From NCBI RefSeq assembly GCF_000430625.1, contig NZ_AUMJ01000044.1, positions 1-58,969 on the forward strand: a stretch of DNA of 58,969 nt, read 5' to 3'. A program made the position numbers and the translations under genes. The DNA is from Aneurinibacillus terranovensis DSM 18919. Lineage in GTDB: Bacteria > Bacillota > Bacilli > Aneurinibacillales > Aneurinibacillaceae. The notes under the pieces were generated by a model, which had not been told where the DNA came from, made no database searches, and saw only the letters and a list, made by a program, of their open reading frames with translations. This document shows positions 1-58,969 of this stretch, piece by piece. Within the stretch, counting starts at the first letter, position 1. Each line of letters starts with the position of its first letter.

Positions 1-112
1 AAATAAAAGGATTAATGGGTTCTAACGAACCAAAAAAGCATTTTTTCCCGTAGATTTCATTGGTTCCGTACAGAAATTGAGCACATCGCAAATAGCTCCT
101 ATAAAATGGAAA

Positions 113-141
113 TTGATGTCCGGCTTTCCACCTGATATAAT
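113..141 (+). promoter_or_regulatory. Sigma-A promoter of lepA
   Basis: A TTGATG -35 (113-118) and a perfect TATAAT -10 (136-141) are separated by exactly 17 bp, about 40 bp ahead of the lepA start. The first 112 bases contain no recognisable gene, only a weak GGTTC/GAACC inverted repeat near position 20. Confidence 0.75.
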
Positions 142-179
142 AGACATTAGTGCATTTTTTCCTCCTGGGAGGTTAGGAC

Positions 180-1994
180 ATGGATCGAAGAAAAAGACAA
201 GAAAAAATCCGCAATTTTTCTATCATTGCCCACATTGACCACGGAAAATCCACGTTGGCCGACCGCATTCTCGAATTCACCGGGGCTCTCAGTGAGCGGG
301 AGCGGGAAGACCAGTTTCTCGATCAGATGGATTTGGAGCGGGAGCGCGGCATTACCATTAAATTGAATTCAGTACAGCTTACGTATAAAGCAAAGGACGG
401 AGAGGAGTACATTCTCCACTTAATCGATACCCCGGGACATGTCGATTTTACATACGAGGTTTCCCGCTCGCTCGCAGCATGTGAAGGCGCGCTTCTTGTT
501 GTGGATGCGGCACAGGGAATTGAAGCGCAAACGCTGGCCAACGTGTACCTCGCGCTGGATAATAATCTTGAGATAATCCCGGTCATTAACAAAATCGATC
601 TGCCGAGCGCGGAGCCTGAACGGGTGAAGCAGGAAATTGAAGATGTTATCGGGCTTGACGCCAGCGATGCCGTGCTCGCTTCGGCGAAGGCGGGCATCGG
701 GATTGAAGACATTCTGGAACAGGTCGTCGCCCGTGTGCCGGCCCCGACGGGGGATCCGGATGCTCCTTTAAAAGCTCTCATTTTTGACTCGCTGTACGAC
801 GCCTACCGGGGTGTTATAATTTATGTCCGTGTCATGGATGGTGTCGTAAAAAAAGGCACAAAAATTAAAATGATGGCGACAGGCGCTGTTTTCGAAGTAA
901 CCGAAGTCGGCACATTCGCCCCCTTTGCCAAACAGGTGGATGAATTAACGGTAGGGGATGTAGGGTTTATCGCTGCAAGTATTAAAAGCGTACGCGACAC
1001 CCGTGTAGGAGATACCGTTACCCTTGCGGACCGTCCGGCAGCCGAGGCGCTGCCAGGCTACCGCAAAGTAAATCCGATGGTATTCTCCGGTATGTATCCG
1101 GTGGATTCCAGCGATTACAATGACCTGCGGGAAGCACTTGAGAAGCTGCAGCTCAATGACGCCTCCCTTCAATTTGAGCCGGAGACGTCCCAGGCGCTCG
1201 GCTTTGGTTTCCGCTGCGGTTTTCTCGGGATGCTGCATATGGAGATTATCCAGGAGCGAATTGAACGAGAATTTAACATTCCGCTCATCACAACGGCGCC
1301 AAGCGTAATTTACCATGTGACACAGACGAACGGGGACATGCTTGAGATTGAGAATCCATCGCTTATGCCTGAACCGCAGCGCATTGATTATATTGAAGAG
1401 CCTTATGTGAAGGCGTCCGTTATGGTTCCGAAGGATTATGTCGGTTCTATTATGGATTTATGCCAGCGGAAGCGCGGCGAATTCGGGGATATGCAGTATA
1501 TCGACGAGAACCGGGTGCAGATTGTGTACGAGATTCCGCTTGCGGAAATTGTGTTTGATTTCTTTGACCAATTAAAATCGAGCACGAAAGGCTATGCTTC
1601 GTTCGACTATGAACTGTCCGGCTATAAAAAATCAAAACTTGTTAAAATGGACATTATGCTTAACGGGGAAATTGTTGACGCCCTTTCCTTTATCGTGCAC
1701 CGGGATAGCGCATATAACCGTGGTCGGGTGCTGTGCGAAAAACTAAAAGAACTCATCCCGCGCCAAATGTTCGAGGTGCCTATCCAGGCTGCGATCGGGC
1801 AAAAAATTATTGCCCGTGAAACGATTAAAGCGATGCGGAAAAACGTGCTCGCGAAATGCTACGGCGGCGATATTTCCCGTAAACGCAAACTTCTTGAGAA
1901 GCAAAAAGAAGGAAAAAAGCGGATGAAATCGGTCGGTAATGTCGAAGTGCCGCAGGAAGCTTTTATGGCAGTCTTAAAAATGGATGACAACTAG
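180..1994 (+). CDS. lepA: Elongation factor 4 (LepA/EF4), translational GTPase
   Basis: LepA is a ribosome-binding GTPase related to EF-G that acts on stalled or mis-translocated ribosomes. At 604 aa it has the family length. The P-loop AHIDHGKS lies at residues 17-24, a DTPGH G3 motif near residue 84 and an NKID G4 motif near residue 137. The Lys/Arg-rich LepA-specific C-terminal domain ends the protein. The ATG follows a GGGAGG ribosome binding site. As in B. subtilis it precedes hemW and the hrcA-dnaK operon, but it has its own sigma-A promoter. Confidence 0.97.
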
Positions 1995-2132
1995 CAGAAA
2001 AATGATAGGATTATCGTCCATCATCGGCAGGGCGATAACGGTTGCAGGCGGGAAGATAACGGGGAATACCTCTTTGTCCACCCGCTTTTTCTTTCCAACT
2101 CAAGTTTTTTAACAAGAAGAAGGTGAAAAGCA

Positions 2133-3272
2133 GTGACACAATCGGTGTATATTCATATCCCTTTCTGTACGAATAAATGCTATTACTGCGACTTTAATTC
2201 CTATGTAACGAAAAATCCCCAGCTTGTCTGGGATTATTTATATGCATTAGAAAAAGAAATGGCAGAGACGGTGGACAGGCATCCGCCGCAGGAAATACAA
2301 ACCATTTTTGTCGGCGGTGGAACCCCTACGTTTCTGGAGCCGGACCAGATGGAATATTTTCTTGGAACCGTGGCTGCCCATTTTCCGAACCGGAGTGAAA
2401 CGCTGGAGTTTACGATGGAAGCCAATCCGGGAACGACCGATGTGGAAAAGCTGCAGGTGATGAAAGCCGGCGGTGTGAACCGCCTCAGCTTTGGGGTGCA
2501 GTCGTTCGATGATGCGCTGCTTAAAAAAATCGGCCGCATCCATGATAAGGAACAGGTGCTGCGAAGCCTCGCGAATGCTAAACAGATTGGGTTTACAAAC
2601 CTTTCGATCGACCTCATTTTTGGCCTGCCCGGCCAGACGGTCGATTTGTTTCAGGCGACGCTCGACCAGGCGTTCGCTCTCGATCTGCCACACTTTTCAT
2701 CCTACAGCTTGAAAGTGGAAGAAAACACTCTGTTCCACACATGGTATGAAAAAGGCAGCCTGCTCCTTCCGACGGAAGATGAAGAAGTGGAAATGTATGA
2801 GTGTTTAATGGACCAGATGGAGAAGCACGGCTACCGCCAGTATGAAATAAGCAACTTTGCCCGGCCTGGCTATGAAAGCCGGCATAATATGACATACTGG
2901 AAAAACGAGGAATATTACGGAATCGGGGCCGGCGCACACGGATATGTGCGGGGCCGCCGTCATGCGAATGCCGGTCCGCTGCAGCAATATATGCAGCTCA
3001 TCCATGAGAAAGGTCTGCCCCGTGTCGAAGAGTTTGCTGTGGACAGGCAGGAACAGATGGAAGATCATATGATGGTCGGGCTCCGGCTCATGCAGGGAGT
3101 ATCGGCTTCAGGGTTTACCGCCCGCTTCGGGGAAACCATTCAACAGCATTTTGGTTTCACTGTGGATGAACTCATCAACCTCCACCTGCTGGAATGGGAG
3201 GGAGACTATTTACACCTCACAAAACGTGGAATTCTGTTGGGAAATGAAGTTTTTGCAAGATTTTTGAACTAA
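2133..3272 (+). CDS. hemW: Heme chaperone HemW (radical SAM, HemN-like)
   Basis: This radical-SAM protein has the CX3CX2C cluster motif at Cys12, Cys16 and Cys19 and the GGGTP SAM-binding motif at residues 61-65. The 379-aa length and the IHIPFC start are typical of HemW rather than true coproporphyrinogen dehydrogenase. HemW proteins are heme-binding chaperones that hand heme to respiratory enzymes, so older names such as oxygen-independent coproporphyrinogen III oxidase are probably wrong here. The GTG start follows a GAAGGTG ribosome binding site. The hrcA promoter begins within two bases of the stop codon. Confidence 0.93.
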   Translation: MTQSVYIHIPFCTNKCYYCDFNSYVTKNPQLVWDYLYALEKEMAETVDRHPPQEIQTIFVGGGTPTFLEPDQMEYFLGTVAAHFPNRSETLEFTMEANPGTTDVEKLQVMKAGGVNRLSFGVQSFDDALLKKIGRIHDKEQVLRSLANAKQIGFTNLSIDLIFGLPGQTVDLFQATLDQAFALDLPHFSSYSLKVEENTLFHTWYEKGSLLLPTEDEEVEMYECLMDQMEKHGYRQYEISNFARPGYESRHNMTYWKNEEYYGIGAGAHGYVRGRRHANAGPLQQYMQLIHEKGLPRVEEFAVDRQEQMEDHMMVGLRLMQGVSASGFTARFGETIQQHFGFTVDELINLHLLEWEGDYLHLTKRGILLGNEVFARFLN

Positions 3273-3273
3273 G

Positions 3274-3303
3274 TTGACAACTATGAAGATCGTCTGGTAT
3301 TTT
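3274..3303 (+). promoter_or_regulatory. Sigma-A promoter of the hrcA operon
   Basis: A perfect TTGACA (3274-3279) is followed 18 bp later by TATTTT (3298-3303) preceded by TGG, giving an extended -10. The CIRCE operator lies just downstream, about where the transcript would start, which is the standard layout for HrcA repression. Confidence 0.75.
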
Positions 3304-3318
3304 TTAAGTAAGCTTTTA

Positions 3319-3345
3319 TTAGCACTCGACAACTCGGAGTGCTAA
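3319..3345 (+). promoter_or_regulatory. CIRCE operator (HrcA binding site)
   Basis: TTAGCACTC, a 9-base spacer, then GAGTGCTAA: a perfect match to the CIRCE consensus (TTAGCACTC-N9-GAGTGCTAA). It sits between the promoter and hrcA, so hrcA, the chaperonin, grpE and dnaK should be repressed by HrcA and induced by heat. Confidence 0.97.
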
Positions 3346-3360
3346 CAAAGGAGGGATAGT

Positions 3361-4398
3361 ATGCTGACAGAAAGACAGCAGTTGATTTTGCATGCGATTA
3401 TAGACAATTACATTCGTTCTGCGGAACCGGTCGGGTCAAGAACGATTTCGAAGCGGGATGATATTGGCTATAGTTCAGCAACGATTCGTAATGAGATGGC
3501 TGACCTCGAAGAATTAGGGTACATTGAACAGCCCCATACATCGGCGGGTCGCATCCCTTCTAATAAAGGATACCGGTATTACGTGGATGAACTTGTGCAG
3601 TCTCCTTTGAAGCATCCTAAAGATATAGCACAGATTCGCCGGTTGTTTGCTGATCGATTCTACGAATTCGAACAGGTAATGAACCAGGCGGCCGCCATTC
3701 TTTCGAGCCTGACCAATTATACGTCGATTATACTCGGTCATGAAATAAATAACACAAGACTCAAACACGTTCAGATGATCCCTTTGTCTAAAGAAGAAGC
3801 GGTGTTCATTCTTGTAACCGACACCGGAAAAGTGGAAAGCAAGACAATTGCCATACCGGACGGAATCATGCCGGGTGAACTTGAACGTGTTGTCAACCTG
3901 TTAAACGCGAAGCTTGTAGGGGTACCGATGCCGGATTTGCGGCAGGAGCTCCATGCGGAAGTATCCAAAGAATTAGTCCGCTTCTTGCAGCAATATGAGC
4001 AGATGGTTACCGTTTTGGAAAATACGCTTACCCATTCAACAGACGAGCGTGTCGTGCTCAAGGGTACCACCAACATCATGAAGCAGCCGGAATTCCGGGA
4101 TGTCGATAAAGTAAGGGATATTTTGGCACTATTTGAGCAAAATGATATCGTAGTCCGCTTGTTTGAAAACCAGCAAGCAGGTATTCAGGTCAAAATTGGA
4201 ACAGAAAATAATGAAGAAGCTATCAACAACTGCAGCATTATTACAGCGACGTATCACCTTGACGGGAAGCCCGTCGGTACGCTGGGCATACTGGGGCCGA
4301 CTCGTATGGAATACGGTAGAGTTATGGGAATACTGGATATTATTTCGAAAGATCTCTCCGATTTGCTTGCAGGCCTCTATGCGAAAAGAGATAAATAA
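3361..4398 (+). CDS. hrcA: Heat-inducible transcription repressor HrcA
   Basis: HrcA (345 aa) binds CIRCE elements and represses class I heat-shock genes. The N-terminal winged helix (roughly residues 1-75) includes the motif GYSSATIRNEMADLE, and the long C-terminal part is the GAF-like dimerisation domain. The ATG follows AAAGGAGGG at good spacing. It is the first gene of the operon and is autoregulated through the CIRCE at 3319. In B. subtilis HrcA activity needs GroEL. Here a different chaperonin is encoded immediately downstream and could take part in that feedback, which is inference. Confidence 0.97.
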   Translation: MLTERQQLILHAIIDNYIRSAEPVGSRTISKRDDIGYSSATIRNEMADLEELGYIEQPHTSAGRIPSNKGYRYYVDELVQSPLKHPKDIAQIRRLFADRFYEFEQVMNQAAAILSSLTNYTSIILGHEINNTRLKHVQMIPLSKEEAVFILVTDTGKVESKTIAIPDGIMPGELERVVNLLNAKLVGVPMPDLRQELHAEVSKELVRFLQQYEQMVTVLENTLTHSTDERVVLKGTTNIMKQPEFRDVDKVRDILALFEQNDIVVRLFENQQAGIQVKIGTENNEEAINNCSIITATYHLDGKPVGTLGILGPTRMEYGRVMGILDIISKDLSDLLAGLYAKRDK

Positions 4399-4417
4399 AT
4401 AGAGAGAAGGAGAGCAT

Positions 4418-5944
4418 ATGGACGAACGAAAGGCCGGAGAGGAACGGTTATCGACTCTGTTTCATAATGTGAATGCTGTGCAGGCGGTAGCTGGTTCGGT
4501 GGAAGGAACAATCGGTCCCAAAGGGCTTGACACGATGCTTGTTGATGAAGAGGGGAATGTTCTGATTACAAATGACGGGGTAACCATTTTAGAAGAAATG
4601 GAAGTAAAGCACCCCGCTGCCCGAATGGTAATTAACATTGCACGCGCCCAGCAGGATAAAGTCGGTGATGGGACCACCACCGCAACCCTGCTTGCCTCCG
4701 CTCTTGTTACCGAGGGGGCCAATCAGGTGAGGCGCGGTGTCCCGATAGCGAAAGTGATTGCGGGTATTCAGCAGGGTGTTCGGGAAGCTGCCGGCCAGCT
4801 TGAAAGAATGGCTCTTCACATCGATAACCTGGATGATGAAAAACTGTATCATACCGCTCTTATTGCCGGCCGGGAAAATGAGGACATTGCCCGCCTCGTA
4901 ATGGAAGGGGCCAAACTCATTGGGATTGATAAAATTTTCGAAAAGGATTTTCGTTTAAGCGACCTTGTCACGGCTTGTGAAGGCGCCGAAAATGAAGTGG
5001 TTCCCGGGGTTCTCATTCACCAGCATCCGCTGTCAAAAGACATGCCGCAGACTGTTGAAAACGCCAAGCTAATGATTATTAATGATGCGTTGGCACCCGA
5101 GGAAATTGATGATGAGGCCCTCGGGACGGAACGCGGATTTCAGCGCTATCTCGAACTGAAGGAAGCCTACCGGCGCAACCTTGAGAAATTAATCGCGCTT
5201 GGCATTAATGTTGTTGTGGTAGAAAAAAGCTGTGACAGTATAGCCGAGGAGTTCTGTATTGATAACGGCATTATGGTGCTTCACCGGGTAAAGCGCACCG
5301 ACCGGGAACGAACGGCCGAACACACGGGAGCCCGAATGGTAAAACGTACGGCCCTCAATAAAACGGTCGACGAGCTTATGCGTTTTATCGGCAAAGCTGA
5401 GCGCATTTCCTTTGATGAAAACCTCCGGCAAATCCGGGTCATTAAAGGTGCAGGAATTCCCGCAGCAACAATGGTTATCGGTGCGTCTACAGGCGAAGTG
5501 GTAGGCGAACGTGAGAGAATTGCCAAAGATGCGGCGGCAGCTGTCCAAGCGTCCGTTCGCGGCGGGTATTTACCGGGAGGCGGCAGCGCCGAACTATACG
5601 TGTCCCACCACCTTGAACAGTGGAGAACGACCTTGAAAGGGATGGAGGGGTTTGGGGTAGAGGCTGTGGCGAACGCTCTTCGCCGGCCGCTTTCTCAAAT
5701 GATTCAAAATGCGGGCTTTAATCCACTGGAAAAAGTGGAACTGATAAAAGCCGCCCAGGACGAATGGGGCCGCAGCAGCATGGGGCTTGATTTTGATACG
5801 GGGCAATGCGCGGATATGCTGCAGGAGGGGGTGGTAGACCCTGCCCTTGTAAAAATTCACGCACTAAAAACGGCAGGAGAAGTCAGCCAGGCGATTCTGC
5901 GCATACATACCGTGATTCGTATGAAAGCAGGAGAAGAAAACTAG
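4418..5944 (+). CDS. Archaeal-type (group III) chaperonin, Hsp60/thermosome family
   Basis: This 508-aa protein belongs to the thermosome/CCT side of the chaperonin superfamily, not the GroEL side. Group II hallmarks are visible: GPKG (33-36) followed by [15 protein letters not shown] (51-58), VGDGTTT (82-88), a candidate catalytic Asp371, PGGGSAEL near 386-393, and a C-terminal GVVDPALVK segment. The apical region 225-275 carries an extra helical stretch where group II proteins have the built-in lid. Bacterial proteins of this kind are known as group III chaperonins, first characterised from Carboxydothermus hydrogenoformans, and are reported in dnaK operons. Here the gene lies 19 bp after hrcA and 13 bp before grpE, so it should be HrcA/CIRCE regulated. 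No GroES partner is expected or seen. Confidence 0.93.
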
Positions 5945-5957
5945 GGAGGATTTATTC

Positions 5958-6578
5958 ATGACGGAAGATACCAGAAAAGAGACGGAAGCGGTGGAACAGG
6001 ATGCGGCCGGTCATTCACCGGAAAACACGACAGACAACGAACCAGCCGCTTCTTCCGATGTCACACAGGCGGACGAAACGGAAGAGGCTGCCGGGGAGTC
6101 AGGGTTGAGTGCGCGCGAACAGGAACTGCTGGCTAAGATTGAACAGCTGACACAGGAAAAGGAAGAAAACTATAACAAATATCTCCGGGCCCAGGCCGAC
6201 CTGCAGAACTTCCGCGCCCGCACAAACAAAGAGAAGGAGCAGCTTTTAACATACTCCTCACAGCGCGTCATTGAGGCTTTACTGCCTGTGATTGATAATT
6301 TTGACCGGGCGCTTTCCGCCAGCAAGGAAGCTACTGATATGGACACACTGGTGCAGGGTGTGGAGATGGTCTTTCGCCAGCTGCAGCAGGTGCTCGACCA
6401 GGAAGGTGTGACGACGCTTCCTGGTGTGGGTGAACCGTTTGACCCGAATTTACACCAGGCGGTGATGCAGGAAGAGAGCAGCGAATATGAACCCGGCATC
6501 ATCATCGAGGAATTCCAAAAGGGCTATAAGCTCAAAGAACGCGTCATACGCCCGTCCATGGTCAAAGTCAGCTCTTAA
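5958..6578 (+). CDS. grpE: Nucleotide exchange factor GrpE
   Basis: GrpE (206 aa) releases ADP from DnaK. It starts with an acidic, low-complexity tail (about residues 1-50), then a coiled-coil helix around 55-100 and the C-terminal beta domain containing GVGEPFDPNLHQAV, which matches the family signature GEPFDPxxHEAV. The start has a GGGAGG ribosome binding site. It is co-transcribed with the chaperonin upstream and dnaK 45 bp downstream. Confidence 0.97.
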   Translation: MTEDTRKETEAVEQDAAGHSPENTTDNEPAASSDVTQADETEEAAGESGLSAREQELLAKIEQLTQEKEENYNKYLRAQADLQNFRARTNKEKEQLLTYSSQRVIEALLPVIDNFDRALSASKEATDMDTLVQGVEMVFRQLQQVLDQEGVTTLPGVGEPFDPNLHQAVMQEESSEYEPGIIIEEFQKGYKLKERVIRPSMVKVSS

Positions 6579-8483
<1,905 letters not shown>

Positions 8484-8500
8484 GATTGTGACAGAGCAGG

Positions 8501-8541
8501 AAAAAAGTCAGAGTCAGGGCAACTTGACTTTGACTTTTTTT
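8501..8541 (+). terminator. Rho-independent terminator between dnaK and dnaJ
   Basis: A 16-bp stem (8501-8516 with 8525-8540, one G-U pair) with an 8-base loop ends in a run of T. The stem contains tandem GTCA/TGAC units. Read-through would still reach dnaJ. Confidence 0.85.
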
Positions 8542-8559
8542 AGCGTGACCTGATATTAT
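8530..8559 (+). promoter_or_regulatory. Putative dnaJ promoter overlapping the terminator stem
   Basis: TTGACT (8530-8535) in the descending arm of the terminator and TATTAT (8554-8559) are 18 bp apart. This would give dnaJ-prmA-rsmE-mtaB a CIRCE-free promoter. Confidence 0.5.
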
Positions 8560-8594
8560 GAGGGGTATGAGTCAAGCGAGCGGGAGTGAAAAGA

Positions 8595-9725
8595 ATGAGC
8601 AAACGCGATTATTACGAAGTGCTGGGGCTGTCTAAATCAGCCACAGCAGATGAAATAAAAAAAGCCCATCGTAAATTGTCGATGAAATACCACCCGGACA
8701 GGAATAAGGAGCCGGATGCGGAAGAGAAATTCAAAGAAGTGCAGGAAGCATACGAAGTGTTAAGCGACCCGCAGAAAAAAGCTTCTTACGACCAATTCGG
8801 GCATGAGGGAGCAAATGGTGGCGCCGGTTTTGGCGGCTTCGGCGGCGGCGCGGATTTCGGGGGCTTCGGTGATATTTTTGATATGTTCTTTGGCGGAGGA
8901 GGAAACCGCCGCAATCCAAATGCGCCACGCCAGGGTGACGATCTTCAGTATACCCTGCAAATTGATTTTAAAGAGGCTGTGTTTGGGAAAGAGATGGACA
9001 TCGAAATCCCGAAAGAAGCTACCTGTTCCAAATGTGACGGTTCCGGCGCAGAGCCGGGCAGCAAGGTGGAAACATGCCACACGTGCAGTGGAACCGGACA
9101 GCAGGAAGTGGTGCAGAATACACCGTTCGGCCGTGTCGTAAACCGCAGGGTATGTCCGACATGTAAAGGAAGCGGGAAAATCATTTCTGTTAAATGCAGC
9201 AAATGTCATGGCACAGGGAAAGAAAGAATCCGCCGTAAAATTCATATTAAGATTCCGGCGGGCGTGGATGACGGCGCAAGAATGCGGGTCAGCGGTGAAG
9301 GCGAACTCGGGATTAACGGGGGCCCTCCCGGTGATCTGTACATTATCCTGCGCGTGAAATCCCATGAATTTTTTGAGCGCGACGGAAATGATATTTACTG
9401 TCAGATTCCCCTTACATTCGCGCAGGCAGCTCTTGGCGACGAGATTGAAGTGCCGACCCTCGATGGGAAAGTGAAGCTCAAGGTGCCTGCCGGTACGCAG
9501 ACCGGTACAGAGTTTAGATTGCGCGGACACGGTGTCCCTTATTTAAATCGTCCGACGAAAGGGGACCAGTATGTAAAGGTTTTGGTCGTTACTCCGACTA
9601 AATTAAATGACAGGCAGAAAGAGCTGCTGCGCGAGCTGGCGGAAATTAGTGGAGAAGGCGTGCACGGTTCTAGTGAAAGTTCTTTCTTTGATAAGATGAA
9701 AAAAGTACTTCGTGGTGAAATGTAA
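8595..9725 (+). CDS. dnaJ: Chaperone protein DnaJ (Hsp40)
   Basis: DnaJ stimulates the DnaK ATPase and delivers substrates. The J domain carries HPD at residues 33-35, followed by a Gly/Phe-rich linker of about 35 residues. Four CXXCXGXG zinc-finger repeats follow ([32 protein letters not shown]), then the C-terminal substrate domains. I chose ATG 8595 (376 aa): it sits 6 bases after GGGAGTG and gives the usual [11 protein letters not shown] start. An in-frame GTG at 8586 lies inside that ribosome binding site. Confidence 0.96.
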
Positions 9726-9777
9726 CAGCGAATGGCTCCTCTTTATGGGAGAGCAGTATAACGAGGGGATGATAGCA

Positions 9778-10821
9778 GTGAAATGGTCCGAAATAAGTAT
9801 TCACACAAGCCAGGAAGCGGTGGAGGCGGTAGCCAACATCCTTCATGAAGCCGGGGCGACCGGTGTGGTCATCGAGGATCCGGAAATTCTATCGCGTGAG
9901 TGGGAAGACCAGTACGGGGAAATCTATCAGCTGTCAGCGAAGGACTATCCGGAGGAAGGCGTCATTATTAAAGCGTACCTTCTCTTGAACAGCTATCTTG
10001 GTGAAACGGTGGATCAGATTAAACTCGCGATTAATAACCTCGTTCTATACGATATCGACGCAGGTCCCGGTACCGTCACTCTTGCTGAAGTGCGTGAGGA
10101 GGAATGGGCGACCGCATGGAAAAAATATTACAAACCGGTGGAAGTGTCGGAACATATTACGATTACACCAACGTGGGAAGAGTATGTCCCGCAAAAGGAA
10201 GACGAGCTGATTATTGAACTTGACCCCGGCATGGCGTTCGGCACGGGTACTCACCCGACGACGGTGCTGTGTATTCGCGCACTGGATGAGGTCATTGCCG
10301 GTGGCGAGCGGGTCATTGACGTCGGGTGCGGTACAGGGGTGCTCAGCATTGCCGCCGCCAAACTGGGCGCCGCTTCCGTTCTGGCCTTAGACCTTGATGA
10401 AGTGGCTGTCCAGTCCTCGCGGATCAATGTGAAACTGAACAAAACGGCTGACATCGTGACCGTCCGGCAGAATAACCTGCTTGATGGAATTGAGGGGCCG
10501 GTGGATATTGTTGTCGCCAATATTCTGGCGGAGGTCATTGTCCGCTTCGTTGACGAGACGGCTGCGGTGTTGAAACCGCGCGGAATTTTTATTGCTTCAG
10601 GCATCATCACGCAGAAAGAAGAAGAGGTGAAACAAGTGTTCGCGGCTGCGGGTCTGCGCGTGCGTGAAACCCACTATATGCACGATATGTATGACAGCGA
10701 TGAGGATGAAAATCCCGGAAATAGCTATCCGTCCGCCGATACCATAGCTCCCCCGACGATCTATGAGCGGGATAGCTTAACATCCGGATGGGTTTGTATG
10801 ATTGCGGAAAAGGAAGCGTAA
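9778..10821 (+). CDS. prmA: Ribosomal protein L11 methyltransferase PrmA
   Basis: PrmA methylates ribosomal protein L11 using SAM. Characteristic motifs are [14 protein letters not shown] (about 149-162), the SAM-binding [12 protein letters not shown] (179-190) and VANILAEVI (246-254). I start at GTG 9778, because GAGGGG lies 9 bases upstream and the protein then begins [10 protein letters not shown] like its homologues. This gives 347 aa, about 35 longer than the usual ~311. The surplus is an acidic, Pro/Ser-rich insertion at about residues 301-336, just before the last strand WVCMIAEKE. Confidence 0.93.
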
Positions 10822-10827
10822 CGAAAC

Positions 10828-11559
10828 ATGCAGCGATACTTTGTAGAGCCGGGGCAAATGTCTTCCGGCACGGTCACGATTGTTGGCGACGATGTAAACC
10901 ATATTGTGAAAGTTATGCGGGCCAGGGCCGGGGATGAAATCATATGCTGTAACGGCCTGGGGCGTGACGTAAAAGCCGTCATCGAATCGCTTGGTGCGGA
11001 AGAAGTCACCGCCCGCATTGTTGAAGAGAACCTGCCAAGCAGGGAAATGCCGGTATATGTTACCATTGCCCAGGGATTGCCCAAGAGTGATAAAATAGAG
11101 TTTGTTATACAAAAAGGCACTGAGCTTGGTGCTTTTTCTTTTTTACCGTTTACGTCACAGCGCACGGTGGTCAAACTCGACGACAAAAAAGAAAAAAAGC
11201 GTCGTGAACGCTGGCAGAAAATTGCCAAGGAAGCAGCAGAACAATCGCACCGCAGCCGCGTACCGGTAGTCCAAAATGTTTGCAGTTGGCGCGGGCTTCT
11301 TGCATTGGCCCCCGAATTTGATTATGCTTTATTTGCATATGAGAAGGAAGAAGGCGCTTTAGCCCGCTCTCTGCAGGACATTCCGCCCGGCTCCCGGGTT
11401 CTGCTTGTCGTTGGCCCTGAGGGCGGATTTGATGAAAGTGAAGTTAAGGAAGCGGAAGACGCCGGGATGAGGATTGTTTCACTCGGGCGCCGTATTCTGC
11501 GCACGGAAACGGCCGCTCTCTACGGCTTATCCTGTATATCCTATCAATTCGAAAGATAA
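10828..11559 (+). CDS. rsmE: 16S rRNA m3U1498 methyltransferase RsmE
   Basis: RsmE is a SPOUT-class methyltransferase modifying U1498 of 16S rRNA. The 243-aa protein has an N-terminal PUA-like domain, the AQGLPKSDKIE segment, and the C-terminal knot motifs VGPEGGFDESE and LGRRILRTETA. It starts 7 bp after prmA and belongs to the same transcript, matching the order of B. subtilis yqeT-yqeU-yqeV. Confidence 0.95.
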   Translation: MQRYFVEPGQMSSGTVTIVGDDVNHIVKVMRARAGDEIICCNGLGRDVKAVIESLGAEEVTARIVEENLPSREMPVYVTIAQGLPKSDKIEFVIQKGTELGAFSFLPFTSQRTVVKLDDKKEKKRRERWQKIAKEAAEQSHRSRVPVVQNVCSWRGLLALAPEFDYALFAYEKEEGALARSLQDIPPGSRVLLVVGPEGGFDESEVKEAEDAGMRIVSLGRRILRTETAALYGLSCISYQFER

Positions 11560-11590
11560 AAACCTTACTGTAGCAAGGAGTTGGTTCCTT

Positions 11591-12937
11591 ATGCCAACCG
11601 TAGCCTTCCACACATTAGGCTGTAAAGTAAACCATTATGAAACGGAGGCAATCTGGCAGCTGTTTAAAGATGCCGATTATCATCAAATAGATTTTGAAGA
11701 CAAAGCAGACGTCTATGTCATCAATACGTGTACCGTAACGAATACGGGAGATAAGAAGAGCCGGCAGGTCATCCGCAGGGCGATCCGCCGCAATCCGGAG
11801 GCTGTTATTGCTGTAACCGGCTGTTATGCCCAGACGACACCACATGAGATTATGGCGATCCCGGGGGTCGACATTGTTGTTGGAACATCGGGCCGCGACA
11901 AGCTGATTGATTATGTTGGACAGTATTTGCAGGAGCGCAAGCCGATTAATGCTGTCTCTAATATTATGAAAGCGCGGGAATATGAAGAGCTGGACGTGCC
12001 TTCTTTCACGGATCGTACCCGGGCTTCACTTAAAATCCAGGAAGGATGCAACAACTTTTGCACATTTTGTATCATTCCGTGGGCTCGCGGGTTAATGCGC
12101 AGCCGCCACCCGGAGAGCGTGATTGAACAGGCAAACAAACTTGTTGCCGCAGGCTACAAGGAAATTGTTCTGACAGGCATCCATACGGGAGGATATGGCG
12201 AAGACCTGGAAGATTATAATCTGGCCCGCCTCCTACGCGATTTGGATACAAAAGTGCCGGGTTTACGGCGCATCCGCATCAGTTCGATTGAAGCGAGCCA
12301 GATTACGGATGAAATTATTGAAGTCCTGAACTCATCGGATAAAATGTGCCGTCACCTGCATATTCCGCTTCAGGCCGGGGAAGACAATGTGCTCAAACGC
12401 ATGCGCCGGAAATATACGACCGATGAATATCGCCGTACGATTGAAAAGCTGCACAAAGCAATGCCTGATGTGGCCATTACAACGGATATTATCGTAGGTT
12501 TCCCGGGTGAAACGGAAGAGATGTATGAGCGCGGTTTCCGTTTTATCGAGGAGATGGGATTTGCCGAGCTTCATGTGTTCCCGTACTCGAAGCGAACCGG
12601 CACACCGGCTGCCAAATTCGAAGACCAGGTGGACGAAGAAGTGAAAAACCGCCGGGTGCATGAATTAATCGAACTGTCTAACCGCAGAAAGATTGCTTAT
12701 GCCAATAAATTCGTCGGCCAGGTACTGGAAGTCATTCCGGAAGAACCTTACAAAGAAGCGCCGAACAGCGGGCTCTATGTCGGTTTCTCCGACAATTACG
12801 TGAAGCTTGTTTTCGAGGCAGACGAATCGCTTGCGGGTTCAATATGTAAAGTCCGCCTCGACGAACCGGGTGTGGAATATTCAAAAGGGACGTTTGTTCG
12901 TGTGCTGGAAGAAGCGCATGAACGGGCGATTATTTAA
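11591..12937 (+). CDS. mtaB: tRNA t6A37 methylthiotransferase MtaB
   Basis: MtaB converts t6A to ms2t6A at position 37 of ANN-decoding tRNAs. The N-terminal MTTase domain supplies Cys11, Cys47 and Cys78 for the auxiliary cluster. The radical-SAM motif is Cys153, Cys157 and Cys160, and a TRAM-like domain ends the protein. The ATG at 11591 (448 aa) has AAGGAG 10 bases upstream and gives the standard start with GCKVNHYE. The reading frame is open further upstream into rsmE, but that extension has no family counterpart. It is the last gene of the dnaJ transcript and is followed by a strong terminator. Confidence 0.96.
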   Translation: MPTVAFHTLGCKVNHYETEAIWQLFKDADYHQIDFEDKADVYVINTCTVTNTGDKKSRQVIRRAIRRNPEAVIAVTGCYAQTTPHEIMAIPGVDIVVGTSGRDKLIDYVGQYLQERKPINAVSNIMKAREYEELDVPSFTDRTRASLKIQEGCNNFCTFCIIPWARGLMRSRHPESVIEQANKLVAAGYKEIVLTGIHTGGYGEDLEDYNLARLLRDLDTKVPGLRRIRISSIEASQITDEIIEVLNSSDKMCRHLHIPLQAGEDNVLKRMRRKYTTDEYRRTIEKLHKAMPDVAITTDIIVGFPGETEEMYERGFRFIEEMGFAELHVFPYSKRTGTPAAKFEDQVDEEVKNRRVHELIELSNRRKIAYANKFVGQVLEVIPEEPYKEAPNSGLYVGFSDNYVKLVFEADESLAGSICKVRLDEPGVEYSKGTFVRVLEEAHERAII

Positions 12938-12980
12938 AAAAAGCGGAGCCTTTGCACGTACTGCATCGGCTCCGCTTTTA
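12938..12980 (+). terminator. Rho-independent terminator after mtaB
   Basis: A 12-bp stem AAAAGCGGAGCC / GGCTCCGCTTTT (12939-12950 with 12968-12979) directly follows the mtaB stop. The flanking A and T runs would let it act in both directions and so also end the minus-strand NlpC/P60 transcript. Confidence 0.9.
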
Positions 12981-12985
12981 TTGGC

Positions 12986-13070
12986 TATAAGAAAGCATAA
13001 CTTTCTTATATGCATCAGTACAACTAAGGCTGCCATCTGCGCCTTCGGCTTGATGCCAGCCAAGTTTTCT
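12986..13070. repeat. Intergenic repeat: AT-rich hairpin plus GCCAAGTTTTCTTTA box
   Basis: A 10-bp perfect inverted repeat (TATAAGAAAG, 5-base loop, CTTTCTTATA, 12986-13010) is followed by CTAAGG and a segment ending GCCAAGTTTTCTTTA at 13065. A closely similar stretch (CTAAGG ... TGCGCCTT ... CTTGG ... GGCCAAGTTTTCTTTA) recurs at about 52889-52945 after an unrelated gene. A related TAAGAAA hairpin lies at 17013-17042. This looks like a short dispersed intergenic repeat. Confidence 0.55.
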
Positions 13071-13451
13071 TTAAATGATGCGCCTTGCGGTCATATAATA
13101 TTGCATAAGCCAGCTATCCAGTCTGCTAACGATGACGTTATATCTTGGATTCGTCATATGAAGCACGCGGCCGTTTCCCAGGTAGAGCGCCACATGGGTA
13201 GCATCTTGTTGTTCTTTTTTTGTATTAAAAAATACGAGATCACCTTTTCGGAGCTCCCTCATCGATACGTATTCCCCTAAAAATACCTGGTAGTTAACCG
13301 CTTTTGTCCCTATATTAATACCGTTCTCTTTGAAAATATAATAAATAAAACTCGAACAATCCAGATATGCGGGAGGTCGGTAATCATAGCTGAATTTAGA
13401 CTTCCCGATTAAACTCATTCCCGTACGGATTACATTATCTATGACTTCCAC
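13071..13451 (-). CDS. NlpC/P60 family protein without signal peptide
   Basis: This 126-aa protein is a bare NlpC/P60 domain. The catalytic Cys is Cys32 in LDCSSF, the His is His86 in THVALYLG, and His98 in VLHMT is a plausible third residue. The family comprises cysteine peptidases that usually cleave gamma-D-Glu-diamino acid bonds in peptidoglycan. No signal peptide or wall-binding domain is visible, so a cytoplasmic or sporulation-linked role, or another amide substrate, is possible. The GTG start is preceded by AAGGAG on the minus strand. It faces mtaB convergently. Confidence 0.85.
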   Translation of the reverse strand: MEVIDNVIRTGMSLIGKSKFSYDYRPPAYLDCSSFIYYIFKENGINIGTKAVNYQVFLGEYVSMRELRKGDLVFFNTKKEQQDATHVALYLGNGRVLHMTNPRYNVIVSRLDSWLMQYYMTARRII

Positions 13452-13569
13452 CCACTCTCACTCTCCTTGCCGCCGTTGTTTGAAAGAACCCGTTGATATA
13501 GGTTATGAACGAGACAGAGCAGTTGCGTAGACACGTATGGAGATAAATAACCCATTTCCGAACGTAATG

Positions 13570-13797
13570 TAGGTGCGAATGGAATGTACGAATGGAATGG
13601 GCCGTTTTATTTTTTTGCGAGTTTTTCCTTGCAGGGAAGCGGAGACTGTCCGTGCTCCTCTTCCGCTTTGAGGCGGCCCGAAACATCCGGTTATCTCAAA
13701 ATGATGGAGACAGTCGGGCCTAAAAGCACCTCCAAGCTCCAGAGAAGCACTGAGTATCGGAAAAAAAAGCAAAAAATATAAACCGGCCCATTCCATT
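13570..13797. repeat. Structured inverted-repeat element, copy 1
   Basis: The terminal inverted repeats of about 28 bp (13591-13618 with 13769-13797) both begin AATGGAATGGGCC when read inwards. Inside lies a hairpin GGCCCGA/TCGGGCC (13675-13681 with 13714-13720). Its loop, read on the minus strand, has the family core TGTCTCCATC ... TTGAG ... ACCGGATGTTT. The left arm (TTGCGAG, CTTGCAGGGAAG, GACTGTCCGTG) recurs at 28.2 and 47.0-47.3 kb. The short open frames here are by-products of the repeat. Confidence 0.75.
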
Positions 13798-13798
13798 A

Positions 13799-13912
13799 CC
13801 TGCCATCTTCGGTGAATTTCGCGTTTCGTCAAACGCAGCATCGCAGGCGGCGTTAAAGAAAGCAGGCAAGTCCGACGATGAAATCAAAAAAACAGCCCGC
13901 AAACCGCTGTAA
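13799..13912 (+). pseudogene. Possible 3' remnant of a small gene next to the repeat
   Basis: Immediately after the right end of the repeat, one plus frame reads about 36 residues of plausible hydrophilic protein (IFGEFRVSSNAASQ, then a Lys-rich tail ending KKTARKPL) to a TAA at 13910. There is no ATG, GTG or TTG start after the nearest in-frame stop at 13751. It could be the 3' end of a gene whose start was displaced by the element. The function is unknown. Confidence 0.25.
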
Positions 13913-13944
13913 AAGCGCTCCGGGCATGGCCTGTTGTATAGTTG

Positions 13945-14115
13945 CTAAGCATCCTGATACCGCGGCGTCATCGTTTTGAAAAAAATTCTTGGACGAATAC
14001 CACGGCAATATGTACAGCATTTATAGACGCAAATCGATTGATAATCTTCCCGGTCGTTCTGATCTTCCCGTACATAACTCAGAAAACATTCCGGACAAGT
14101 TAGTGAATGGAGCAT
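13945..14115 (-). CDS. Small Cys-rich (zinc-ribbon-like) protein, 56 aa
   Basis: A short minus-strand frame starts at ATG 14115, directly after GGAGGATAAG, an excellent ribosome binding site. The 56-aa product begins MLHSLTCPEC and later has KCCTYC, giving CPXC and CXXC pairs about 24 residues apart, as in small zinc ribbons. It ends basic (RGIRPRIFFK). I do not recognise the family. The strong ribosome binding site and paired Cys motifs argue that it is real. Confidence 0.6.
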   Translation of the reverse strand: MLHSLTCPECFLSYVREDQNDREDYQSICVYKCCTYCRGIRPRIFFKTMTPRYQDA

Positions 14116-14292
14116 TCTTATCCTCCTATCCTGATCGGTCTGTTAAAAATATATTGTAAAAAAACAAAAATATGTCGGATGGATGAATGATTCTTTTAAT
14201 ATCAGAGAATAAAGAGTAAAATATGGAGAAAAAGTGGTAAAAACTTATACAACATATACGTTATTGATTCTGTTCGTAAGGAGGGATAAACC

Positions 14293-14739
14293 GTGGTAAA
14301 AGAAATTTCAGCCGGCGGTGTCGTCTACCGGCGCCGGGGTGAAGAAATTGAATTAATGCTAATCGAAGACCGGTATATGAAAGTATCTTTACCAAAAGGC
14401 AAGCAGGAAAAAGGAGAAACAATGGAACAAACCGCTCTGCGTGAAATCGAAGAAGAGACGGGCATTCAGGGCAAGGTGATCGAGCCGCTAAAGACCATTT
14501 ATTATGATTACTACAACCCCGAGGTTGGCACCATCAAGAAAGAAGTCCATTATTACCTTGTTGAAGCGCTGTCCGGAACATTGGTTCCACAGGTGGAGGA
14601 GATTAACAAAGTGGACTGGATGTCGCCGGAAGTGGCGTGGAAGAAACAGGACCGTAATGGTTACGACAACAACATTCCCGTATTAAAAAGAGCGTACGAG
14701 ATTTTAGGAATTCAACACCGGAGGGGAAAAACTTCATGA
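14293..14739 (+). CDS. NUDIX hydrolase
   Basis: The Nudix box GX5EX7REUXEEXGU is complete at residues 36-58 (Gly36, Glu42, Arg50-Glu51, Glu54-Glu55, Gly57). These Mg-dependent pyrophosphatases cleave nucleoside diphosphate derivatives; the substrate cannot be told from sequence. At 148 aa it is a single-domain enzyme. The GTG start follows AAGGAGGG. Its stop overlaps the deoC start (ATGA), so the two are translationally coupled and a nucleotide-salvage role is plausible. Confidence 0.88.
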
Positions 14740-15395
14740 GCGAACATATCGCATCTTATATTGACCATACACTGTTAAAACCTGAAGCGACCGACGAGAT
14801 GATTGATAAATTGTGCCAAGAGGCACGAAACCATGGCTTTTTTGCGGTTTGTGTCAACCCCTGTTGGGTGAGCCGTGCGAAAGAAAATCTCACTGGCAGC
14901 AAGGTAAAAGTGGCAACCGTTGTCGGTTTTCCGCTGGGTGCCGCCACCTCTGAAGTAAAAGGGTTTGAAACCGTACAAGCCGTTGAGGACGGTGCGGATG
15001 AGGTTGACATGGTTATCAACATCGGGGCCTTGAAAGCCGGAGATGATGAGAAAGTCCGCCTTGATATTATGGCGGTTGTCAATTCGGCCGATGGTAAACC
15101 TGTTAAAGTGATCATTGAAACAGGCCTTTTAACAGAGGAAGAAAAAGTCCGCGCCTGCAAGCTAAGCAAAGAAGCCGGCGCCCAATTTGTGAAGACTTCC
15201 ACGGGGTTCGGGCCTGGAGGGGCTACCCTTGAAGATGTTTCCTTGATGCGCAAAACAGTCGGTCCTGAAATGGGGGTTAAAGCGTCCGGCGGCGTCCGCA
15301 GCCGTGAGGCAGTGGACGCGATGATTCAGGCAGGCGCTACCCGTATCGGTACGAGCAGTGGTGTCGCCCTTGTAAAAGATAAAACTGAGTATTAA
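14736..15395 (+). CDS. deoC: Deoxyribose-phosphate aldolase DeoC
   Basis: DeoC splits 2-deoxyribose-5-phosphate into glyceraldehyde-3-phosphate and acetaldehyde, the last step of deoxynucleoside catabolism. The Schiff-base lysine is Lys153 in FVKTSTGF. The proton-relay residues are Asp91 in [10 protein letters not shown] and Lys182 in KASGGVR. At 219 aa it has the family length. It overlaps the NUDIX gene by four bases and is followed by a hairpin. Confidence 0.97.
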
Positions 15396-15397
15396 TC

Positions 15398-15437
15398 GTA
15401 AGAAAGACGGGCACGAAATAGCGCTCGTCTTTCTTAC
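15398..15437 (+). terminator. Bidirectional terminator between deoC and the Na/Pi gene
   Basis: A perfect 12-bp stem GTAAGAAAGACG / CGTCTTTCTTAC (15398-15409 with 15426-15437). It lies between convergent genes, and its right arm includes the stop codon of the minus-strand cotransporter. Confidence 0.6.
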
Positions 15438-16366
15438 CTCGGCTTTATTTTATCCGGTATGAAGAAATCGGCCAGCAAAGCGATTGAGTACGTAAAAGGC
15501 AAGGCGATTAGGGAGCATACGATATTAAAAATTGTCTGGGAATGGGCAATTTGTAAGTCGGGTGAGTCGGTCAGCCACGAAACGATGGAGGCAAGCGGCT
15601 GAATGAGCGGGATAAACAAAAGTACGCCGGCCACATTGAGAAATACGTGGACCCAGGCCACCTTTTTGGCCGGCACGCTGGATCCAACGGCGGCCAGCAC
15701 AGCGGTAACGCATGTGCCAATATTGCTGCCCAGCACGATGGCAATCCCCGTAGCAAGCGGGATCATATTCTGGTTCATAAATCCCATCGTAATGGCGGTA
15801 ACGGCGGAACTGCTCTGAATGATAGCGGTAAGTACGGCGCCGATCAGGATGGCTGACAAATAATTCCCCGAAGCATGGGTGAGAATTTTGGGCAGCCATC
15901 TCATTTCCTGAAGCGGGCCGATCATTGCCTGCATTACATTAATACCGAGAAATATACATCCGAACCCGGCAAGGGAGGCCCCGACCGCCCGCCACGGTGA
16001 ACGTGGAATGAACCAGAGAATACAGCCTACGATAAAAACCGGCAGGGCATGTTTTCCAAGGTCAAGGGCGATAAGCTGGGTTGTAAACGTAGTCCCGATA
16101 TTTGTCCCGAGAATAATCCCGATGGTTTGGGGAAATGACAGCAGGCGCGCGTGTGTGAGGCCGATCGTCAGAACCGAAACCGCGCTGCTGCTCTGTGTAA
16201 TCATCGTTACGAGTGTTCCGGTAATGAGACCGCGGGCAGGGGTTTTGGTAAATCGAATAAGCCATGCCCGCATGTTATCGCCTGCCAAATTAAACAGCCC
16301 CATTCGCATCATATGCATACCGCCGATGAAAAGGAGAAGGCCTGTTAGTAATCGGGTGATAATCAT
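15434..16366 (-). CDS. Na/Pi cotransporter family protein (YqeW/NptA-like)
   Basis: This 310-aa, very hydrophobic protein has the duplicated signature of Na+/phosphate cotransporters: QSSSAVSVLT starting at residue 58 and QSSSAVTAIT in the second half, each followed by a GTNIGT or GSNIGT motif. It probably moves phosphate with sodium across the cytoplasmic membrane. Its position between mtaB and rpsU matches B. subtilis yqeW, but here the interval is expanded by many extra genes. It lacks the C-terminal PhoU-like domain found in longer relatives. Confidence 0.9.
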   Translation of the reverse strand: MIITRLLTGLLLFIGGMHMMRMGLFNLAGDNMRAWLIRFTKTPARGLITGTLVTMITQSSSAVSVLTIGLTHARLLSFPQTIGIILGTNIGTTFTTQLIALDLGKHALPVFIVGCILWFIPRSPWRAVGASLAGFGCIFLGINVMQAMIGPLQEMRWLPKILTHASGNYLSAILIGAVLTAIIQSSSAVTAITMGFMNQNMIPLATGIAIVLGSNIGTCVTAVLAAVGSSVPAKKVAWVHVFLNVAGVLLFIPLIQPLASIVSWLTDSPDLQIAHSQTIFNIVCSLIALPFTYSIALLADFFIPDKIKPR

Positions 16367-16528
16367 GATTATCTTGTCCCTTCTGATTTTTTAATAGATA
16401 AGTATTTCCGGCAGTTGAACATCTGGGCATTGAGCCCTCTCAAACCATATATATTCATCAGTTCGGACGGGCATTCCGTTTTTGAAACATTAATGAAAGT
16501 GAAAAAGGAGGGAAGAGAGAGGAAATCG

Positions 16529-16584
16529 TGTAAAAAAATCCCCCGTTTCAGGTGAATTCCCATGAAACGGGGGATTTTTTTACA
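16529..16584. terminator. 22-bp perfect terminator-like hairpin between divergent genes
   Basis: TGTAAAAAAATC ... GTTTCA (16529-16550) pairs perfectly over 22 bp with 16563-16584 around a 12-base loop. It has a CCCCC/GGGGG core flanked by A7 and T7, so it would terminate in both directions. Both neighbouring genes point away from it, so it must serve a leader or a small RNA. The rest of the 16367-16748 gap holds only promoter-like sequence. Confidence 0.7.
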
Positions 16585-16622
16585 ATGGCCTGCCGGCCTC
16601 GCGTTATCCACGTTTTTCTATA

Positions 16623-16657
16623 TTGACATTTTTATCATTCGAGTGTAATTTTACACT
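16623..16657 (+). promoter_or_regulatory. TTGACA with AGTGTAA/TTACACT palindrome
   Basis: A perfect TTGACA (16623-16628) is followed by the inverted repeat AGTGTAATTTTACACT (16642-16657, 7-bp arms), which overlaps a TAATTT at -10 distance. This looks like a promoter with an operator on it. The regulator is unknown. A second candidate, an extended -10 TGGTATAAA, lies at 16707-16715. Confidence 0.4.
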
Positions 16658-16748
16658 AAAAGATGATATTTACAATGCCTTTTTTGGCTTGTTTTTCCAT
16701 AGAAAATGGTATAAAAGGATAGTAGTATAGAAAAAGGGGCAGAGGGAT

Positions 16749-17021
16749 GTGGATAATGTGAGCAAGATAAATGGTTTAACCAGCAAAGCCGAAGTGATTG
16801 ACTTTCTACGGAAAATAGAACTTCCTGTTTATCGAATGGCTTTTCATATCCTTCAAAGTGAAGAAGCGGCGATGGAAGCTTCCAGAAAAGCTTTAATAGA
16901 GATTTATGTACAGGCGGATAAGCACGGCGGAGATATGAAAGGGATCGCCTGGATTAAGAAAATTGTCGTTCATATCTGCATGGACGAATATCGTATAAAA
17001 AATGTGAGAACATGTAGATAA
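16749..17021 (+). CDS. Sigma-70 region 2-like protein, truncated (90 aa)
   Basis: The 90-aa product resembles region 2 of ECF sigma factors: VYRMAFHILQSEEAAMEAS recalls the helix that contacts core polymerase, and WIKKIVVHICMDEYR the end of region 2. Region 4, needed for -35 recognition, is absent. The frame closes inside a 12-bp hairpin (17013-17042), so this may be a gene cut short or a stand-alone region 2 protein. The start is GTG 16749, with a second GTG at 16758 better spaced from GAGGG. Confidence 0.55.
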   Translation: MDNVSKINGLTSKAEVIDFLRKIELPVYRMAFHILQSEEAAMEASRKALIEIYVQADKHGGDMKGIAWIKKIVVHICMDEYRIKNVRTCR

Positions 17022-17042
17022 GAAAGTTTGTTTTCTTATCTA
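17013..17042. repeat. GTAGATAAGAAA hairpin
   Basis: GTAGATAAGAAA (17013-17024) pairs with TTTCTTATCTAC (17031-17042). It contains the stop codon of the sigma-like frame and resembles the TATAAGAAAG hairpin at 12986-13010. It could be a small inserted repeat. Confidence 0.5.
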
Positions 17043-17059
17043 CCGGAAAGGGGATAACG

Positions 17060-17575
17060 ATGAAAACACACGCGATAAAGTTTTTTCTCCTGAGTATCGT
17101 TGCAGGGGCCGCGATGGCGGGCGGTGTTGGCTACGCATTTCCGGGTCCTGCAAAAGCTTGGGCAGACCCTGTTCCAGCATCATCAAAATCGAACGGCAAA
17201 ACGGAGCAGCCTATGGAACACGCAAAAGAATTACCATATGAATCGGTATATTCTTCCGAGTTAGGCCTGGACCACAATAAAACGGTGCCGGCTAACATAA
17301 ATGAATGGTACGACGGCAAACGCCTGACCGAGTTTCAGGGTGTCACTCCATTCGATGGAGCTTCATATGTTGCGGTTTCCCGTGGAGAATGTTCGAACCC
17401 CGGCTATAATGTGAAGTTAATTGGCGTTTACGAAACGGATCATGAGATCATTGTAAAGGTAAAATATATAAATCCTGACCCCGATAAAACGTATATACAG
17501 ATGATTACCCATCCGTCCATTTTGTTTAAAGTAAATAAAGACGGCAAACCGTTCCGATTCGTCATCGAAAAGTAA
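17060..17575 (+). CDS. Secreted protein with PrcB_C-like domain
   Basis: The 171-aa product begins with a signal peptide (MKTHAIKFFLLSIVAGAAMAG, probable cleavage near residue 36). Its C-terminal half (about 105-171) has the pattern of PrcB_C domains: VAVSRGECSNPGYNVKLIGV, then IIVKVKYINPDPDK and HPSILFKVNKDG. In Treponema PrcB binds a protease complex; in Firmicutes the domain is common in uncharacterised secreted proteins. It lies 38 bp after the sigma-like frame with its own AAAGGGG ribosome binding site and is followed by a terminator. Confidence 0.65.
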   Translation: MKTHAIKFFLLSIVAGAAMAGGVGYAFPGPAKAWADPVPASSKSNGKTEQPMEHAKELPYESVYSSELGLDHNKTVPANINEWYDGKRLTEFQGVTPFDGASYVAVSRGECSNPGYNVKLIGVYETDHEIIVKVKYINPDPDKTYIQMITHPSILFKVNKDGKPFRFVIEK

Positions 17576-17587
17576 CCAGCCGAAAAG

Positions 17588-17625
17588 CAAAACCACGCGA
17601 AATGAAAATCCTGCGCGTGGTTTTG
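17588..17625 (+). terminator. Terminator after the PrcB_C-like gene
   Basis: A 12-bp perfect stem CAAAACCACGCG / CGCGTGGTTTTG (17588-17599 with 17614-17625). Confidence 0.8.
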
Positions 17626-17690
17626 TCATAACGCAGAAATTCAGTTATAGTTAGAATGTATGAAATACTATGTTTAAAGAGGGAACCTTA

Positions 17691-18938
17691 ATGTCAGGAC
17701 AAGCAAAACACCTAGCAAGCATTTCGCTTGGAATCATGGGGGCCGGCTTTATTGCTACGCTGCCTTTCCAACAATCCGTTATTGGAAGTGTTCTGCAGGG
17801 GGGCTTTGAAGCGGGGCTGGTCGGCGGACTGGCAGACTGGTTTGCAGTGACTGCGCTTTTTCGCCATCCGATGGGCGTGCCGATTCCGCATACCGCGCTT
17901 TTGCCTAAAAATCGCAAACGAATCACAAACGCGCTCGTTTCCACCATTGAAAATGAGTGGTTAAATAAACAAAGCATCATCGAAAAAATGAGGCAAATCC
18001 GTATCACGGAGAAAATTTTTGAATATATGGAACGGGAACTCTGTTCTGACTCTGTAAAACAATCGTTTGTTTCGATAAGCCGCCATCTGCTTCTTGCCAT
18101 TCGGCCGGATACATTCGTTTCTTTTATCGAGAGCGAACTTAGAAAGTATATGGGAGAGTTGGATACGAGGAGTATCCTGCAGTACCTTGCAAGAGAAGTG
18201 GTCGACCGGGAGTACGATGAAAAAGCGCTTGACTTTCTTCTGGGCAAAATTGGCGAGTGGGCGATAAAAGGGGAAACCCGTCATAAGCTGGGTGGCATGC
18301 TGCTGCATGCGCTTGAAAATATTGAAGTAGACGGTTTTATGCAGTTTGCCCTCAAATCTTTTACGAGTATTGTCAATGAAGACAAGATGGGCGGGATTAT
18401 TCAGAACTTTATCGTTCGCGCCGTCAGCAATCTTCGTCATACGAATGATCCCAACCGCGTGCTTATCCTCCAAACAATTCGGTCGGAGCTAGGAAATCTG
18501 AAGGACAATGAGAAATTTATCGCGGAACTTGATGAATGGAAAAATCATTGGATCGACCAATGGGAGATTGGCAAGAAAGTAACAGGGATTTTGCTTACTC
18601 TGCAGCAAAAAGCCTTATCCTTCATCGAAAAGCCGGAATACGTGAAGAACTACCTTCTTCCATTTCTTACCGGTATGCTTGAGAAGTGGAAAAATAGTCC
18701 TTCTGCTGTGGAAAAATTCGAGAACTGGATCCAGCAGCAGATCGCCCGTGTTATTGAAGAGAACCACTCCAAAATTGGCCGCCTTGTCCAGGAGAACCTG
18801 GATAAACTTGACAATGAAACGTTGATTCATATGGTGGAGGATAAGATCGGGGGCGACCTCCAGTGGATACGGGTAAACGGGGCGCTTTGTGGTTTTTTAA
18901 TCGGATTGGTTCTTGTTGGTGTAAAAGCAATTTTATAA
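17691..18938 (+). CDS. DUF445 family membrane protein (YheB/YtaF-like)
   Basis: A 415-aa protein with the DUF445 signature near the N-terminus: GGLADWFAVTALFRHPMG followed by PHTALLPKNRKRI. It has hydrophobic segments at the start (about 8-60) and at the extreme C-terminus (GALCGFLIGLVLVGVKAIL), with a long, charged helical middle, so it probably spans the membrane at both ends. The molecular function of the family is unknown. I start at ATG 17691, 7 bases after AAAGAGGG; an upstream ATG at 17670 lacks a ribosome binding site. Confidence 0.85.
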   Translation: MSGQAKHLASISLGIMGAGFIATLPFQQSVIGSVLQGGFEAGLVGGLADWFAVTALFRHPMGVPIPHTALLPKNRKRITNALVSTIENEWLNKQSIIEKMRQIRITEKIFEYMERELCSDSVKQSFVSISRHLLLAIRPDTFVSFIESELRKYMGELDTRSILQYLAREVVDREYDEKALDFLLGKIGEWAIKGETRHKLGGMLLHALENIEVDGFMQFALKSFTSIVNEDKMGGIIQNFIVRAVSNLRHTNDPNRVLILQTIRSELGNLKDNEKFIAELDEWKNHWIDQWEIGKKVTGILLTLQQKALSFIEKPEYVKNYLLPFLTGMLEKWKNSPSAVEKFENWIQQQIARVIEENHSKIGRLVQENLDKLDNETLIHMVEDKIGGDLQWIRVNGALCGFLIGLVLVGVKAIL

Positions 18939-18948
18939 TGTGATCCCC

Positions 18949-18973
18949 GGCCTCCCTGACAGGAGGCCTTTTT
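18949..18973 (+). terminator. Terminator after the DUF445 gene
   Basis: GGCCTCC, a 6-base loop, GGAGGCC, then TTTTT (18949-18973): a canonical intrinsic terminator. Confidence 0.92.
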
Positions 18974-19069
18974 ACGTATTAAGCCAGCGAAAGGGAGGAA
19001 AAGGTTGCCTGTTTGACGAAGTAAGTTTTTGCGCCGATTGCGCAACATCAAACAATGGTGGAGGAAGAC

Positions 19070-20422
19070 GTGCTTTTGCGAATCGTAACATCCCGGGTTG
19101 TCTGGGTAAGTGTGCCCTTTATTCTATTTGCCATACTTTTGCCGCTATGGTTAAAACCCGAACACCTTGGCCTTTTTGACCGGTTAGCTTCGTTAGAAAT
19201 GCACCCTTCAGGCAACCTGCTTATGGTCACTGTATTTTTGCTTATGGTGTGGAAGGTTGTGTTTACACTACCGTATTATATCGGCTGCTTTTTGCTGGCG
19301 GACCAAATTGGAGAGAGAACAGGGGTTATCTGGTTGAAAACCGTTCTGCCGCTTCTGTTATTTCCGCTGCTCCCGTTTGAAGGTCACCTGTACCGCTCTG
19401 TCGGCTTTCAGGTTGGAATGCCTGATGTGATGCTCCTCCTCTCGATTGTACTTTTACAACGACTGGGGAAGGACAGGCTCGGACTGGGCATGAAATCGCT
19501 CGTTCTAACCCAGCTGCTTATCGGATTTCAATGGCTGCTTGTTGTTCCTTTTCTCTCATTTCTAGATTTCGGGCATTATCCGGCCGTTGCCAAATTAAAG
19601 GAAATCGCGGTTCACATTGGGTTTGACAAAGCGCTTGGGTTGTATGGTGTCGTACTTTGCTTAATTTTTATTGTCAATGCCGCAATTCTTGCTGCTTTTC
19701 TGACGGTTGCCGGTCAGAAGTGGAAAATGACGGAGACGTTGCATCTTGCCCAGCTTGAAGCGATACAGTCGCGTTCCGGCCGCGAAGTCCTGCAGCTTGT
19801 CCACGATTTAAAAACGCCGCTTACCTCAATCGAAGGGCTGATCTCCTTAATCGGTATGCGCATACATGATGCAAAAGTTAAAGAATATTGCGCGATCATC
19901 TCAAACTCAATAGGTTCCATGAGTGAGATGATTTCAGAAATGCTGTATGAGGATCGAAAGAATTGGTGCAGTCTTCACGAATTAATGAATTATGTACGAG
20001 CCAGCCGGTTAAGCGGGACGGGAGCATCGGTTGAGATAGAACTGCCCGAACAAAACGTATATATATGGGTAAATAAAATCCGCGTAACCCGCGCCATTGT
20101 TAATCTGATCGACAATGCATTGGACGCTATCAAAAACAAGACGGCCGGTAAGGTGGTGCTGCGCGCCAGAATTAACGCAAATGAAATTTGGATTGGGGTA
20201 TCGGATAACGGGAATGGAATTACAATGGATGAACAGGCAAAAATTTGGCAGGCCGGGTACAGTACGAAGAAGAATCCCGGACTGGGCCTTTCTTTCGTTC
20301 GACAGGTGGCGGAAGGGCATAACGCGATGATTACGATCGAGAGCGAAGTGGGCAGCGGGACTACGGTGTGGCTTCACCTGCACGGAGGAGATGAATGGTA
20401 TGAAAATATTAGTCATCGATGA
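19070..20422 (+). CDS. Sensor histidine kinase
   Basis: A membrane sensor kinase with about six transmembrane segments in the first 215 residues and no evident extracellular domain. A HisKA domain follows, with the phospho-accepting His at about residue 245 in LVHDLKTPLTS. The HATPase domain has N box NLIDNALDAI, G1 DNGNGI and G2 GLGLSF. I place the start at GTG 19070 (450 aa), 5 bases after GGAGG; an in-frame ATG at 19055 overlaps that site and has none of its own. The 3' end overlaps the response regulator gene, and the signal is unknown. Confidence 0.88.
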   Translation: MLLRIVTSRVVWVSVPFILFAILLPLWLKPEHLGLFDRLASLEMHPSGNLLMVTVFLLMVWKVVFTLPYYIGCFLLADQIGERTGVIWLKTVLPLLLFPLLPFEGHLYRSVGFQVGMPDVMLLLSIVLLQRLGKDRLGLGMKSLVLTQLLIGFQWLLVVPFLSFLDFGHYPAVAKLKEIAVHIGFDKALGLYGVVLCLIFIVNAAILAAFLTVAGQKWKMTETLHLAQLEAIQSRSGREVLQLVHDLKTPLTSIEGLISLIGMRIHDAKVKEYCAIISNSIGSMSEMISEMLYEDRKNWCSLHELMNYVRASRLSGTGASVEIELPEQNVYIWVNKIRVTRAIVNLIDNALDAIKNKTAGKVVLRARINANEIWIGVSDNGNGITMDEQAKIWQAGYSTKKNPGLGLSFVRQVAEGHNAMITIESEVGSGTTVWLHLHGGDEWYENISHR

Positions 20423-21041
20423 TGACGCAACGGTTCGTTTTATGCTCAGTGAGATTTGTGCCATCGCTAACTGGGAAGTCGTGATAGGCAGCAATGGCCG
20501 CGAGGGTTTGGAAGCGCTTACGAAAAATGAGATCGATGTAGTGTTAGTTGATTACCATATGCCGGAAATGGACGGATTACAGACGGTTCAGCATCTGCGC
20601 AGAATGGATCGCAACGTTCCGATTCTCGTGCTGACGGTAGACGAACGGCAGGAAATCGCGGACCGGTTTCTCGACCTGGGGGCGACGGATTTTGCATTAA
20701 AACCGGTCAAGGCTCCCGACTTAATTTCGCGCATTCAATTGCATATGCGCCTGGCTCAATACACCCGAACGATGGGAAATGAAATAAGCGAGCGGTTACC
20801 AGCGGATGATTTATTTGAGACAAAAGGGATAAGTAAAACGACGTTAGTTCATATCATTAGCTACCTGCGAACCAACCCTCAACCGTGTACCGTGGATGAA
20901 ATCACACAGGAAGTCGGCCTGGCGTACCCGACTGTCTACCGTACACTCGTACACCTCATGCAGAAAGGAAAAGTACGCACCATCATTAGCTACCAAAAGG
21001 TTGGGCGGCCTAAAAATAAATATGAATGGTTGAAGGATTAA
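20400..21041 (+). CDS. Response regulator with C-terminal helix-turn-helix
   Basis: The receiver domain (residues 1-120) has the acidic pocket DDD at 7-9, the phosphorylation site Asp51 and the conserved Lys101. The C-terminal part (about 140-213) is a winged-helix type DNA-binding region including LAYPTVYRTLVHLMQKGKV, resembling the CitB/DcuR class. ATG 20400 (213 aa) lies 9 bases after GGAGGAG; the ATG at 20391 abuts that site. The gene overlaps its kinase by 23 bp. The transporter operon downstream is a candidate target. Confidence 0.88.
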   Translation: MKILVIDDDATVRFMLSEICAIANWEVVIGSNGREGLEALTKNEIDVVLVDYHMPEMDGLQTVQHLRRMDRNVPILVLTVDERQEIADRFLDLGATDFALKPVKAPDLISRIQLHMRLAQYTRTMGNEISERLPADDLFETKGISKTTLVHIISYLRTNPQPCTVDEITQEVGLAYPTVYRTLVHLMQKGKVRTIISYQKVGRPKNKYEWLKD

Positions 21042-21053
21042 TCCAAAATAAAG

Positions 21054-21086
21054 AACCACATTTAGAAATGTTGCCTAAATGTGGTT
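21054..21086. terminator. Hairpin after the response regulator
   Basis: AACCACATTTAG / CTAAATGTGGTT (21054-21065 with 21075-21086). The T-rich side is on the minus-strand exit, so it would terminate leftward transcription better than rightward. The remaining gap to 21386 is AT-rich, with one promoter-like site and no gene found. Confidence 0.55.
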
Positions 21087-21251
21087 TAAGCTGAAGAGAC
21101 CTAACATGATACTCTCCCCTTTCCCAAACTTTACTGATTGAGGTTTCCCTTTACCCTTATTATAGTCTCCTATTCATGCTTTTAGAGCAGAACAGGGAAA
21201 ACGACCCGAAACATTCACAATGAGGATACCTGTTTTTTTCTTTTTTTTCTG

Positions 21252-21280
21252 TTGTCCTGACTTTTTGATAAATATATACT
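21252..21280 (+). promoter_or_regulatory. Putative promoter of the peptide ABC transporter operon
   Basis: TTGTCC (21252-21257) and TATACT (21275-21280) are 17 bp apart, about 100 bp ahead of the first ATPase gene. Confidence 0.45.
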
Positions 21281-21386
21281 AAAAATCAATCGGGATTTGT
21301 TATCTGAATATTTTAAAACTAATAAAATGAGTAAAGATACCAACGATAAAAGCAAAATTCATCAAGAATAGACGGAGGTGGAAAAC

Positions 21387-22379
21387 ATGGAGCCATTGCT
21401 CAGCATTAACGGGTTAAAAACACACTTTTTTACGAGCGAAGGAGTCGTCCGCTCTGTTGACGGCGTTGACCTCACCATCCGCAGGGGTGAAACGCTCGGC
21501 GTTGTAGGTGAATCGGGTTGTGGGAAAAGTGTCACCGCTCTTTCCGTTATGCGCTTAATTCCTTCCCCGGGCAGGATTGTCGAAGGGGCGATTATCTTTA
21601 AAAATAGCGACCTGGCAAAAGTTCCGGAAAAAGAGATGCGTGATATACGGGGAAACGAGATTGCTATGATTTTTCAGGACCCGATGACAAGTCTGAATCC
21701 GGTGTACACGATAGGAATGCAAATCGCTGAAACGATCCGGCTTCACAAAGGCTTCGATAAGAAAAAAGGGATACAGCGTGCCGTCGAGCTCCTGCGCCAG
21801 GTAGGCATTCCCCGCGCCGAACAAATTGTCGATGAGTATCCGCACCGGTTGTCGGGCGGGATGCGGCAGCGCGTGATGATTGCGATGGCTATGGCATGCG
21901 ATCCGAAGCTTCTTATAGCGGACGAGCCGACCACAGCGCTCGATGTAACGATTCAGGCGCAAATTCTCGATTTAATGAGGGCTTTGAAAAAAGAACACGG
22001 GACATCTATTCTTATGATCACCCACGATTTAGGGGTCGTAGCGGAAATGTGTGACCGCGTTGTCGTCATGTACGGCGGTAAGGTGGTAGAGCAGGCGGAT
22101 GTCGAAACGTTGTTTGAGCATCCGGCACATCCATATACCCGCGGACTGCTTCAATCGATTCCATCCCTTGAAGAAGAAAAAGAATGGCTCGATTCGATTC
22201 CCGGCAACGTTCCCATCCCGTCAGAGATGCCGGAAGGATGTAAATTTGCTCCGCGTTGCCCGCATGCTATGGACAGATGCCATATCGAGGAGCCGCCGCT
22301 GTATGAGCTGGCCGGCGGACAAAAGTCTCGCTGCTTCCTGGCAGCTGGGGAGGGTACCCTATGCCGGATGTCTTACTAA
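21387..22379 (+). CDS. Oligopeptide/dipeptide ABC transporter ATPase (DppD/OppD type)
   Basis: This ATPase (330 aa) has a Walker A GESGCGKS at residues 41-48, the signature LSGGMRQR, a Walker [13 protein letters not shown], and the C-terminal Cys-containing oligopeptide-transporter extension ([13 protein letters not shown]). It energises uptake of peptides or nickel-type ligands with the DppF-type partner. ATG 21387 sits 6 bases after GGAGGTG. It is the first gene of a five-gene operon. Confidence 0.93.
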
Positions 22380-23332
22380 AAGTCAGTCATTTAAAAAAAT
22401 ATTTTCCGATTCGCGCCGGACTCTTACAGAAGACGGTTGGCTACGTAAAAGCCGTTGACGATGTAAATCTGGAAATTAACCGTGGAGAAACATTCGGACT
22501 TGTAGGCGAATCCGGCTGTGGCAAGTCGACAACAGGCCGTTCCATCCTGCGCCTGATTGAGCCGACGAGCGGAGAAATCCAGTTTGACGGAAGGGACATT
22601 CATTCTCTTTCTGGAGCTCAAATGCGAGGTATGTACCGGGATATGCAGCTGGTGTTCCAGGACCCTTACGCTTCGTTGAACCCCCGCAAAACGATAGAAA
22701 AACTCATCGAAGAACCGATGATCATTCATAATATGTACACCCCGGGGGAGCGAAAGAAAAAAGTTCATGAGCTTCTCGAACTTGTCGGGCTCAATGCGTA
22801 TCATGCTTCACGCTATCCCCATGAATTCTCGGGCGGACAGCGCCAGCGCATTGGCATTGCCCGGGCGCTTGGGCTTCAACCGAAGCTGGTGATATGCGAT
22901 GAACCCGTTTCCGCGCTGGATGTATCGATTCAGTCGCAGGTGCTTAATTTGCTTAAGCAACTGCAGCAGCAGTTACATCTTACATACATGTTTATTGCTC
23001 ATGATTTGAGTGTGGTGAAACATATCAGCGACCGGGTTGGCGTGATGTATTTAGGGCGAATCGTTGAGCTTTCCGACAAAAAAAGCCTATACGAAAAACC
23101 GCTGCACCCGTATACCCAGGCTCTCTTATCCGCGGTGCCTGTGGCTAATCCGAACGCGAAGCACGAGCGGATTATTCTCGAAGGGGACGTGCCCAGTCCG
23201 GCTAACCCTCCAACCGGTTGTACTTTCCACCCGCGCTGCTCGGCCTGCATGGATATCTGCAGAACGGAGCGCCCCGTTCTCCGCGATATCGGAGACGGGC
23301 ATATGGTGGCTTGCCATTTATATAATCAATAA
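22361..23332 (+). CDS. Oligopeptide/dipeptide ABC transporter ATPase (DppF/OppF type)
   Basis: The second ATPase subunit (323 aa) has Walker A GESGCGKS at residues 49-56, [13 protein letters not shown], the signature [10 protein letters not shown], and a Walker B ending in [11 protein letters not shown]. It carries the C-terminal CTFHPRC extension. It overlaps the DppD-type gene by 19 bp, implying coupled translation and a heterodimeric ATPase. Confidence 0.93.
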
Positions 23333-23355
23333 AATCTAAAGGGGGCTTTTGAGGA

Positions 23356-25011
23356 ATGAAAGGTTTTAAAAAATCGTCACTTCTTTTTGCATCTGCGGTT
23401 CTCGCCACTTCGCTTACGATGGCGGGCTGCGGCGGGGGAAACAAAGCCGCCAGCAGCGATTCACAGGGTAAATCGGCTGATACGGGAAGCGGTGGGGGCG
23501 GAACATTAATTTATGCGCGCGGGAGTGATTCCGTTTCACTCGATCCGCAGAATGTAACAGACGGGGAATCCCTTAAAGTTACAAAAAATATTTTTGACAC
23601 GCTGGTCGATTACAAAAAAGAGAATACAGAGATTGTACCGGCGCTGGCGACGGAATGGAAATCGTCTCCGGACGGAAAAGTGTGGACATTTACGTTGCGT
23701 GACGGCGTGAAATTCCAGGATGGCACTGACTTTAACGCTAATGCTGTCGTGTTTAACTTTGAACGCATGATGGATAAAAAGAACACGTACCATACAGGAG
23801 GAAACTTCGATTATTTTCCTAGTATGTTCGGTGGTTTTAAAGGGGAAAAAGGTGCCGTAATTAAAGAAGTGAAAGCGCTGGACCCTAAACATGTGCAATT
23901 CACGCTTAATGTACCGCTGGCACCGTTCTTAGCCGATATCGCGATGCCCTGCTTCGCAATTGGCAGTCCGAAGGCCATTCAGGAAGAAAAAGATAAATTC
24001 GGCCAGCATCCTGTTGGAACAGGCCCATTCAAATTTGTAAGCTGGACGGCGAACGATTCGATTATCCTTGAGAAAAATAAAGATTACTGGCTCGCCGGGG
24101 CACCGAAGCTTGATAAACTGATATTTAAGGTCATTCCGGATAATACGGCCCGCCTTACAGCCCTTCAATCGGGAGAAATTGATGTTATGGATGGCTTGAA
24201 CCCTTCTGACGTGCAAAACGTTCAAAATAATAAAAAATTACAAGTGCTTTATCGCCCGTCTAACAATATCGGCTACCTGTCTTTTAATGAAACGAAAAAA
24301 CCGTTTGATAATCCGAAAGTGCGTAAAGCCCTCTCTATGGCGATTAATAAAAAGGCGCTCGTTGAAGCTTTCTATGGCGGGCTCGGTGAAGTGGCTAAAA
24401 ACCCAATGCCGCCGTCTCTGCTTGGCTATAACAACGATGTAAAAGACTATGACTACAATCCGGATGCCGCCAAAAAGTTGCTGGCTGAGGCAGGATTCCC
24501 GAATGGATTCTCCATCGATTTCTGGGCGATGCCAAAAGCGCGTCCGTATATGCCTCAACCGCAAAAAATTGCCGAAGCGATTCAAGCTGATTTCGCTAAA
24601 ATCGGGGTTAAAACGAACATTGTCAACATGGAATGGGCAACGTATCTCAAAAAATTAGAAAATGCCGAACATACCATGGCGCTCTTCGGATGGCAGGGTG
24701 ATAACGGGGATCCGGATAACTTCCTCTATGTACTGCTTGATAAAGACAACGCCAAACCGCCGGCTGCGCAAAACGTGTCTATGTATAAAAATGATAAATT
24801 GCATGATTTGTTGATCAAGGCGCAAACCACGCCGGATAATAAAGTTCGCGAAGATTTGTATAAACAGGCACAGGTCATCATTCACGATGATGCACCGCTC
24901 GTTCCGCTGGTTCATTCCAAAGAAGCTTTGGCCGCCAGTGCGAACGTGAAAAACTTCGTTCCACATATGACGGGGTCGGATAAATTTACAGATGTAACAA
25001 TTGAAAAATAG
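23356..25011 (+). CDS. Peptide ABC transporter substrate-binding lipoprotein
   Basis: A 551-aa family 5 extracellular solute-binding protein. The N-terminus is a lipoprotein signal with lipobox LTMAGC (Cys25), followed by a Gly/Ser-rich linker. The body shows family 5 features such as LDPQNVTDGES and PALATEWKSSPDGKVWTF. It should be anchored to the outer face of the membrane and deliver peptides to the two permeases. The ligand cannot be deduced. A hairpin between this gene and the first permease may raise its relative expression. Confidence 0.93.
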   Translation: MKGFKKSSLLFASAVLATSLTMAGCGGGNKAASSDSQGKSADTGSGGGGTLIYARGSDSVSLDPQNVTDGESLKVTKNIFDTLVDYKKENTEIVPALATEWKSSPDGKVWTFTLRDGVKFQDGTDFNANAVVFNFERMMDKKNTYHTGGNFDYFPSMFGGFKGEKGAVIKEVKALDPKHVQFTLNVPLAPFLADIAMPCFAIGSPKAIQEEKDKFGQHPVGTGPFKFVSWTANDSIILEKNKDYWLAGAPKLDKLIFKVIPDNTARLTALQSGEIDVMDGLNPSDVQNVQNNKKLQVLYRPSNNIGYLSFNETKKPFDNPKVRKALSMAINKKALVEAFYGGLGEVAKNPMPPSLLGYNNDVKDYDYNPDAAKKLLAEAGFPNGFSIDFWAMPKARPYMPQPQKIAEAIQADFAKIGVKTNIVNMEWATYLKKLENAEHTMALFGWQGDNGDPDNFLYVLLDKDNAKPPAAQNVSMYKNDKLHDLLIKAQTTPDNKVREDLYKQAQVIIHDDAPLVPLVHSKEALAASANVKNFVPHMTGSDKFTDVTIEK

Positions 25012-25024
25012 TACAGCAGCGCTG

Positions 25025-25056
25025 GAAAGAGTGTGTGGTAAAGCATACACTCTTTC
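25025..25056 (+). terminator. Intercistronic hairpin after the binding-protein gene
   Basis: GAAAGAGTGTGTG (25025-25037) pairs with CATACACTCTTTC (25044-25056) over 13 bp with one G-U. There is no long T run, so it is more likely an attenuating or mRNA-stabilising stem than a full stop. Confidence 0.6.
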
Positions 25057-25084
25057 ATTCTTACCATTAAGGCAGGTGAATCAC

Positions 25085-26089
25085 GTGTTATCTTATATTA
25101 TCAGGCGGCTCCTTCAACTTATTCCGGTTCTGCTTGGAATGTCTATCGTCGTATTTTGCATTATTCATGCGATCCCGGGTGACCCCGCCCAGGTTATTTT
25201 GGGTGAACACGCAACTCCGAAGGCCATCCAATCGCTGCGTGAGCAGCTTCATTTAAACGACCCTCTGTATAAGCAATATTTTTATTATATGAAAAATATC
25301 TTAACCGGCGACCTTGGTGAATCGTTACGCACTCAACGGGCCATTTCCAGCGAAATAGGGCCTTATTTAGCTGCAACGCTTGAACTGTCCGTCGTGGCGT
25401 TAGTTTTCGCCGTCATTATCGGCGTGAACGCAGGAATTATTGCAGCCTGGAAACGTGCGACATGGTTTGACTATATCGCCATGCTGGTAGCGTTAGTAGG
25501 CGTTTCAATGCCTGTATTCTGGCTTGGATTGATGGAGCAGTGGGTGTTTGCCCAGCAGCTTGACTGGCTGCCTTCCATCGGACGGTTTAATACACGGGAA
25601 CCTATTACACCGATTACCAATTTATATTTGATTGATACGATGATCCAGGGAAACTGGGCCGGATTTACTGATGTAGTGAAACATTTAATTTTACCAGGCG
25701 TTGCGCTGGGTACAATTCCGATGGCAATTATCGCCCGCATGACGCGCTCCTCTATGCTGGAAGTCATGAAGTCAGATTATATTCGCACGGCCCGCGCAAA
25801 AGGGTTAAAAGAGTTCTGGGTCGTTTACCGGCATGCGTTAAAAAACGCGTTGATTCCTGTACTTACCGTTATCGGGCTACAGCTTGGCTTGCTGCTTGGC
25901 GGTGCGGTGCTGACTGAGACCATTTTTGGCTGGCCCGGCCTTGGTCGGTACATTTACGACGCGATTGGCTTCCGGGATTATCCCGTTGTCCAGTCAGGCA
26001 TTCTCGTCATTGCGTTTCTGTTTGTGCTTATTAATCTCATCGTGGATATTTTGTACGTGTATATCGATCCGCGCATTCAATATAAGTAG
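25085..26089 (+). CDS. Peptide ABC transporter permease (DppB type)
   Basis: A 334-aa permease with the typical N-terminal helix (YIIRRLLQLIPVLLGMSIVVF) and HAIPGDPA. The EAA loop around RTARAKGLKEFWVVYRHALK contacts the ATPases. I chose GTG 25085, closely preceded by AGGTGAA, which gives the standard MLSYIIRR start. The frame is open upstream into the binding-protein gene, but that part is not homologous to permeases. Confidence 0.92.
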   Translation: MLSYIIRRLLQLIPVLLGMSIVVFCIIHAIPGDPAQVILGEHATPKAIQSLREQLHLNDPLYKQYFYYMKNILTGDLGESLRTQRAISSEIGPYLAATLELSVVALVFAVIIGVNAGIIAAWKRATWFDYIAMLVALVGVSMPVFWLGLMEQWVFAQQLDWLPSIGRFNTREPITPITNLYLIDTMIQGNWAGFTDVVKHLILPGVALGTIPMAIIARMTRSSMLEVMKSDYIRTARAKGLKEFWVVYRHALKNALIPVLTVIGLQLGLLLGGAVLTETIFGWPGLGRYIYDAIGFRDYPVVQSGILVIAFLFVLINLIVDILYVYIDPRIQYK

Positions 26090-26102
26090 AGGGGGAATAA
26101 AA

Positions 26103-26999
26103 ATGGAAACGCTCGTACAATCCAATTCCGGTAGAGCCAGGGCCGCGGTTAGCCCGCCGAGTTCTCCATGGCGGGATGCATGGAACCAGCTAAAAAAACA
26201 AAGAATTGCGCTCGTTGGACTGGGAGTTATTCTTCTTTTCATTCTCCTTGGCATTCTGGCTCCTCTGCTTACCCCGTATTCATGGGATCAGGGGAAGCTG
26301 TCGGACCGGTTGATCTCTCCCAATTCACACCATTGGCTAGGAACAGACGACCTGGGGCGGGACCTGTTAACCCGTATCCTGTACGGTGCCCGCATCTCTA
26401 TCTGGGTTGGGTTTTCCTCAGTGGCGGGTTCGATTGTGGTAGGGACGGTTCTTGGCCTGATAGCTGGGTATTTCGGAAGCGTAACGGATACGGTTATTTC
26501 CCGTATATTTGATATTATGCTGGCCTTTCCAAGCATTTTGTTGGCGATCGCCATCGTCACCATTCTGGGGCCAGGCCTTTCCAATGCATTAATTGCCATT
26601 GCGATTGTAAATATTCCGACCTATGGGCGGCTTGTCCGGTCTAAAGTTCTCAGCGTGAAAGAAGAAGAGTACATTGTAGCTGCGAAAGTTATTGGGATGA
26701 ACCATACCCGCATTATTTTTTACCATGTGCTCCCCAATAGCATTGCGCCTGTCATCGTACAGGGGACGCTCGGTATAGCCACGGCGGTCCTGGAAGCGGC
26801 GGCACTCGGGTTTCTCGGTCTCGGCGCCCAGCCGCCTCAACCGGAATGGGGGAAAATGATAGCCGACTCCAAAGATTATTTAACGAATGCGTACTGGACC
26901 GTTCTCTTCCCGGGACTAGCCATCGCGTTTACCGTGCTGGGCTTCAATCTGTTTGGCGACGGCCTCCGCGATGCGCTCGACCCGAAAATGAAACAGTGA
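26103..26999 (+). CDS. Peptide ABC transporter permease (DppC type)
   Basis: The second permease (298 aa) has the OppC-like N-terminal segment, then HWLGTDDLGRDLLTRILYGARIS, a signature of DppC/OppC proteins, and an EAA loop around AAKVIGMNHTRIIFYHVLPN. ATG 26103 follows GAGGGGGAA, 13 bp after the DppB-type gene. It closes the operon; no clear terminator follows, and a decayed gene lies downstream on the other strand. Confidence 0.92.
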   Translation: METLVQSNSGRARAAVSPPSSPWRDAWNQLKKQRIALVGLGVILLFILLGILAPLLTPYSWDQGKLSDRLISPNSHHWLGTDDLGRDLLTRILYGARISIWVGFSSVAGSIVVGTVLGLIAGYFGSVTDTVISRIFDIMLAFPSILLAIAIVTILGPGLSNALIAIAIVNIPTYGRLVRSKVLSVKEEEYIVAAKVIGMNHTRIIFYHVLPNSIAPVIVQGTLGIATAVLEAAALGFLGLGAQPPQPEWGKMIADSKDYLTNAYWTVLFPGLAIAFTVLGFNLFGDGLRDALDPKMKQ

Positions 27000-27004
27000 T
27001 AAAC

Positions 27005-27617
27005 ATTCATATGTTTTAAGACAACAGAAGAACTAGAATTTCCGTTTGGTGCGTTAAAAGTAGCTGATGGTGGATTCTTCGGAACCGTCTTTGTGTTATT
27101 TAAGCTAAGTCGCATCGCCTGAGGACCAGTCCAAGAGTATCCAGAAGGCCGAAAAACACCGCCTCCTACTTGTTTATCGATATTGGTATATCATTAATCA
27201 GAATTAAGCCGTTACCCTGAATAGCTCCGTCAGTTAAAATTTTATTTCCTTTAAACAAAGTCATTCCTGCACTCTGATCCCCTATAGGAAGAGTGGCAGT
27301 AGAAGGAATAGAAGCACTCGGATATGTTTTTCCACCAGAACCAGCCGTATATAATTTTAACGAGTACCCGGCAGGTACAGTACCGTATATTTTCCTACCG
27401 CACCCGCGTTCGGATGGAACGTTTTATCCGGGTACCCCGCTACGATTTTTTGATCTACGCCCTAAACAACCGACAGATAGCCCCAAAAAGTTTTCGGTGC
27501 GTCGCTGAAATTACCTGTATTTTGATAGGGTGAGATAAGTGGAATTTCCAGAGCAAAGGTTGGGCTATCTATGGACATGACTAGTAAAGCACAAAGTGTA
27601 GTAAAGTTTTTATAAAT
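27005..27617 (-). pseudogene. Decayed SLH-domain surface protein gene
   Basis: Read on the minus strand from about 27617, conceptual translation gives a signal-peptide-like stretch (FTTLCALLVM ... SPTFA). Next comes an S-layer homology motif (NFSDAPKTFWGY, then DQKIVAGYPDKTFHPNAGA) broken by an in-frame TAG at 27462-27464. A frameshift leads to PAGYSLKLYTAGSGGKTYP and on to LILINDIPISINK, and another frame change to FRPSGYSWTGPQAMRLSLNN, fading near the dppC-type stop. No ATG start is left. SLH domains anchor proteins to the cell wall; this copy is dead. Confidence 0.7.
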
Positions 27618-27705
27618 GGAGTCATAGTATTAGTATACATATATAGGAAGAAAAAACCATGAAAGAATCATATATAGAATGTATAGAGATATAGATATCG
27701 TATGA

Positions 27706-27735
27706 TTGATTTGACAAAGGGGATTTAAGTATAGT
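27706..27735 (+). promoter_or_regulatory. Putative promoter in the gap before ddl
   Basis: TTGATT (27706-27711), an 18-bp spacer and TATAGT (27730-27735). The sequence just downstream (27750-27840) has several self-complementary stretches such as CTCCTT/AAGGAG but no frame of note. It may drive a small RNA or the ddl leader. Confidence 0.35.
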
Positions 27736-27835
27736 GCTAAAGTCCTTTATACTTAGGGAAACACTCCTTGGTGTCCGATTTTTCTAAGGAGTTAGACCAC
27801 CTGTGAGGAATTAAAAGCGTGCGTTTTCCTACTAG

Positions 27836-28247
27836 GGGGACGTCTTTCTGCCCGACTGTCTACCTCTTTGAGCTACCCGGATATTTCGGGCAGGTCCCCC
27901 TTTGTTCACGTTAAAGAAAGTATATGTTGCTTTACAGTGTTAAAGCAACATATACTTTCCTCCATGGGTCACCCGAGAAAAACTCGCGGGAGTGTGCCGA
28001 ACGTTGCTTTTTCAATGTGGAGCGTGTGACCGGAAGGTCGATCAGACCGACAATTGTCTCCATCATTGAGGTACCCGGATGTTTTGTCGGTCCGACCTTC
28101 CGGTCACTAAGCGGCCGTTTCGCTACCCTGCAGAAAAAGGACGAGCGACAACGCCCGCGAGTTTTTCTCAGTAACACGGACAGTCTCTACTTCCTTGAAA
28201 GGGAAAACCCGCAAAAAATAAAAACGGAGCATTCCATTCGCACCTAC
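27836..28247. repeat. Structured inverted-repeat element, copy 2, split by an inserted 262-bp element
   Basis: The left part (27836-27908) holds the core hairpin CTGCCCGA/TCGGGCAG (27848-27893) and CCTTTGTTCA. The right part (28171-28247) resumes with TAACACGGACAG and runs through GGGAAAACCCGCAAAAAATAA to ATTCCATTCGCACCTA. In the uninterrupted copy at 47.2 kb these two parts are directly joined. The 262-bp element at 27909-28170 therefore sits inside this repeat. Confidence 0.75.
27909..28170. repeat. 262-bp structured repeat, copy A
   Basis: It is 98% identical (5 mismatches, no gaps) to 32253-32514. It begins with a perfect 19-bp hairpin (27916-27934 with 27941-27959). A long cruciform follows, closed by GAGAAAAACTCGCGGG and its exact complement (27975-27990 with 28154-28169) and containing GACCGGAAGGTCG / CGACCTTCCGGTC (28028-28040 with 28093-28105). 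Its apical loop matches the core of the other repeats. Open frames crossing it are by-products of the palindrome. Confidence 0.9.
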
Positions 28248-28421
28248 CCACATGTTTCGCACCGCCTCCGCATGTTTCGTACGAGGGATGTTCCGTTCGC
28301 TCCAAAACTGGTATGATACAGATATTATCCTTTTTTTATTTTCTACATACAATGGAGAAGATGGGCGGGTGCCCACAAGAGAGAAAGATGTCCTCACAGG
28401 GGATATGAAGGAGGCTTTTAC

Positions 28422-29489
28422 GTGAGCAAGCAAAGGTTGGGAATAATATATGGAGGCAAATCGAGTGAACACGAGGTGTCCGTTCATACGGCCCTCTCAA
28501 TTATTAGAGCGGTAGACAGAGCGCGCTATGAGGTGCTGCCTATTTATATTCATGTGGACGGCCGGTGGGCGGAAGGGCCATGGGTTGAAGAAATTCCGGA
28601 ACATGTTGATCAACTGCGGTATGAGCCGGATAACACCCCTGAAATCTTGCTCCTTAAAAATAAACTGGATGTGGTTTTTCCGGTGATACACGGCCCGAAC
28701 GGCGAGGATGGTACGCTGCAGGGATTGCTCGAAATGATCGATCTTCCGTATGTCGGGTCCGGAGTACTTGCCTCATCGCTTGGCATGGATAAAGTGATGA
28801 TGAAAGAAGTATTCGCAAATACTGGATTGCCGCAGGGGAGATACAGTAGTTATTTGCGCAGCCGGATTAGGGATAACAGACAGGCGGTATGCGATGAAAT
28901 TGAAGAAACCCTCGGCTTTCCATGCTTTATCAAGCCCGCTAACATGGGCTCAAGCATCGGCATCAGCAAAGCGAAAGACCGGGCTTCCCTCGAAGATGCG
29001 CTTGCTCTTGCCGCACGTTTCGACCGGAAAGTGATTGTGGAAGAGTTCATCAACGGACGCGAAGTGGAGGTTGGTGTACTCGGAAACGACCATCCCACTA
29101 CTTCCGTCGTAGGGGAAATCATCCCGGAAAACGAATTTTACGACTATCAGGCGAAATACAAAAGCAGCGGAACCCGCCTTGACATCCCCGCCAATATCCC
29201 GGAAAATATTGCCGAACAAATAAAAGAATTAGCGGTTAAAGCTTTTGGCGCTCTCGGCTGTTCCGGTTTGTCCCGCGTCGATTTCTTCTATGCGGAAACG
29301 GAGCAAAAAGTATATATTAATGAGATCAATACGCTTCCTGGTTTTACGCCATACAGCATGTATCCGATGCTGTGGAAACAAGCCGGCATAGAGTACGCGG
29401 AACTAATTGAACGTTTAATCGGTTTTGCGTTGGAGCGCTATCGCGAGAGGAAGGAAAATGAGCTGGTAGCCGAGAGCTTCTATAATTAA
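28422..29489 (+). CDS. ddl: D-alanine--D-alanine ligase
   Basis: Ddl makes D-Ala-D-Ala for peptidoglycan precursors, the substrate of MurF, which lies just downstream on the other strand. The 355-aa protein has the ATP-grasp features GGKSSEHEVS at the N-terminus, FPCFIKPANMGSSIGISK, and the Mg site YINEINTLPGFTPYSMYP. The Tyr-type end of this motif suggests D-Ala-D-Ala rather than D-Ala-D-lactate specificity, though that is inference. The GTG start follows GAAGGAGG. Possible promoters are an extended -10 TGGTATGAT at 28309-28317 or TACAAT at 28348. Confidence 0.95.
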   Translation: MSKQRLGIIYGGKSSEHEVSVHTALSIIRAVDRARYEVLPIYIHVDGRWAEGPWVEEIPEHVDQLRYEPDNTPEILLLKNKLDVVFPVIHGPNGEDGTLQGLLEMIDLPYVGSGVLASSLGMDKVMMKEVFANTGLPQGRYSSYLRSRIRDNRQAVCDEIEETLGFPCFIKPANMGSSIGISKAKDRASLEDALALAARFDRKVIVEEFINGREVEVGVLGNDHPTTSVVGEIIPENEFYDYQAKYKSSGTRLDIPANIPENIAEQIKELAVKAFGALGCSGLSRVDFFYAETEQKVYINEINTLPGFTPYSMYPMLWKQAGIEYAELIERLIGFALERYRERKENELVAESFYN

Positions 29490-29526
29490 TCATCAATTAA
29501 CCACCGTAAAGGCAGGAGCTATTAGA

Positions 29527-29904
29527 TTGGAAACTAAAAAGACTACAGTGGATTCTAAATACATTCAGCAGCACCTGGCCAATGAGCGAACGTATTTGGC
29601 CTGGCTGCGCACTTCCATTGCGGTCATGGGCGTGGGGACGCTGGCCGCGACGCTTGAGGCGAAGGGGATACTTGCCAAGCCGTTTCCCTATGCGGGTCTT
29701 GTGCTGGGCCTCCTTGCCATTCTGATGGGTGCCCTGATTTGTGTTGTATCCACGTATAACTATTTTTCTAATCGAAAGGCGATTAATGAGCAAACATATA
29801 CCTCTGTTTTCCGGCTCGTCTGGTGGATTTCGGCCGGTGTTGTGATGCTGGCCGCGCTGCTCGGTCTGTATATGTATGAAATGATGCGGAACGTTCAATC
29901 GTAG
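29527..29904 (+). CDS. DUF202 (YidH-type) membrane protein
   Basis: The 125-aa protein has the DUF202 motif LANERTYLAWLRTSIAVM followed by three hydrophobic segments (about 30-52, 58-82 and 98-118), so it is a small integral membrane protein of unknown function. The start codon is TTG 29527, supported by GCAGGAG at good spacing; no ATG is available upstream. It is followed by a terminator shared with murF. Confidence 0.85.
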   Translation: METKKTTVDSKYIQQHLANERTYLAWLRTSIAVMGVGTLAATLEAKGILAKPFPYAGLVLGLLAILMGALICVVSTYNYFSNRKAINEQTYTSVFRLVWWISAGVVMLAALLGLYMYEMMRNVQS

Positions 29905-29910
29905 ACAGAA

Positions 29911-29950
29911 AAACCCCCTGTTTTCCTAATGATGCGGAAACAGGGGGTTT
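29911..29950. terminator. Bidirectional terminator between the DUF202 gene and murF
   Basis: AAACCCCCTGTTT / AAACAGGGGGTTT (29911-29923 with 29938-29950): a 13-bp perfect stem between convergent genes. Confidence 0.9.
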
Positions 29951-29989
29951 CATGTTTCATCGTTTCATCAGTTCCATCAGTTTCGCAGC

Positions 29990-31369
29990 CTATAAAAGCG
30001 CCGAAGCCAGTTTCTCAAACTTCATGCCGCGCGAAGCTTTGAACAGCATAGCATACTTGCTGCTTTTGAACCGGGCAAGATGCGAGGCGGCATCTTCCAA
30101 TGTATCGAAATGGGATCCGGAACCGTACGCGTCTGTGATGTGCTTGGACAGCTGTCCGACGGTCACAAGATGAAAGTCATTGCCCATCTCTTTCAGGGCT
30201 TTCCCGGTTTCCTCATGGTACGTTTCGCTTTGATCTCCCAGCTCAAACATATCTCCGAGAACGAGCACTTTTTTTCGTTCAGGATAGATGGAAAGGAACG
30301 TTGTCACCGCCGCCAGCATCGAAGAAGGGCTTGCGTTATACGCGTCATTAATCATCAGCAGGCCGCTCGGGCTGTCGATGCGTTCAAAGCGCATGGACGA
30401 GATTTCTAACGTCCTCAATTGTTCAGTGATTTCAGGGAGAGAAAGTCCCAGCTGACGGGCAATAAAGATTCCCGGAAGGGCATTTGAAACGTTGTGTTTC
30501 CCGAATAGCGGCATAAAACATTCGGCTTTTTCATCGTTCATCTGTACAACAAAATGGCTGCCCGATTCATCAAACCGCATGGAGGACGCGGTAATATCTG
30601 CGGCCCGTACAGGCTCGCCTTCCTGCTGAATATGATAGAAGTAAGTTTTACCAGGATTTAAATGCGCCAGGCCGGGCACAAGGTCATTGTCCAGGTTGAG
30701 ACACGCGAATCCATCCGGATCTGTGTGCGGCAGAATTTCTCCTTTAGCTTCGGCAATTCGTTCCCTTGTGCCGAAGAATTCAATATGGGCGTCGTTTACG
30801 TTTGTGATCACGGTATACGTTGGGCGCACCATCCCGGCGAGGAAATCAATTTCACCCGCATGATTCATGCCGAGTTCGAGCACCCCTACTTGTGTATCCG
30901 GAGTCATTTGCAGCAGAGAAAGCGGCACACCCAGGTGGTTGTTAAAGTTCTTGTACGTCTTATACACGTTCATTTTGCCGGATAGGATATGGGCCAGTAT
31001 ATCTTTGGTGGTGGTTTTTCCATTGCTTCCTGTAATAGCGACTATCGGAATCGCCAGCCGGTTTCGGTGGGTTCGAGCGAGCACTTGAAAGGCTTTTTCG
31101 GTATCCGGTACAAGGACTAATGAAAAATCCGATGGCAGGGCAGTCTCGCTTGCTTTTGCCGCATCTGATATGAGAGCCGCCTCCCCCCCCTGTTCCGCTG
31201 CCTGGCGGAGAAATTCATGGCCGTCCCGCGAACCGCCTGTGAGCGCAACAAACAGCGCACCTTCTCTCATTTCCCTGGAATCGAAATGGACGGACACAAT
31301 CTTTCGCGCTTCGTGTCCCTGCAGAAGTTTTCCTCCGGTAATTTCAATGATTTCTTTTATTGTAAACAT
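29990..31369 (-). CDS. murF: UDP-MurNAc-tripeptide--D-Ala-D-Ala ligase MurF
   Basis: MurF adds D-Ala-D-Ala to UDP-MurNAc-tripeptide, completing the cytoplasmic pentapeptide. The protein (459 aa) has the three Mur ligase domains, with the ATP-binding loop GSNGKTT at residues 114-120 and the central NDAYNASPSSM motif. I start at ATG 31369, which follows GGAGGAGAAC; a longer frame to 31390 would include the ribosome binding site. It faces ddl convergently, so the two functionally linked genes are not one operon. Confidence 0.95.
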   Translation of the reverse strand: MFTIKEIIEITGGKLLQGHEARKIVSVHFDSREMREGALFVALTGGSRDGHEFLRQAAEQGGEAALISDAAKASETALPSDFSLVLVPDTEKAFQVLARTHRNRLAIPIVAITGSNGKTTTKDILAHILSGKMNVYKTYKNFNNHLGVPLSLLQMTPDTQVGVLELGMNHAGEIDFLAGMVRPTYTVITNVNDAHIEFFGTRERIAEAKGEILPHTDPDGFACLNLDNDLVPGLAHLNPGKTYFYHIQQEGEPVRAADITASSMRFDESGSHFVVQMNDEKAECFMPLFGKHNVSNALPGIFIARQLGLSLPEITEQLRTLEISSMRFERIDSPSGLLMINDAYNASPSSMLAAVTTFLSIYPERKKVLVLGDMFELGDQSETYHEETGKALKEMGNDFHLVTVGQLSKHITDAYGSGSHFDTLEDAASHLARFKSSKYAMLFKASRGMKFEKLASALL

Positions 31370-31459
31370 CGTGTTCTCCTCCCGTTTCACATTCGTAGTT
31401 ATGCTACCACTTACGGGTATGTAAGAGCAACCATTTGTATGATAAAAACAAGTTGAGAG

Positions 31460-31488
31460 TTGACCTGCCTATGTCGGTATAATATAAT
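31460..31488 (+). promoter_or_regulatory. Sigma-A promoter of rpsU-yqeY
   Basis: TTGACC (31460-31465), a 17-bp spacer and TATAAT (31483-31488), about 75 bp before rpsU. Confidence 0.8.
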
Positions 31489-31562
31489 GTTCTTTGACGA
31501 CTTTTGCAAACCCTGTTTAGTTGCATCAGTCATGATGGTTATGGCGGAGGGAGGGGAAACAA

Positions 31563-31736
31563 ATGGCAGAAATTCGTGTACGTAAAAACGAGTCGTTAGA
31601 CCAGGCATTACGTCGGTTCAAACGTGACTGCTCAAAAGATGGCGTTCTTGCTGAAGTTAAAAAGCGTAGACATTATGAGAAGCCTAGTATCAAACGCAAG
31701 AAAAAGTCAGAGGCAGCGCGTAAACGTAAGTTTTAG
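31563..31736 (+). CDS. rpsU: 30S ribosomal protein S21
   Basis: A 57-aa basic protein: [20 protein letters not shown] at the start, a central [19 protein letters not shown] and a Lys/Arg-rich tail. This is the standard S21 of the small subunit. The ATG follows GGAGGGAGGGGAAACAA. The next gene, yqeY, starts 12 bp after its stop, with a ribosome binding site overlapping the stop codon, as in B. subtilis. Confidence 0.97.
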
Positions 31737-31748
31737 GAGGAATAGTTT

Positions 31749-32192
31749 ATGAGACTCGTCGATCGGTTAACCGACGATATGAAGCAAGCGATGAAGAACA
31801 AAGACAAGCTCAAACTTTCCGTAATTCGTATGGTGAAAGCTTCGATTAAAAACGAAGAAATTAACCAGGGCAAGGAGCTATCTGACGACGAAGTGTTAAC
31901 TGTCTTGACTCGTGAGCTGAAGCAAAGACGCGATTCCCTCCATGAATTCGAAAAAGCCGGTCGTGATGACCTTGCAGCAACCGCCCGCGAAGAAATTAAC
32001 GTTTTAATTGAATATATGCCTGAACAATTAAGTGAAGAAGAAATCCGCCGGTTGGTGAGCGATGCGATCCGGCAGGTTGGAGCCTCCTCCAAAAAAGATC
32101 TCGGGAAAGTCATGGGCGTCCTAATGCCGAAAGTTAAGGGACGTGCCGATGGAACTCTCGTTAATAAAGTTGTCCAGGAGCTATTACCATAG
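31749..32192 (+). CDS. yqeY: GatB/YqeY domain-containing protein
   Basis: YqeY (147 aa) is an all-helical protein related to the tail domain of the GatB amidotransferase subunit; its exact role is unresolved. Family features include LSVIRMVKASIKNEEI, FEKAGRDDLA, EYMPEQLSEEEI and the final MGVLMPKVKGRADG. It is coupled to rpsU (ribosome binding site TAGGAGGAA) and followed by a strong terminator. Confidence 0.94.
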   Translation: MRLVDRLTDDMKQAMKNKDKLKLSVIRMVKASIKNEEINQGKELSDDEVLTVLTRELKQRRDSLHEFEKAGRDDLAATAREEINVLIEYMPEQLSEEEIRRLVSDAIRQVGASSKKDLGKVMGVLMPKVKGRADGTLVNKVVQELLP

Positions 32193-32214
32193 TTACGGTT
32201 GTGGCGTTGCCTAG

Positions 32215-32245
32215 AACCCCTTCTGCGAAAGCAGAGGGGGTTTTT
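32215..32245 (+). terminator. Terminator after yqeY
   Basis: AACCCCTTCTGC, GAAA loop, GCAGAGGGGGTT then TTT (32215-32245). Confidence 0.92.
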
Positions 32246-32252
32246 CCTTTGC

Positions 32253-32514
32253 CGTTAAAGAAAGTATATGTTGCTTTACAGTGTTAAAGCAACATATACT
32301 TTCCTCCATGGGTCACCTGAGAAAAACTCGCGGGAGTGTGCCGAACGTTGCTTTTTCGATGTGGAGCGTGTGGCCGGAAGGTCGATCAGACCGACAATTG
32401 TCTCCATCATTGAGGTACCCGGATGTTTTGTCGGTCCGACCTTCCGGTCACTAAGCGGCCGTTTCGCTTCCCTGCAGAAAAAGGACGAGCGGCAACGCCC
32501 GCGAGTTTTTCTCA
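32253..32514. repeat. 262-bp structured repeat, copy B
   Basis: The second copy of the element at 27909-28170, offset by exactly 4344 bp with five substitutions and no gaps. It lies 8 bp after the yqeY terminator and is flanked by unrelated sequence, so its ends (GTTAAAG ... TTTTTCTCA) are well defined by comparison. No target-site duplication is obvious. Confidence 0.9.
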
Positions 32515-32619
32515 TATCGGCCGTAAAAAAGAGAAACATGCACACATAATTTCCCGCTCGCACGCGTAATGATGGAATATAGTATCTTCTGACCACCTGA
32601 GATGAAGGGGCGTGAGTCG

Positions 32620-32901
32620 GTGAAAAAGTGGAGCGAGAAATGGCGCAGAATTGCTTCCGGCGTCCTTGACCTGCCGCAGGATATTACAATGGAAATGCCA
32701 CGTATTACGATGATTGGACAACTGCAAATGTATATTGAGAACCATCGCGGAGTCCTACTGTTTAGCAATCAGGAACTCCGCTTACTTTTGACAAAAGGGC
32801 AGCTTCTTGTAAGGGGCGAGAAGCTCGTCATTCGCGCGATTTTACCGGAAGAAGTGCTGCTTGAAGGCATTGTCAATCAAGTTATTTTCGTGGATGAGTA
32901 G
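32620..32901 (+). CDS. yqfC: Sporulation protein YqfC
   Basis: A 93-aa protein matching the YqfC family: [20 protein letters not shown], then [13 protein letters not shown] and [10 protein letters not shown]. In B. subtilis yqfC-yqfD are transcribed in the mother cell during sporulation. I use GTG 32620, which gives the family length and lies 9 bases after AAGGGG; an ATG at 32602 is an alternative. It is followed 14 bp later by yqfD. Confidence 0.92.
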
Positions 32902-32915
32902 AGGAGGAAGAAAGA

Positions 32916-34121
32916 ATGAATCAACATAGCCTTCACTGGTTTCGCGGGTATCTCATTTTACAGGTACGCGGCAAACGTTTAGAGCGGTTTTTAAATCGTA
33001 TTGTCGGACAAGGCATTGTCGTATGGAATATTGAAAGAATGAATGAGGAAGCAATTTTAAGCCTTCCTTTAGATAGCTTCCAAAAGCTAAGACCTTACCT
33101 GAAGGAAACAGGATGCCGTGTTCATGTGAAGGAGCGTGTTGGATTTCCATTTCTTTTACAAAAAAGCAGGACACGCTCCATGTTTGTGTTAGGAGCGGTT
33201 TTTTTCTTTCTTGCTATTTACTTTTTATCAAACATTGTCTGGCGTGTCGAGGTTATTGGCAATGAAAAAATTTCTGCAGAGCAAATTAAACAGGTCGCCC
33301 AACAGGCAGGGATAAAACCGGCTGCGTTTATTTTCCGACTTCCTGATCCGGCCGAGGTTCAGCGAAAATTAATGAAGCAATTGCCTTCCGTTTCATGGGT
33401 GGGATTCGAAATGCAGGGCACTACAGCGTACATTCGCGTTGTGGAAAAGGTTCTTCCGGAAAAGCAGGAAATTGTGCAGCCGCGCAACATTATCTCCACA
33501 AAAAAGTCGATGATTCATTCTATTTTTGCTGAGAAAGGGCGGCCAAAAGTAAAGCGAAACGACTGGGTGAACAAAGGTGATGTACTCATATCCGGCGTGC
33601 TTGGAAATGAAGAGGTGTCCAAGCTTGTCGCGGCCAAGGGGCGTGTGGAAGGGGAAGTATGGTATGAATCCGATGTGACGATTCCGTTGAAACAGCAGCG
33701 CACTGTCCTGACCGGGGAGACGAAGATGAACCGCTATCTTGTTCTCGGCGGCTACAGTGTAAAATTTTTTGGGTTTGGCAACATTCCATTTGCCCATTTT
33801 ATAAAAGATGAGACGGTGCAGATGATGCACTGGGGAAATAAGTCGTTCCCCGTTGGACTAAAAACGGAATATATTAGGAAAAATGAAGTGAAAGATGTTA
33901 CGATAAGCAAGGACGAAGCGATTCGGCTCGGTAAGCAGTATGCGAAAGAAACCCTCCTTAAACAGGTTAAAAAAGGAGCCTATGTCCAATCAGAAAAAGT
34001 TTTGCACGAGAAGCTGGAGAATGGTAAAGTTTATTTAAAGCTACACTATATTGTAGTGGAAGATATCACCGGGGAGCAGCCAATTACAGGGGAGCAACCT
34101 ATACCGCATGAAGGAGAATGA
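32916..34121 (+). CDS. yqfD: Sporulation protein YqfD
   Basis: YqfD (401 aa) is a membrane protein of sporulation. A cytoplasmic N-terminal domain (about 1-90) is followed by one transmembrane segment ([21 protein letters not shown]) and a long external part with a FtsQ/POTRA-like start ([18 protein letters not shown]). The C-terminus has a small tandem repeat, ITGEQP twice, encoded by an 18-bp near-duplication. Its last codons overlap phoH (ATGA). Confidence 0.93.
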
Positions 34122-35095
34122 AGTCTTTGCGTGTAGAAACAAGCAAAACCATACGACTTGAGAATGCTGAAGAAGCAAGTTTGCTGTTTGGCCCGCATGA
34201 CAGCTTTTTAAAGAGAATAGAAAGCGCAACGGACGCCCACATCTTTGCAAGGAGCGAAGAAATAACGATAACCGGAAACGAGCCCGAGGTAACCCGCAAT
34301 GCCCGCCTCTTTGAAGTACTTGCGGCTCTTTTGCGCCGGGGAATTAAATTATCCGAACAGGATGTGTTGTACGCGATTCAGCTTTCAAAGGAAGACGGGC
34401 TCGATGAGCTGATCGAATTGTACGAACAACCGATCGCCACTTCTGTGAAAGGAAAACCGATTCGAGTTAAAACGCTTGGTCAGCGCCATTATGTCATGTC
34501 TATTAAAAAACAGGATATCGTATTTGGGATTGGTCCGGCCGGTACGGGAAAAACGTATCTTGCCGTCGTTATGGCTGTCACGGCGTTGAAAGCCAATCGG
34601 GTGAAGCGCATCGTATTAACCCGGCCTGCGGTTGAAGCCGGTGAAAATCTGGGCTTCCTGCCAGGCGATTTACAAGAGAAAGTGGACCCGTATTTGCGCC
34701 CGTTATACGACGCCCTGCAGGATTTAGTAACGGCTGAAAATATGAGCAAATATATGGAACGCGGTGTGATTGAGGTGGCTCCTCTCGCCTATATGCGCGG
34801 GCGGACGCTCGATGATTCTTTTATCATCCTTGATGAAGCGCAGAATACAACGCCCGAACAGATGAAAATGTTTTTAACGCGGCTTGGTTTTGGTTCCAAG
34901 ATGGTTATCACCGGGGATGTCACCCAGGTTGATTTGCCGCGCGGCAAGAAATCAGGCCTTGAGGAGGCACGCCGTATATTGGAGGGCACAGAAGGAATAT
35001 CTTTTGTTTATTTATCAGGATCAGATGTCGTACGCCATCCGCTTGTTCAGAAAATCATTACAGCTTATGAGTATGATAGTGAATTGTCCCGTTAA
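34118..35095 (+). CDS. phoH: PhoH family protein (PhoH-like ATPase)
   Basis: A 325-aa P-loop ATPase with Walker A GPAGTGKT at residues 139-146, the [15 protein letters not shown] segment, and Walker [20 protein letters not shown]. PhoH2/YbeZ-type proteins are linked to RNA metabolism and ribosome maturation, which fits the neighbouring ybeY. It overlaps yqfD by four bases and is 15 bp from pgpH. Confidence 0.93.
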
Positions 35096-35110
35096 AAGGG
35101 GTTGTGTTAA

Positions 35111-37225
35111 ATGAATGTAAGAAAACAGCTGCATGTGGTGATTCCTGAGTCCTGGAAACACAGCACGGCAGTTAGACGAATTCTTTTCTTTCTTATCGTG
35201 CTGGGGATTTATTTACCCCTTATGGGCGATGTGCTGCCTAAAACGTTTGATTTAAATGTCAATACTGTGAGCAATGTAACGCTGACTGCCCCTGTTACGG
35301 TGGAAGACACCGAAGCGACGGAGGAAGCCAGAGCCAAGGCTGCCACCGAGGTACAGCCGGTCTACGCACGCAACGATACGATCACGGCAAATCAAATGAA
35401 GTTGATTACGTACGTGTACAAGAAGGTGGAAGAGCTCCAGGCGAATACTACGTTAAAACCGGAGCAGCGTTTACAGGAACTGAAAGATAATATCCCGTTT
35501 GCCCTTTCTCCGGACATTCTTCAGACCTTATTAACGATGCCAACCCCGGCTGTGGAAGCCGCGAATAAGGAAACGGTTAATGTCGTTTCTACTATTATGG
35601 AAAAAGGGGTAGACGAACACGTTTCTCCTGAAACGATTCAACAGCTTGTGAATCAGCAAATTGTCTTGATTGACCTCGACAGCAAATCCCGTAAAGTTGT
35701 TCGTGCGATTGCGATCGCAGGGGTTACACCGAACTTAACGATTGACGCCGAGGCTACACGCTCGTTGAGGGAAGCGGCCGGCAAATCGGTCAAACCGATT
35801 ATGATCTACAAAGGGGAAGTCCTTGTTGAAAAGGGACAGTATGTCTCGGACGAGGTACACCGCAAGTTAAACGCGGCGGGTCTGCTCAAAAAGAATGCAA
35901 GCGTCCTTCCGTATTTTGGATTTTTGGTTATCGTTATTTTGATGGTTGGGTTTCTCGCGATTTATCTCGCACAAAATCACCGGATGGTATACAAAAATAA
36001 TATGATGCTGTTAATGCTGGCGTTTATCATATTTTTAGAAATGGTTGTTCTAAAAATGATAAGCCTGGGCCAGAATATGGGCTTTTCTTCTATTGGATAT
36101 CTGGCGCCGGTCGCCCTTGGTGCGATGTTAACGGCAATACTGATTGATACCCGGTTGGCGGTGATTACAAGCTTGATTTTTTCGATTATTTCCGGGATTG
36201 TCTTCAATAATGAGAGTCTTCTGCCATTTGATTTCCGCTACAGCCTTTTTGCATTAATCAGTTGCCTTGTGGCGGTTTATTCTCTGGGCAAAGCAACGAA
36301 ACGAAGCCGGATTTTCCAATCCGGATTTATCGTATCACTGGCAAACCTGTTTGGTATTTCCGCGATTTTTTTGCTCCTCTATACGACGGGAAAATGGCAG
36401 GAATTGCTCTATCAGTACGCTTTTGGCGCGATCAGCGGCATCATGGCTGCGGTGTTGACAGTCGGTTTTCTCCCGTTTTTTGAGGCGTCATTCGGCATCC
36501 TATCCCCGCTTCGCTTAATCGAAATTGGCAATCCTAACCAGCCTCTGCTGCGCCGGCTGTTGATGGAAACACCTGGCACGTATCACCACAGCATGATGGT
36601 CGCCAATCTTGCGGAAGCGGCATGTGAAGCGATCGGCGCGAACGGCCTGCTGGCCCGTGTCGGTGCCTACTATCATGATGTAGGGAAAATGAAACGTCCG
36701 CAGTTCTTTGTGGAAAACCAGATAAACCGGGAAAATCCTCATGACTCCATTGCACCCGGTCTGAGCAAGCGGATTATTATTGCTCATACGTATGATGGCT
36801 CCAGGATGCTTGAGGAATATAATATTCCCAAGCCGATCCGTGATATTGCCGAACAGCATCACGGGACGACACTTCTGAAGTATTTTTATCACAAGGCCTG
36901 CAAATTGTCCGATACGCCTATTCCGGAGTCCGATTATCGCTACCCCGGGCCGAAACCGCAAACACGGGAGTCGGCCATTATCAACATTTGTGACAGTGCG
37001 GAAGCCGCGATCCGTGCTCTCAGTCGGCCTACGATGGAACGGGTGGAACAAATCGTCCGCAGGATCGTCGCCGAACGTCTGGAAGACGGTCAGTTTAACG
37101 AATGTGATATCACAATGAAAGAACTGGAGATTGTGACACAAACGATTTGTGAAACACTCCAGGGATTTTTCCATAACCGGATCGAATATCCCGATGAAAA
37201 ACAAATGGCGGTGAAACAGGCATGA
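35111..37225 (+). CDS. pgpH: 7TM-HD family phosphodiesterase (PgpH/YqfF)
   Basis: A 704-aa membrane protein. It has an N-terminal helix, a long extracellular domain (about 60-265, 7TMR-HDED), seven transmembrane helices (about 275-460) and a cytoplasmic HD domain with HHSMMVANLAEAA and AYYHDVGKMKRP. PgpH proteins hydrolyse cyclic di-AMP, so this is probably the regulator of c-di-AMP level. The stop overlaps ybeY (ATGA). Confidence 0.94.
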   Translation: MNVRKQLHVVIPESWKHSTAVRRILFFLIVLGIYLPLMGDVLPKTFDLNVNTVSNVTLTAPVTVEDTEATEEARAKAATEVQPVYARNDTITANQMKLITYVYKKVEELQANTTLKPEQRLQELKDNIPFALSPDILQTLLTMPTPAVEAANKETVNVVSTIMEKGVDEHVSPETIQQLVNQQIVLIDLDSKSRKVVRAIAIAGVTPNLTIDAEATRSLREAAGKSVKPIMIYKGEVLVEKGQYVSDEVHRKLNAAGLLKKNASVLPYFGFLVIVILMVGFLAIYLAQNHRMVYKNNMMLLMLAFIIFLEMVVLKMISLGQNMGFSSIGYLAPVALGAMLTAILIDTRLAVITSLIFSIISGIVFNNESLLPFDFRYSLFALISCLVAVYSLGKATKRSRIFQSGFIVSLANLFGISAIFLLLYTTGKWQELLYQYAFGAISGIMAAVLTVGFLPFFEASFGILSPLRLIEIGNPNQPLLRRLLMETPGTYHHSMMVANLAEAACEAIGANGLLARVGAYYHDVGKMKRPQFFVENQINRENPHDSIAPGLSKRIIIAHTYDGSRMLEEYNIPKPIRDIAEQHHGTTLLKYFYHKACKLSDTPIPESDYRYPGPKPQTRESAIINICDSAEAAIRALSRPTMERVEQIVRRIVAERLEDGQFNECDITMKELEIVTQTICETLQGFFHNRIEYPDEKQMAVKQA

Positions 37226-37704
37226 GTATAGAGGTGGAATTTATCCAGGAATACACCCCGGAAATAAAGGGGGAGCTGCTTGATACTCTTAGAAAAGTGC
37301 TGGAAGCGGCCGGAGAACTTGAAGAGGTGCATGGAGAGGTGGTCGTTACCTTTGTTAATGACGAGAGAATTCACGAGTTGAACCGTGATTATCGCGGTAT
37401 AGACCGCCCAACAGATGTTCTGTCTTTTGCTATGAATGAGCAGGGTGAAGATGAGATGGACATTTTTATCGATGAAGAAGAGGAAGAAATCCCGAATATG
37501 CTGGGAGATATCATTATTTCCGTTCCGCGCGCCAGAGAGCAGGCGGAAGAATACGGTCATTCCTTCGAACGTGAAATGGGATTTCTCGTCGCCCACGGTT
37601 TTCTCCATTTAATCGGTTACGACCACAGCACAGAAGAAGAGGAAAAAGAAATGTTTGACCTTCAGGAGGAAATTCTGACCCGGGTACATTTAGTTCGTGA
37701 ATAA
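37222..37704 (+). CDS. ybeY: Endoribonuclease YbeY (rRNA maturation factor)
   Basis: YbeY is a zinc-dependent endoribonuclease needed for 16S rRNA 3' maturation and ribosome quality control. The 160-aa protein has the metal motif H3XH5XH at His125, His129 and His135 (HGFLHLIGYDH) and RPTDVLSFAM upstream. An acidic stretch at about 75-90 (IFIDEEEEEI) is more pronounced than usual. It overlaps pgpH by four bases. Confidence 0.95.
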   Translation: MSIEVEFIQEYTPEIKGELLDTLRKVLEAAGELEEVHGEVVVTFVNDERIHELNRDYRGIDRPTDVLSFAMNEQGEDEMDIFIDEEEEEIPNMLGDIIISVPRAREQAEEYGHSFEREMGFLVAHGFLHLIGYDHSTEEEEKEMFDLQEEILTRVHLVRE

Positions 37705-37716
37705 GGTGAATTCACA

Positions 37717-38199
37717 ATGAACGAGTGGCGGAGACTAAAAAAAAGTTTCGGTTATGCGCTTGAAGGCATCATATATACCGTAAAGACTCAGCGAAACATG
37801 CAGATCCATGTGACGATGGCGATTCTTGTCCTTCTGTCAGGCTTCTGGCTCCAGATCCGCAAAGAAGATGTTTTGCTGGTCTTTTTTTCTGTTTTTCTCG
37901 TGCTCATTCTGGAAACGATAAATACAGCCATTGAGAAAACGATTGACTTTGTGGCGCAGGGACAGATTCACCCTCTGGCCAAAATCGCCAAAGATGTGGC
38001 CGCAGGCGCCGTGCTGTTCTCTGTCATTCTTGCTGTATGCACCGGCACCGTCATTTATGCCGCCCCGCTATGGGAAACGCTGCATGGCCTCAGGCATCCT
38101 CTTACTTTGTCTGAACGGGGCGGGTACCCCTTGCTGTTTGTTTCTGCTGTGCTTATTATTTTTTTACTATGGGTCTTTATTCGGAGGGATAAAACATAA
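37717..38199 (+). CDS. dgkA: Diacylglycerol/undecaprenol kinase family protein
   Basis: A 160-aa membrane kinase of the DgkA family, which in Bacillus phosphorylates undecaprenol. The signature ETINTAIEKTID lies around residues 68-79, with three transmembrane helices. It is about 35 residues longer than typical DgkA because of an extra C-terminal hydrophobic helix (YPLLFVSAVLIIFLLWVF). It lies 12 bp after ybeY, and cdd starts at the base following its stop codon. Confidence 0.92.
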   Translation: MNEWRRLKKSFGYALEGIIYTVKTQRNMQIHVTMAILVLLSGFWLQIRKEDVLLVFFSVFLVLILETINTAIEKTIDFVAQGQIHPLAKIAKDVAAGAVLFSVILAVCTGTVIYAAPLWETLHGLRHPLTLSERGGYPLLFVSAVLIIFLLWVFIRRDKT

Positions 38200-38595
<396 letters not shown>

Positions 38596-39501
38596 ATGAA
38601 ACAGGAATACAAATCAGGGTTTGCTGCCATTATCGGCCGCCCCAATGTAGGAAAATCGACGCTTTTAAATCAGATTATCGGCCAAAAGATTGCGATTATG
38701 TCGGACAAGCCGCAGACAACAAGAAATAAAATCCGGGCCGTTTACACGTCGGAAGAAGGGCAGATTATTTTTCTCGATACGCCGGGGGTGCATAAACCGA
38801 AGTCCAAACTTGGCGATTATATGAACCGGATGGTTGAGGACGCCTTGCGTGAAGTGGATGTCATCTTATTTCTGGTAGACGCGTCCGAGAAATTGGGGCC
38901 GGGCGATGAATTTATTATCGAAAAGTTGAAAGATATCAAAACACCGGTCTACCTTGTCATTAATAAAATCGATAAAATCAGTCCGGAGGAATTGCTCCCG
39001 TATATTGACAAATACAGCAAACTGTATCCGTTTGCCCAGATTGTCCCGGTTTCTGCTCTGCACGGAAACAATGTGAACCGGTTAATGGATCAACTTCTGC
39101 TTGAACTTCCGGAAGGCCCACAGTACTATCCGGCTGACCAGGTAACAGACCATCCGGAACGTTTCATTGTGGCGGAACTGATTCGCGAGAAAGTGCTGCA
39201 CCTGACGCGCGAAGAAATCCCGCATTCCATTGCCGTAGTCATCGAACAGATGAAGGCGAGGGAAGATCATGACAATCTGGTCGATATTTATGCGACCATT
39301 TATACGGAACGGCAGACACAGAAGGGAATTCTCGTTGGCAAGCAGGGGTCTATGATGAAAGAAATCGGGAAGCGGGCCCGGGAAGATATCGAACGTTTGC
39401 TGGGGACGAAAGTTTATCTCAATCTCTGGATTAAAGTGAAAAAGGATTGGCGGAACCAGGAACAGCTATTTAAAAACTTTGGCTTTCACGATGAAGAGTA
39501 A
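38596..39501 (+). CDS. era: GTPase Era
   Basis: Era is an essential GTPase that binds the 3' end of 16S rRNA during 30S assembly. The 301-aa protein has G1 GRPNVGKST (residues 14-22), G3 DTPG, G4 NKID, and a C-terminal KH domain with [19 protein letters not shown]. It lies in the conserved ybeY-dgkA-cdd-era-recO cluster. AGGAGGATTTGGGG upstream supplies the ribosome binding site. Confidence 0.97.
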
Positions 39502-39617
39502 GGGTAACAGGTAATTATTCCTGTAAAATATTCCTTCGGATAACGCCATAGCCGGCAGGTCATGATATAAACATGATCGTCACTCATGCTTTATCTTTTC
39601 CGAAAGGATGGATACAA

Positions 39618-39761
39618 ATGATGAGAGATTTCTCCTGGAATTACTTCGTAAATACCGGTTGTATTCATGCGTATATGCTGTATACGGAACACAAAAACTA
39701 CCTTGACTCAGAGCAGCAGGAGACATCCGACGATATGGACGAGCCCCTCGAGATAGAATAG
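39618..39761 (+). CDS. yqzL: YqzL-like small protein
   Basis: A 47-aa protein starting MMRDFSWNYFVNTG, then AYMLYTEHK and an acidic tail. The start pattern, length and location between era and recO match B. subtilis YqzL, whose function is unknown. ATG 39618 (or 39621) follows AAGGATGG. A longer frame to 39573 lacks a ribosome binding site. Confidence 0.8.
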   Translation: MMRDFSWNYFVNTGCIHAYMLYTEHKNYLDSEQQETSDDMDEPLEIE

Positions 39762-39785
39762 AACGTTCGGGAGAGGAGAGGGCTT

Positions 39786-40595
39786 ATGATAGGAAAAGCG
39801 GAAGGAATTGTGGTTCGCACGACGGACTATGGGGAAGCCAATAAAATTCTCACTGTTTTCACGCGGGAAGCCGGTAAAATTGGCATCATGGCTCGCGGCG
39901 CGAAAAAAACGAAAAGCCGTTTTACAGCCATTTCTCAACTGTTTACATATGGTCATTTTCTATACCAGGCCGGTTCCGGTATGGCCTCGTTGCAGCAGGG
40001 TGACTTAATCCGTTCTTTTCGTTCGATACGTGAGGATTTAACAAAGACTGCCTACTCGGTCTATCTTGTGGAACTGCTTGACCGAATGACGGAAGACAAG
40101 GAACGAGACCCTTACTTATTTGATACATTATTATCGGCTTTGACCTGGGCGGATGAGGGCAAGGATATGGAAATTGTTGCTCGTCTTTTTGAGATGAAGA
40201 TGCTGCAGGCTGCGGGCTATCGCCCGCGGCTCGATGCGTGCGTTCACTGCGGTGCAGTCAATGTTCCGTTTTTTTTCAGTATTAAAGAAGGAGGATTTCT
40301 TTGCCAGAATTGCCAAAGACATGACCCTTATATGGTTCCGACTGGCCCGGGCGCCGTTAAAGTATTGCAGTACTTTACTCATATGCACATGCATCAGCTG
40401 GGAAATATAAATGTAAGCAGTAAAACAAAGCAGCAGCTGCGCCAAGTCATGCTTACGTTTTTTGATGAATACACCGGGCTTTCTCTCAAGTCGCGCAAAT
40501 TTCTCGATCAGCTGGAGCGAATGACGGAGACACTCACCGAGAAAGCAAACGAAAAAATCAATAATATAGCGGTAGAAAAACCGAAACATGAGTAG
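39786..40595 (+). CDS. recO: DNA repair protein RecO
   Basis: RecO (269 aa) anneals DNA and loads RecA with RecR in RecFOR recombination. It has an N-terminal OB fold (EGIVVRTTDYGEANKILTVFT), a helical middle domain and the four-Cys zinc motif CVHCG ... CQNC. GAGAGGAG precedes the ATG. In many Bacillales glyQ-glyS follow; here the next gene is ccpN. Confidence 0.95.
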   Translation: MIGKAEGIVVRTTDYGEANKILTVFTREAGKIGIMARGAKKTKSRFTAISQLFTYGHFLYQAGSGMASLQQGDLIRSFRSIREDLTKTAYSVYLVELLDRMTEDKERDPYLFDTLLSALTWADEGKDMEIVARLFEMKMLQAAGYRPRLDACVHCGAVNVPFFFSIKEGGFLCQNCQRHDPYMVPTGPGAVKVLQYFTHMHMHQLGNINVSSKTKQQLRQVMLTFFDEYTGLSLKSRKFLDQLERMTETLTEKANEKINNIAVEKPKHE

Positions 40596-40685
40596 ATCCT
40601 CAAAGAACCCACTGGCACTCCTTTTCCCATCGGATTTCACATTTTGTATGGGGACGGGAGTTTGTTCGTTTTTGTATAAAATATA

Positions 40686-40723
40686 TTGCAGGAATGAAGG
40701 GGTATTCTATAGTATATACTATA
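40686..40723 (+). promoter_or_regulatory. ccpN promoter with 16-bp palindrome
   Basis: TTGCAG (40686-40691) and TATAGT (40708-40713) are 16 bp apart. The -10 lies within a perfect palindrome TATAGTATATACTATA (40708-40723), a candidate operator over the transcription start. Confidence 0.45.
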
Positions 40724-40783
40724 TAGCTATATTTATTGTTTAGTATGGCATTTATTGTTTTTCACCACTGGAGGTGAATAATC

Positions 40784-41425
40784 ATCGAACTGACGAAACG
40801 ACAGGAACAGATTATTGAGATTGTAAAAAGTGAGGGGCCGATTACCGGTGAGCACATCGCGGAGCGCCTTTCCCTAACGCGGGCAACCCTCCGGCCTGAC
40901 CTGGCCATCCTTACCATGTCCGGATTTCTTGACGCCCGCCCCCGAGTAGGGTATTTTTACACGGGAAAAGACAGCAACCAACTCATCAAAGAACAAGTAA
41001 ATAAAAAAATTGTTAAAGATTACAAGGCTCAACCCATTGTAATTAGCGAATCAAGTTCCGTATATGATGGGATTTGCACGCTTTTTTTAGAGGATGTAGG
41101 GACTTTGTTTGTCGTGAATAATATGGGCCACCTGGCAGGTGTTGTTTCCCGCAAGGATCTTCTTCGAGCGGCCCTTGGCAAGCAAAATCTTACCGACATT
41201 CCAATTAGCATTATCATGACCCGAATGCCGAACATCATCACCTGTACAGCAGAGGAATCTCTTTTAGAAGCTGCCAAAAAATTAATTGACTATCAAATTG
41301 ATTCACTGCCGGTTGTACGCGCGGTCCAGAATGGTAATCGAACCGTGTTTGAAGTGATTGGACGCGTAACAAAGACAACCATAACGAAAGGATTCGTTGA
41401 ATTCGGCAACGAAGTAACGATTTAA
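40784..41425 (+). CDS. ccpN: CcpN-type transcriptional repressor (HTH plus two CBS domains)
   Basis: The family represses gluconeogenic genes (gapB, pckA) in B. subtilis. Residues 1-55 form a helix-turn-helix (IELTKRQEQIIEIVKSEG ... GEHIAERLSLTRATLRPDL) and the rest two CBS domains. In this frame no ATG, GTG or TTG lies between an upstream TGA (40775) and ATG 40916, which would delete the DNA-binding domain. The best-spaced codon after GGAGGTGA is ATC 40784, giving 213 aa, close to the B. subtilis length. Either a rare AUC or AUA start is used or a one-base frameshift separates GTG 40774 from the frame. It is paired with ppsR. Confidence 0.8.
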   Translation: MELTKRQEQIIEIVKSEGPITGEHIAERLSLTRATLRPDLAILTMSGFLDARPRVGYFYTGKDSNQLIKEQVNKKIVKDYKAQPIVISESSSVYDGICTLFLEDVGTLFVVNNMGHLAGVVSRKDLLRAALGKQNLTDIPISIIMTRMPNIITCTAEESLLEAAKKLIDYQIDSLPVVRAVQNGNRTVFEVIGRVTKTTITKGFVEFGNEVTI

Positions 41426-41434
41426 GGAGGTAGC

Positions 41435-42256
41435 ATGCAAAGACTGTCTAACGAAGCGATCGTCTATGTTGTATCTGATTCAGTTGGAGAAACAGCGGAA
41501 TTCGTAGTAAAAGCGGCGGCCAGCCAATTTGGCGGGCAAACCCTTCACATACGCAAATTTCCTTACATAGAAGATGAAGGCACCATAAATGAAATTATTC
41601 TGGCGGCAAAAGAAAGCGAGGCAATTATCGCCTATACGATTGTTATCCCATCGCTGAAAAAACATATGAGGGAAAGAGCGCAGCAGAGCGGAGTGACCGC
41701 GATTGATATTATGTCGCCCATGGTCAATGCGTTTAAGGATTATTTTCATATTGAACCGGTCAACCAGCCCGGGCTTGTCCGCCAACTCGATGAAGACTAT
41801 TTTCGCAAAGTGGAAGCCATTGAATTTGCGGTTAAATATGATGACGGCCGGGATCCTCGCGGCCTGCTGCGTGCGGATGTTATCTTGATAGGCGTTTCCC
41901 GAACTTCTAAGACACCTCTCTCGATGTATCTTGCAAACAAGCGCTATAAGGTTGCCAATGTACCGCTTGTTCCTGAAGTTGAACCTCCCGAGGAATTGTT
42001 CCTTGTACCCAATAAAAAGTGCATCGGCCTTACCATTAGTTCCGACCAGTTAAACATGATACGAACCGAGCGTTTAAAATCTCTTGGTCTTACCTCTCAG
42101 GCGAACTATGCCAACGTAGAACGCATTAAATTAGAGCTTGAATACGCGGAAAGCGTCATGCAACGCGTTGGCTGCCCGGTTATTAACGTTTCCAATAAGG
42201 CTGTGGAAGAGACAGCCAATATCATTATTGAAATTATTAAACAAAGAGACATGTAA
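41435..42256 (+). CDS. PPDK regulatory protein-like kinase/phosphatase (YqfL/PpsR)
   Basis: A DUF299 family protein of 273 aa with the P-loop-like motif [11 protein letters not shown] near residues 152-162. Relatives are bifunctional serine/threonine kinases and pyrophosphorylases acting on pyruvate phosphate dikinase or PEP synthase. In B. subtilis the homologue YqfL modulates CcpN-dependent control. The ATG follows AAGGAGG, 9 bp after ccpN, so the two form an operon. Confidence 0.92.
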
Positions 42257-42259
42257 GCC

Positions 42260-42290
42260 ATGCAGGTAGCGATAAGCTGCCTGTATTTTT
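42260..42290 (+). terminator. Terminator after ppsR
   Basis: An 11-bp stem (42260-42270 with 42276-42286, two G-U pairs) with a 5-base loop, then TTTT. Confidence 0.75.
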
Positions 42291-42371
42291 CTCTTTTTCG
42301 ACATGATTCGAAATTGACAAACTATATCATTCATGCAGGAAAAAAGAAGATGGGCGTAGAATAGTACGATT

Positions 42372-42824
42372 ATGAACGAAAAAACACTAGAAATATGGGT
42401 TGATGCCGATTCTTGCCCCGTAAAAAATGAAATTGTGCTGGAAGCAGAAAAATGCGATTGTTTTGTTCATTTTGTCGCCTCCTACGATCATCAGCTTACG
42501 ATTGAACACCCGAAAGTACAGACCATAGCGGTTGACAGCGGATACCAGTCCGTTGATATGTATATCATCAACCATGTGAAAGAAAAGGACCTCGTCATCA
42601 CGGACGACTACGGCCTGGCGTGTCTTGTATTGGAGAAAGGGTGCTTAGCGTTAGGGACGAGAGGAAAAGAATATACTAAGGAAAATATATCTTTTTTGCT
42701 TATGAATCGGTATGCTTCAGAGCAAATTGCGAAGGTAGGGGGGAAGCGTAAAGGCCCTCGCCCTCTCCAGAAAGAGGAAATCGCTCATTTTCGACAAATC
42801 CTGCAAAAACTTTTACTGCAATGA
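42372..42824 (+). CDS. YaiI/YqxD family protein (UPF0178, DUF188)
   Basis: A 150-aa protein with the family motifs WVDADSCPVKNEI at the N-terminus, VDSGYQSVDMYI and ITDDYGLACLVLEKG, giving conserved acidic residues like those of PIN-type nucleases. Function is unproven. It lies ahead of dnaG as in B. subtilis (yqxD-dnaG-sigA). Confidence 0.9.
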   Translation: MNEKTLEIWVDADSCPVKNEIVLEAEKCDCFVHFVASYDHQLTIEHPKVQTIAVDSGYQSVDMYIINHVKEKDLVITDDYGLACLVLEKGCLALGTRGKEYTKENISFLLMNRYASEQIAKVGGKRKGPRPLQKEEIAHFRQILQKLLLQ

Positions 42825-42912
42825 GAAGGAGATTGAAGGATTTTGCCGAATTATATTATTCCGTTGCCCCAAAATGTAATATTGACGGAATTTGGGAAGT
42901 TCAGGTGAGAAC

Positions 42913-44733
42913 ATGACAGGACGAATTCCTAAAGATGTCATCGAGAAGGTACGCGTAAAAAATGACATTCTGGAAGTAATAGGCCAGCATGTTCATTTGA
43001 AAAAAACAGGACGCAACTATTTTGGACTATGCCCGTTCCATTCAGAAAAATCTCCATCTTTTGCCGTACAACCGGATAAGCAGTTGTTTCGCTGCTACGG
43101 CTGCGGTGAATCGGGTAATGTAATCTCATTTGTGATGAAGATGGAAGGGCTCGAATTTCCGGAAGCGATTCGGGTGCTGGCGGAGCGGGCTGGCGTGGAA
43201 TTGCCTGTTCAAGAAGCCACACCTGAAAACAAGCAGGCCCGGCAGAAAAAAGAAATCATGCTGGAAGCTCACGATAGGGTTGCGCAATTGTATCATCATA
43301 TTCTAACCAGTACAGAATACGGTGAACAGGGGCGCAATTACTTGTTGAACAGAAATGTTCAGCCTGCTACAATTAAAGAGTTTGCTCTTGGATTCAGTCC
43401 GGATAGCTGGGATTTTGTCACTCGCATTCTCGAGAAAAGAGGATATCCATTACCGTTAATGGAAGAAGCAGGGTTGCTGAGTCGCAAGGACAAGACCAGT
43501 CGGCCTTTTGATAAATTCCGTGGACGGGTTATGTTCCCCATTCATGATACACAGGGAAGAGTGGTGGCTTTCGGGGCCCGGATTATTGGTGAAGGACAGC
43601 CAAAATATTTAAACAGTCCGGAAACGCCGCTGTTTAATAAAAGTCAACTGCTGTTTAATCTTCATCGCGCACGCGCCCATATTCGCAAGAAGCAGGAGGC
43701 TGTGCTGTTTGAGGGATATGTTGATGTGATATCTGCGTGGCAGGCCGGAGTTTTAAACGGTATTGCCTCACTGGGCACGGCTCTTACGGAGCAACAGGCC
43801 CGAATTATTCGCCGGAATACGGAAAATGTGGTACTCTGCTACGACTCTGATCAAGCAGGAATCGAGGCGGCTTTTAAGGGCGCTGAGTTGCTGGTCAATG
43901 CCGGCTGTGCCGTAAAAGTTGCGCAAATGCCTGCTGGCATGGATCCCGATGAATATATTCAAAAGTATGGGGCAGAGCGATTCAAGCAGGACATTTTATT
44001 AAATACGATGTCTCTTACCGCTTACCGCCTGCAGGTGATCCGCTCACATTATGACGTAAAAGACGAGACGGAGCGTCAGAAATACATCAGCGAAGCTCTG
44101 GAACAGATATCCCGTCTTCGCAGTGCCGTAGAGCGTGATCATTACTTGCGCCAGCTGGCTGAAGAATTTCATTATTCGCTTGATGCGCTGAAAGCGGATC
44201 AGTACAAAATTTTTAAAAAACAAAAAAAAACGGCTTTGAGGGATAATCTGTCAGATAGTTGGAATAATAGTATAGATAATAGCAGACATATGACTGTAAA
44301 GCCGCTTCTGCCCGCTTATCTCAATGCGGAAAAGTATTTAATGGCTTTGATGATGCAAAATGCGGATATTTCTCACCAGGTGCAGCTAACGATTGGAGCC
44401 GATTTTATCGTTGAAGATCACGCAGCCCTTGCCGCTTATCTATACAGTTACTACGCAGCCGGATATGAACCGGATGTAGCCCGCTTTACTTCTTTTCTTC
44501 AGGATGAGCGATTGATTCGGAAAGCTTCTGAGCTGGCGATGATCGACATTGACCCGGAAAGTACAACGCAGCGGCAGTTGGATGATTACATCAGACAGGT
44601 GTTGGCTTATCCGAAGCGAATACAAATAGAAGAGCTTGAACAAGAAAAGAAAAAGCAGGAGAAATTGGGGAACACCTTAGAAGCAGCTCGGATCGGTATG
44701 GAAATGGTCCGATTAAAAAAGCTTTTAAAATAA
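42913..44733 (+). CDS. dnaG: DNA primase DnaG
   Basis: DnaG synthesises RNA primers at the replication fork. The 606-aa protein has an N-terminal CHC2 zinc domain (Cys40, His43, Cys61, Cys64), the Toprim core with LFEGYVDVISAWQAG and CYDSDQAG, and a C-terminal helicase-binding domain. ATG 42913 follows AGGTGA; a TTG start 21 bp upstream is less likely. It belongs to the macromolecular synthesis unit with rpoD. Confidence 0.97.
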   Translation: MTGRIPKDVIEKVRVKNDILEVIGQHVHLKKTGRNYFGLCPFHSEKSPSFAVQPDKQLFRCYGCGESGNVISFVMKMEGLEFPEAIRVLAERAGVELPVQEATPENKQARQKKEIMLEAHDRVAQLYHHILTSTEYGEQGRNYLLNRNVQPATIKEFALGFSPDSWDFVTRILEKRGYPLPLMEEAGLLSRKDKTSRPFDKFRGRVMFPIHDTQGRVVAFGARIIGEGQPKYLNSPETPLFNKSQLLFNLHRARAHIRKKQEAVLFEGYVDVISAWQAGVLNGIASLGTALTEQQARIIRRNTENVVLCYDSDQAGIEAAFKGAELLVNAGCAVKVAQMPAGMDPDEYIQKYGAERFKQDILLNTMSLTAYRLQVIRSHYDVKDETERQKYISEALEQISRLRSAVERDHYLRQLAEEFHYSLDALKADQYKIFKKQKKTALRDNLSDSWNNSIDNSRHMTVKPLLPAYLNAEKYLMALMMQNADISHQVQLTIGADFIVEDHAALAAYLYSYYAAGYEPDVARFTSFLQDERLIRKASELAMIDIDPESTTQRQLDDYIRQVLAYPKRIQIEELEQEKKKQEKLGNTLEAARIGMEMVRLKKLLK

Positions 44734-44767
44734 ATGATAATGGAGCCCGTGGGAAGGAGGGAATACC

Positions 44768-45898
44768 ATGACAAAGAAGACAGAAAGCAAACCGGAGATG
44801 GAAATAACCCTGGATCAGGTCAAGGACCAATTGATCGAAAAGGGTAAAAAACGCGGTATGCTCACGTACAAAGAAATCATGGAACGTCTCTCTACCTTTG
44901 ATCAAGATCCCGATCAAATCGATGAATTTTTTGAGTACCTGAATGATCAAAGGATAGAGGTAATAAATGAAGAAGATGAGGAAGATGACGATGATCCAAT
45001 TCTTCCTCAGACAGACAGTGATGAGAACGAAGAATTCAATTTGGATGACCTCTCCGTTCCACCCGGTGTGAAAATTAATGACCCGGTTCGTATGTATTTG
45101 AAAGAAATCGGTCGTGTGCCTTTGCTCTCCGCGGAGGAAGAGATTAATCTCGCCAAGCGGATTGAAGAAGGTGATGAAGAAGCCAAGAGGCGGCTGGCCG
45201 AAGCCAACCTGCGTTTGGTTGTCAGCATCGCGAAAAGGTATGTAGGGCGCGGCATGCTGTTTCTCGATCTGATTCAGGAAGGCAACATGGGATTGATCAA
45301 AGCTGTTGAAAAATTCGACTACCAGAAGGGCTACAAGTTCAGTACGTATGCCACATGGTGGATTCGCCAGGCAATTACCCGCGCGATAGCGGATCAGGCG
45401 CGTACAATTCGTATTCCTGTTCATATGGTGGAAACAATTAATAAATTGATTCGTGTGTCCCGCCAACTTCTTCAGGAACTGGGCCGCGAACCTTCACCGG
45501 AAGAAATTGCTGAGAAAATGGACCTTACACCTGAAAAGGTCCGGGAAATTATGAAAATCGCACAGGAGCCGGTTTCGCTGGAAACGCCAATCGGCGAGGA
45601 AGATGACTCCCATCTGGGTGACTTTATCGAAGACCAGGAAGCGCTCGCTCCATCGGATGCGGCCGCCTATGAATTGCTCAAAGAACAGCTGGAAGACGTA
45701 CTCGACACGTTAACCGAGCGGGAAGAGAATGTGCTTCGTTTACGCTTTGGGCTCGATGACGGCAGAACGCGCACGCTTGAAGAGGTCGGTAAAGTGTTTG
45801 GCGTTACCCGGGAACGGATCCGCCAAATCGAAGCGAAAGCTCTCCGTAAGCTTCGTCACCCCAGTCGCAGCAAGAGACTTAAAGACTTCTTAGAATAA
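44768..45898 (+). CDS. sigA: RNA polymerase primary sigma factor SigA (RpoD)
   Basis: The housekeeping sigma factor, 376 aa. Region 1.1 is followed by an acidic linker ([11 protein letters not shown]), region 1.2 with [16 protein letters not shown], region 2 with [18 protein letters not shown], region 3, and region 4 with [19 protein letters not shown] that reads the -35 box. GGAAGGAGGG precedes the ATG, 34 bp after dnaG. Confidence 0.98.
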
Positions 45899-45912
45899 TG
45901 TTTGTTTTGTAT

Positions 45913-45942
45913 AGCCTGCGTTTCGACGACGTAGGCTTTTTT
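45913..45942 (+). terminator. Terminator after sigA
   Basis: AGCCTGCGT / ACGTAGGCT (45913-45921 with 45929-45937, one G-U) followed by T5. Confidence 0.85.
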
Positions 45943-46018
45943 CATTTGATATTCATGATTCGATTCGTAAGTAAAAATCCGTGATTCCATGACATTTGCA
46001 TTTGGAGGTCTCCGCTGT

Positions 46019-46894
46019 ATGAATGAGCAGAAAAAGAAGGTGATTTTAGGCGAAATAGAGTATTGGCGCCAAAGTCATCTGCTTCCATCCCATTATTGCG
46101 ACTTTTTGTTGAATCTGTATACAGAAGGTGAGAAGGATAGTATGGACGGCGGTGGTCGCGCTTCCAAAGTCACAAAGGAAGCGGGGTCCGAATCCCTGTC
46201 TGCGTTCTCATTTCCCAGATTAGAAAGGAAATGGGCCGTCACCATTCTGTCTGTGATTGTACTGCTGTATCTTGTTTTTCATTTTACCGATTTTACCATC
46301 ACAATGCAAATGACGATGCTATCAATTTTAACAATTGGGTTGTATATTTTAGCGTTTATTGGGAAAGAAGATCGACTTTCGAAGCATATTTTTCTCGGGG
46401 CTGCTTCCATTCTGCTTGCTTTGAGCGGTCTCTACTTTTTAAAGTATCAAGGTTACAGTGCAACGGTTATCATCGGATTTCTGGTTATTGTTTGCTGCCT
46501 GTGGGTGGCTACCGGACTGGCCGCTAACAAGCGGTACATTTCCTTTTCCGGACTGCTTGGTCTGCAGGCAATTTACGGGTGGATAACGTACCGGCGTCTC
46601 ATCGATGATTTTGCCTGGTGGCGGGTGGAATGTTTCTGGATCCCTATTGCCATTGTTCTCGTCGTTCTCGGCCTCATCTGGAACCGGCGCAAAGGCGAAA
46701 CGGCAGCGCTTTTCTTTTTCAACGGGATCATCGGCCTGTTCGGTTCGGAAATCGCTTGTTTCTTTCTCGGTCAGGCATCCAAAGACGTCCTGCTCTACTC
46801 TCTCTATATTAAGATTATTTTTGTCGCGTTTTTTCTCCGCTCGCTGAAAAATTTGTGGTGGCGCTGGGTCAGCAAGCAGCAGGCTCTGCGTTAG
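46019..46894 (+). CDS. Membrane protein of unknown function
   Basis: The 291-aa product has a hydrophilic N-terminus (MNEQKKKVILGEIEYWRQSH, then LLPSHYCDFLLNLYTEGE) resembling the cytoplasmic heads of several Bacillales membrane proteins. About eight hydrophobic helices follow from residue 60 to 280 and a basic end (WWRWVSKQQALR). Two successive helices contain WVATGLAANKRYISFSG. I do not recognise a functional family. ATG 46019 follows GGAGGT; the frame is open to 45989 without support. Confidence 0.7.
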   Translation: MNEQKKKVILGEIEYWRQSHLLPSHYCDFLLNLYTEGEKDSMDGGGRASKVTKEAGSESLSAFSFPRLERKWAVTILSVIVLLYLVFHFTDFTITMQMTMLSILTIGLYILAFIGKEDRLSKHIFLGAASILLALSGLYFLKYQGYSATVIIGFLVIVCCLWVATGLAANKRYISFSGLLGLQAIYGWITYRRLIDDFAWWRVECFWIPIAIVLVVLGLIWNRRKGETAALFFFNGIIGLFGSEIACFFLGQASKDVLLYSLYIKIIFVAFFLRSLKNLWWRWVSKQQALR

Positions 46895-46950
46895 GCAGCG
46901 TAATGTAAAACGTGCGTGTTCGGCAACAAAGCTGCGTGCGGGATGCATCG

Positions 46951-47020
46951 AATCCGTTTATTTTTGCCGAGTTTTCCCTTACAGGGAAGTTTAGACTGTC
47001 CGTGCTCCTCTTCTGTTTGG
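46951..47020. repeat. Partial left arm of the structured repeat family
   Basis: CCGTTTATTTTTGCCGAG, CCCTTACAGGGAAG, GACTGTCCGTGCTCCTC: closely similar to the left arm at 13600-13655. No matching right arm follows within 100 bp. A complete copy starts 105 bp further on. The sequence between (47021-47124) has only degenerate resemblance to the core. Confidence 0.6.
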
Positions 47021-47124
47021 AAACGGAAATTGCATTTACGCGGGGGCCTGCATGCAAGGCGGCTGTTCTTTTCCTGTCTACTCATCATCCATGTTTGTCG
47101 GAACGCAAATACGGATTTGGCTGC

Positions 47125-47325
47125 AATGGAATGGTACGTTTCTTACTTTTTGCTTTTTTCCCGCTGCCTAGTGTTATGAACAAAGGAGAACGTCTTTCTG
47201 CCCGATTGCCTCCCTCTTTGAGTTACCCAGATGTTTCGGGCAGGTTCCCCTTTGTTCATAACACGGACAATTTATACTTCCCTGCAAGGGAAAACTCGCA
47301 AAAAGTAAAAACGACCCATTCCATT
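47125..47325. repeat. Structured inverted-repeat element, complete copy
   Basis: The ends AATGGAATGG (47125-47134) and CCATTCCATT (47316-47325) close a long palindrome. Internal pairing includes a perfect 16-bp stem GTGTTATGAACAAAGG / CCTTTGTTCATAACAC (47171-47186 with 47249-47264) and the core hairpin CTGCCCGA/TCGGGCAG (47198-47243) with loop motif CTCTTTGAG and ACCCAGATGTTT. This is the cleanest reference copy in the window. Confidence 0.85.
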
Positions 47326-47369
47326 GCCCCACCGAACCATTGATGTTGCGACAAACGTGGATTTATTTA

Positions 47370-47383
47370 TGAAAACGCTTTCG
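47370..47383 (+). promoter_or_regulatory. Catabolite-responsive element (cre, CcpA site)
   Basis: TGAAAACGCTTTCG matches the cre consensus TGWAANCGNTNWCA at all but the last position. It lies about 155 bp before the acyl-CoA dehydrogenase gene, consistent with glucose repression of fatty-acid oxidation. The -10-like TAGAAT at 47413 suggests the site is near or on the promoter. Confidence 0.7.
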
Positions 47384-47537
47384 AAACTATGGCAGGAATT
47401 CTTCGATCGATGTAGAATAAAATAGATTCAGAAAAGTACGAAGTATAAATCTTGTAACCGTTTCACATTTTAAAAAAACTGCGATCCTGAACAATCGCTC
47501 AATCACTCAATCACCGAGGAGAAAGGACGGAGAGAGA

Positions 47538-48680
47538 ATGAACTTTAATCTGACAGATGAGCAAGCAATGATTAAAAATGTGATCCGAGATTTTGCAGAG
47601 GGAGAAGTAGCTCCCGGGGCGGATGAACGAGACAAAACGGGCGAATTTCCGTTAGACGTGTTTAAAAAAATGGCCAAGCTGGATTTGATGGGTCTCCCGT
47701 TTCCGGAAGAGTATGGCGGGGGTGGGGCAGACACGATTAGCTTCGCGATTGTGGTGGAAGAACTCAGCAGGGTTTGCGGTTCAACAGGCATCACCTACTC
47801 GGCCCACGTCTCGCTGGGGGGCGCGCCGATTAACCTGTTTGGCACCCACGAACAGAAACAAAAATACTTAACACCGCTCTGCCGGGGTGAATATTTTGGT
47901 GCTTTCGGGTTAACCGAACAAACCGCAGGCTCGGATGCGGGCGGGACCCGTACGACCGCAGTGCAGGATGGAAATGAGTGGGTGATTAACGGATCGAAGT
48001 GCTACATTACCAACGCGAGTTACGCAAAAAATCTTGCTTTGACAGCTGTCACAGATAAGGAGAAGGGAACAAACGGCATTTCCTCGTTTATTGTGCCAAC
48101 GGATGCAGCCGGTTTTTCCGTTGTTGATAATTATGAAAAAATGGGGCTTCATGCTTCCAATACAACAGAACTGTTTATGGAGGACGTTCGCGTGCCGGAG
48201 GAAAATCTCCTTGGAGTGCGCGGGAATGGGTTTAAACAGTTTCTCGCCACGCTTGACGGCGGAAGGATCGGTATTGGCGCGATGGCGGTCGGCATCGCCC
48301 AGGGCGCTTACGAGAAGGCGCTTGCGTATGCGCAGGAACGCGTTCAGTTCGGCCAGACGCTGTCAAAGTTTCAGGCCATTCAGTTCAAGCTGGCGGACAT
48401 GGCTATGTACGTTGAATTAGCGCGCAATATGGTGTACAAAGCTTCATGGTTAAAAGATCAGGGACGCAAATTTACAATGGAAGCGGCGATAGCAAAGCTG
48501 TATGCCTCTGAGATTTGTATGCGCGTATGCGACCAGGCGATTCAAATCCATGGCGGAAACGGCTACATGCATGAATACCAGGTTGAGAGATTTTTCCGCG
48601 ATGCCAAACTGCTTGAGATTGGAGAAGGAACTTCGGAAGTGTTGAGGATGGTTATTTCCCGAGAAATCGGGTGTAAATAA
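47538..48680 (+). CDS. Acyl-CoA dehydrogenase
   Basis: An FAD-dependent acyl-CoA dehydrogenase of 380 aa for the first step of beta-oxidation or branched-chain acyl-CoA oxidation. It has the AFGLTEQTAGSDAG flavin/substrate motif, the QIHGGNGYMHEYQVERFFRDAK signature and EIGEGTSEVLRM with a candidate catalytic Glu near the C-terminus. Chain-length specificity is not readable. The ATG follows GGACGGAGAGAG. It is paired with the acyl-CoA ligase 25 bp downstream and preceded by a cre site. Confidence 0.93.
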   Translation: MNFNLTDEQAMIKNVIRDFAEGEVAPGADERDKTGEFPLDVFKKMAKLDLMGLPFPEEYGGGGADTISFAIVVEELSRVCGSTGITYSAHVSLGGAPINLFGTHEQKQKYLTPLCRGEYFGAFGLTEQTAGSDAGGTRTTAVQDGNEWVINGSKCYITNASYAKNLALTAVTDKEKGTNGISSFIVPTDAAGFSVVDNYEKMGLHASNTTELFMEDVRVPEENLLGVRGNGFKQFLATLDGGRIGIGAMAVGIAQGAYEKALAYAQERVQFGQTLSKFQAIQFKLADMAMYVELARNMVYKASWLKDQGRKFTMEAAIAKLYASEICMRVCDQAIQIHGGNGYMHEYQVERFFRDAKLLEIGEGTSEVLRMVISREIGCK

Positions 48681-48705
48681 CAATTTTGCTGGGGGAGGTT
48701 TTTTA

Positions 48706-50346
48706 GTGAGTGAACCGATAAACGTGACAATTGGTACACTAATGGACGAGACAACTGAAAAGTTTCCGGACAGGGAAGCTGTCGTGTACCCTGAACTCGG
48801 GTTGCGGTATACGTTCCGGGAATTTCAAGCGCTTTGCAACACAGTGGCGCGAGGACTTATGGATATCGGGATAGAGAAGGGAAATAATGTGGCGATTTGG
48901 GCTACCAATGTGCCCGAATGGGTGACGGCCCAGTTCGCCACCGCCAAAATAGGTGCTATTCTTGTTACGGTCAACACGAGTTATCGCGTCCATGAGCTGG
49001 AATATTTGCTTCGCCAGTCTGAATCCACAACGATTATTTTAATTGAATCTTTCAGGGGAGTAAGTTACCTGGACATGATATATGAACTTTGTCCGGAACT
49101 TTATCACAGTGAGCCCGGACGTCTGCAATCAAAGCGTCTCCCCCATTTGAAAAATGCGATTTTTATTGGGAATGAACGTAAACCCGGCATGTACCTCTGG
49201 ACAGATTTGATTGAGAGGGGCGGTCACGTGCCCGACGATAAACTGGCTGAAGTCCAGAAGACCCTGCAGGCGGACGATGTTATTAATATGCAGTATACGT
49301 CAGGAACCACAGGTTTTCCAAAGGGCGTGATGTTGTCGCATAAAAACATTGTCAACAACGCGGCCAATGTTGCCGCATGCCAAAATATTACCGAACAGGA
49401 CCGCATCTGCATCCCTGTACCGTTCTTTCACTGTTTCGGCTGTGTAATGGGCACGCTCGCCTGTATCGCCACAGGAGCTACAATGGTACCGATCGTATCA
49501 TTTGACCCGCTGCTGGTGCTGCAGGCGGTTCAGGATGAAAAATGCACGGCGCTGTATGGCGTACCAACGATGTTTATCGCGGAATTAAACCACCCGGATT
49601 TTACACGGTTTGATTTGCGGACGCTGCGCACGGGAATCATGGCAGGATCGCCTTGTCCGATCGAGGTCATGAAAAAAGTGGTCGATGTCATGGGAATTAA
49701 AGAAATTACGATTGCGTACGGCCAGACTGAATCTTCCCCGGTTATTACGCAGACCCGGCCAAATGATACGCTGGAACAGCGCGTATCATCGGTGGGCCGG
49801 GTGCTGCCGCATGTGGAAGCGAAAATTGTCGACCCCGGAACCGGCGAAGAATTGCCGGTCGGTGAACAGGGTGAACTTTGCACGCGGGGGGTTCATGTGA
49901 TGAAAGGGTACTACAATATGCCGGAACAGACGGCACAGGCGATTGACCATGAAGGATGGCTGCATACGGGAGATTTGGCCACCGTTGATGAACAGGGCTA
50001 CTACAAGATTACCGGACGCCTGAAAGATATGATCGTTCGCGGTGGAGAAAACGTGTACCCGCGGGAGATTGAAGAATTCCTCTATACGTACGATAAAATT
50101 CTTGATGTACAGGTGATAGGGGTGCCGGATGACAAGTATGGGGAAGAGATCCTTGCCTGTGTCAAAGTAAAAGAAGGGGAAACCGTGACAACGGAAGAAA
50201 TTCGCGCGTATTGTGAGGGTAAAATTGCCCGCTTTAAAATCCCGCGTTATGTTCAAATCGTCGATGATTATCCGATGACGGCTTCCGGCAAAATTCAAAA
50301 ATTCCGTCTGCGTGAAGAAGCGGAAAAAAAGCTTGGCATTCGATAA
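48706..50346 (+). CDS. AMP-binding acyl-CoA synthetase (fatty-acid CoA ligase, YngI-like)
   Basis: A 546-aa adenylate-forming enzyme that activates a carboxylic acid to its CoA thioester. The AMP-binding loop YTSGTTGFPKG is at residues 197-207, AYGQTESSPV is the second core motif, and the C-terminal domain has GRLKDMIVRGGENVYPREIE and the catalytic Lys in TASGKIQKF. The substrate is probably a medium- or long-chain acid feeding the neighbouring dehydrogenase. The GTG start follows GGGGGAGG. Confidence 0.92.
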   Translation: MSEPINVTIGTLMDETTEKFPDREAVVYPELGLRYTFREFQALCNTVARGLMDIGIEKGNNVAIWATNVPEWVTAQFATAKIGAILVTVNTSYRVHELEYLLRQSESTTIILIESFRGVSYLDMIYELCPELYHSEPGRLQSKRLPHLKNAIFIGNERKPGMYLWTDLIERGGHVPDDKLAEVQKTLQADDVINMQYTSGTTGFPKGVMLSHKNIVNNAANVAACQNITEQDRICIPVPFFHCFGCVMGTLACIATGATMVPIVSFDPLLVLQAVQDEKCTALYGVPTMFIAELNHPDFTRFDLRTLRTGIMAGSPCPIEVMKKVVDVMGIKEITIAYGQTESSPVITQTRPNDTLEQRVSSVGRVLPHVEAKIVDPGTGEELPVGEQGELCTRGVHVMKGYYNMPEQTAQAIDHEGWLHTGDLATVDEQGYYKITGRLKDMIVRGGENVYPREIEEFLYTYDKILDVQVIGVPDDKYGEEILACVKVKEGETVTTEEIRAYCEGKIARFKIPRYVQIVDDYPMTASGKIQKFRLREEAEKKLGIR

Positions 50347-50383
50347 AGAAACTGTAAATGAATAAAAGGGGTACGGCAACGGC

Positions 50384-50418
50384 AAAGCTGTTTGAGAAAA
50401 AACTCAAACAGCTTTTTT
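50384..50418 (+). terminator. Terminator after the acyl-CoA synthetase gene
   Basis: AAAGCTGTTTGAG (50384-50396) pairs with CTCAAACAGCTTT (50403-50415), then further T. Confidence 0.9.
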
Positions 50419-50491
50419 CACTCTCTCATATTGTGAATGTTTCACCGACAATGGTAAGCTAGGGTAGGAACGGATAAATAAGGAGATTAGT

Positions 50492-51217
50492 ATGATTGAA
50501 ATTTCTCAACGCTTACAAACGATTGCAAACATGGTCACGCCCGGTCACCGGGCAGCCGATATCGGCTCAGACCATGCTTACCTCCCCACCTATTTAATTG
50601 AACAAAATATTTCTCCTTTTTGCATTGCCGGTGAGGTGAATAAAGGACCTTATGAATCGGCTGCAAAACAGGTGCGTGCGGCAGGTTTGACGGAAAACAT
50701 TGAGGTTCGCCTTGGTGACGGTTTGGCTGTTGTTCACCCCGGCGAGGCCGACACGGTATGTATCGCCGGAATGGGCGGAAGCTTAATCGTCTCGATTCTC
50801 GGCGCTGGCCTTGAGGGATTAAATATAAAGGAACTCATTCTGCAGCCGAATGTAGCGGCCCCGCTTGTGCGGCGCTGGCTAATGAACAATGGATGGGAAA
50901 TTACAGCAGAAAAAATCATAGAGGAAGACAACGTTATCTATGAAATCATGCGGGCCGTCCCCGGAGATGGAAAAGCCCCTTACACTGGCCAGGACCGCAC
51001 GTTTCCCGAACTGCTCGAAATCGGCCCTTTTTTATGGAGGGAAAAGTCGCCGGTTCTTCGGAAAAAATGGCAGGAAGAGAAAAATAAGCTGCTATTCATT
51101 CAACGCAGCATGATGAAGTCCCAAGCGCCGGAGACGGAACGTAAAAAACAGGAAATTACTGAAAAAATCAAATGGATCGAGGGGGTTATCGAATGTTTGC
51201 CAGCGGACAACGCATAA
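50492..51217 (+). CDS. trmK: tRNA (adenine22-N1)-methyltransferase TrmK
   Basis: TrmK methylates N1 of A22 in tRNA using SAM. The 241-aa protein has the SAM motif [11 protein letters not shown] near residue 22, [13 protein letters not shown] and LQPN, then a C-terminal coiled coil. AAGGAG precedes the ATG. The 3' end overlaps the start of the next gene by 25 bp, the conserved yqfN-yqfO arrangement behind sigA. Confidence 0.94.
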
Positions 51218-52308
51218 TTCAATATTTCGAAACGTTTGCACCTAAACATTTAGCGATGGAAGGAGATAAAATCGGCCTGCAGGTTGGGACGTTAAACAAA
51301 GAAGTTAAAAAGGTTATGGTGACCCTTGACATCCTGGAAGGGGTCGTGGACGAAGCGATTGCGCAAGGGGTGGATTTAATCGTAGCGCACCACGCGGTCA
51401 TTTTTCGCCCGTTAAAAAATTTGCGCACCGATTTACCGGCCGGTCGTTTGTATGAGAAGCTGATTAAGCATGATATCGCCGTTTACATCGCCCATACCAA
51501 TCTTGATGTGGCCGAGGGTGGAATCAATGATTTGATGGCTGAAGCCCTGGGATTAATAGATGTGGACATACTGGAGAAGTGGCACGAACAAAAGTTAAAG
51601 AAAATTGTCGTATATGTGCCTGCTTTCCACCTGGACGCGGTACGTGAGGCAATGGCACAGGCAGGAGCAGGCTGGATTGGCCACTACAGCCACTGTTCTT
51701 TCGTTGTAAAGGGTACCGGTACTTTTGTTCCACGGGAAGGAACCGACCCGTATATCGGCGAACAGGGCAAGCTTACCCAGGTGGAGGAAGTTCGGATGGA
51801 AACGATTATGCCGGAGGAAATACAGGCCAAGGTGATCAAAGCAATGGTGAAAGCGCATCCGTACGAAGAAGTAGCCTACGACATTTATCCGGTTGAGCAG
51901 GCTGGGACGACATGGGGCATCGGTCGAATCGGCAAACTGCCCCGCCCGATGCCGCTCGGCGATTTTGCCAGAAAGGTGAAAGAAGCGTTCGACGTCCGGG
52001 GATTGCGTGTTGTAGGCCCGCTTGACCGGGAAGTAAGCAGGGTGGCCGTGCTCGGCGGCGACGGCAACAGCTTTGTGCCAAAGGCGGTTTTCCGCGGTGC
52101 GGATGTACTTGTTACAGGGGATATTTATTACCATACCGCGCATGACGCGATGGCGGGAGGGCTGTCCCTGGTCGATCCCGGGCACAACGTAGAAAAAGTA
52201 ATGAAGGAGGGTGTAAAAAAGATTCTGGAGCAAAAGATCAAAGAGGATAAGCTCGCCACCGAAGTGATTATCTCCAGAGTGAATACCGACCCTTTTACAT
52301 TTCTATAA
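51193..52308 (+). CDS. Nif3-like dinuclear metal center protein (YqfO)
   Basis: A 371-aa NIF3/YbgI family protein. The metal-binding motifs are AHHAVIF and AHTNLD in the first half and the His/Glu set DPGHNVEKV at the end. A PII-like insertion (about 130-235, [15 protein letters not shown]) is typical of the Bacillus YqfO form. It is often annotated as GTP cyclohydrolase I type 2, which is not secure. ATG 51193 follows GAGGGGG inside trmK. Confidence 0.9.
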
Positions 52309-52383
52309 AAGTGTATAAAAGACTAAAAAGCTTATAAAAGCGAAGTATAGATTAACAGAAAGATGGAGCAGGAGAGAAGAGAA

Positions 52384-52887
52384 ATGCTTGAGTCTAGAAA
52401 ATTGTTAGAACTGCACCAGGCAAACAAACAAATCACGAAAATTGAAAACTCCTTACTCAGTTTGAAGGAGGAAGAAGACAAACTGTTAGCCGCATGCAGG
52501 AAGTACGAAGAAAAAGTCGCAAAAATCGGGGAACCGTCCGATGAGGATATAGACGGTAAAATTGAGCTGGCTCTCGCACAGCAGGAGTTGTGGATGGCGC
52601 GGAAAGAATACGAACGGTTTATGGAACAACGGTTCAATACAGAAATGGATTTGCACCAGGAGAAGGTAGTATGGAAAGAAAAAGTGGAGGAACTTGTGCA
52701 GTCAATCTCTCCTGAGGCGATCGCTTTATACGAAAAAATAGGAGAAGCGATCAAAGACCCGGTGGTGGAAGTGAAGCGCCGATCGTGTATGGGATGTTTC
52801 CTGCCGCTTTCCGTTGCCAAAATGAATGAATGGCGTAAAGGCAGAGACATCGTCCGCTGCGATGAATGCGGCCGCATCCTCGTTTAA
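52384..52887 (+). CDS. C4-type zinc-ribbon coiled-coil protein
   Basis: A 167-aa protein: a long charged coiled coil (about 5-125) followed by a zinc ribbon with CMGC and CDEC, as in the zf-RING_7 family. Related proteins are proposed to contact nucleic acid or act as scaffolds; no activity is established. ATG 52384 lies after AGGAG; a longer frame to 52363 is possible but weakly supported. It often follows yqfO in Bacillales. Confidence 0.85.
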   Translation: MLESRKLLELHQANKQITKIENSLLSLKEEEDKLLAACRKYEEKVAKIGEPSDEDIDGKIELALAQQELWMARKEYERFMEQRFNTEMDLHQEKVVWKEKVEELVQSISPEAIALYEKIGEAIKDPVVEVKRRSCMGCFLPLSVAKMNEWRKGRDIVRCDECGRILV

Positions 52888-52888
52888 T

Positions 52889-52945
52889 CTAAGGTTATAC
52901 CTATCGCCTGCGCCTTTCGCTTGGCGCTGGCCAAGTTTTCTTTAC
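52889..52945 (+). terminator. Terminator/attenuator with mutually exclusive hairpins, repeat-like
   Basis: CTTGGC GCTG GCCAAG followed by TTTTCTTT (52920-52942) is an intrinsic terminator. The overlapping pair GCGCC (52910-52914) with GGCGC (52923-52927) would exclude it, as an antiterminator would. The segment resembles the repeat at 13021-13070. It lies only 20 bp before the next gene. Confidence 0.55.
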
Positions 52946-52961
52946 TAAGGGGTTTCCTACA

Positions 52962-54176
52962 ATGAGTGAAGATTTGTATCTGCTTATGCAAAAATTATAC
53001 GAGTACCGCCTTGATTTGGGCATAACCCTGCAGGAAATCGAACAGGAAACAGGAATTGACCATGAGCGGTTGAAAAGAATTGAAGAAGGGACAATCCCGA
53101 TTACGGTTGAGGAAGTCGATAAACTGCTCACTTTTTACGATATCAATGCCAATTCGTTGCTATCGTATCAGGAAATGCCGACTGTCAGAAAAAAACGGGG
53201 TTTCGTCTTTGCTGTTTGGATTGTCGCACTCCTGGCGCTCGGGGTTGGCGGGTATAAATCGATTGGGATGCTGCAGGCCATGAAAAGTGCAAGCCAGTTC
53301 CGGATGAATCCGTCAGTAGACGATATTGTGAACAAGAAGCAGCCGGTTCAGAACGAAAAAACTGTCGGCGAGCTTTTTTCTGCCAACGCTTCAAACACTG
53401 CAGGGACATCAACAGGTTCTACAGATTCTACAGGTGGACAGTCCAAACATCCGTCCGCTGGCGTTGGATTTCGAATGGTGATGTTTGGCGATACTTCTTT
53501 TTACGCGGCCAAAGTAAACCCGGCTCCGCCATGTGATTTTCAGCTGATACCCATTAAAGGATTTAAACCCGATTCCGATATGCCGTCCTGGCTGTCCGAT
53601 GCGAGCACGCGCACTCGGACTGCGGTTGACCTGGCAAACAATGATATCCTTAACGGCCAGAGCCGGAAAGAGGTGGACAAGGGGTTGTCTATTTTGCATA
53701 ATCACCACATAACCACACTCGGCTACGGGACGAAAGACAAAGCGTTTTCCCCCGTCATTTTACAGAAAAACAACGTAAACTATGGCTTTGTGTCTTTTTC
53801 ACGCCTCATTCCTGATATATCATGGAAAGCGACCCGGATGGAAGCTGGCGTGGCTGATGCGTACGGATCCCACCCGCTCAACGATATTAAGAAGGCAAAG
53901 GAGAAGGCTGATGTACTCGTTGTGTCCGTCTTTTGGGGGAAGAAAAATCAGGAAGCGCCGGAAGATTACCAGCGTCAACTAGCCCATGACATGATCGATG
54001 CCGGGGCCGACGTAATTATCGGACATCGTACTTCCAATAAAGAAGTCTATGAAAAATATAAAGGAAAATATATTTTCTACAGTGTAGGGCCTAACAAACT
54101 GGATGTCCTGTTTAATAAAGAAAAAGTCAAAGAATTGGCATTTATAAAAAATAACAAACGAACGATTATACACTAA
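52962..54176 (+). CDS. HTH-TM-CapA (PgsA-like) fusion protein
   Basis: This 404-aa protein has three parts. Residues 1-65 are an Xre-type helix-turn-helix like that of RodZ (LYEYRLDLGITLQEIEQETG). A transmembrane helix follows at about 78-97, then a Ser/Thr linker. From about 170 comes a CapA/PgsA domain (VMFGDTSFYAAKV, VVSVFWGKKNQEAPEDYQ, DAGADVIIGH, KYIFYSVG). Active family members usually read HWG and GHHPHV; here these are FWG and GHRTSN, so metal ligands appear lost. It has its own start after TACTAAGGGG. The role could be structural, for example cell shape or capsule; that is inference. Confidence 0.75.
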   Translation: MSEDLYLLMQKLYEYRLDLGITLQEIEQETGIDHERLKRIEEGTIPITVEEVDKLLTFYDINANSLLSYQEMPTVRKKRGFVFAVWIVALLALGVGGYKSIGMLQAMKSASQFRMNPSVDDIVNKKQPVQNEKTVGELFSANASNTAGTSTGSTDSTGGQSKHPSAGVGFRMVMFGDTSFYAAKVNPAPPCDFQLIPIKGFKPDSDMPSWLSDASTRTRTAVDLANNDILNGQSRKEVDKGLSILHNHHITTLGYGTKDKAFSPVILQKNNVNYGFVSFSRLIPDISWKATRMEAGVADAYGSHPLNDIKKAKEKADVLVVSVFWGKKNQEAPEDYQRQLAHDMIDAGADVIIGHRTSNKEVYEKYKGKYIFYSVGPNKLDVLFNKEKVKELAFIKNNKRTIIH

Positions 54177-54284
54177 ATTGCGTCTTACTATTTTTTTATT
54201 ACGTATCTGCTGCTTTCCTGTTACAATATAGGTTGTACGTGAGCTTATAGTGATGGGAAGATGAACAAAGGAGATCGGCAGTAT

Positions 54285-55022
54285 ATGAAAAAACGGTTTA
54301 GATTAGGGGCTATTGCCCTTTTCCTATCGGTAAGTTTTTTAACATCAGGATGCAATACAAAAGTGATTGAACATGAGAACCAGGCATTGAAAACGGAACT
54401 GGATAATGTTAAAAAACAACTGAACGATACAAGACAGCAAGTGAAAAATGAAACGAATCAAAATAACAATTTACAAAAAACAATTTCGCTTTTAGGCAGC
54501 GCGCCGGTTGACGAATCGCTCCTGCCCCTGCTCGGATATTACGAACAGCAGCAGGCGGCGAGCGCGTTTGAGAGCACGTATACCGCAAGCATGGACATTT
54601 TAAATACACCGAATGTCGACGATAGAGCGAAACAGATGATTATTGTACAATACGAGCACAATATGGCACCCTATGCGACGCAGGACTACATAGACGATAG
54701 GGTCAAGCGGCTGCAGGATGCGTGGGGGAACAAAAATCCGATCGGTTTCCCAAACGCGGACAAGTTAAAGGAAGTTATATTGAAGCAGAAACAGGATACG
54801 ACGGCTGTGGTACAGGCGCTTATTACGCGGACGTTCACGGCTTCTCCGGCGAATACAACGAAGAGTGAGGATTATATACTTACGATTACGCTTGAAAAAT
54901 CTGATTTAGGCTGGAAGCTTAAAAATGCCGTGAGCACACCTGCTCCGGCTCAACAGCCCGCATCGCCCCCGGCCAATCCGGCGGCAGCGAATACTCCGGT
55001 GCAACCCGGTCTCGGCAATTAA
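54285..55022 (+). CDS. Coiled-coil lipoprotein of unknown function
   Basis: The 245-aa product has a lipoprotein signal with lipobox LTSGC (Cys23), a coiled coil (about 30-65, ENQALKTELDNVKKQL), a globular middle and a Pro/Ala-rich tail (PAQQPASPPANPAAANTP). It should be anchored to the outer membrane leaflet. ATG 54285 follows AAGGAG; an in-frame ATG at 54261 precedes that site. A terminator follows. Confidence 0.8.
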   Translation: MKKRFRLGAIALFLSVSFLTSGCNTKVIEHENQALKTELDNVKKQLNDTRQQVKNETNQNNNLQKTISLLGSAPVDESLLPLLGYYEQQQAASAFESTYTASMDILNTPNVDDRAKQMIIVQYEHNMAPYATQDYIDDRVKRLQDAWGNKNPIGFPNADKLKEVILKQKQDTTAVVQALITRTFTASPANTTKSEDYILTITLEKSDLGWKLKNAVSTPAPAQQPASPPANPAAANTPVQPGLGN

Positions 55023-55024
55023 TC

Positions 55025-55067
55025 AAAAACCTCGTACTTCCACCAAATGGAATGTACGAGGTTTTTT
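55025..55067. terminator. Bidirectional terminator between the lipoprotein gene and tldE
   Basis: AAAAACCTCGTAC ... GTACGAGGTTTTTT (55025-55037 with 55054-55067), extended by CCA/TGG. It lies between convergent genes. Confidence 0.92.
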
Positions 55068-55074
55068 CTATCGG

Positions 55075-56373
55075 TTAACTTGAAACAGACAGGTGGGGAA
55101 ATAGAATAGAAGGGGCGCCGTACTGGCTAGGACCGGGCGGCGAGAATTTGAAATCGTCCGCGCTTTGTTCGATAGCCGCAAATAGATCAAAGAAGTTCCC
55201 GGCGATCGTAATATCTTTTACCGGGTGAATAATTTGCCCGTTTTCTATCCAGTGGCCCTGGCACGCAAGTGAGAAATCCCCGGAGACAATATTCGTCCCC
55301 GAATGCAACCCCTGGACATCCGTAACGTAAAGCCCGTTGTGCATCGTGGAAAATAATGATTCAAGCGGGACAACCCCGTTTGGTATCTGCATCCGGTGCG
55401 GCGCGATCTGCACGGTTCCTTTGTAGCTGCGGATTCCGTGGCCGGTCGGGGTCTGCTTCATGTCTACTGCTGATTGCAGGCTGTGCAGATAGCTTTCCAA
55501 GACACCGTCCCGAACCAGGTAGAGTTTCTCCGTATTGACCCCTTCATCGTCAAACGGCACTTGTTCATATCCTGTATCCGGATCGTCGAGCAGGGTAAGG
55601 GAGCCTAATAATTTTTCTCCCAACCTTCCTTCGAGCCTTGACGTTCCCTGCAGAATGCTGCGGGCGGAAAACACGCCGCTGTATGTCGATAGAAGAGAAC
55701 AAATAATTTTACGATCGAGAACGGCCGCGTAGCTGCCCGTTTTAATCGGCCGTCCGCCGAGCTTGCGGCGCGCTTTTCCGACCACTTCCTCGATTAATTC
55801 CCTCTTTGAAAACTGTCGGATATCACCAGTATAATATGCGCCGTCCGTTTCAACTTCAGCGCCGCGCTTTACTACAACGGAGAGATAAACCATGCTGTAA
55901 TTTGATTCGTGAGTTTTGTCTACTCCATACGTGTTGGCAATCCGGCGCACCGCGTGCCCGCTGCTTACAAGCGCATAGGAGACAGAGGAAACTTCTTCCG
56001 CCTGGCCCGCTTCCGCTTCTAGCTGCAGTGCAAGTTCAATTTGTTTGTCGTCGGGCAGTTCGGGTTTAATGTCACGCCAATGACCTTCCTGTTTTACCTG
56101 AAACAGCGGTTCTTTTTCGTCCATAAGTGAGGCATTCGCCTTGAGCATGTCAATCAGATTATCGAATTCCTCAGGTTTCACTCTCTCGGTATACGCGTAA
56201 CCGGTCCGTTCATTAAAAGTTCCCCGGATTCCGATGCCGCCGGTATTCGTCTTTTTATACGACTCAATTTTCCCTTCATACGCCTGTACGCTGAAGTTCT
56301 GTCCCTGGCTCGTAAGGATTTCCAAATCCTTAATATTCTTTTGTTTGGCAAGGGAAAATAACTGCTCGATCAT
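55075..56373 (-). CDS. tldE: TldE/PmbA-type metallopeptidase subunit
   Basis: The TldE (PmbA) homologue, 432 aa, forms with TldD a zinc protease that degrades unfolded peptides and matures some modified peptides. It lacks the HEXXXH metal motif, as expected for the non-catalytic partner, and has VPFDDEGVNTEKLYLVRDGVL and GDFSLACQGHWIENGQ. ATG 56373 follows GGAGGAAG. It overlaps tldD by four bases (ATGA), implying coupled 1:1 expression. Confidence 0.92.
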   Translation of the reverse strand: MIEQLFSLAKQKNIKDLEILTSQGQNFSVQAYEGKIESYKKTNTGGIGIRGTFNERTGYAYTERVKPEEFDNLIDMLKANASLMDEKEPLFQVKQEGHWRDIKPELPDDKQIELALQLEAEAGQAEEVSSVSYALVSSGHAVRRIANTYGVDKTHESNYSMVYLSVVVKRGAEVETDGAYYTGDIRQFSKRELIEEVVGKARRKLGGRPIKTGSYAAVLDRKIICSLLSTYSGVFSARSILQGTSRLEGRLGEKLLGSLTLLDDPDTGYEQVPFDDEGVNTEKLYLVRDGVLESYLHSLQSAVDMKQTPTGHGIRSYKGTVQIAPHRMQIPNGVVPLESLFSTMHNGLYVTDVQGLHSGTNIVSGDFSLACQGHWIENGQIIHPVKDITIAGNFFDLFAAIEQSADDFKFSPPGPSQYGAPSILFPHLSVSS

Positions 56374-57758
56374 GATTGGCTTCCTCCTACCGTCAGTTGG
56401 GATACACGCAGGGCCGGCTGGCCGACATTTACCGGTATGGAACCACTGATCGAGCCGCACATTCCCTGTCCGGGTTTAAAGTTATTTCCAACCATGTCGA
56501 CATCGTACATGGTCTGCCTGCCATTGCCGATTAACGTGGCCCCTTTTACCGGATACGTCAGCTTACCATTTTCAATCATATAGCCTTCAAGCACCGCGAA
56601 GTTAAAATCGCCCGTTGTCGTATTCACACTGCCGCCGCCCATCGATTTCGCGTAGAGGCCGTATTCGGTTCCCGCGATCATATCATCGAGTTTATCTGTG
56701 CCCGGCAAAATGTAGGTGTTCGTCATGCGCGAAGTCGGGGCGAACCGGTACGACTGCCGTCTGGCTGAGCCGGTCGGGGCCATACCCAACCTCCGTCCGC
56801 CGAGCTTGTCGATTAAATAGCCCTTTAAAATTCCTTTTTCTATAAGCGAATTGCGCTGGGTGTGTGTGCCTTCATCGTCAATATGAAGCGAGCCCCATTC
56901 ATTCGGAATCGTTCCATTATCTATTGCTGATATTTTTTCGCTTACGACCTGTTGGTTGAGCTTACCGGCATATGGGCCGTTTCCTTTGGCAACAGCGGTC
57001 GCTTCCATTCCGTGCCCGCATGCTTCATGGAAAATAACGCCGCCAAACCCGTTATCAATCACAACAGGCATTTTTCCGCCAGGACACGGTCTGGCTTCGA
57101 GCATGCGTACGGCGCTATCGGCCGCCGTCTCTGCGATATCGCGGAGATCGATCTCGGAGTAGAACTCAAACCCTTTCGATGCGCCCGGTGCCAGGTAACC
57201 CCGCTGCTTTTGCTCTTGGTCTGCGGCGATCACTTCGACAAACAGGCGGGTTCTTACCCGTTTGTCCTCGGCCCATAGTCCGTCAGAGTTGGCGATCAGC
57301 ACCCGCTGTGTTTCATCGAAATAGCTGGCTTTTACCTGGCTGACCGATTTATGGTAGTCGAAGGCATGCCTGGTGACCCGGGATAGCACATCCCTTTTTC
57401 GTTCAATGGACACCACCCGTGGATCAATGGTGGCGATATGGCGGGGCACGATCAATTCTTTCTTAAATGTGATGGTCCGGTTGACCGTCTGCCGGTTTTT
57501 AGCGGCCTGAGAGAGGAGGGCGGCAATCTCGATTAAATGATTTTCCTCTTCATTGTTCGTGTATGTATATAGATAATCCACGCCGTTAAAAATGCGAATC
57601 CCGATCCCGAAGTCCTGCCCTGAACGGGCCTTTTCGATTTTTTCTTTTACCATGGAAAGGTGTTGTTCGATTTTGTTTTCCACGTAAATTTCCGCGAAAT
57701 CTCCCCCGTGTGAGAGCGCGGCCTGCAGTACGCGTTCCACCAGTTTTTGCTGTAGCAT
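56370..57758 (-). CDS. tldD: TldD metallopeptidase subunit
   Basis: The catalytic TldD subunit, 462 aa, with the zinc motif HEACGH at residues 244-249 and further family blocks (FGGVIFHEACGHGMEATA, IDDEGTHTQRNSLIEKG, MGGGSVNTTTGDF). It heads a two-gene operon with tldE. No substrate peptide gene is visible next to it, so a general proteolytic role is as likely as peptide maturation. Confidence 0.94.
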   Translation of the reverse strand: MLQQKLVERVLQAALSHGGDFAEIYVENKIEQHLSMVKEKIEKARSGQDFGIGIRIFNGVDYLYTYTNNEEENHLIEIAALLSQAAKNRQTVNRTITFKKELIVPRHIATIDPRVVSIERKRDVLSRVTRHAFDYHKSVSQVKASYFDETQRVLIANSDGLWAEDKRVRTRLFVEVIAADQEQKQRGYLAPGASKGFEFYSEIDLRDIAETAADSAVRMLEARPCPGGKMPVVIDNGFGGVIFHEACGHGMEATAVAKGNGPYAGKLNQQVVSEKISAIDNGTIPNEWGSLHIDDEGTHTQRNSLIEKGILKGYLIDKLGGRRLGMAPTGSARRQSYRFAPTSRMTNTYILPGTDKLDDMIAGTEYGLYAKSMGGGSVNTTTGDFNFAVLEGYMIENGKLTYPVKGATLIGNGRQTMYDVDMVGNNFKPGQGMCGSISGSIPVNVGQPALRVSQLTVGGSQS

Positions 57759-57852
57759 GTGGATTACCTCTCTTCTAAAATTTCATTTAATTTTATTGTA
57801 TGATATTGATTATACGTTGTGGGAAGTAATTGAGAAAGGATTTGTCAGAATT

Positions 57853-58110
57853 ATGTATTATGTTTATATCATCCGCTGCAAAGATTCATCTTTATATACA
57901 GGATATGCGGCAAATGTCGAAGAGCGAATCAAAAAACATAATGAAGGAAAAGCAGCCCGTTATACTCGCGGCAGGGGGCCTGTCGAGCTTGTTTATGTTG
58001 AAGAGGTGCCGGACAAAAGGGATGCGATGCGCCGGGAATATGAAATCAAGCAGTTCAGTAAGGGGAAAAAAGAAATCCTTGTGCGCAATTGGAAAAATAA
58101 ATTTGTGTAA
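57853..58110 (+). CDS. GIY-YIG nuclease superfamily protein (UPF0213, YazA/YhbQ-like)
   Basis: An 85-aa single GIY-YIG domain. It begins MYYVYIIRC with YTGYAANVEERIKKHN, which carries the two Tyr elements and the conserved Arg, and has RGRGPVELVYVEE and a basic tail. These small proteins are predicted endonucleases of unknown physiological role. ATG 57853 gives the family start; the frame is open upstream to 57757 but without a ribosome binding site. Confidence 0.88.
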   Translation: MYYVYIIRCKDSSLYTGYAANVEERIKKHNEGKAARYTRGRGPVELVYVEEVPDKRDAMRREYEIKQFSKGKKEILVRNWKNKFV

Positions 58111-58152
58111 TTTTTATTGAAAGGGGCATTTTAAATACGGGAGGTGATAATC

Positions 58153-58395
58153 ATGGCAAAACGCAATAACAACTTCAATGCTAACGCAGATGCGCGCCAG
58201 CAAAACATGACTGCTCAAGCAGCGGGAACTACTGCAGGTACTGCAGCAGGAGCTAATGCAGCAGGCGTGAATGCGGCAGGATTTAACGATGTTGAGTTTG
58301 GCAGTGAAACGAACGCTCAGGCTGTTCGCCAGAAAAACCAGCAATCTCAAATGAAAGCTGCTAACAACGCGGCGCAGCAAAACGCTACGAAGTAA
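58153..58395 (+). CDS. Gamma-type small acid-soluble spore protein
   Basis: An 80-aa Asn/Gln/Ala-rich protein with EFGSETNAQAVRQKNQQS, the germination-protease cleavage region of gamma-type SASPs (SspE). These proteins serve as an amino-acid reserve in spores. ATG 58153 follows GGGAGGTGAT. A possible sigma-G site (TGTAAT, then CATTTTA at 58127) lies upstream but is weak. Only one repeat of the cleavage block is present, fewer than in B. subtilis SspE. Confidence 0.88.
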   Translation: MAKRNNNFNANADARQQNMTAQAAGTTAGTAAGANAAGVNAAGFNDVEFGSETNAQAVRQKNQQSQMKAANNAAQQNATK

Positions 58396-58411
58396 GTTAT
58401 CTCCCTCAAGC

Positions 58412-58438
58412 CCCCGGTGATATTCACCGGGGTTCTTC
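58412..58438 (+). terminator. Terminator after the SASP gene
   Basis: CCCCGGTGA, loop TAT, TCACCGGGG then TTCTTC (58412-58438). Confidence 0.9.
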
Positions 58439-58492
58439 ATTTTCATTGGGATTTTTCTCATCTAAAACCATTTTTATCTCTATAAAAAAGAG

Positions 58493-58521
58493 TTGCTTCT
58501 TTCTTGTACGTGTGATATATT
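58493..58521 (+). promoter_or_regulatory. Putative rRNA promoter ahead of 23S
   Basis: TTGCTT (58493-58498), a 17-bp spacer and TATATT (58516-58521). About 200 bp of leader follows, containing a GTACCTTGAAAACTGGATAC segment typical of the spacer just before 23S genes in Bacillales. Confidence 0.55.
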
Positions 58522-58724
58522 AATAAATGTCGCTACAAGATGCGGCAGCTTAATAAGTGAAACAAAACGAGGAAAACAAGGATAAAAAATTTCTTCACTT
58601 TTTCTTTGATGTACCTTGAAAACTGGATACAGAAAAAACAAAGCGCAATAGGAAAAATCCAAACTGCCTTTAGGTTTAATTTTGCTTGTATCGAACAAGA
58701 GCGGCAGGAGGAGCGAGAAGATCG

Positions 58725-58969
58725 GGTTAAGCTATAAAGGGCGCACGGTGGATGCCTAGGCACTAGGAGCCGATGAAGGACGCGACGAACGGCGATACGC
58801 TTCGGGGAGCTGTACGTAAGCTTGGATCCGGAGATGTCCGAATGGGGAAACCCCCTGCCCGTAATGGGGCAGGACTCCCATCTGAATTCATAGGATGGGC
58901 AGAGGCACACCAGGGGAACTGAAACATCTAAGTACCCTGAGGAAAAGAAAACAATAGTGATTCCCTCAG
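58725..58969 (+). rRNA. 23S ribosomal RNA, 5' end (runs off the window)
   Basis: The sequence from GGTTAAGCTATAAAGGGCGC through GCACGGTGGATGCC, AGCCGATGAAGGACG and CCAATGGGG-type helices is the conserved 5' end of bacterial 23S rRNA. Only the first ~245 nt are in the window. No 16S gene or tRNA is present upstream; the nearest gene is a SASP gene 330 bp away. Confidence 0.95.

Follow-up and report, generated by a model that had tools for sequence, protein, structure and literature searches.

A family of non-coding repeats of Aneurinibacillaceae inserted directly behind terminator-like hairpins

Introduction

A stretch of 58,969 nucleotides of the Aneurinibacillus terranovensis DSM 18919 genome (contig NZ_AUMJ01000044.1, positions 1 to 58,969; hereafter the window) contains a palindromic repeat that is split by another structured repeat of 262 bp (Table 1). 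This raises the questions of whether the inner unit is mobile and why it resides inside the outer one. A preliminary description, made from the letters of the window, had proposed that the unit is or was mobile, had given it exact ends and a length of exactly 262 bp and, from the absence of a clear target-site duplication, had argued against a standard DDE transposon. In this study, the unit was compared across its copies in its own genome (4.25 Mb, 98 contigs) and in relatives, of which G001 is Aneurinibacillus sp. Ricciae_BoGa-3, G002 is A. tyrosinisolvens and G009 is A. danicus. Beyond the preliminary description, we found that the whole family, as a rule, inserts at terminator-like hairpins.

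Results

The nested locus

Table 1. Features of the window that bear on the nested insertion and its target sites.
Feature	Positions	Strand	Basis
Family B copy, ~91 bp, behind terminator GCGGAGCC...GGCTCCGCTTTTATT	12983..13073	+	
Interrupted outer repeat, 5' part: hairpin AGGGGGAC...GTCCCCCT and tail TTTGTTC, terminator-like target	27834..27908	+	
262-bp element (CGTTAAAG...TTTTTCTCA)	27909..28170	+	repeat finder, copy comparison
Left-end palindrome of the 262-bp element, 19-bp stem, GAAAGTATA motif	27916..27959	+	
Long hairpin, rest of the element, closing at its 3' end	27975..28169	+	fold and paired changes
Conserved apical loop (TTGTCTCCATCATTGAGGTACCCGGATGTTT), also in the outer repeat	28055..28085	+	
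Right-end tail TTTTTCTCA, terminator-tail-like	28162..28170	+	
Interrupted outer repeat, 3' part (GTAACACGGACAG...CATTCCATTC)	28171..28243	+	
Intrinsic terminator (AACCCCTTCTGC/GCAGAGGGGGTT and T-tract), target of the second copy	32213..32252	+	after gene 31749-32192
Second 262-bp copy	32253..32514	+	98% identical to 27909-28170 (repeat finder)
Uninterrupted copy of the outer palindromic repeat	47120..47330	+	

As previously noticed, the sequences CCTTTGTTCA and TAACACGG are joined in the outer copy at 47.2 kb and split in the copy that holds the insert. Positions 27834-27908 matched 47184-47258 at 88% (repeat finder), and positions 28172-28238 matched the same 47.2-kb copy at 85%. Because most of its left arm is missing, the split copy is a damaged one, whether the damage preceded the insertion or came later. 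Because the junction of insert-free outer copies (L032, L033, L042 and L048) is mostly TTTGTTCGTAACACGG or TCTGTTCGTACCACGG, the gain in the window would most simply be ACGTTAAAG...TTTTTCTCA, i.e., 263 nt, with the target neither lost nor duplicated; base 27908 (A) probably belongs to the insertion as well. The nesting thus stood, with an insert length of 262-263 nt by the insert-free copies instead of exactly 262 bp; of the ends given before, the 3' end (TTTTTCTCA or TTTTTCTTA) was confirmed, and the 5' end, GTTAAAG, proved to be 1-2 nt short.

The unit was also found in two other outer copies, as CCGTTAAAG...CTCA within TCTGTTC/GTACCACGG (L010) and as CATTAAAG...CTTA within TTTTTGG/CATAACACGG (L061; empty form, L045). 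These are three separate insertions in different outer copies at the identical place of the outer repeat, and their comparison revealed a constant 3' end and a 5' end that shifts by one or two bases. The window also contains diverged or partial outer copies at 13591-13797 (-) and 46957-47004 (-). The outer-type repeats L079, L088 and L089 of other species (G005, G007) have the apical loop in common and different outer arms, which are self-complementary each time.

Copies, ends and fold

The unit occurs at ~40 unrelated sites of its own genome, with 40 dispersed near-full-length copies at 95-100% identity. Diverged copies are present in relatives within Aneurinibacillaceae, the best being those of G009 (83%), G010 (78%), G002 (74%) and G008 (73%), and the plasmid collection contained no match. 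At the yqeY-yqfD terminator, the element is present in the window (32253), and the terminators of G002 and G003 are element-free. The dispersed near-identical copies, the three nested insertions and the element-free terminators in these two relatives bear out the proposed mobility.

Across copies, the ends of this non-coding element are (N)CGTTAAAG and TTTTTCT(C/T)A, and the flank pattern is TTTTTTA[N]/CGTTAAAG...TTTTTCT(C/T)A/any sequence. Both ends carry hairpins. Comparison of flanks and nested sites revealed no target-site duplication at the 262-bp copies, and the element has no terminal inverted repeats; because both are lacking, a standard DDE transposon is unlikely, in agreement with the earlier argument.

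The 262-mer folds at -128.5 kcal/mol with a z of -10.8 against shuffled sequence, and the outer repeat copy has a z of -11.5 against the same kind of control. Across nine aligned copies, taken from four species, 9 of the 61 consensus pairs of the whole element are altered on both sides yet still paired, and these changes are located in the left palindrome, a short hairpin at columns 92-101 and the central stem. The element and the outer repeat have an apical loop in common, TTG(T/C)CTCC..C.TTGAG.TACCC.GATGTTT (E = 5e-7); in the named genome collection, its pattern matched Aneurinibacillus only, with a looser match in one genome outside the family (G036). Four A. danicus loci hold an internal-deletion form without the apical part, the deletion being bounded by two CGGCAAC repeats. 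To judge from these four loci, movement would seem not to need the apical loop, unless the deletion has arisen repeatedly. In the own genome, both orientations of the left-palindrome loop are found (CAGTGT in 31 copies, ACACTG in 2), as expected from inversion between the palindrome arms.

The target site

Compilation of the insertion sites, which had been suggested as a check, revealed that the left flanks of nearly all copies are intrinsic terminators, i.e., a G+C-rich stem and a T-tract followed by the element, and that the right flanks are unrelated to one another. In nearly all copies the element begins typically 8 nt from the end of the stem (range ~7-11 nt, by inspection), and its orientation is constantly that of the terminated transcript. 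Of the 48 own flanks, 42 have a stable hairpin (<= -8 kcal/mol) upstream of the insertion, as do 26 of the 29 flanks from A. danicus. Such a hairpin was found at all insertions with an exact T6A (15/15), compared to 26% of 600 T6A controls (Fisher p = 2.4e-9) drawn from a 1.26-Mb sample of the own genome, taken as stretches. A separate stem-scoring scan found a hairpin in 37 of 48 own flanks versus 6% of random positions, and several of its misses are long-loop terminators. Among the terminator-like sites of the 1.26-Mb sample, 35 of 830 are occupied (a few sites being counted twice). The terminator rule was also seen in G001, G002, G008, G009 and G010.

The base preceding CGTTAAAG is variable: it is a C in 33 of the 48 own copies, versus 21% at unoccupied T6A sites, and a T in 18 of 29 copies of A. 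danicus. This base probably belongs to the insertion. An A is found at -2 in 32 of 48 own left flanks, which are otherwise a loose T-tract. The right end of the element (hairpin and TTTTTCTTA) resembles its own target, and one 262-bp copy (L071) lies directly behind the right end of another. The nested case obeys the same family-wide rule, as insertion into the outer repeat is explained by the terminator shape of its central hairpin and TTTGTTC tail.

Terminator sites are also occupied by family B (~91 bp, ~40 copies in the own genome), which has the left-end motif CGTATAGGAAAGTATA beside CGTTAAAGAAAGTATA in common with the 262-bp element; the GAAAGTATA motif of the left palindrome is common to family B and to relatives in other species. 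Copies of the two families are found behind each other's right ends. The site choice of family B is less strict: its copies lie at terminators or other T-rich places, and 12 of 23 flanks passed the hairpin test. In G010, a B-like element was observed within a 262-type element (L426, G010:C4:4562000-4566400).

Search for an autonomous copy or a partner enzyme

The left-end sites of four genomes yielded no autonomous copy, and no partner gene was found for the 262-bp element. When ~50 such sites were read in A. danicus, G010 and A. tyrosinisolvens, no element gene was seen, the genes downstream not being annotated singly. The own genome has one full-length Y1 gene (132 aa). The full-length Y1 genes that were checked in the own genome and relatives had no left-end motif within ~1.5 kb, and no ends were common to the element and the Y1/IS605 loci of these genomes.

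The reverse transcriptases of the own genome were rejected as partners, the two longer genes lying in other group II introns, as do the RVT_1 matches except a fragment beside an RF02001 intron on contig C7. The group IIC reverse transcriptases of G001 and G002 were likewise rejected, their genes being split by a Tn554-like transposon. Such split group II intron reverse transcriptase genes were observed at three loci (L332, G001:C1:1415500-1423500; L333, G002:C13:66000-73500; L334), where an insert of ~2.9 kb interrupts the VVDMDLEKF/FDKVNHD motif. Its 644-aa and 353-aa ORFs appear to resemble Tn554-type tyrosine recombinases, and ~8 copies are found in G001, in two intron classes. The insert may be a transposon with group II reverse transcriptase genes as its special target.

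The window matched no Rfam family, including no group II family such as RF00029, at the gathering threshold, and positions 27780-28280 gave no group II match even at E<=5. Group II domain V was absent from the 262-bp element in these Rfam searches, and the element has neither a GUGYG 5' start nor a group IIC-type 3' AY end.

Discussion

The dispersal, target rule, orientation, ends and lack of duplication were all observed. Our preferred reading, to which we assign a probability of roughly 0.6, is that the 262-bp unit represents a non-autonomous mobile element found in Aneurinibacillaceae, one that inserts one-sidedly and in a single orientation, just behind intrinsic terminators or terminator-like hairpins. 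Its parts are a palindrome at the left, a long hairpin as cargo and a terminator-like right end (hairpin and TTTTTCTTA). Because this right end is itself terminator-like, each insertion would remake a landing site, and tandem insertions do occur; the nested case would be one such landing, in the terminator-like hairpin of an older repeat. We infer that movement may depend on a trans-acting enzyme, which would recognise the folded single strand (hairpin and T-tract) and cut where the tail ends, at the target as well as at the right end of the element. Because the two cut points are alike (hairpin and T-rich tail), a single enzyme that cuts folded single strands is suggested. An HUH-type single-strand nuclease acting in trans is tentatively considered the best fit to this symmetry, short of even odds; a reverse transcriptase of the group IIC-intron type ranks after it and is an unlikely mover, and a mover other than these two is conceivable at odds of about one in three. 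Against the preferred reading stand the lack of an autonomous copy or partner gene in the searched genomes, the laxer family B with a hairpin in 12/23 flanks, and the variable base before CGTTAAAG, which is unexpected for a precise single-strand transposase.

The element could instead be a bacterial SINE-like retroelement, the RNA of which would be copied and inserted by the reverse transcriptase or RNP of resident group IIC introns, whose targets are the same terminators. Group IIC introns of the own genome and relatives lie at TTTTTTA/GTGCG behind terminators, i.e., at the position used by the element, and RF02001 matches number 6 in the own genome, 9 in G001 and 7 in G008. These introns are known to target a stem-loop together with a short IBS1 pairing (PMC7923331). 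Three own-genome copies that were read (L217, L243 and L272 on C1, C5 and C16; ~440-700 bp) lie directly behind terminators and lack an intact reverse transcriptase gene; at least these three therefore depend on an enzyme in trans. The 1-nt heterogeneity of the 5' end of the element and its precise 3' end are as expected after reverse transcription. It is because the IIC target is common to both, the ORF-less introns are trans-dependent and the 5' end is ragged with a sharp 3' end that the reverse-transcriptase route retains some weight. However, the element has neither domain V nor a GUGYG start, no convincing sequence similarity between it and a group IIC intron was found, and A. danicus holds many similar copies and no RF02001 intron, which is the weak point of this explanation. 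Overall, we regard it as improbable, at about one chance in four. It is a little less probable still that the element is a counterpart of SINEs in a wider sense, i.e., a short structured RNA with a terminator-like tail, reverse-transcribed and inserted at other terminators by the IIC machinery or another reverse transcriptase in trans.

Equally doubtful as the group IIC explanation is a strict non-autonomous IS200/IS605-type element, moved by a Y1 (HUH) transposase of known kind into a short T-rich target, with terminators merely offering TTTA or TTAC. The hairpins at both ends, the lack of duplication, the frequent TTAC in left flanks, the AAAG at the base of the left hairpin and the full-length Y1 gene of the own genome are consistent with it. 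For known IS200/IS605 elements a tetra- or pentanucleotide suffices as target, whereas here the hairpin counts beyond the T-tract (15/15 vs 26%), and the ends are not those of Y1 elements.

Intergenic spaces behind genes are tolerant sites, so that random insertion followed by survival where harmless could mimic targeting; this is very improbable, as it leaves unexplained the near-constant 7-11 nt spacing, the single orientation, the T6A[C]/ junction and the nesting into repeat hairpins other than gene terminators. That the 47.2-kb outer copy arose from a longer form by deletion, which would have undone the initial reading of the locus, has practically no probability, since no point in its support was found and the insert is present in only 3 of ~45 known outer copies and at ~40 unrelated sites.

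Group IIC introns are known to insert at terminators. In the present case, unrelated non-coding elements without an intron ribozyme occupy IIC-type sites in several species and at high copy number, by which the targeting principle (hairpin and T-tract) becomes testable apart from the intron; this suggests that the space behind genes is a niche in which integration does no harm. Should a reverse transcriptase be responsible, the elements would count as parasitic retroposons of bacteria; should it be a nuclease, as single-strand transposons with a structural target. No published description of such elements was found in the open literature, and within that literature the context, a family of mobile elements that are non-coding and terminator-targeted, is new.

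Comparison with known systems

The element resembles the MITEs of DDE transposons (ERIC, RUP and Correia type) in being short, non-coding, strongly folded and of high copy number, but differs from them in its strict target structure and in having neither terminal inverted repeats nor a TA or other duplication. Like the REP/BIME elements dispersed by RAYT, it places hairpins behind genes and was probably moved in trans, but it is much longer, has a defined right end with a T-tract and carries no GTAG tag. Its sequence contains no palindrome of 20-40 nt with a GTAG or CGTC tag of the REP/RAYT type, these tags being described in PMC3733652. Non-autonomous derivatives of IS200/IS605 share with it the terminal hairpins, the lack of inverted repeats and of duplication, and a TTAC-like left flank. 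In contrast to them, the hairpin upstream of the element is part of the target, and no transposase with these ends was found; the fixed, unstructured left target of 4-5 nt typical of IS200/IS605 is replaced by a loose flank with a hairpin enriched beyond the T-tract. Group IIC introns come closest in target choice, as they reside in these genomes too and use an identical position, directly behind terminator hairpins, in one orientation and without duplication. They are set apart from the element by its length of 262 bp, its lack of domain V, of a GUGYG start, of a reverse transcriptase and of a match to any intron model, and the terminator-like hairpin at its end. The 262-bp element is group IIC intron-like in its target, but it is not a group IIC intron.

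Follow-up and report, generated by a model that had tools for sequence, protein, structure and literature searches.

A conserved extra 23S rRNA gene without 16S and 5S partners behind a SASP gene in Aneurinibacillus and related genera

The contig end and the leader of the 23S rRNA gene

The DNA analysed here (the window, 58,969 nt) is one whole contig, C27 of the 98 in a draft genome of 4.25 Mb from the Aneurinibacillus lineage (G000 below), and it ends within a 23S rRNA gene, of which positions 1-243 of the Rfam model are matched (Table 1). Since the window is the entire contig, the truncation of the gene is due to the assembly and not to the window. No 16S rRNA, 5S rRNA or tRNA gene was found within the whole window, and thus the 16S and 5S members of a normal rRNA operon are missing from the locus, as they are in the complete genome G001 described below. 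A sequence-only reading had placed a SASP gene with its own terminator about 330 bp ahead of a 23S rRNA gene that had no 16S rRNA gene upstream, and this holds: the gap is 329 bp, and the terminator lies within it. Rfam family searches of the same genome with RF02541 and RF00177 gave 0 matches, even though a 23S end is present in the window; such a search therefore overlooks partial genes, and rRNA ends were located by DNA and pattern searches in its place.

Table 1. Features at the end of the window, in order of position
Feature	Coordinates	Strand	Remarks
TldD-family gene	56370-57758	opposite to 23S	
GIY-YIG domain gene	57853-58110	+	Pfam GIY-YIG, E 1.8e-22; conserved upstream neighbour, same place in relatives
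Gamma-type SASP gene	58153-58395	+	Last protein gene ahead of 23S; Pfam SASP_gamma, E 3e-5, 24.9 bits, under the gathering score of 28.4; same place in relatives
Intrinsic terminator of the SASP gene	58412-58432	+	9-bp stem, then T-rich tail
Putative rrn-type promoter	58493-58533	+	TTGCTT-N17-TATATT (58493-58521) and GTCGC element (58529-58533); conserved in relatives' lone-23S leaders
boxA-like motif TGTACCTTGAAAAC	58610-58623	+	Also the start of the processing-stem 5' arm; conserved in leaders; same box ahead of the draft's 16S genes
Predicted 5' arm of the pre-23S processing stem	58610-58669	+	Pairs with the 3' flanks at three 23S ends of this genome
Right half of a 16S-23S spacer	58617-58724	+	Runs into 23S; scores above shuffles against linked spacers of G001 and G010
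23S rRNA gene, first 245 nt	58725-58969	+	RF02541, 212.3 bits, E 1e-65; truncated by the contig end

The promoter-like site that had been suspected in the gap was not listed by a generic promoter scan of the window, because its -35 hexamer fits the consensus at just 3 of 6 positions, and the support for it therefore rests on its conservation in relatives. All 13 lone-23S leaders that were examined (from nine genomes of the family, G012 and G014, and two from G030) have a TTGNNN-N17-TANNNT site, and the GTCGC element follows closely behind the -10 hexamer in 11 of them, being absent there from G001 and G004. Six copies of the signature TGATATATT-N4-8-GTCGC were found in the draft (control count 0), all of them at contig ends: C27, then C7 and C20, which enter 16S genes, and C16, C59 and C41, each ending in a 16S-type leader, with C41 breaking off ahead of the box. 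Judged by these sequence comparisons, the site is conserved and rRNA-specific in the draft, and would serve the lone 23S rRNA gene as its own promoter. The TGTACCTTGAAAAC box is one which we take to be boxA. The promoter and the box are kept across leaders, while the remainder of the leader is variable.

The resemblance of the leader to the end of a 16S-23S spacer, also claimed earlier, is upheld by alignment of the window's segment from the box to the 23S rRNA gene with the linked spacers of two relatives, with 28/30 and 37/41 identities; the scores of 45 and 47 exceed the respective shuffle maxima, which are 28 and 24. When the same right half was compared with a linked spacer of the same genome, 225 of 228 positions were identical in G010 and 141 of 156 in G001. 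The left half of the leader, in contrast, has no match at all in the spacer of G001 or G010 and matches the 16S leader weakly (scores of 32 for G001 and 28 for G010, where shuffles reach at most 27 in both); that of the window does not match a 16S leader above its shuffles. The leader may thus be a promoter-to-spacer fusion left after the loss of a 16S-5S segment.

RNase III-type enzymes cleave the stems formed by the flanks of pre-23S rRNA, and the leader has the potential to form such a stem. The 5' arm of the window, paired with the flanks behind three 23S 3' ends in the same genome (its own 3' flank is not on the contig), gave -54.8 to -58.5 kcal/mol with z scores of -9.7 to -12.2, each based, like those that follow, on 500 shuffles. 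The lone copy of G001, with both arms at hand, gave -58.0 kcal/mol (z -6.6), that of G008 with its partner contig -61.2 kcal/mol (z -8.2), and a linked copy of G001 -61.5 kcal/mol (z -10.2).

The locus in related genomes

A DNA search covered 41 genomes and fetched stretches, among them 11 genomes of the family, all of which have the TldD gene. The SASP gene followed by a 23S rRNA gene without 16S or 5S is found in five of the 11 (G000, G001, G003, G008 and G010, of which G010 has gaps within its 23S at this locus), and in four more the contig breaks off within the leader or beside the 23S. Of these, the contig of G004 ends in the spacer half ahead of the 23S rRNA gene, that of G006 just beyond the box, that of G009 inside the box and that of G002 after the promoter; another G002 contig, C60, has a 23S 3' flank and the same tRNAs at its end. 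The unit or its flanks are thus present in nine of the 11 genomes, spanning four genera. The remaining two, G005 and G007, are single-contig assemblies with no 23S rRNA gene and no N in the stretches concerned, so a lone 23S rRNA gene at this locus was rejected for both; there the promoter is followed directly by tRNA-Cys-Leu-Val. A methyltransferase-like gene, recognised by eye, accompanies the promoter in these two genomes (L099 and L158) at the place of the lone 23S.

The most informative relative is G001, Aneurinibacillus sp. Ricciae_BoGa-3, listed in the same genus as the genome of the window and available as a complete chromosome (NZ_CP116887.1). Its junction runs TldD, GIY-YIG, SASP, promoter and 23S, without 16S and without 5S, and no 16S rRNA gene was found in the 7.75 kb upstream of the lone 23S. 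The SASP gene of G001 was identified by eye, its Pfam match being under the gathering score, and is followed by an SspH gene. The lone 23S rRNA gene is complete (model positions 1-2925, 2950.5 bits) and is followed by tRNA-Asn-Met-Pro-His-Cys-Leu-Val. Contig C84 of the draft begins with the tRNA series Met-Pro-His-Cys-Leu-Val, which in G001 comes after the tRNA-Asn behind the lone 23S, and is therefore likely to be the continuation of C27; the draft itself leaves the 23S rRNA gene of the window unconnected to its 3' flank and tRNAs.

Lone 23S rRNA genes also occur outside the family. In two genera of the sister family (G012 and G014), the promoter, the box and a 23S rRNA gene without 16S adjoin an ilvD-like gene, recognised by eye from its translation (L249 on G012:C14 and L250 on G014:C65); the place is conserved between them and differs from the SASP locus. 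No 23S start was found in G013, and G011 offered only a 3-kb 23S contig. Among the 26 genomes outside the order, eight have a 23S start with sufficient upstream DNA for a judgement: in seven it is linked (G015, G017, G020, G025, G027, G032 and G034), and G030, of another family of the class, is the exception, having two contig ends with promoter, box and 23S without 16S (L253 on C2 and L254 on C7). As against these two in G030, a single 23S start, likewise at a contig end, was located in G003, G008, G012 and G014; G008 has 16S starts at seven places and a 23S start at one.

Linked operons and the integrity of the lone copy

The linked rRNA operons of the family have the order 16S-5S-23S, with the 5S rRNA gene within the 16S-23S spacer (noted at L147, L149, L142, L145, L100 and L225). 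A scan of five loci showed this order in all six of their operons, five belonging to G001 and one to G007, and it also holds for all 15 fully visible operons of G001, a set that overlaps with the former. G001 has at least 23 23S 3' ends, comprising 15 in linked operons, one whose 16S is masked in part (L144), the lone copy, a 298-nt fragment (L223) and a further five with masked upstream DNA (L216, L217, L219, L221 and L222). The 298-nt fragment (L223, 2188-2485) is a 23S 3' end ahead of a long tRNA cluster.

The lone 23S of G001 is intact and differs little from the linked copies. Among the 16 complete 23S copies of this genome it has two private columns, compared with 0-4 in the 15 linked ones, and it differs from the linked copies by 6-22 substitutions, linked pairs differing among themselves by 3-25. 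With neither truncation nor an excess of private changes, a 23S pseudogene in G001 was rejected; the judgement applies to the copy of G001, the window containing just 245 nt of the gene. In 5 of the 16 complete copies (L140, L141, L142, L146 and L215), the lone one included, there is an insert of 75 nt near position 1461.

In the draft, five contig ends enter 16S starts (C7, C20, C23, C30 and C49), 23S 3' ends lie at three contig ends (C46, C48 and C30), and exactly one contig end, that of C27, enters a 23S start, which implies that the collapsed linked operons leave only the lone 23S joined to unique DNA. The sequence-only reading had considered an unlinked 23S as one of two possibilities; it is supported by the complete 23S of G001 at the same junction, and by the junctions of G003, G008 and G010, with one refinement. 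Because the relative has many linked 16S-5S-23S operons and one lone 23S, and because five contig ends of the draft enter 16S genes, the 16S and 23S rRNA genes of the window's genome are not generally unlinked, and the lone 23S is a single extra unit.

Origin and significance of the lone 23S unit

The extra 23S rRNA gene is a genuine and conserved one, the structure of which is explained. We consider it, with a probability of roughly 0.85, to be a stand-alone 23S transcription unit with its own promoter and a processed precursor, which arose by the loss of 16S and 5S and has been kept intact by conversion. The rrn-type promoter behind the SASP terminator would drive a precursor comprising boxA, the 5' arm of the 23S stem, the 23S, the 3' arm and then the tRNA cluster, the last seen in relatives. 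Cleavage at the stem, as in normal operons, would release the 23S into the common pool, with 16S and 5S supplied by the linked 16S-5S-23S operons, so that extra 23S and tRNA would be the benefit. Most likely, a 16S-5S-23S-tRNA operon at this locus lost its 16S-5S part between the promoter and the spacer box, and gene conversion with linked copies would keep the lone 23S intact. The deletion falls short of proof because the left leader half matches 16S leaders so weakly and, in the window, not above its shuffles.

Insertion would account for the locus differently, and is possible if somewhat unlikely: the locus would once have held a promoter and a tRNA cluster, between which a 23S became inserted together with its spacer half, without any loss of 16S. 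Just such an arrangement, with the promoter next to tRNAs and no 23S, is what G005 and G007 have. These two complete genomes belong to genus g3, however, the other five members of which have the unit or its leader, which suggests loss, and tRNA-Asn clusters of a similar kind also stand behind linked 23S copies of G001, as a former full operon would predict. The lack of the unit in G005 and G007 would also suit a decaying remnant, i.e. a functionless lone 23S pseudogene that is intact solely through gene conversion, to which alone its few differences from the linked copies may be due. This is quite improbable, as the promoter and the box are conserved amid a variable leader, conversion with 23S copies leaves the conserved promoter unexplained, and the unit or its flanks persist in so many genomes of the family. 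An assembly artefact, with an rRNA repeat wrongly joined to the SASP region (the other possibility raised earlier) or a full operon at that place, might be suspected in a draft of 98 contigs from a contig ending inside a repeat, but is hardly credible and was rejected on synteny, since independent genomes, G001 (complete), G003, G008 and G010, have the same junction, and the contig ends 245 nt into the gene, similar to the draft's other rRNA contig ends (93-284 nt past the start of the 16S motif searched for).

A stand-alone 23S unit differs from the normal operon of the family (16S-5S-23S-tRNAs) in having no 16S and no 5S, and shares with it the promoter type, the box, the right spacer half, the 23S and the tRNA cluster behind it. 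Unlinked rRNA genes of bacteria and archaea are reportedly the subject of Brewer et al. 2020. According to the portions available of two papers (PMC7761764, PMC8997704), such genes are already known, and the likeness lies in a 23S transcribed separately from 16S, which is here deduced from sequence. The typical unlinked case, as described in the available part of PMC7761764, has few rRNA copies, often all unlinked, and Wolbachia and Helicobacter keep 23S and 5S together, whereas the lone 23S described here has no 5S and is a single unit in the company of many linked operons. Romboutsia ilealis, with missing or re-ordered rRNA genes at 5 of 15 loci, likewise has atypical rRNA loci in a genome with many operons, but the available text reports no cross-species conservation (PMC5598433), whereas the place of the lone 23S is kept across four genera. 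The accessible text of two genome notes on Aneurinibacillus migulanus gives operon counts of 11 and 20. No report of this lone 23S locus was found in open-licence PMC papers, and as far as literature searches show, an extra 23S of this kind, syntenic and homogenised alongside many linked operons, is a new variant.

Equal supply of 16S and 23S is the usual reason given for keeping the rRNA genes in one operon. An intact, conserved extra 23S amid linked operons offers a clean test of whether the 16S/23S balance depends on linkage, because it is a single removable gene whose transcripts can be distinguished by their unique leader. It is tempting, though doubtful, to regard the lone 23S with its tRNAs as a selected, separately controlled source of 23S through which these spore-formers could tune large-subunit rRNA independently of 16S, perhaps offsetting the 16S-5S-23S order, in which the long 23S is last, with similar units having arisen more than once at different loci (the SASP-tRNA locus in the family of the window, the one with the ilvD-like neighbour in the sister family and the two in G030).

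Lone 23S units are concealed at contig ends by short-read assemblies and will be overlooked by any method that relies on linkage to match 16S and 23S. Two minor observations concern other loci. A short contig of the draft, C79 (L151, 687-1911), which ends at a tRNA-Asn-Arg-Leu cluster, carries pieces of a group II intron. In G015 (L154, 5861-6231), two 23S 5' ends lie 370 bp apart with a gap of 100 N between them, which looks like a scaffolding fault.
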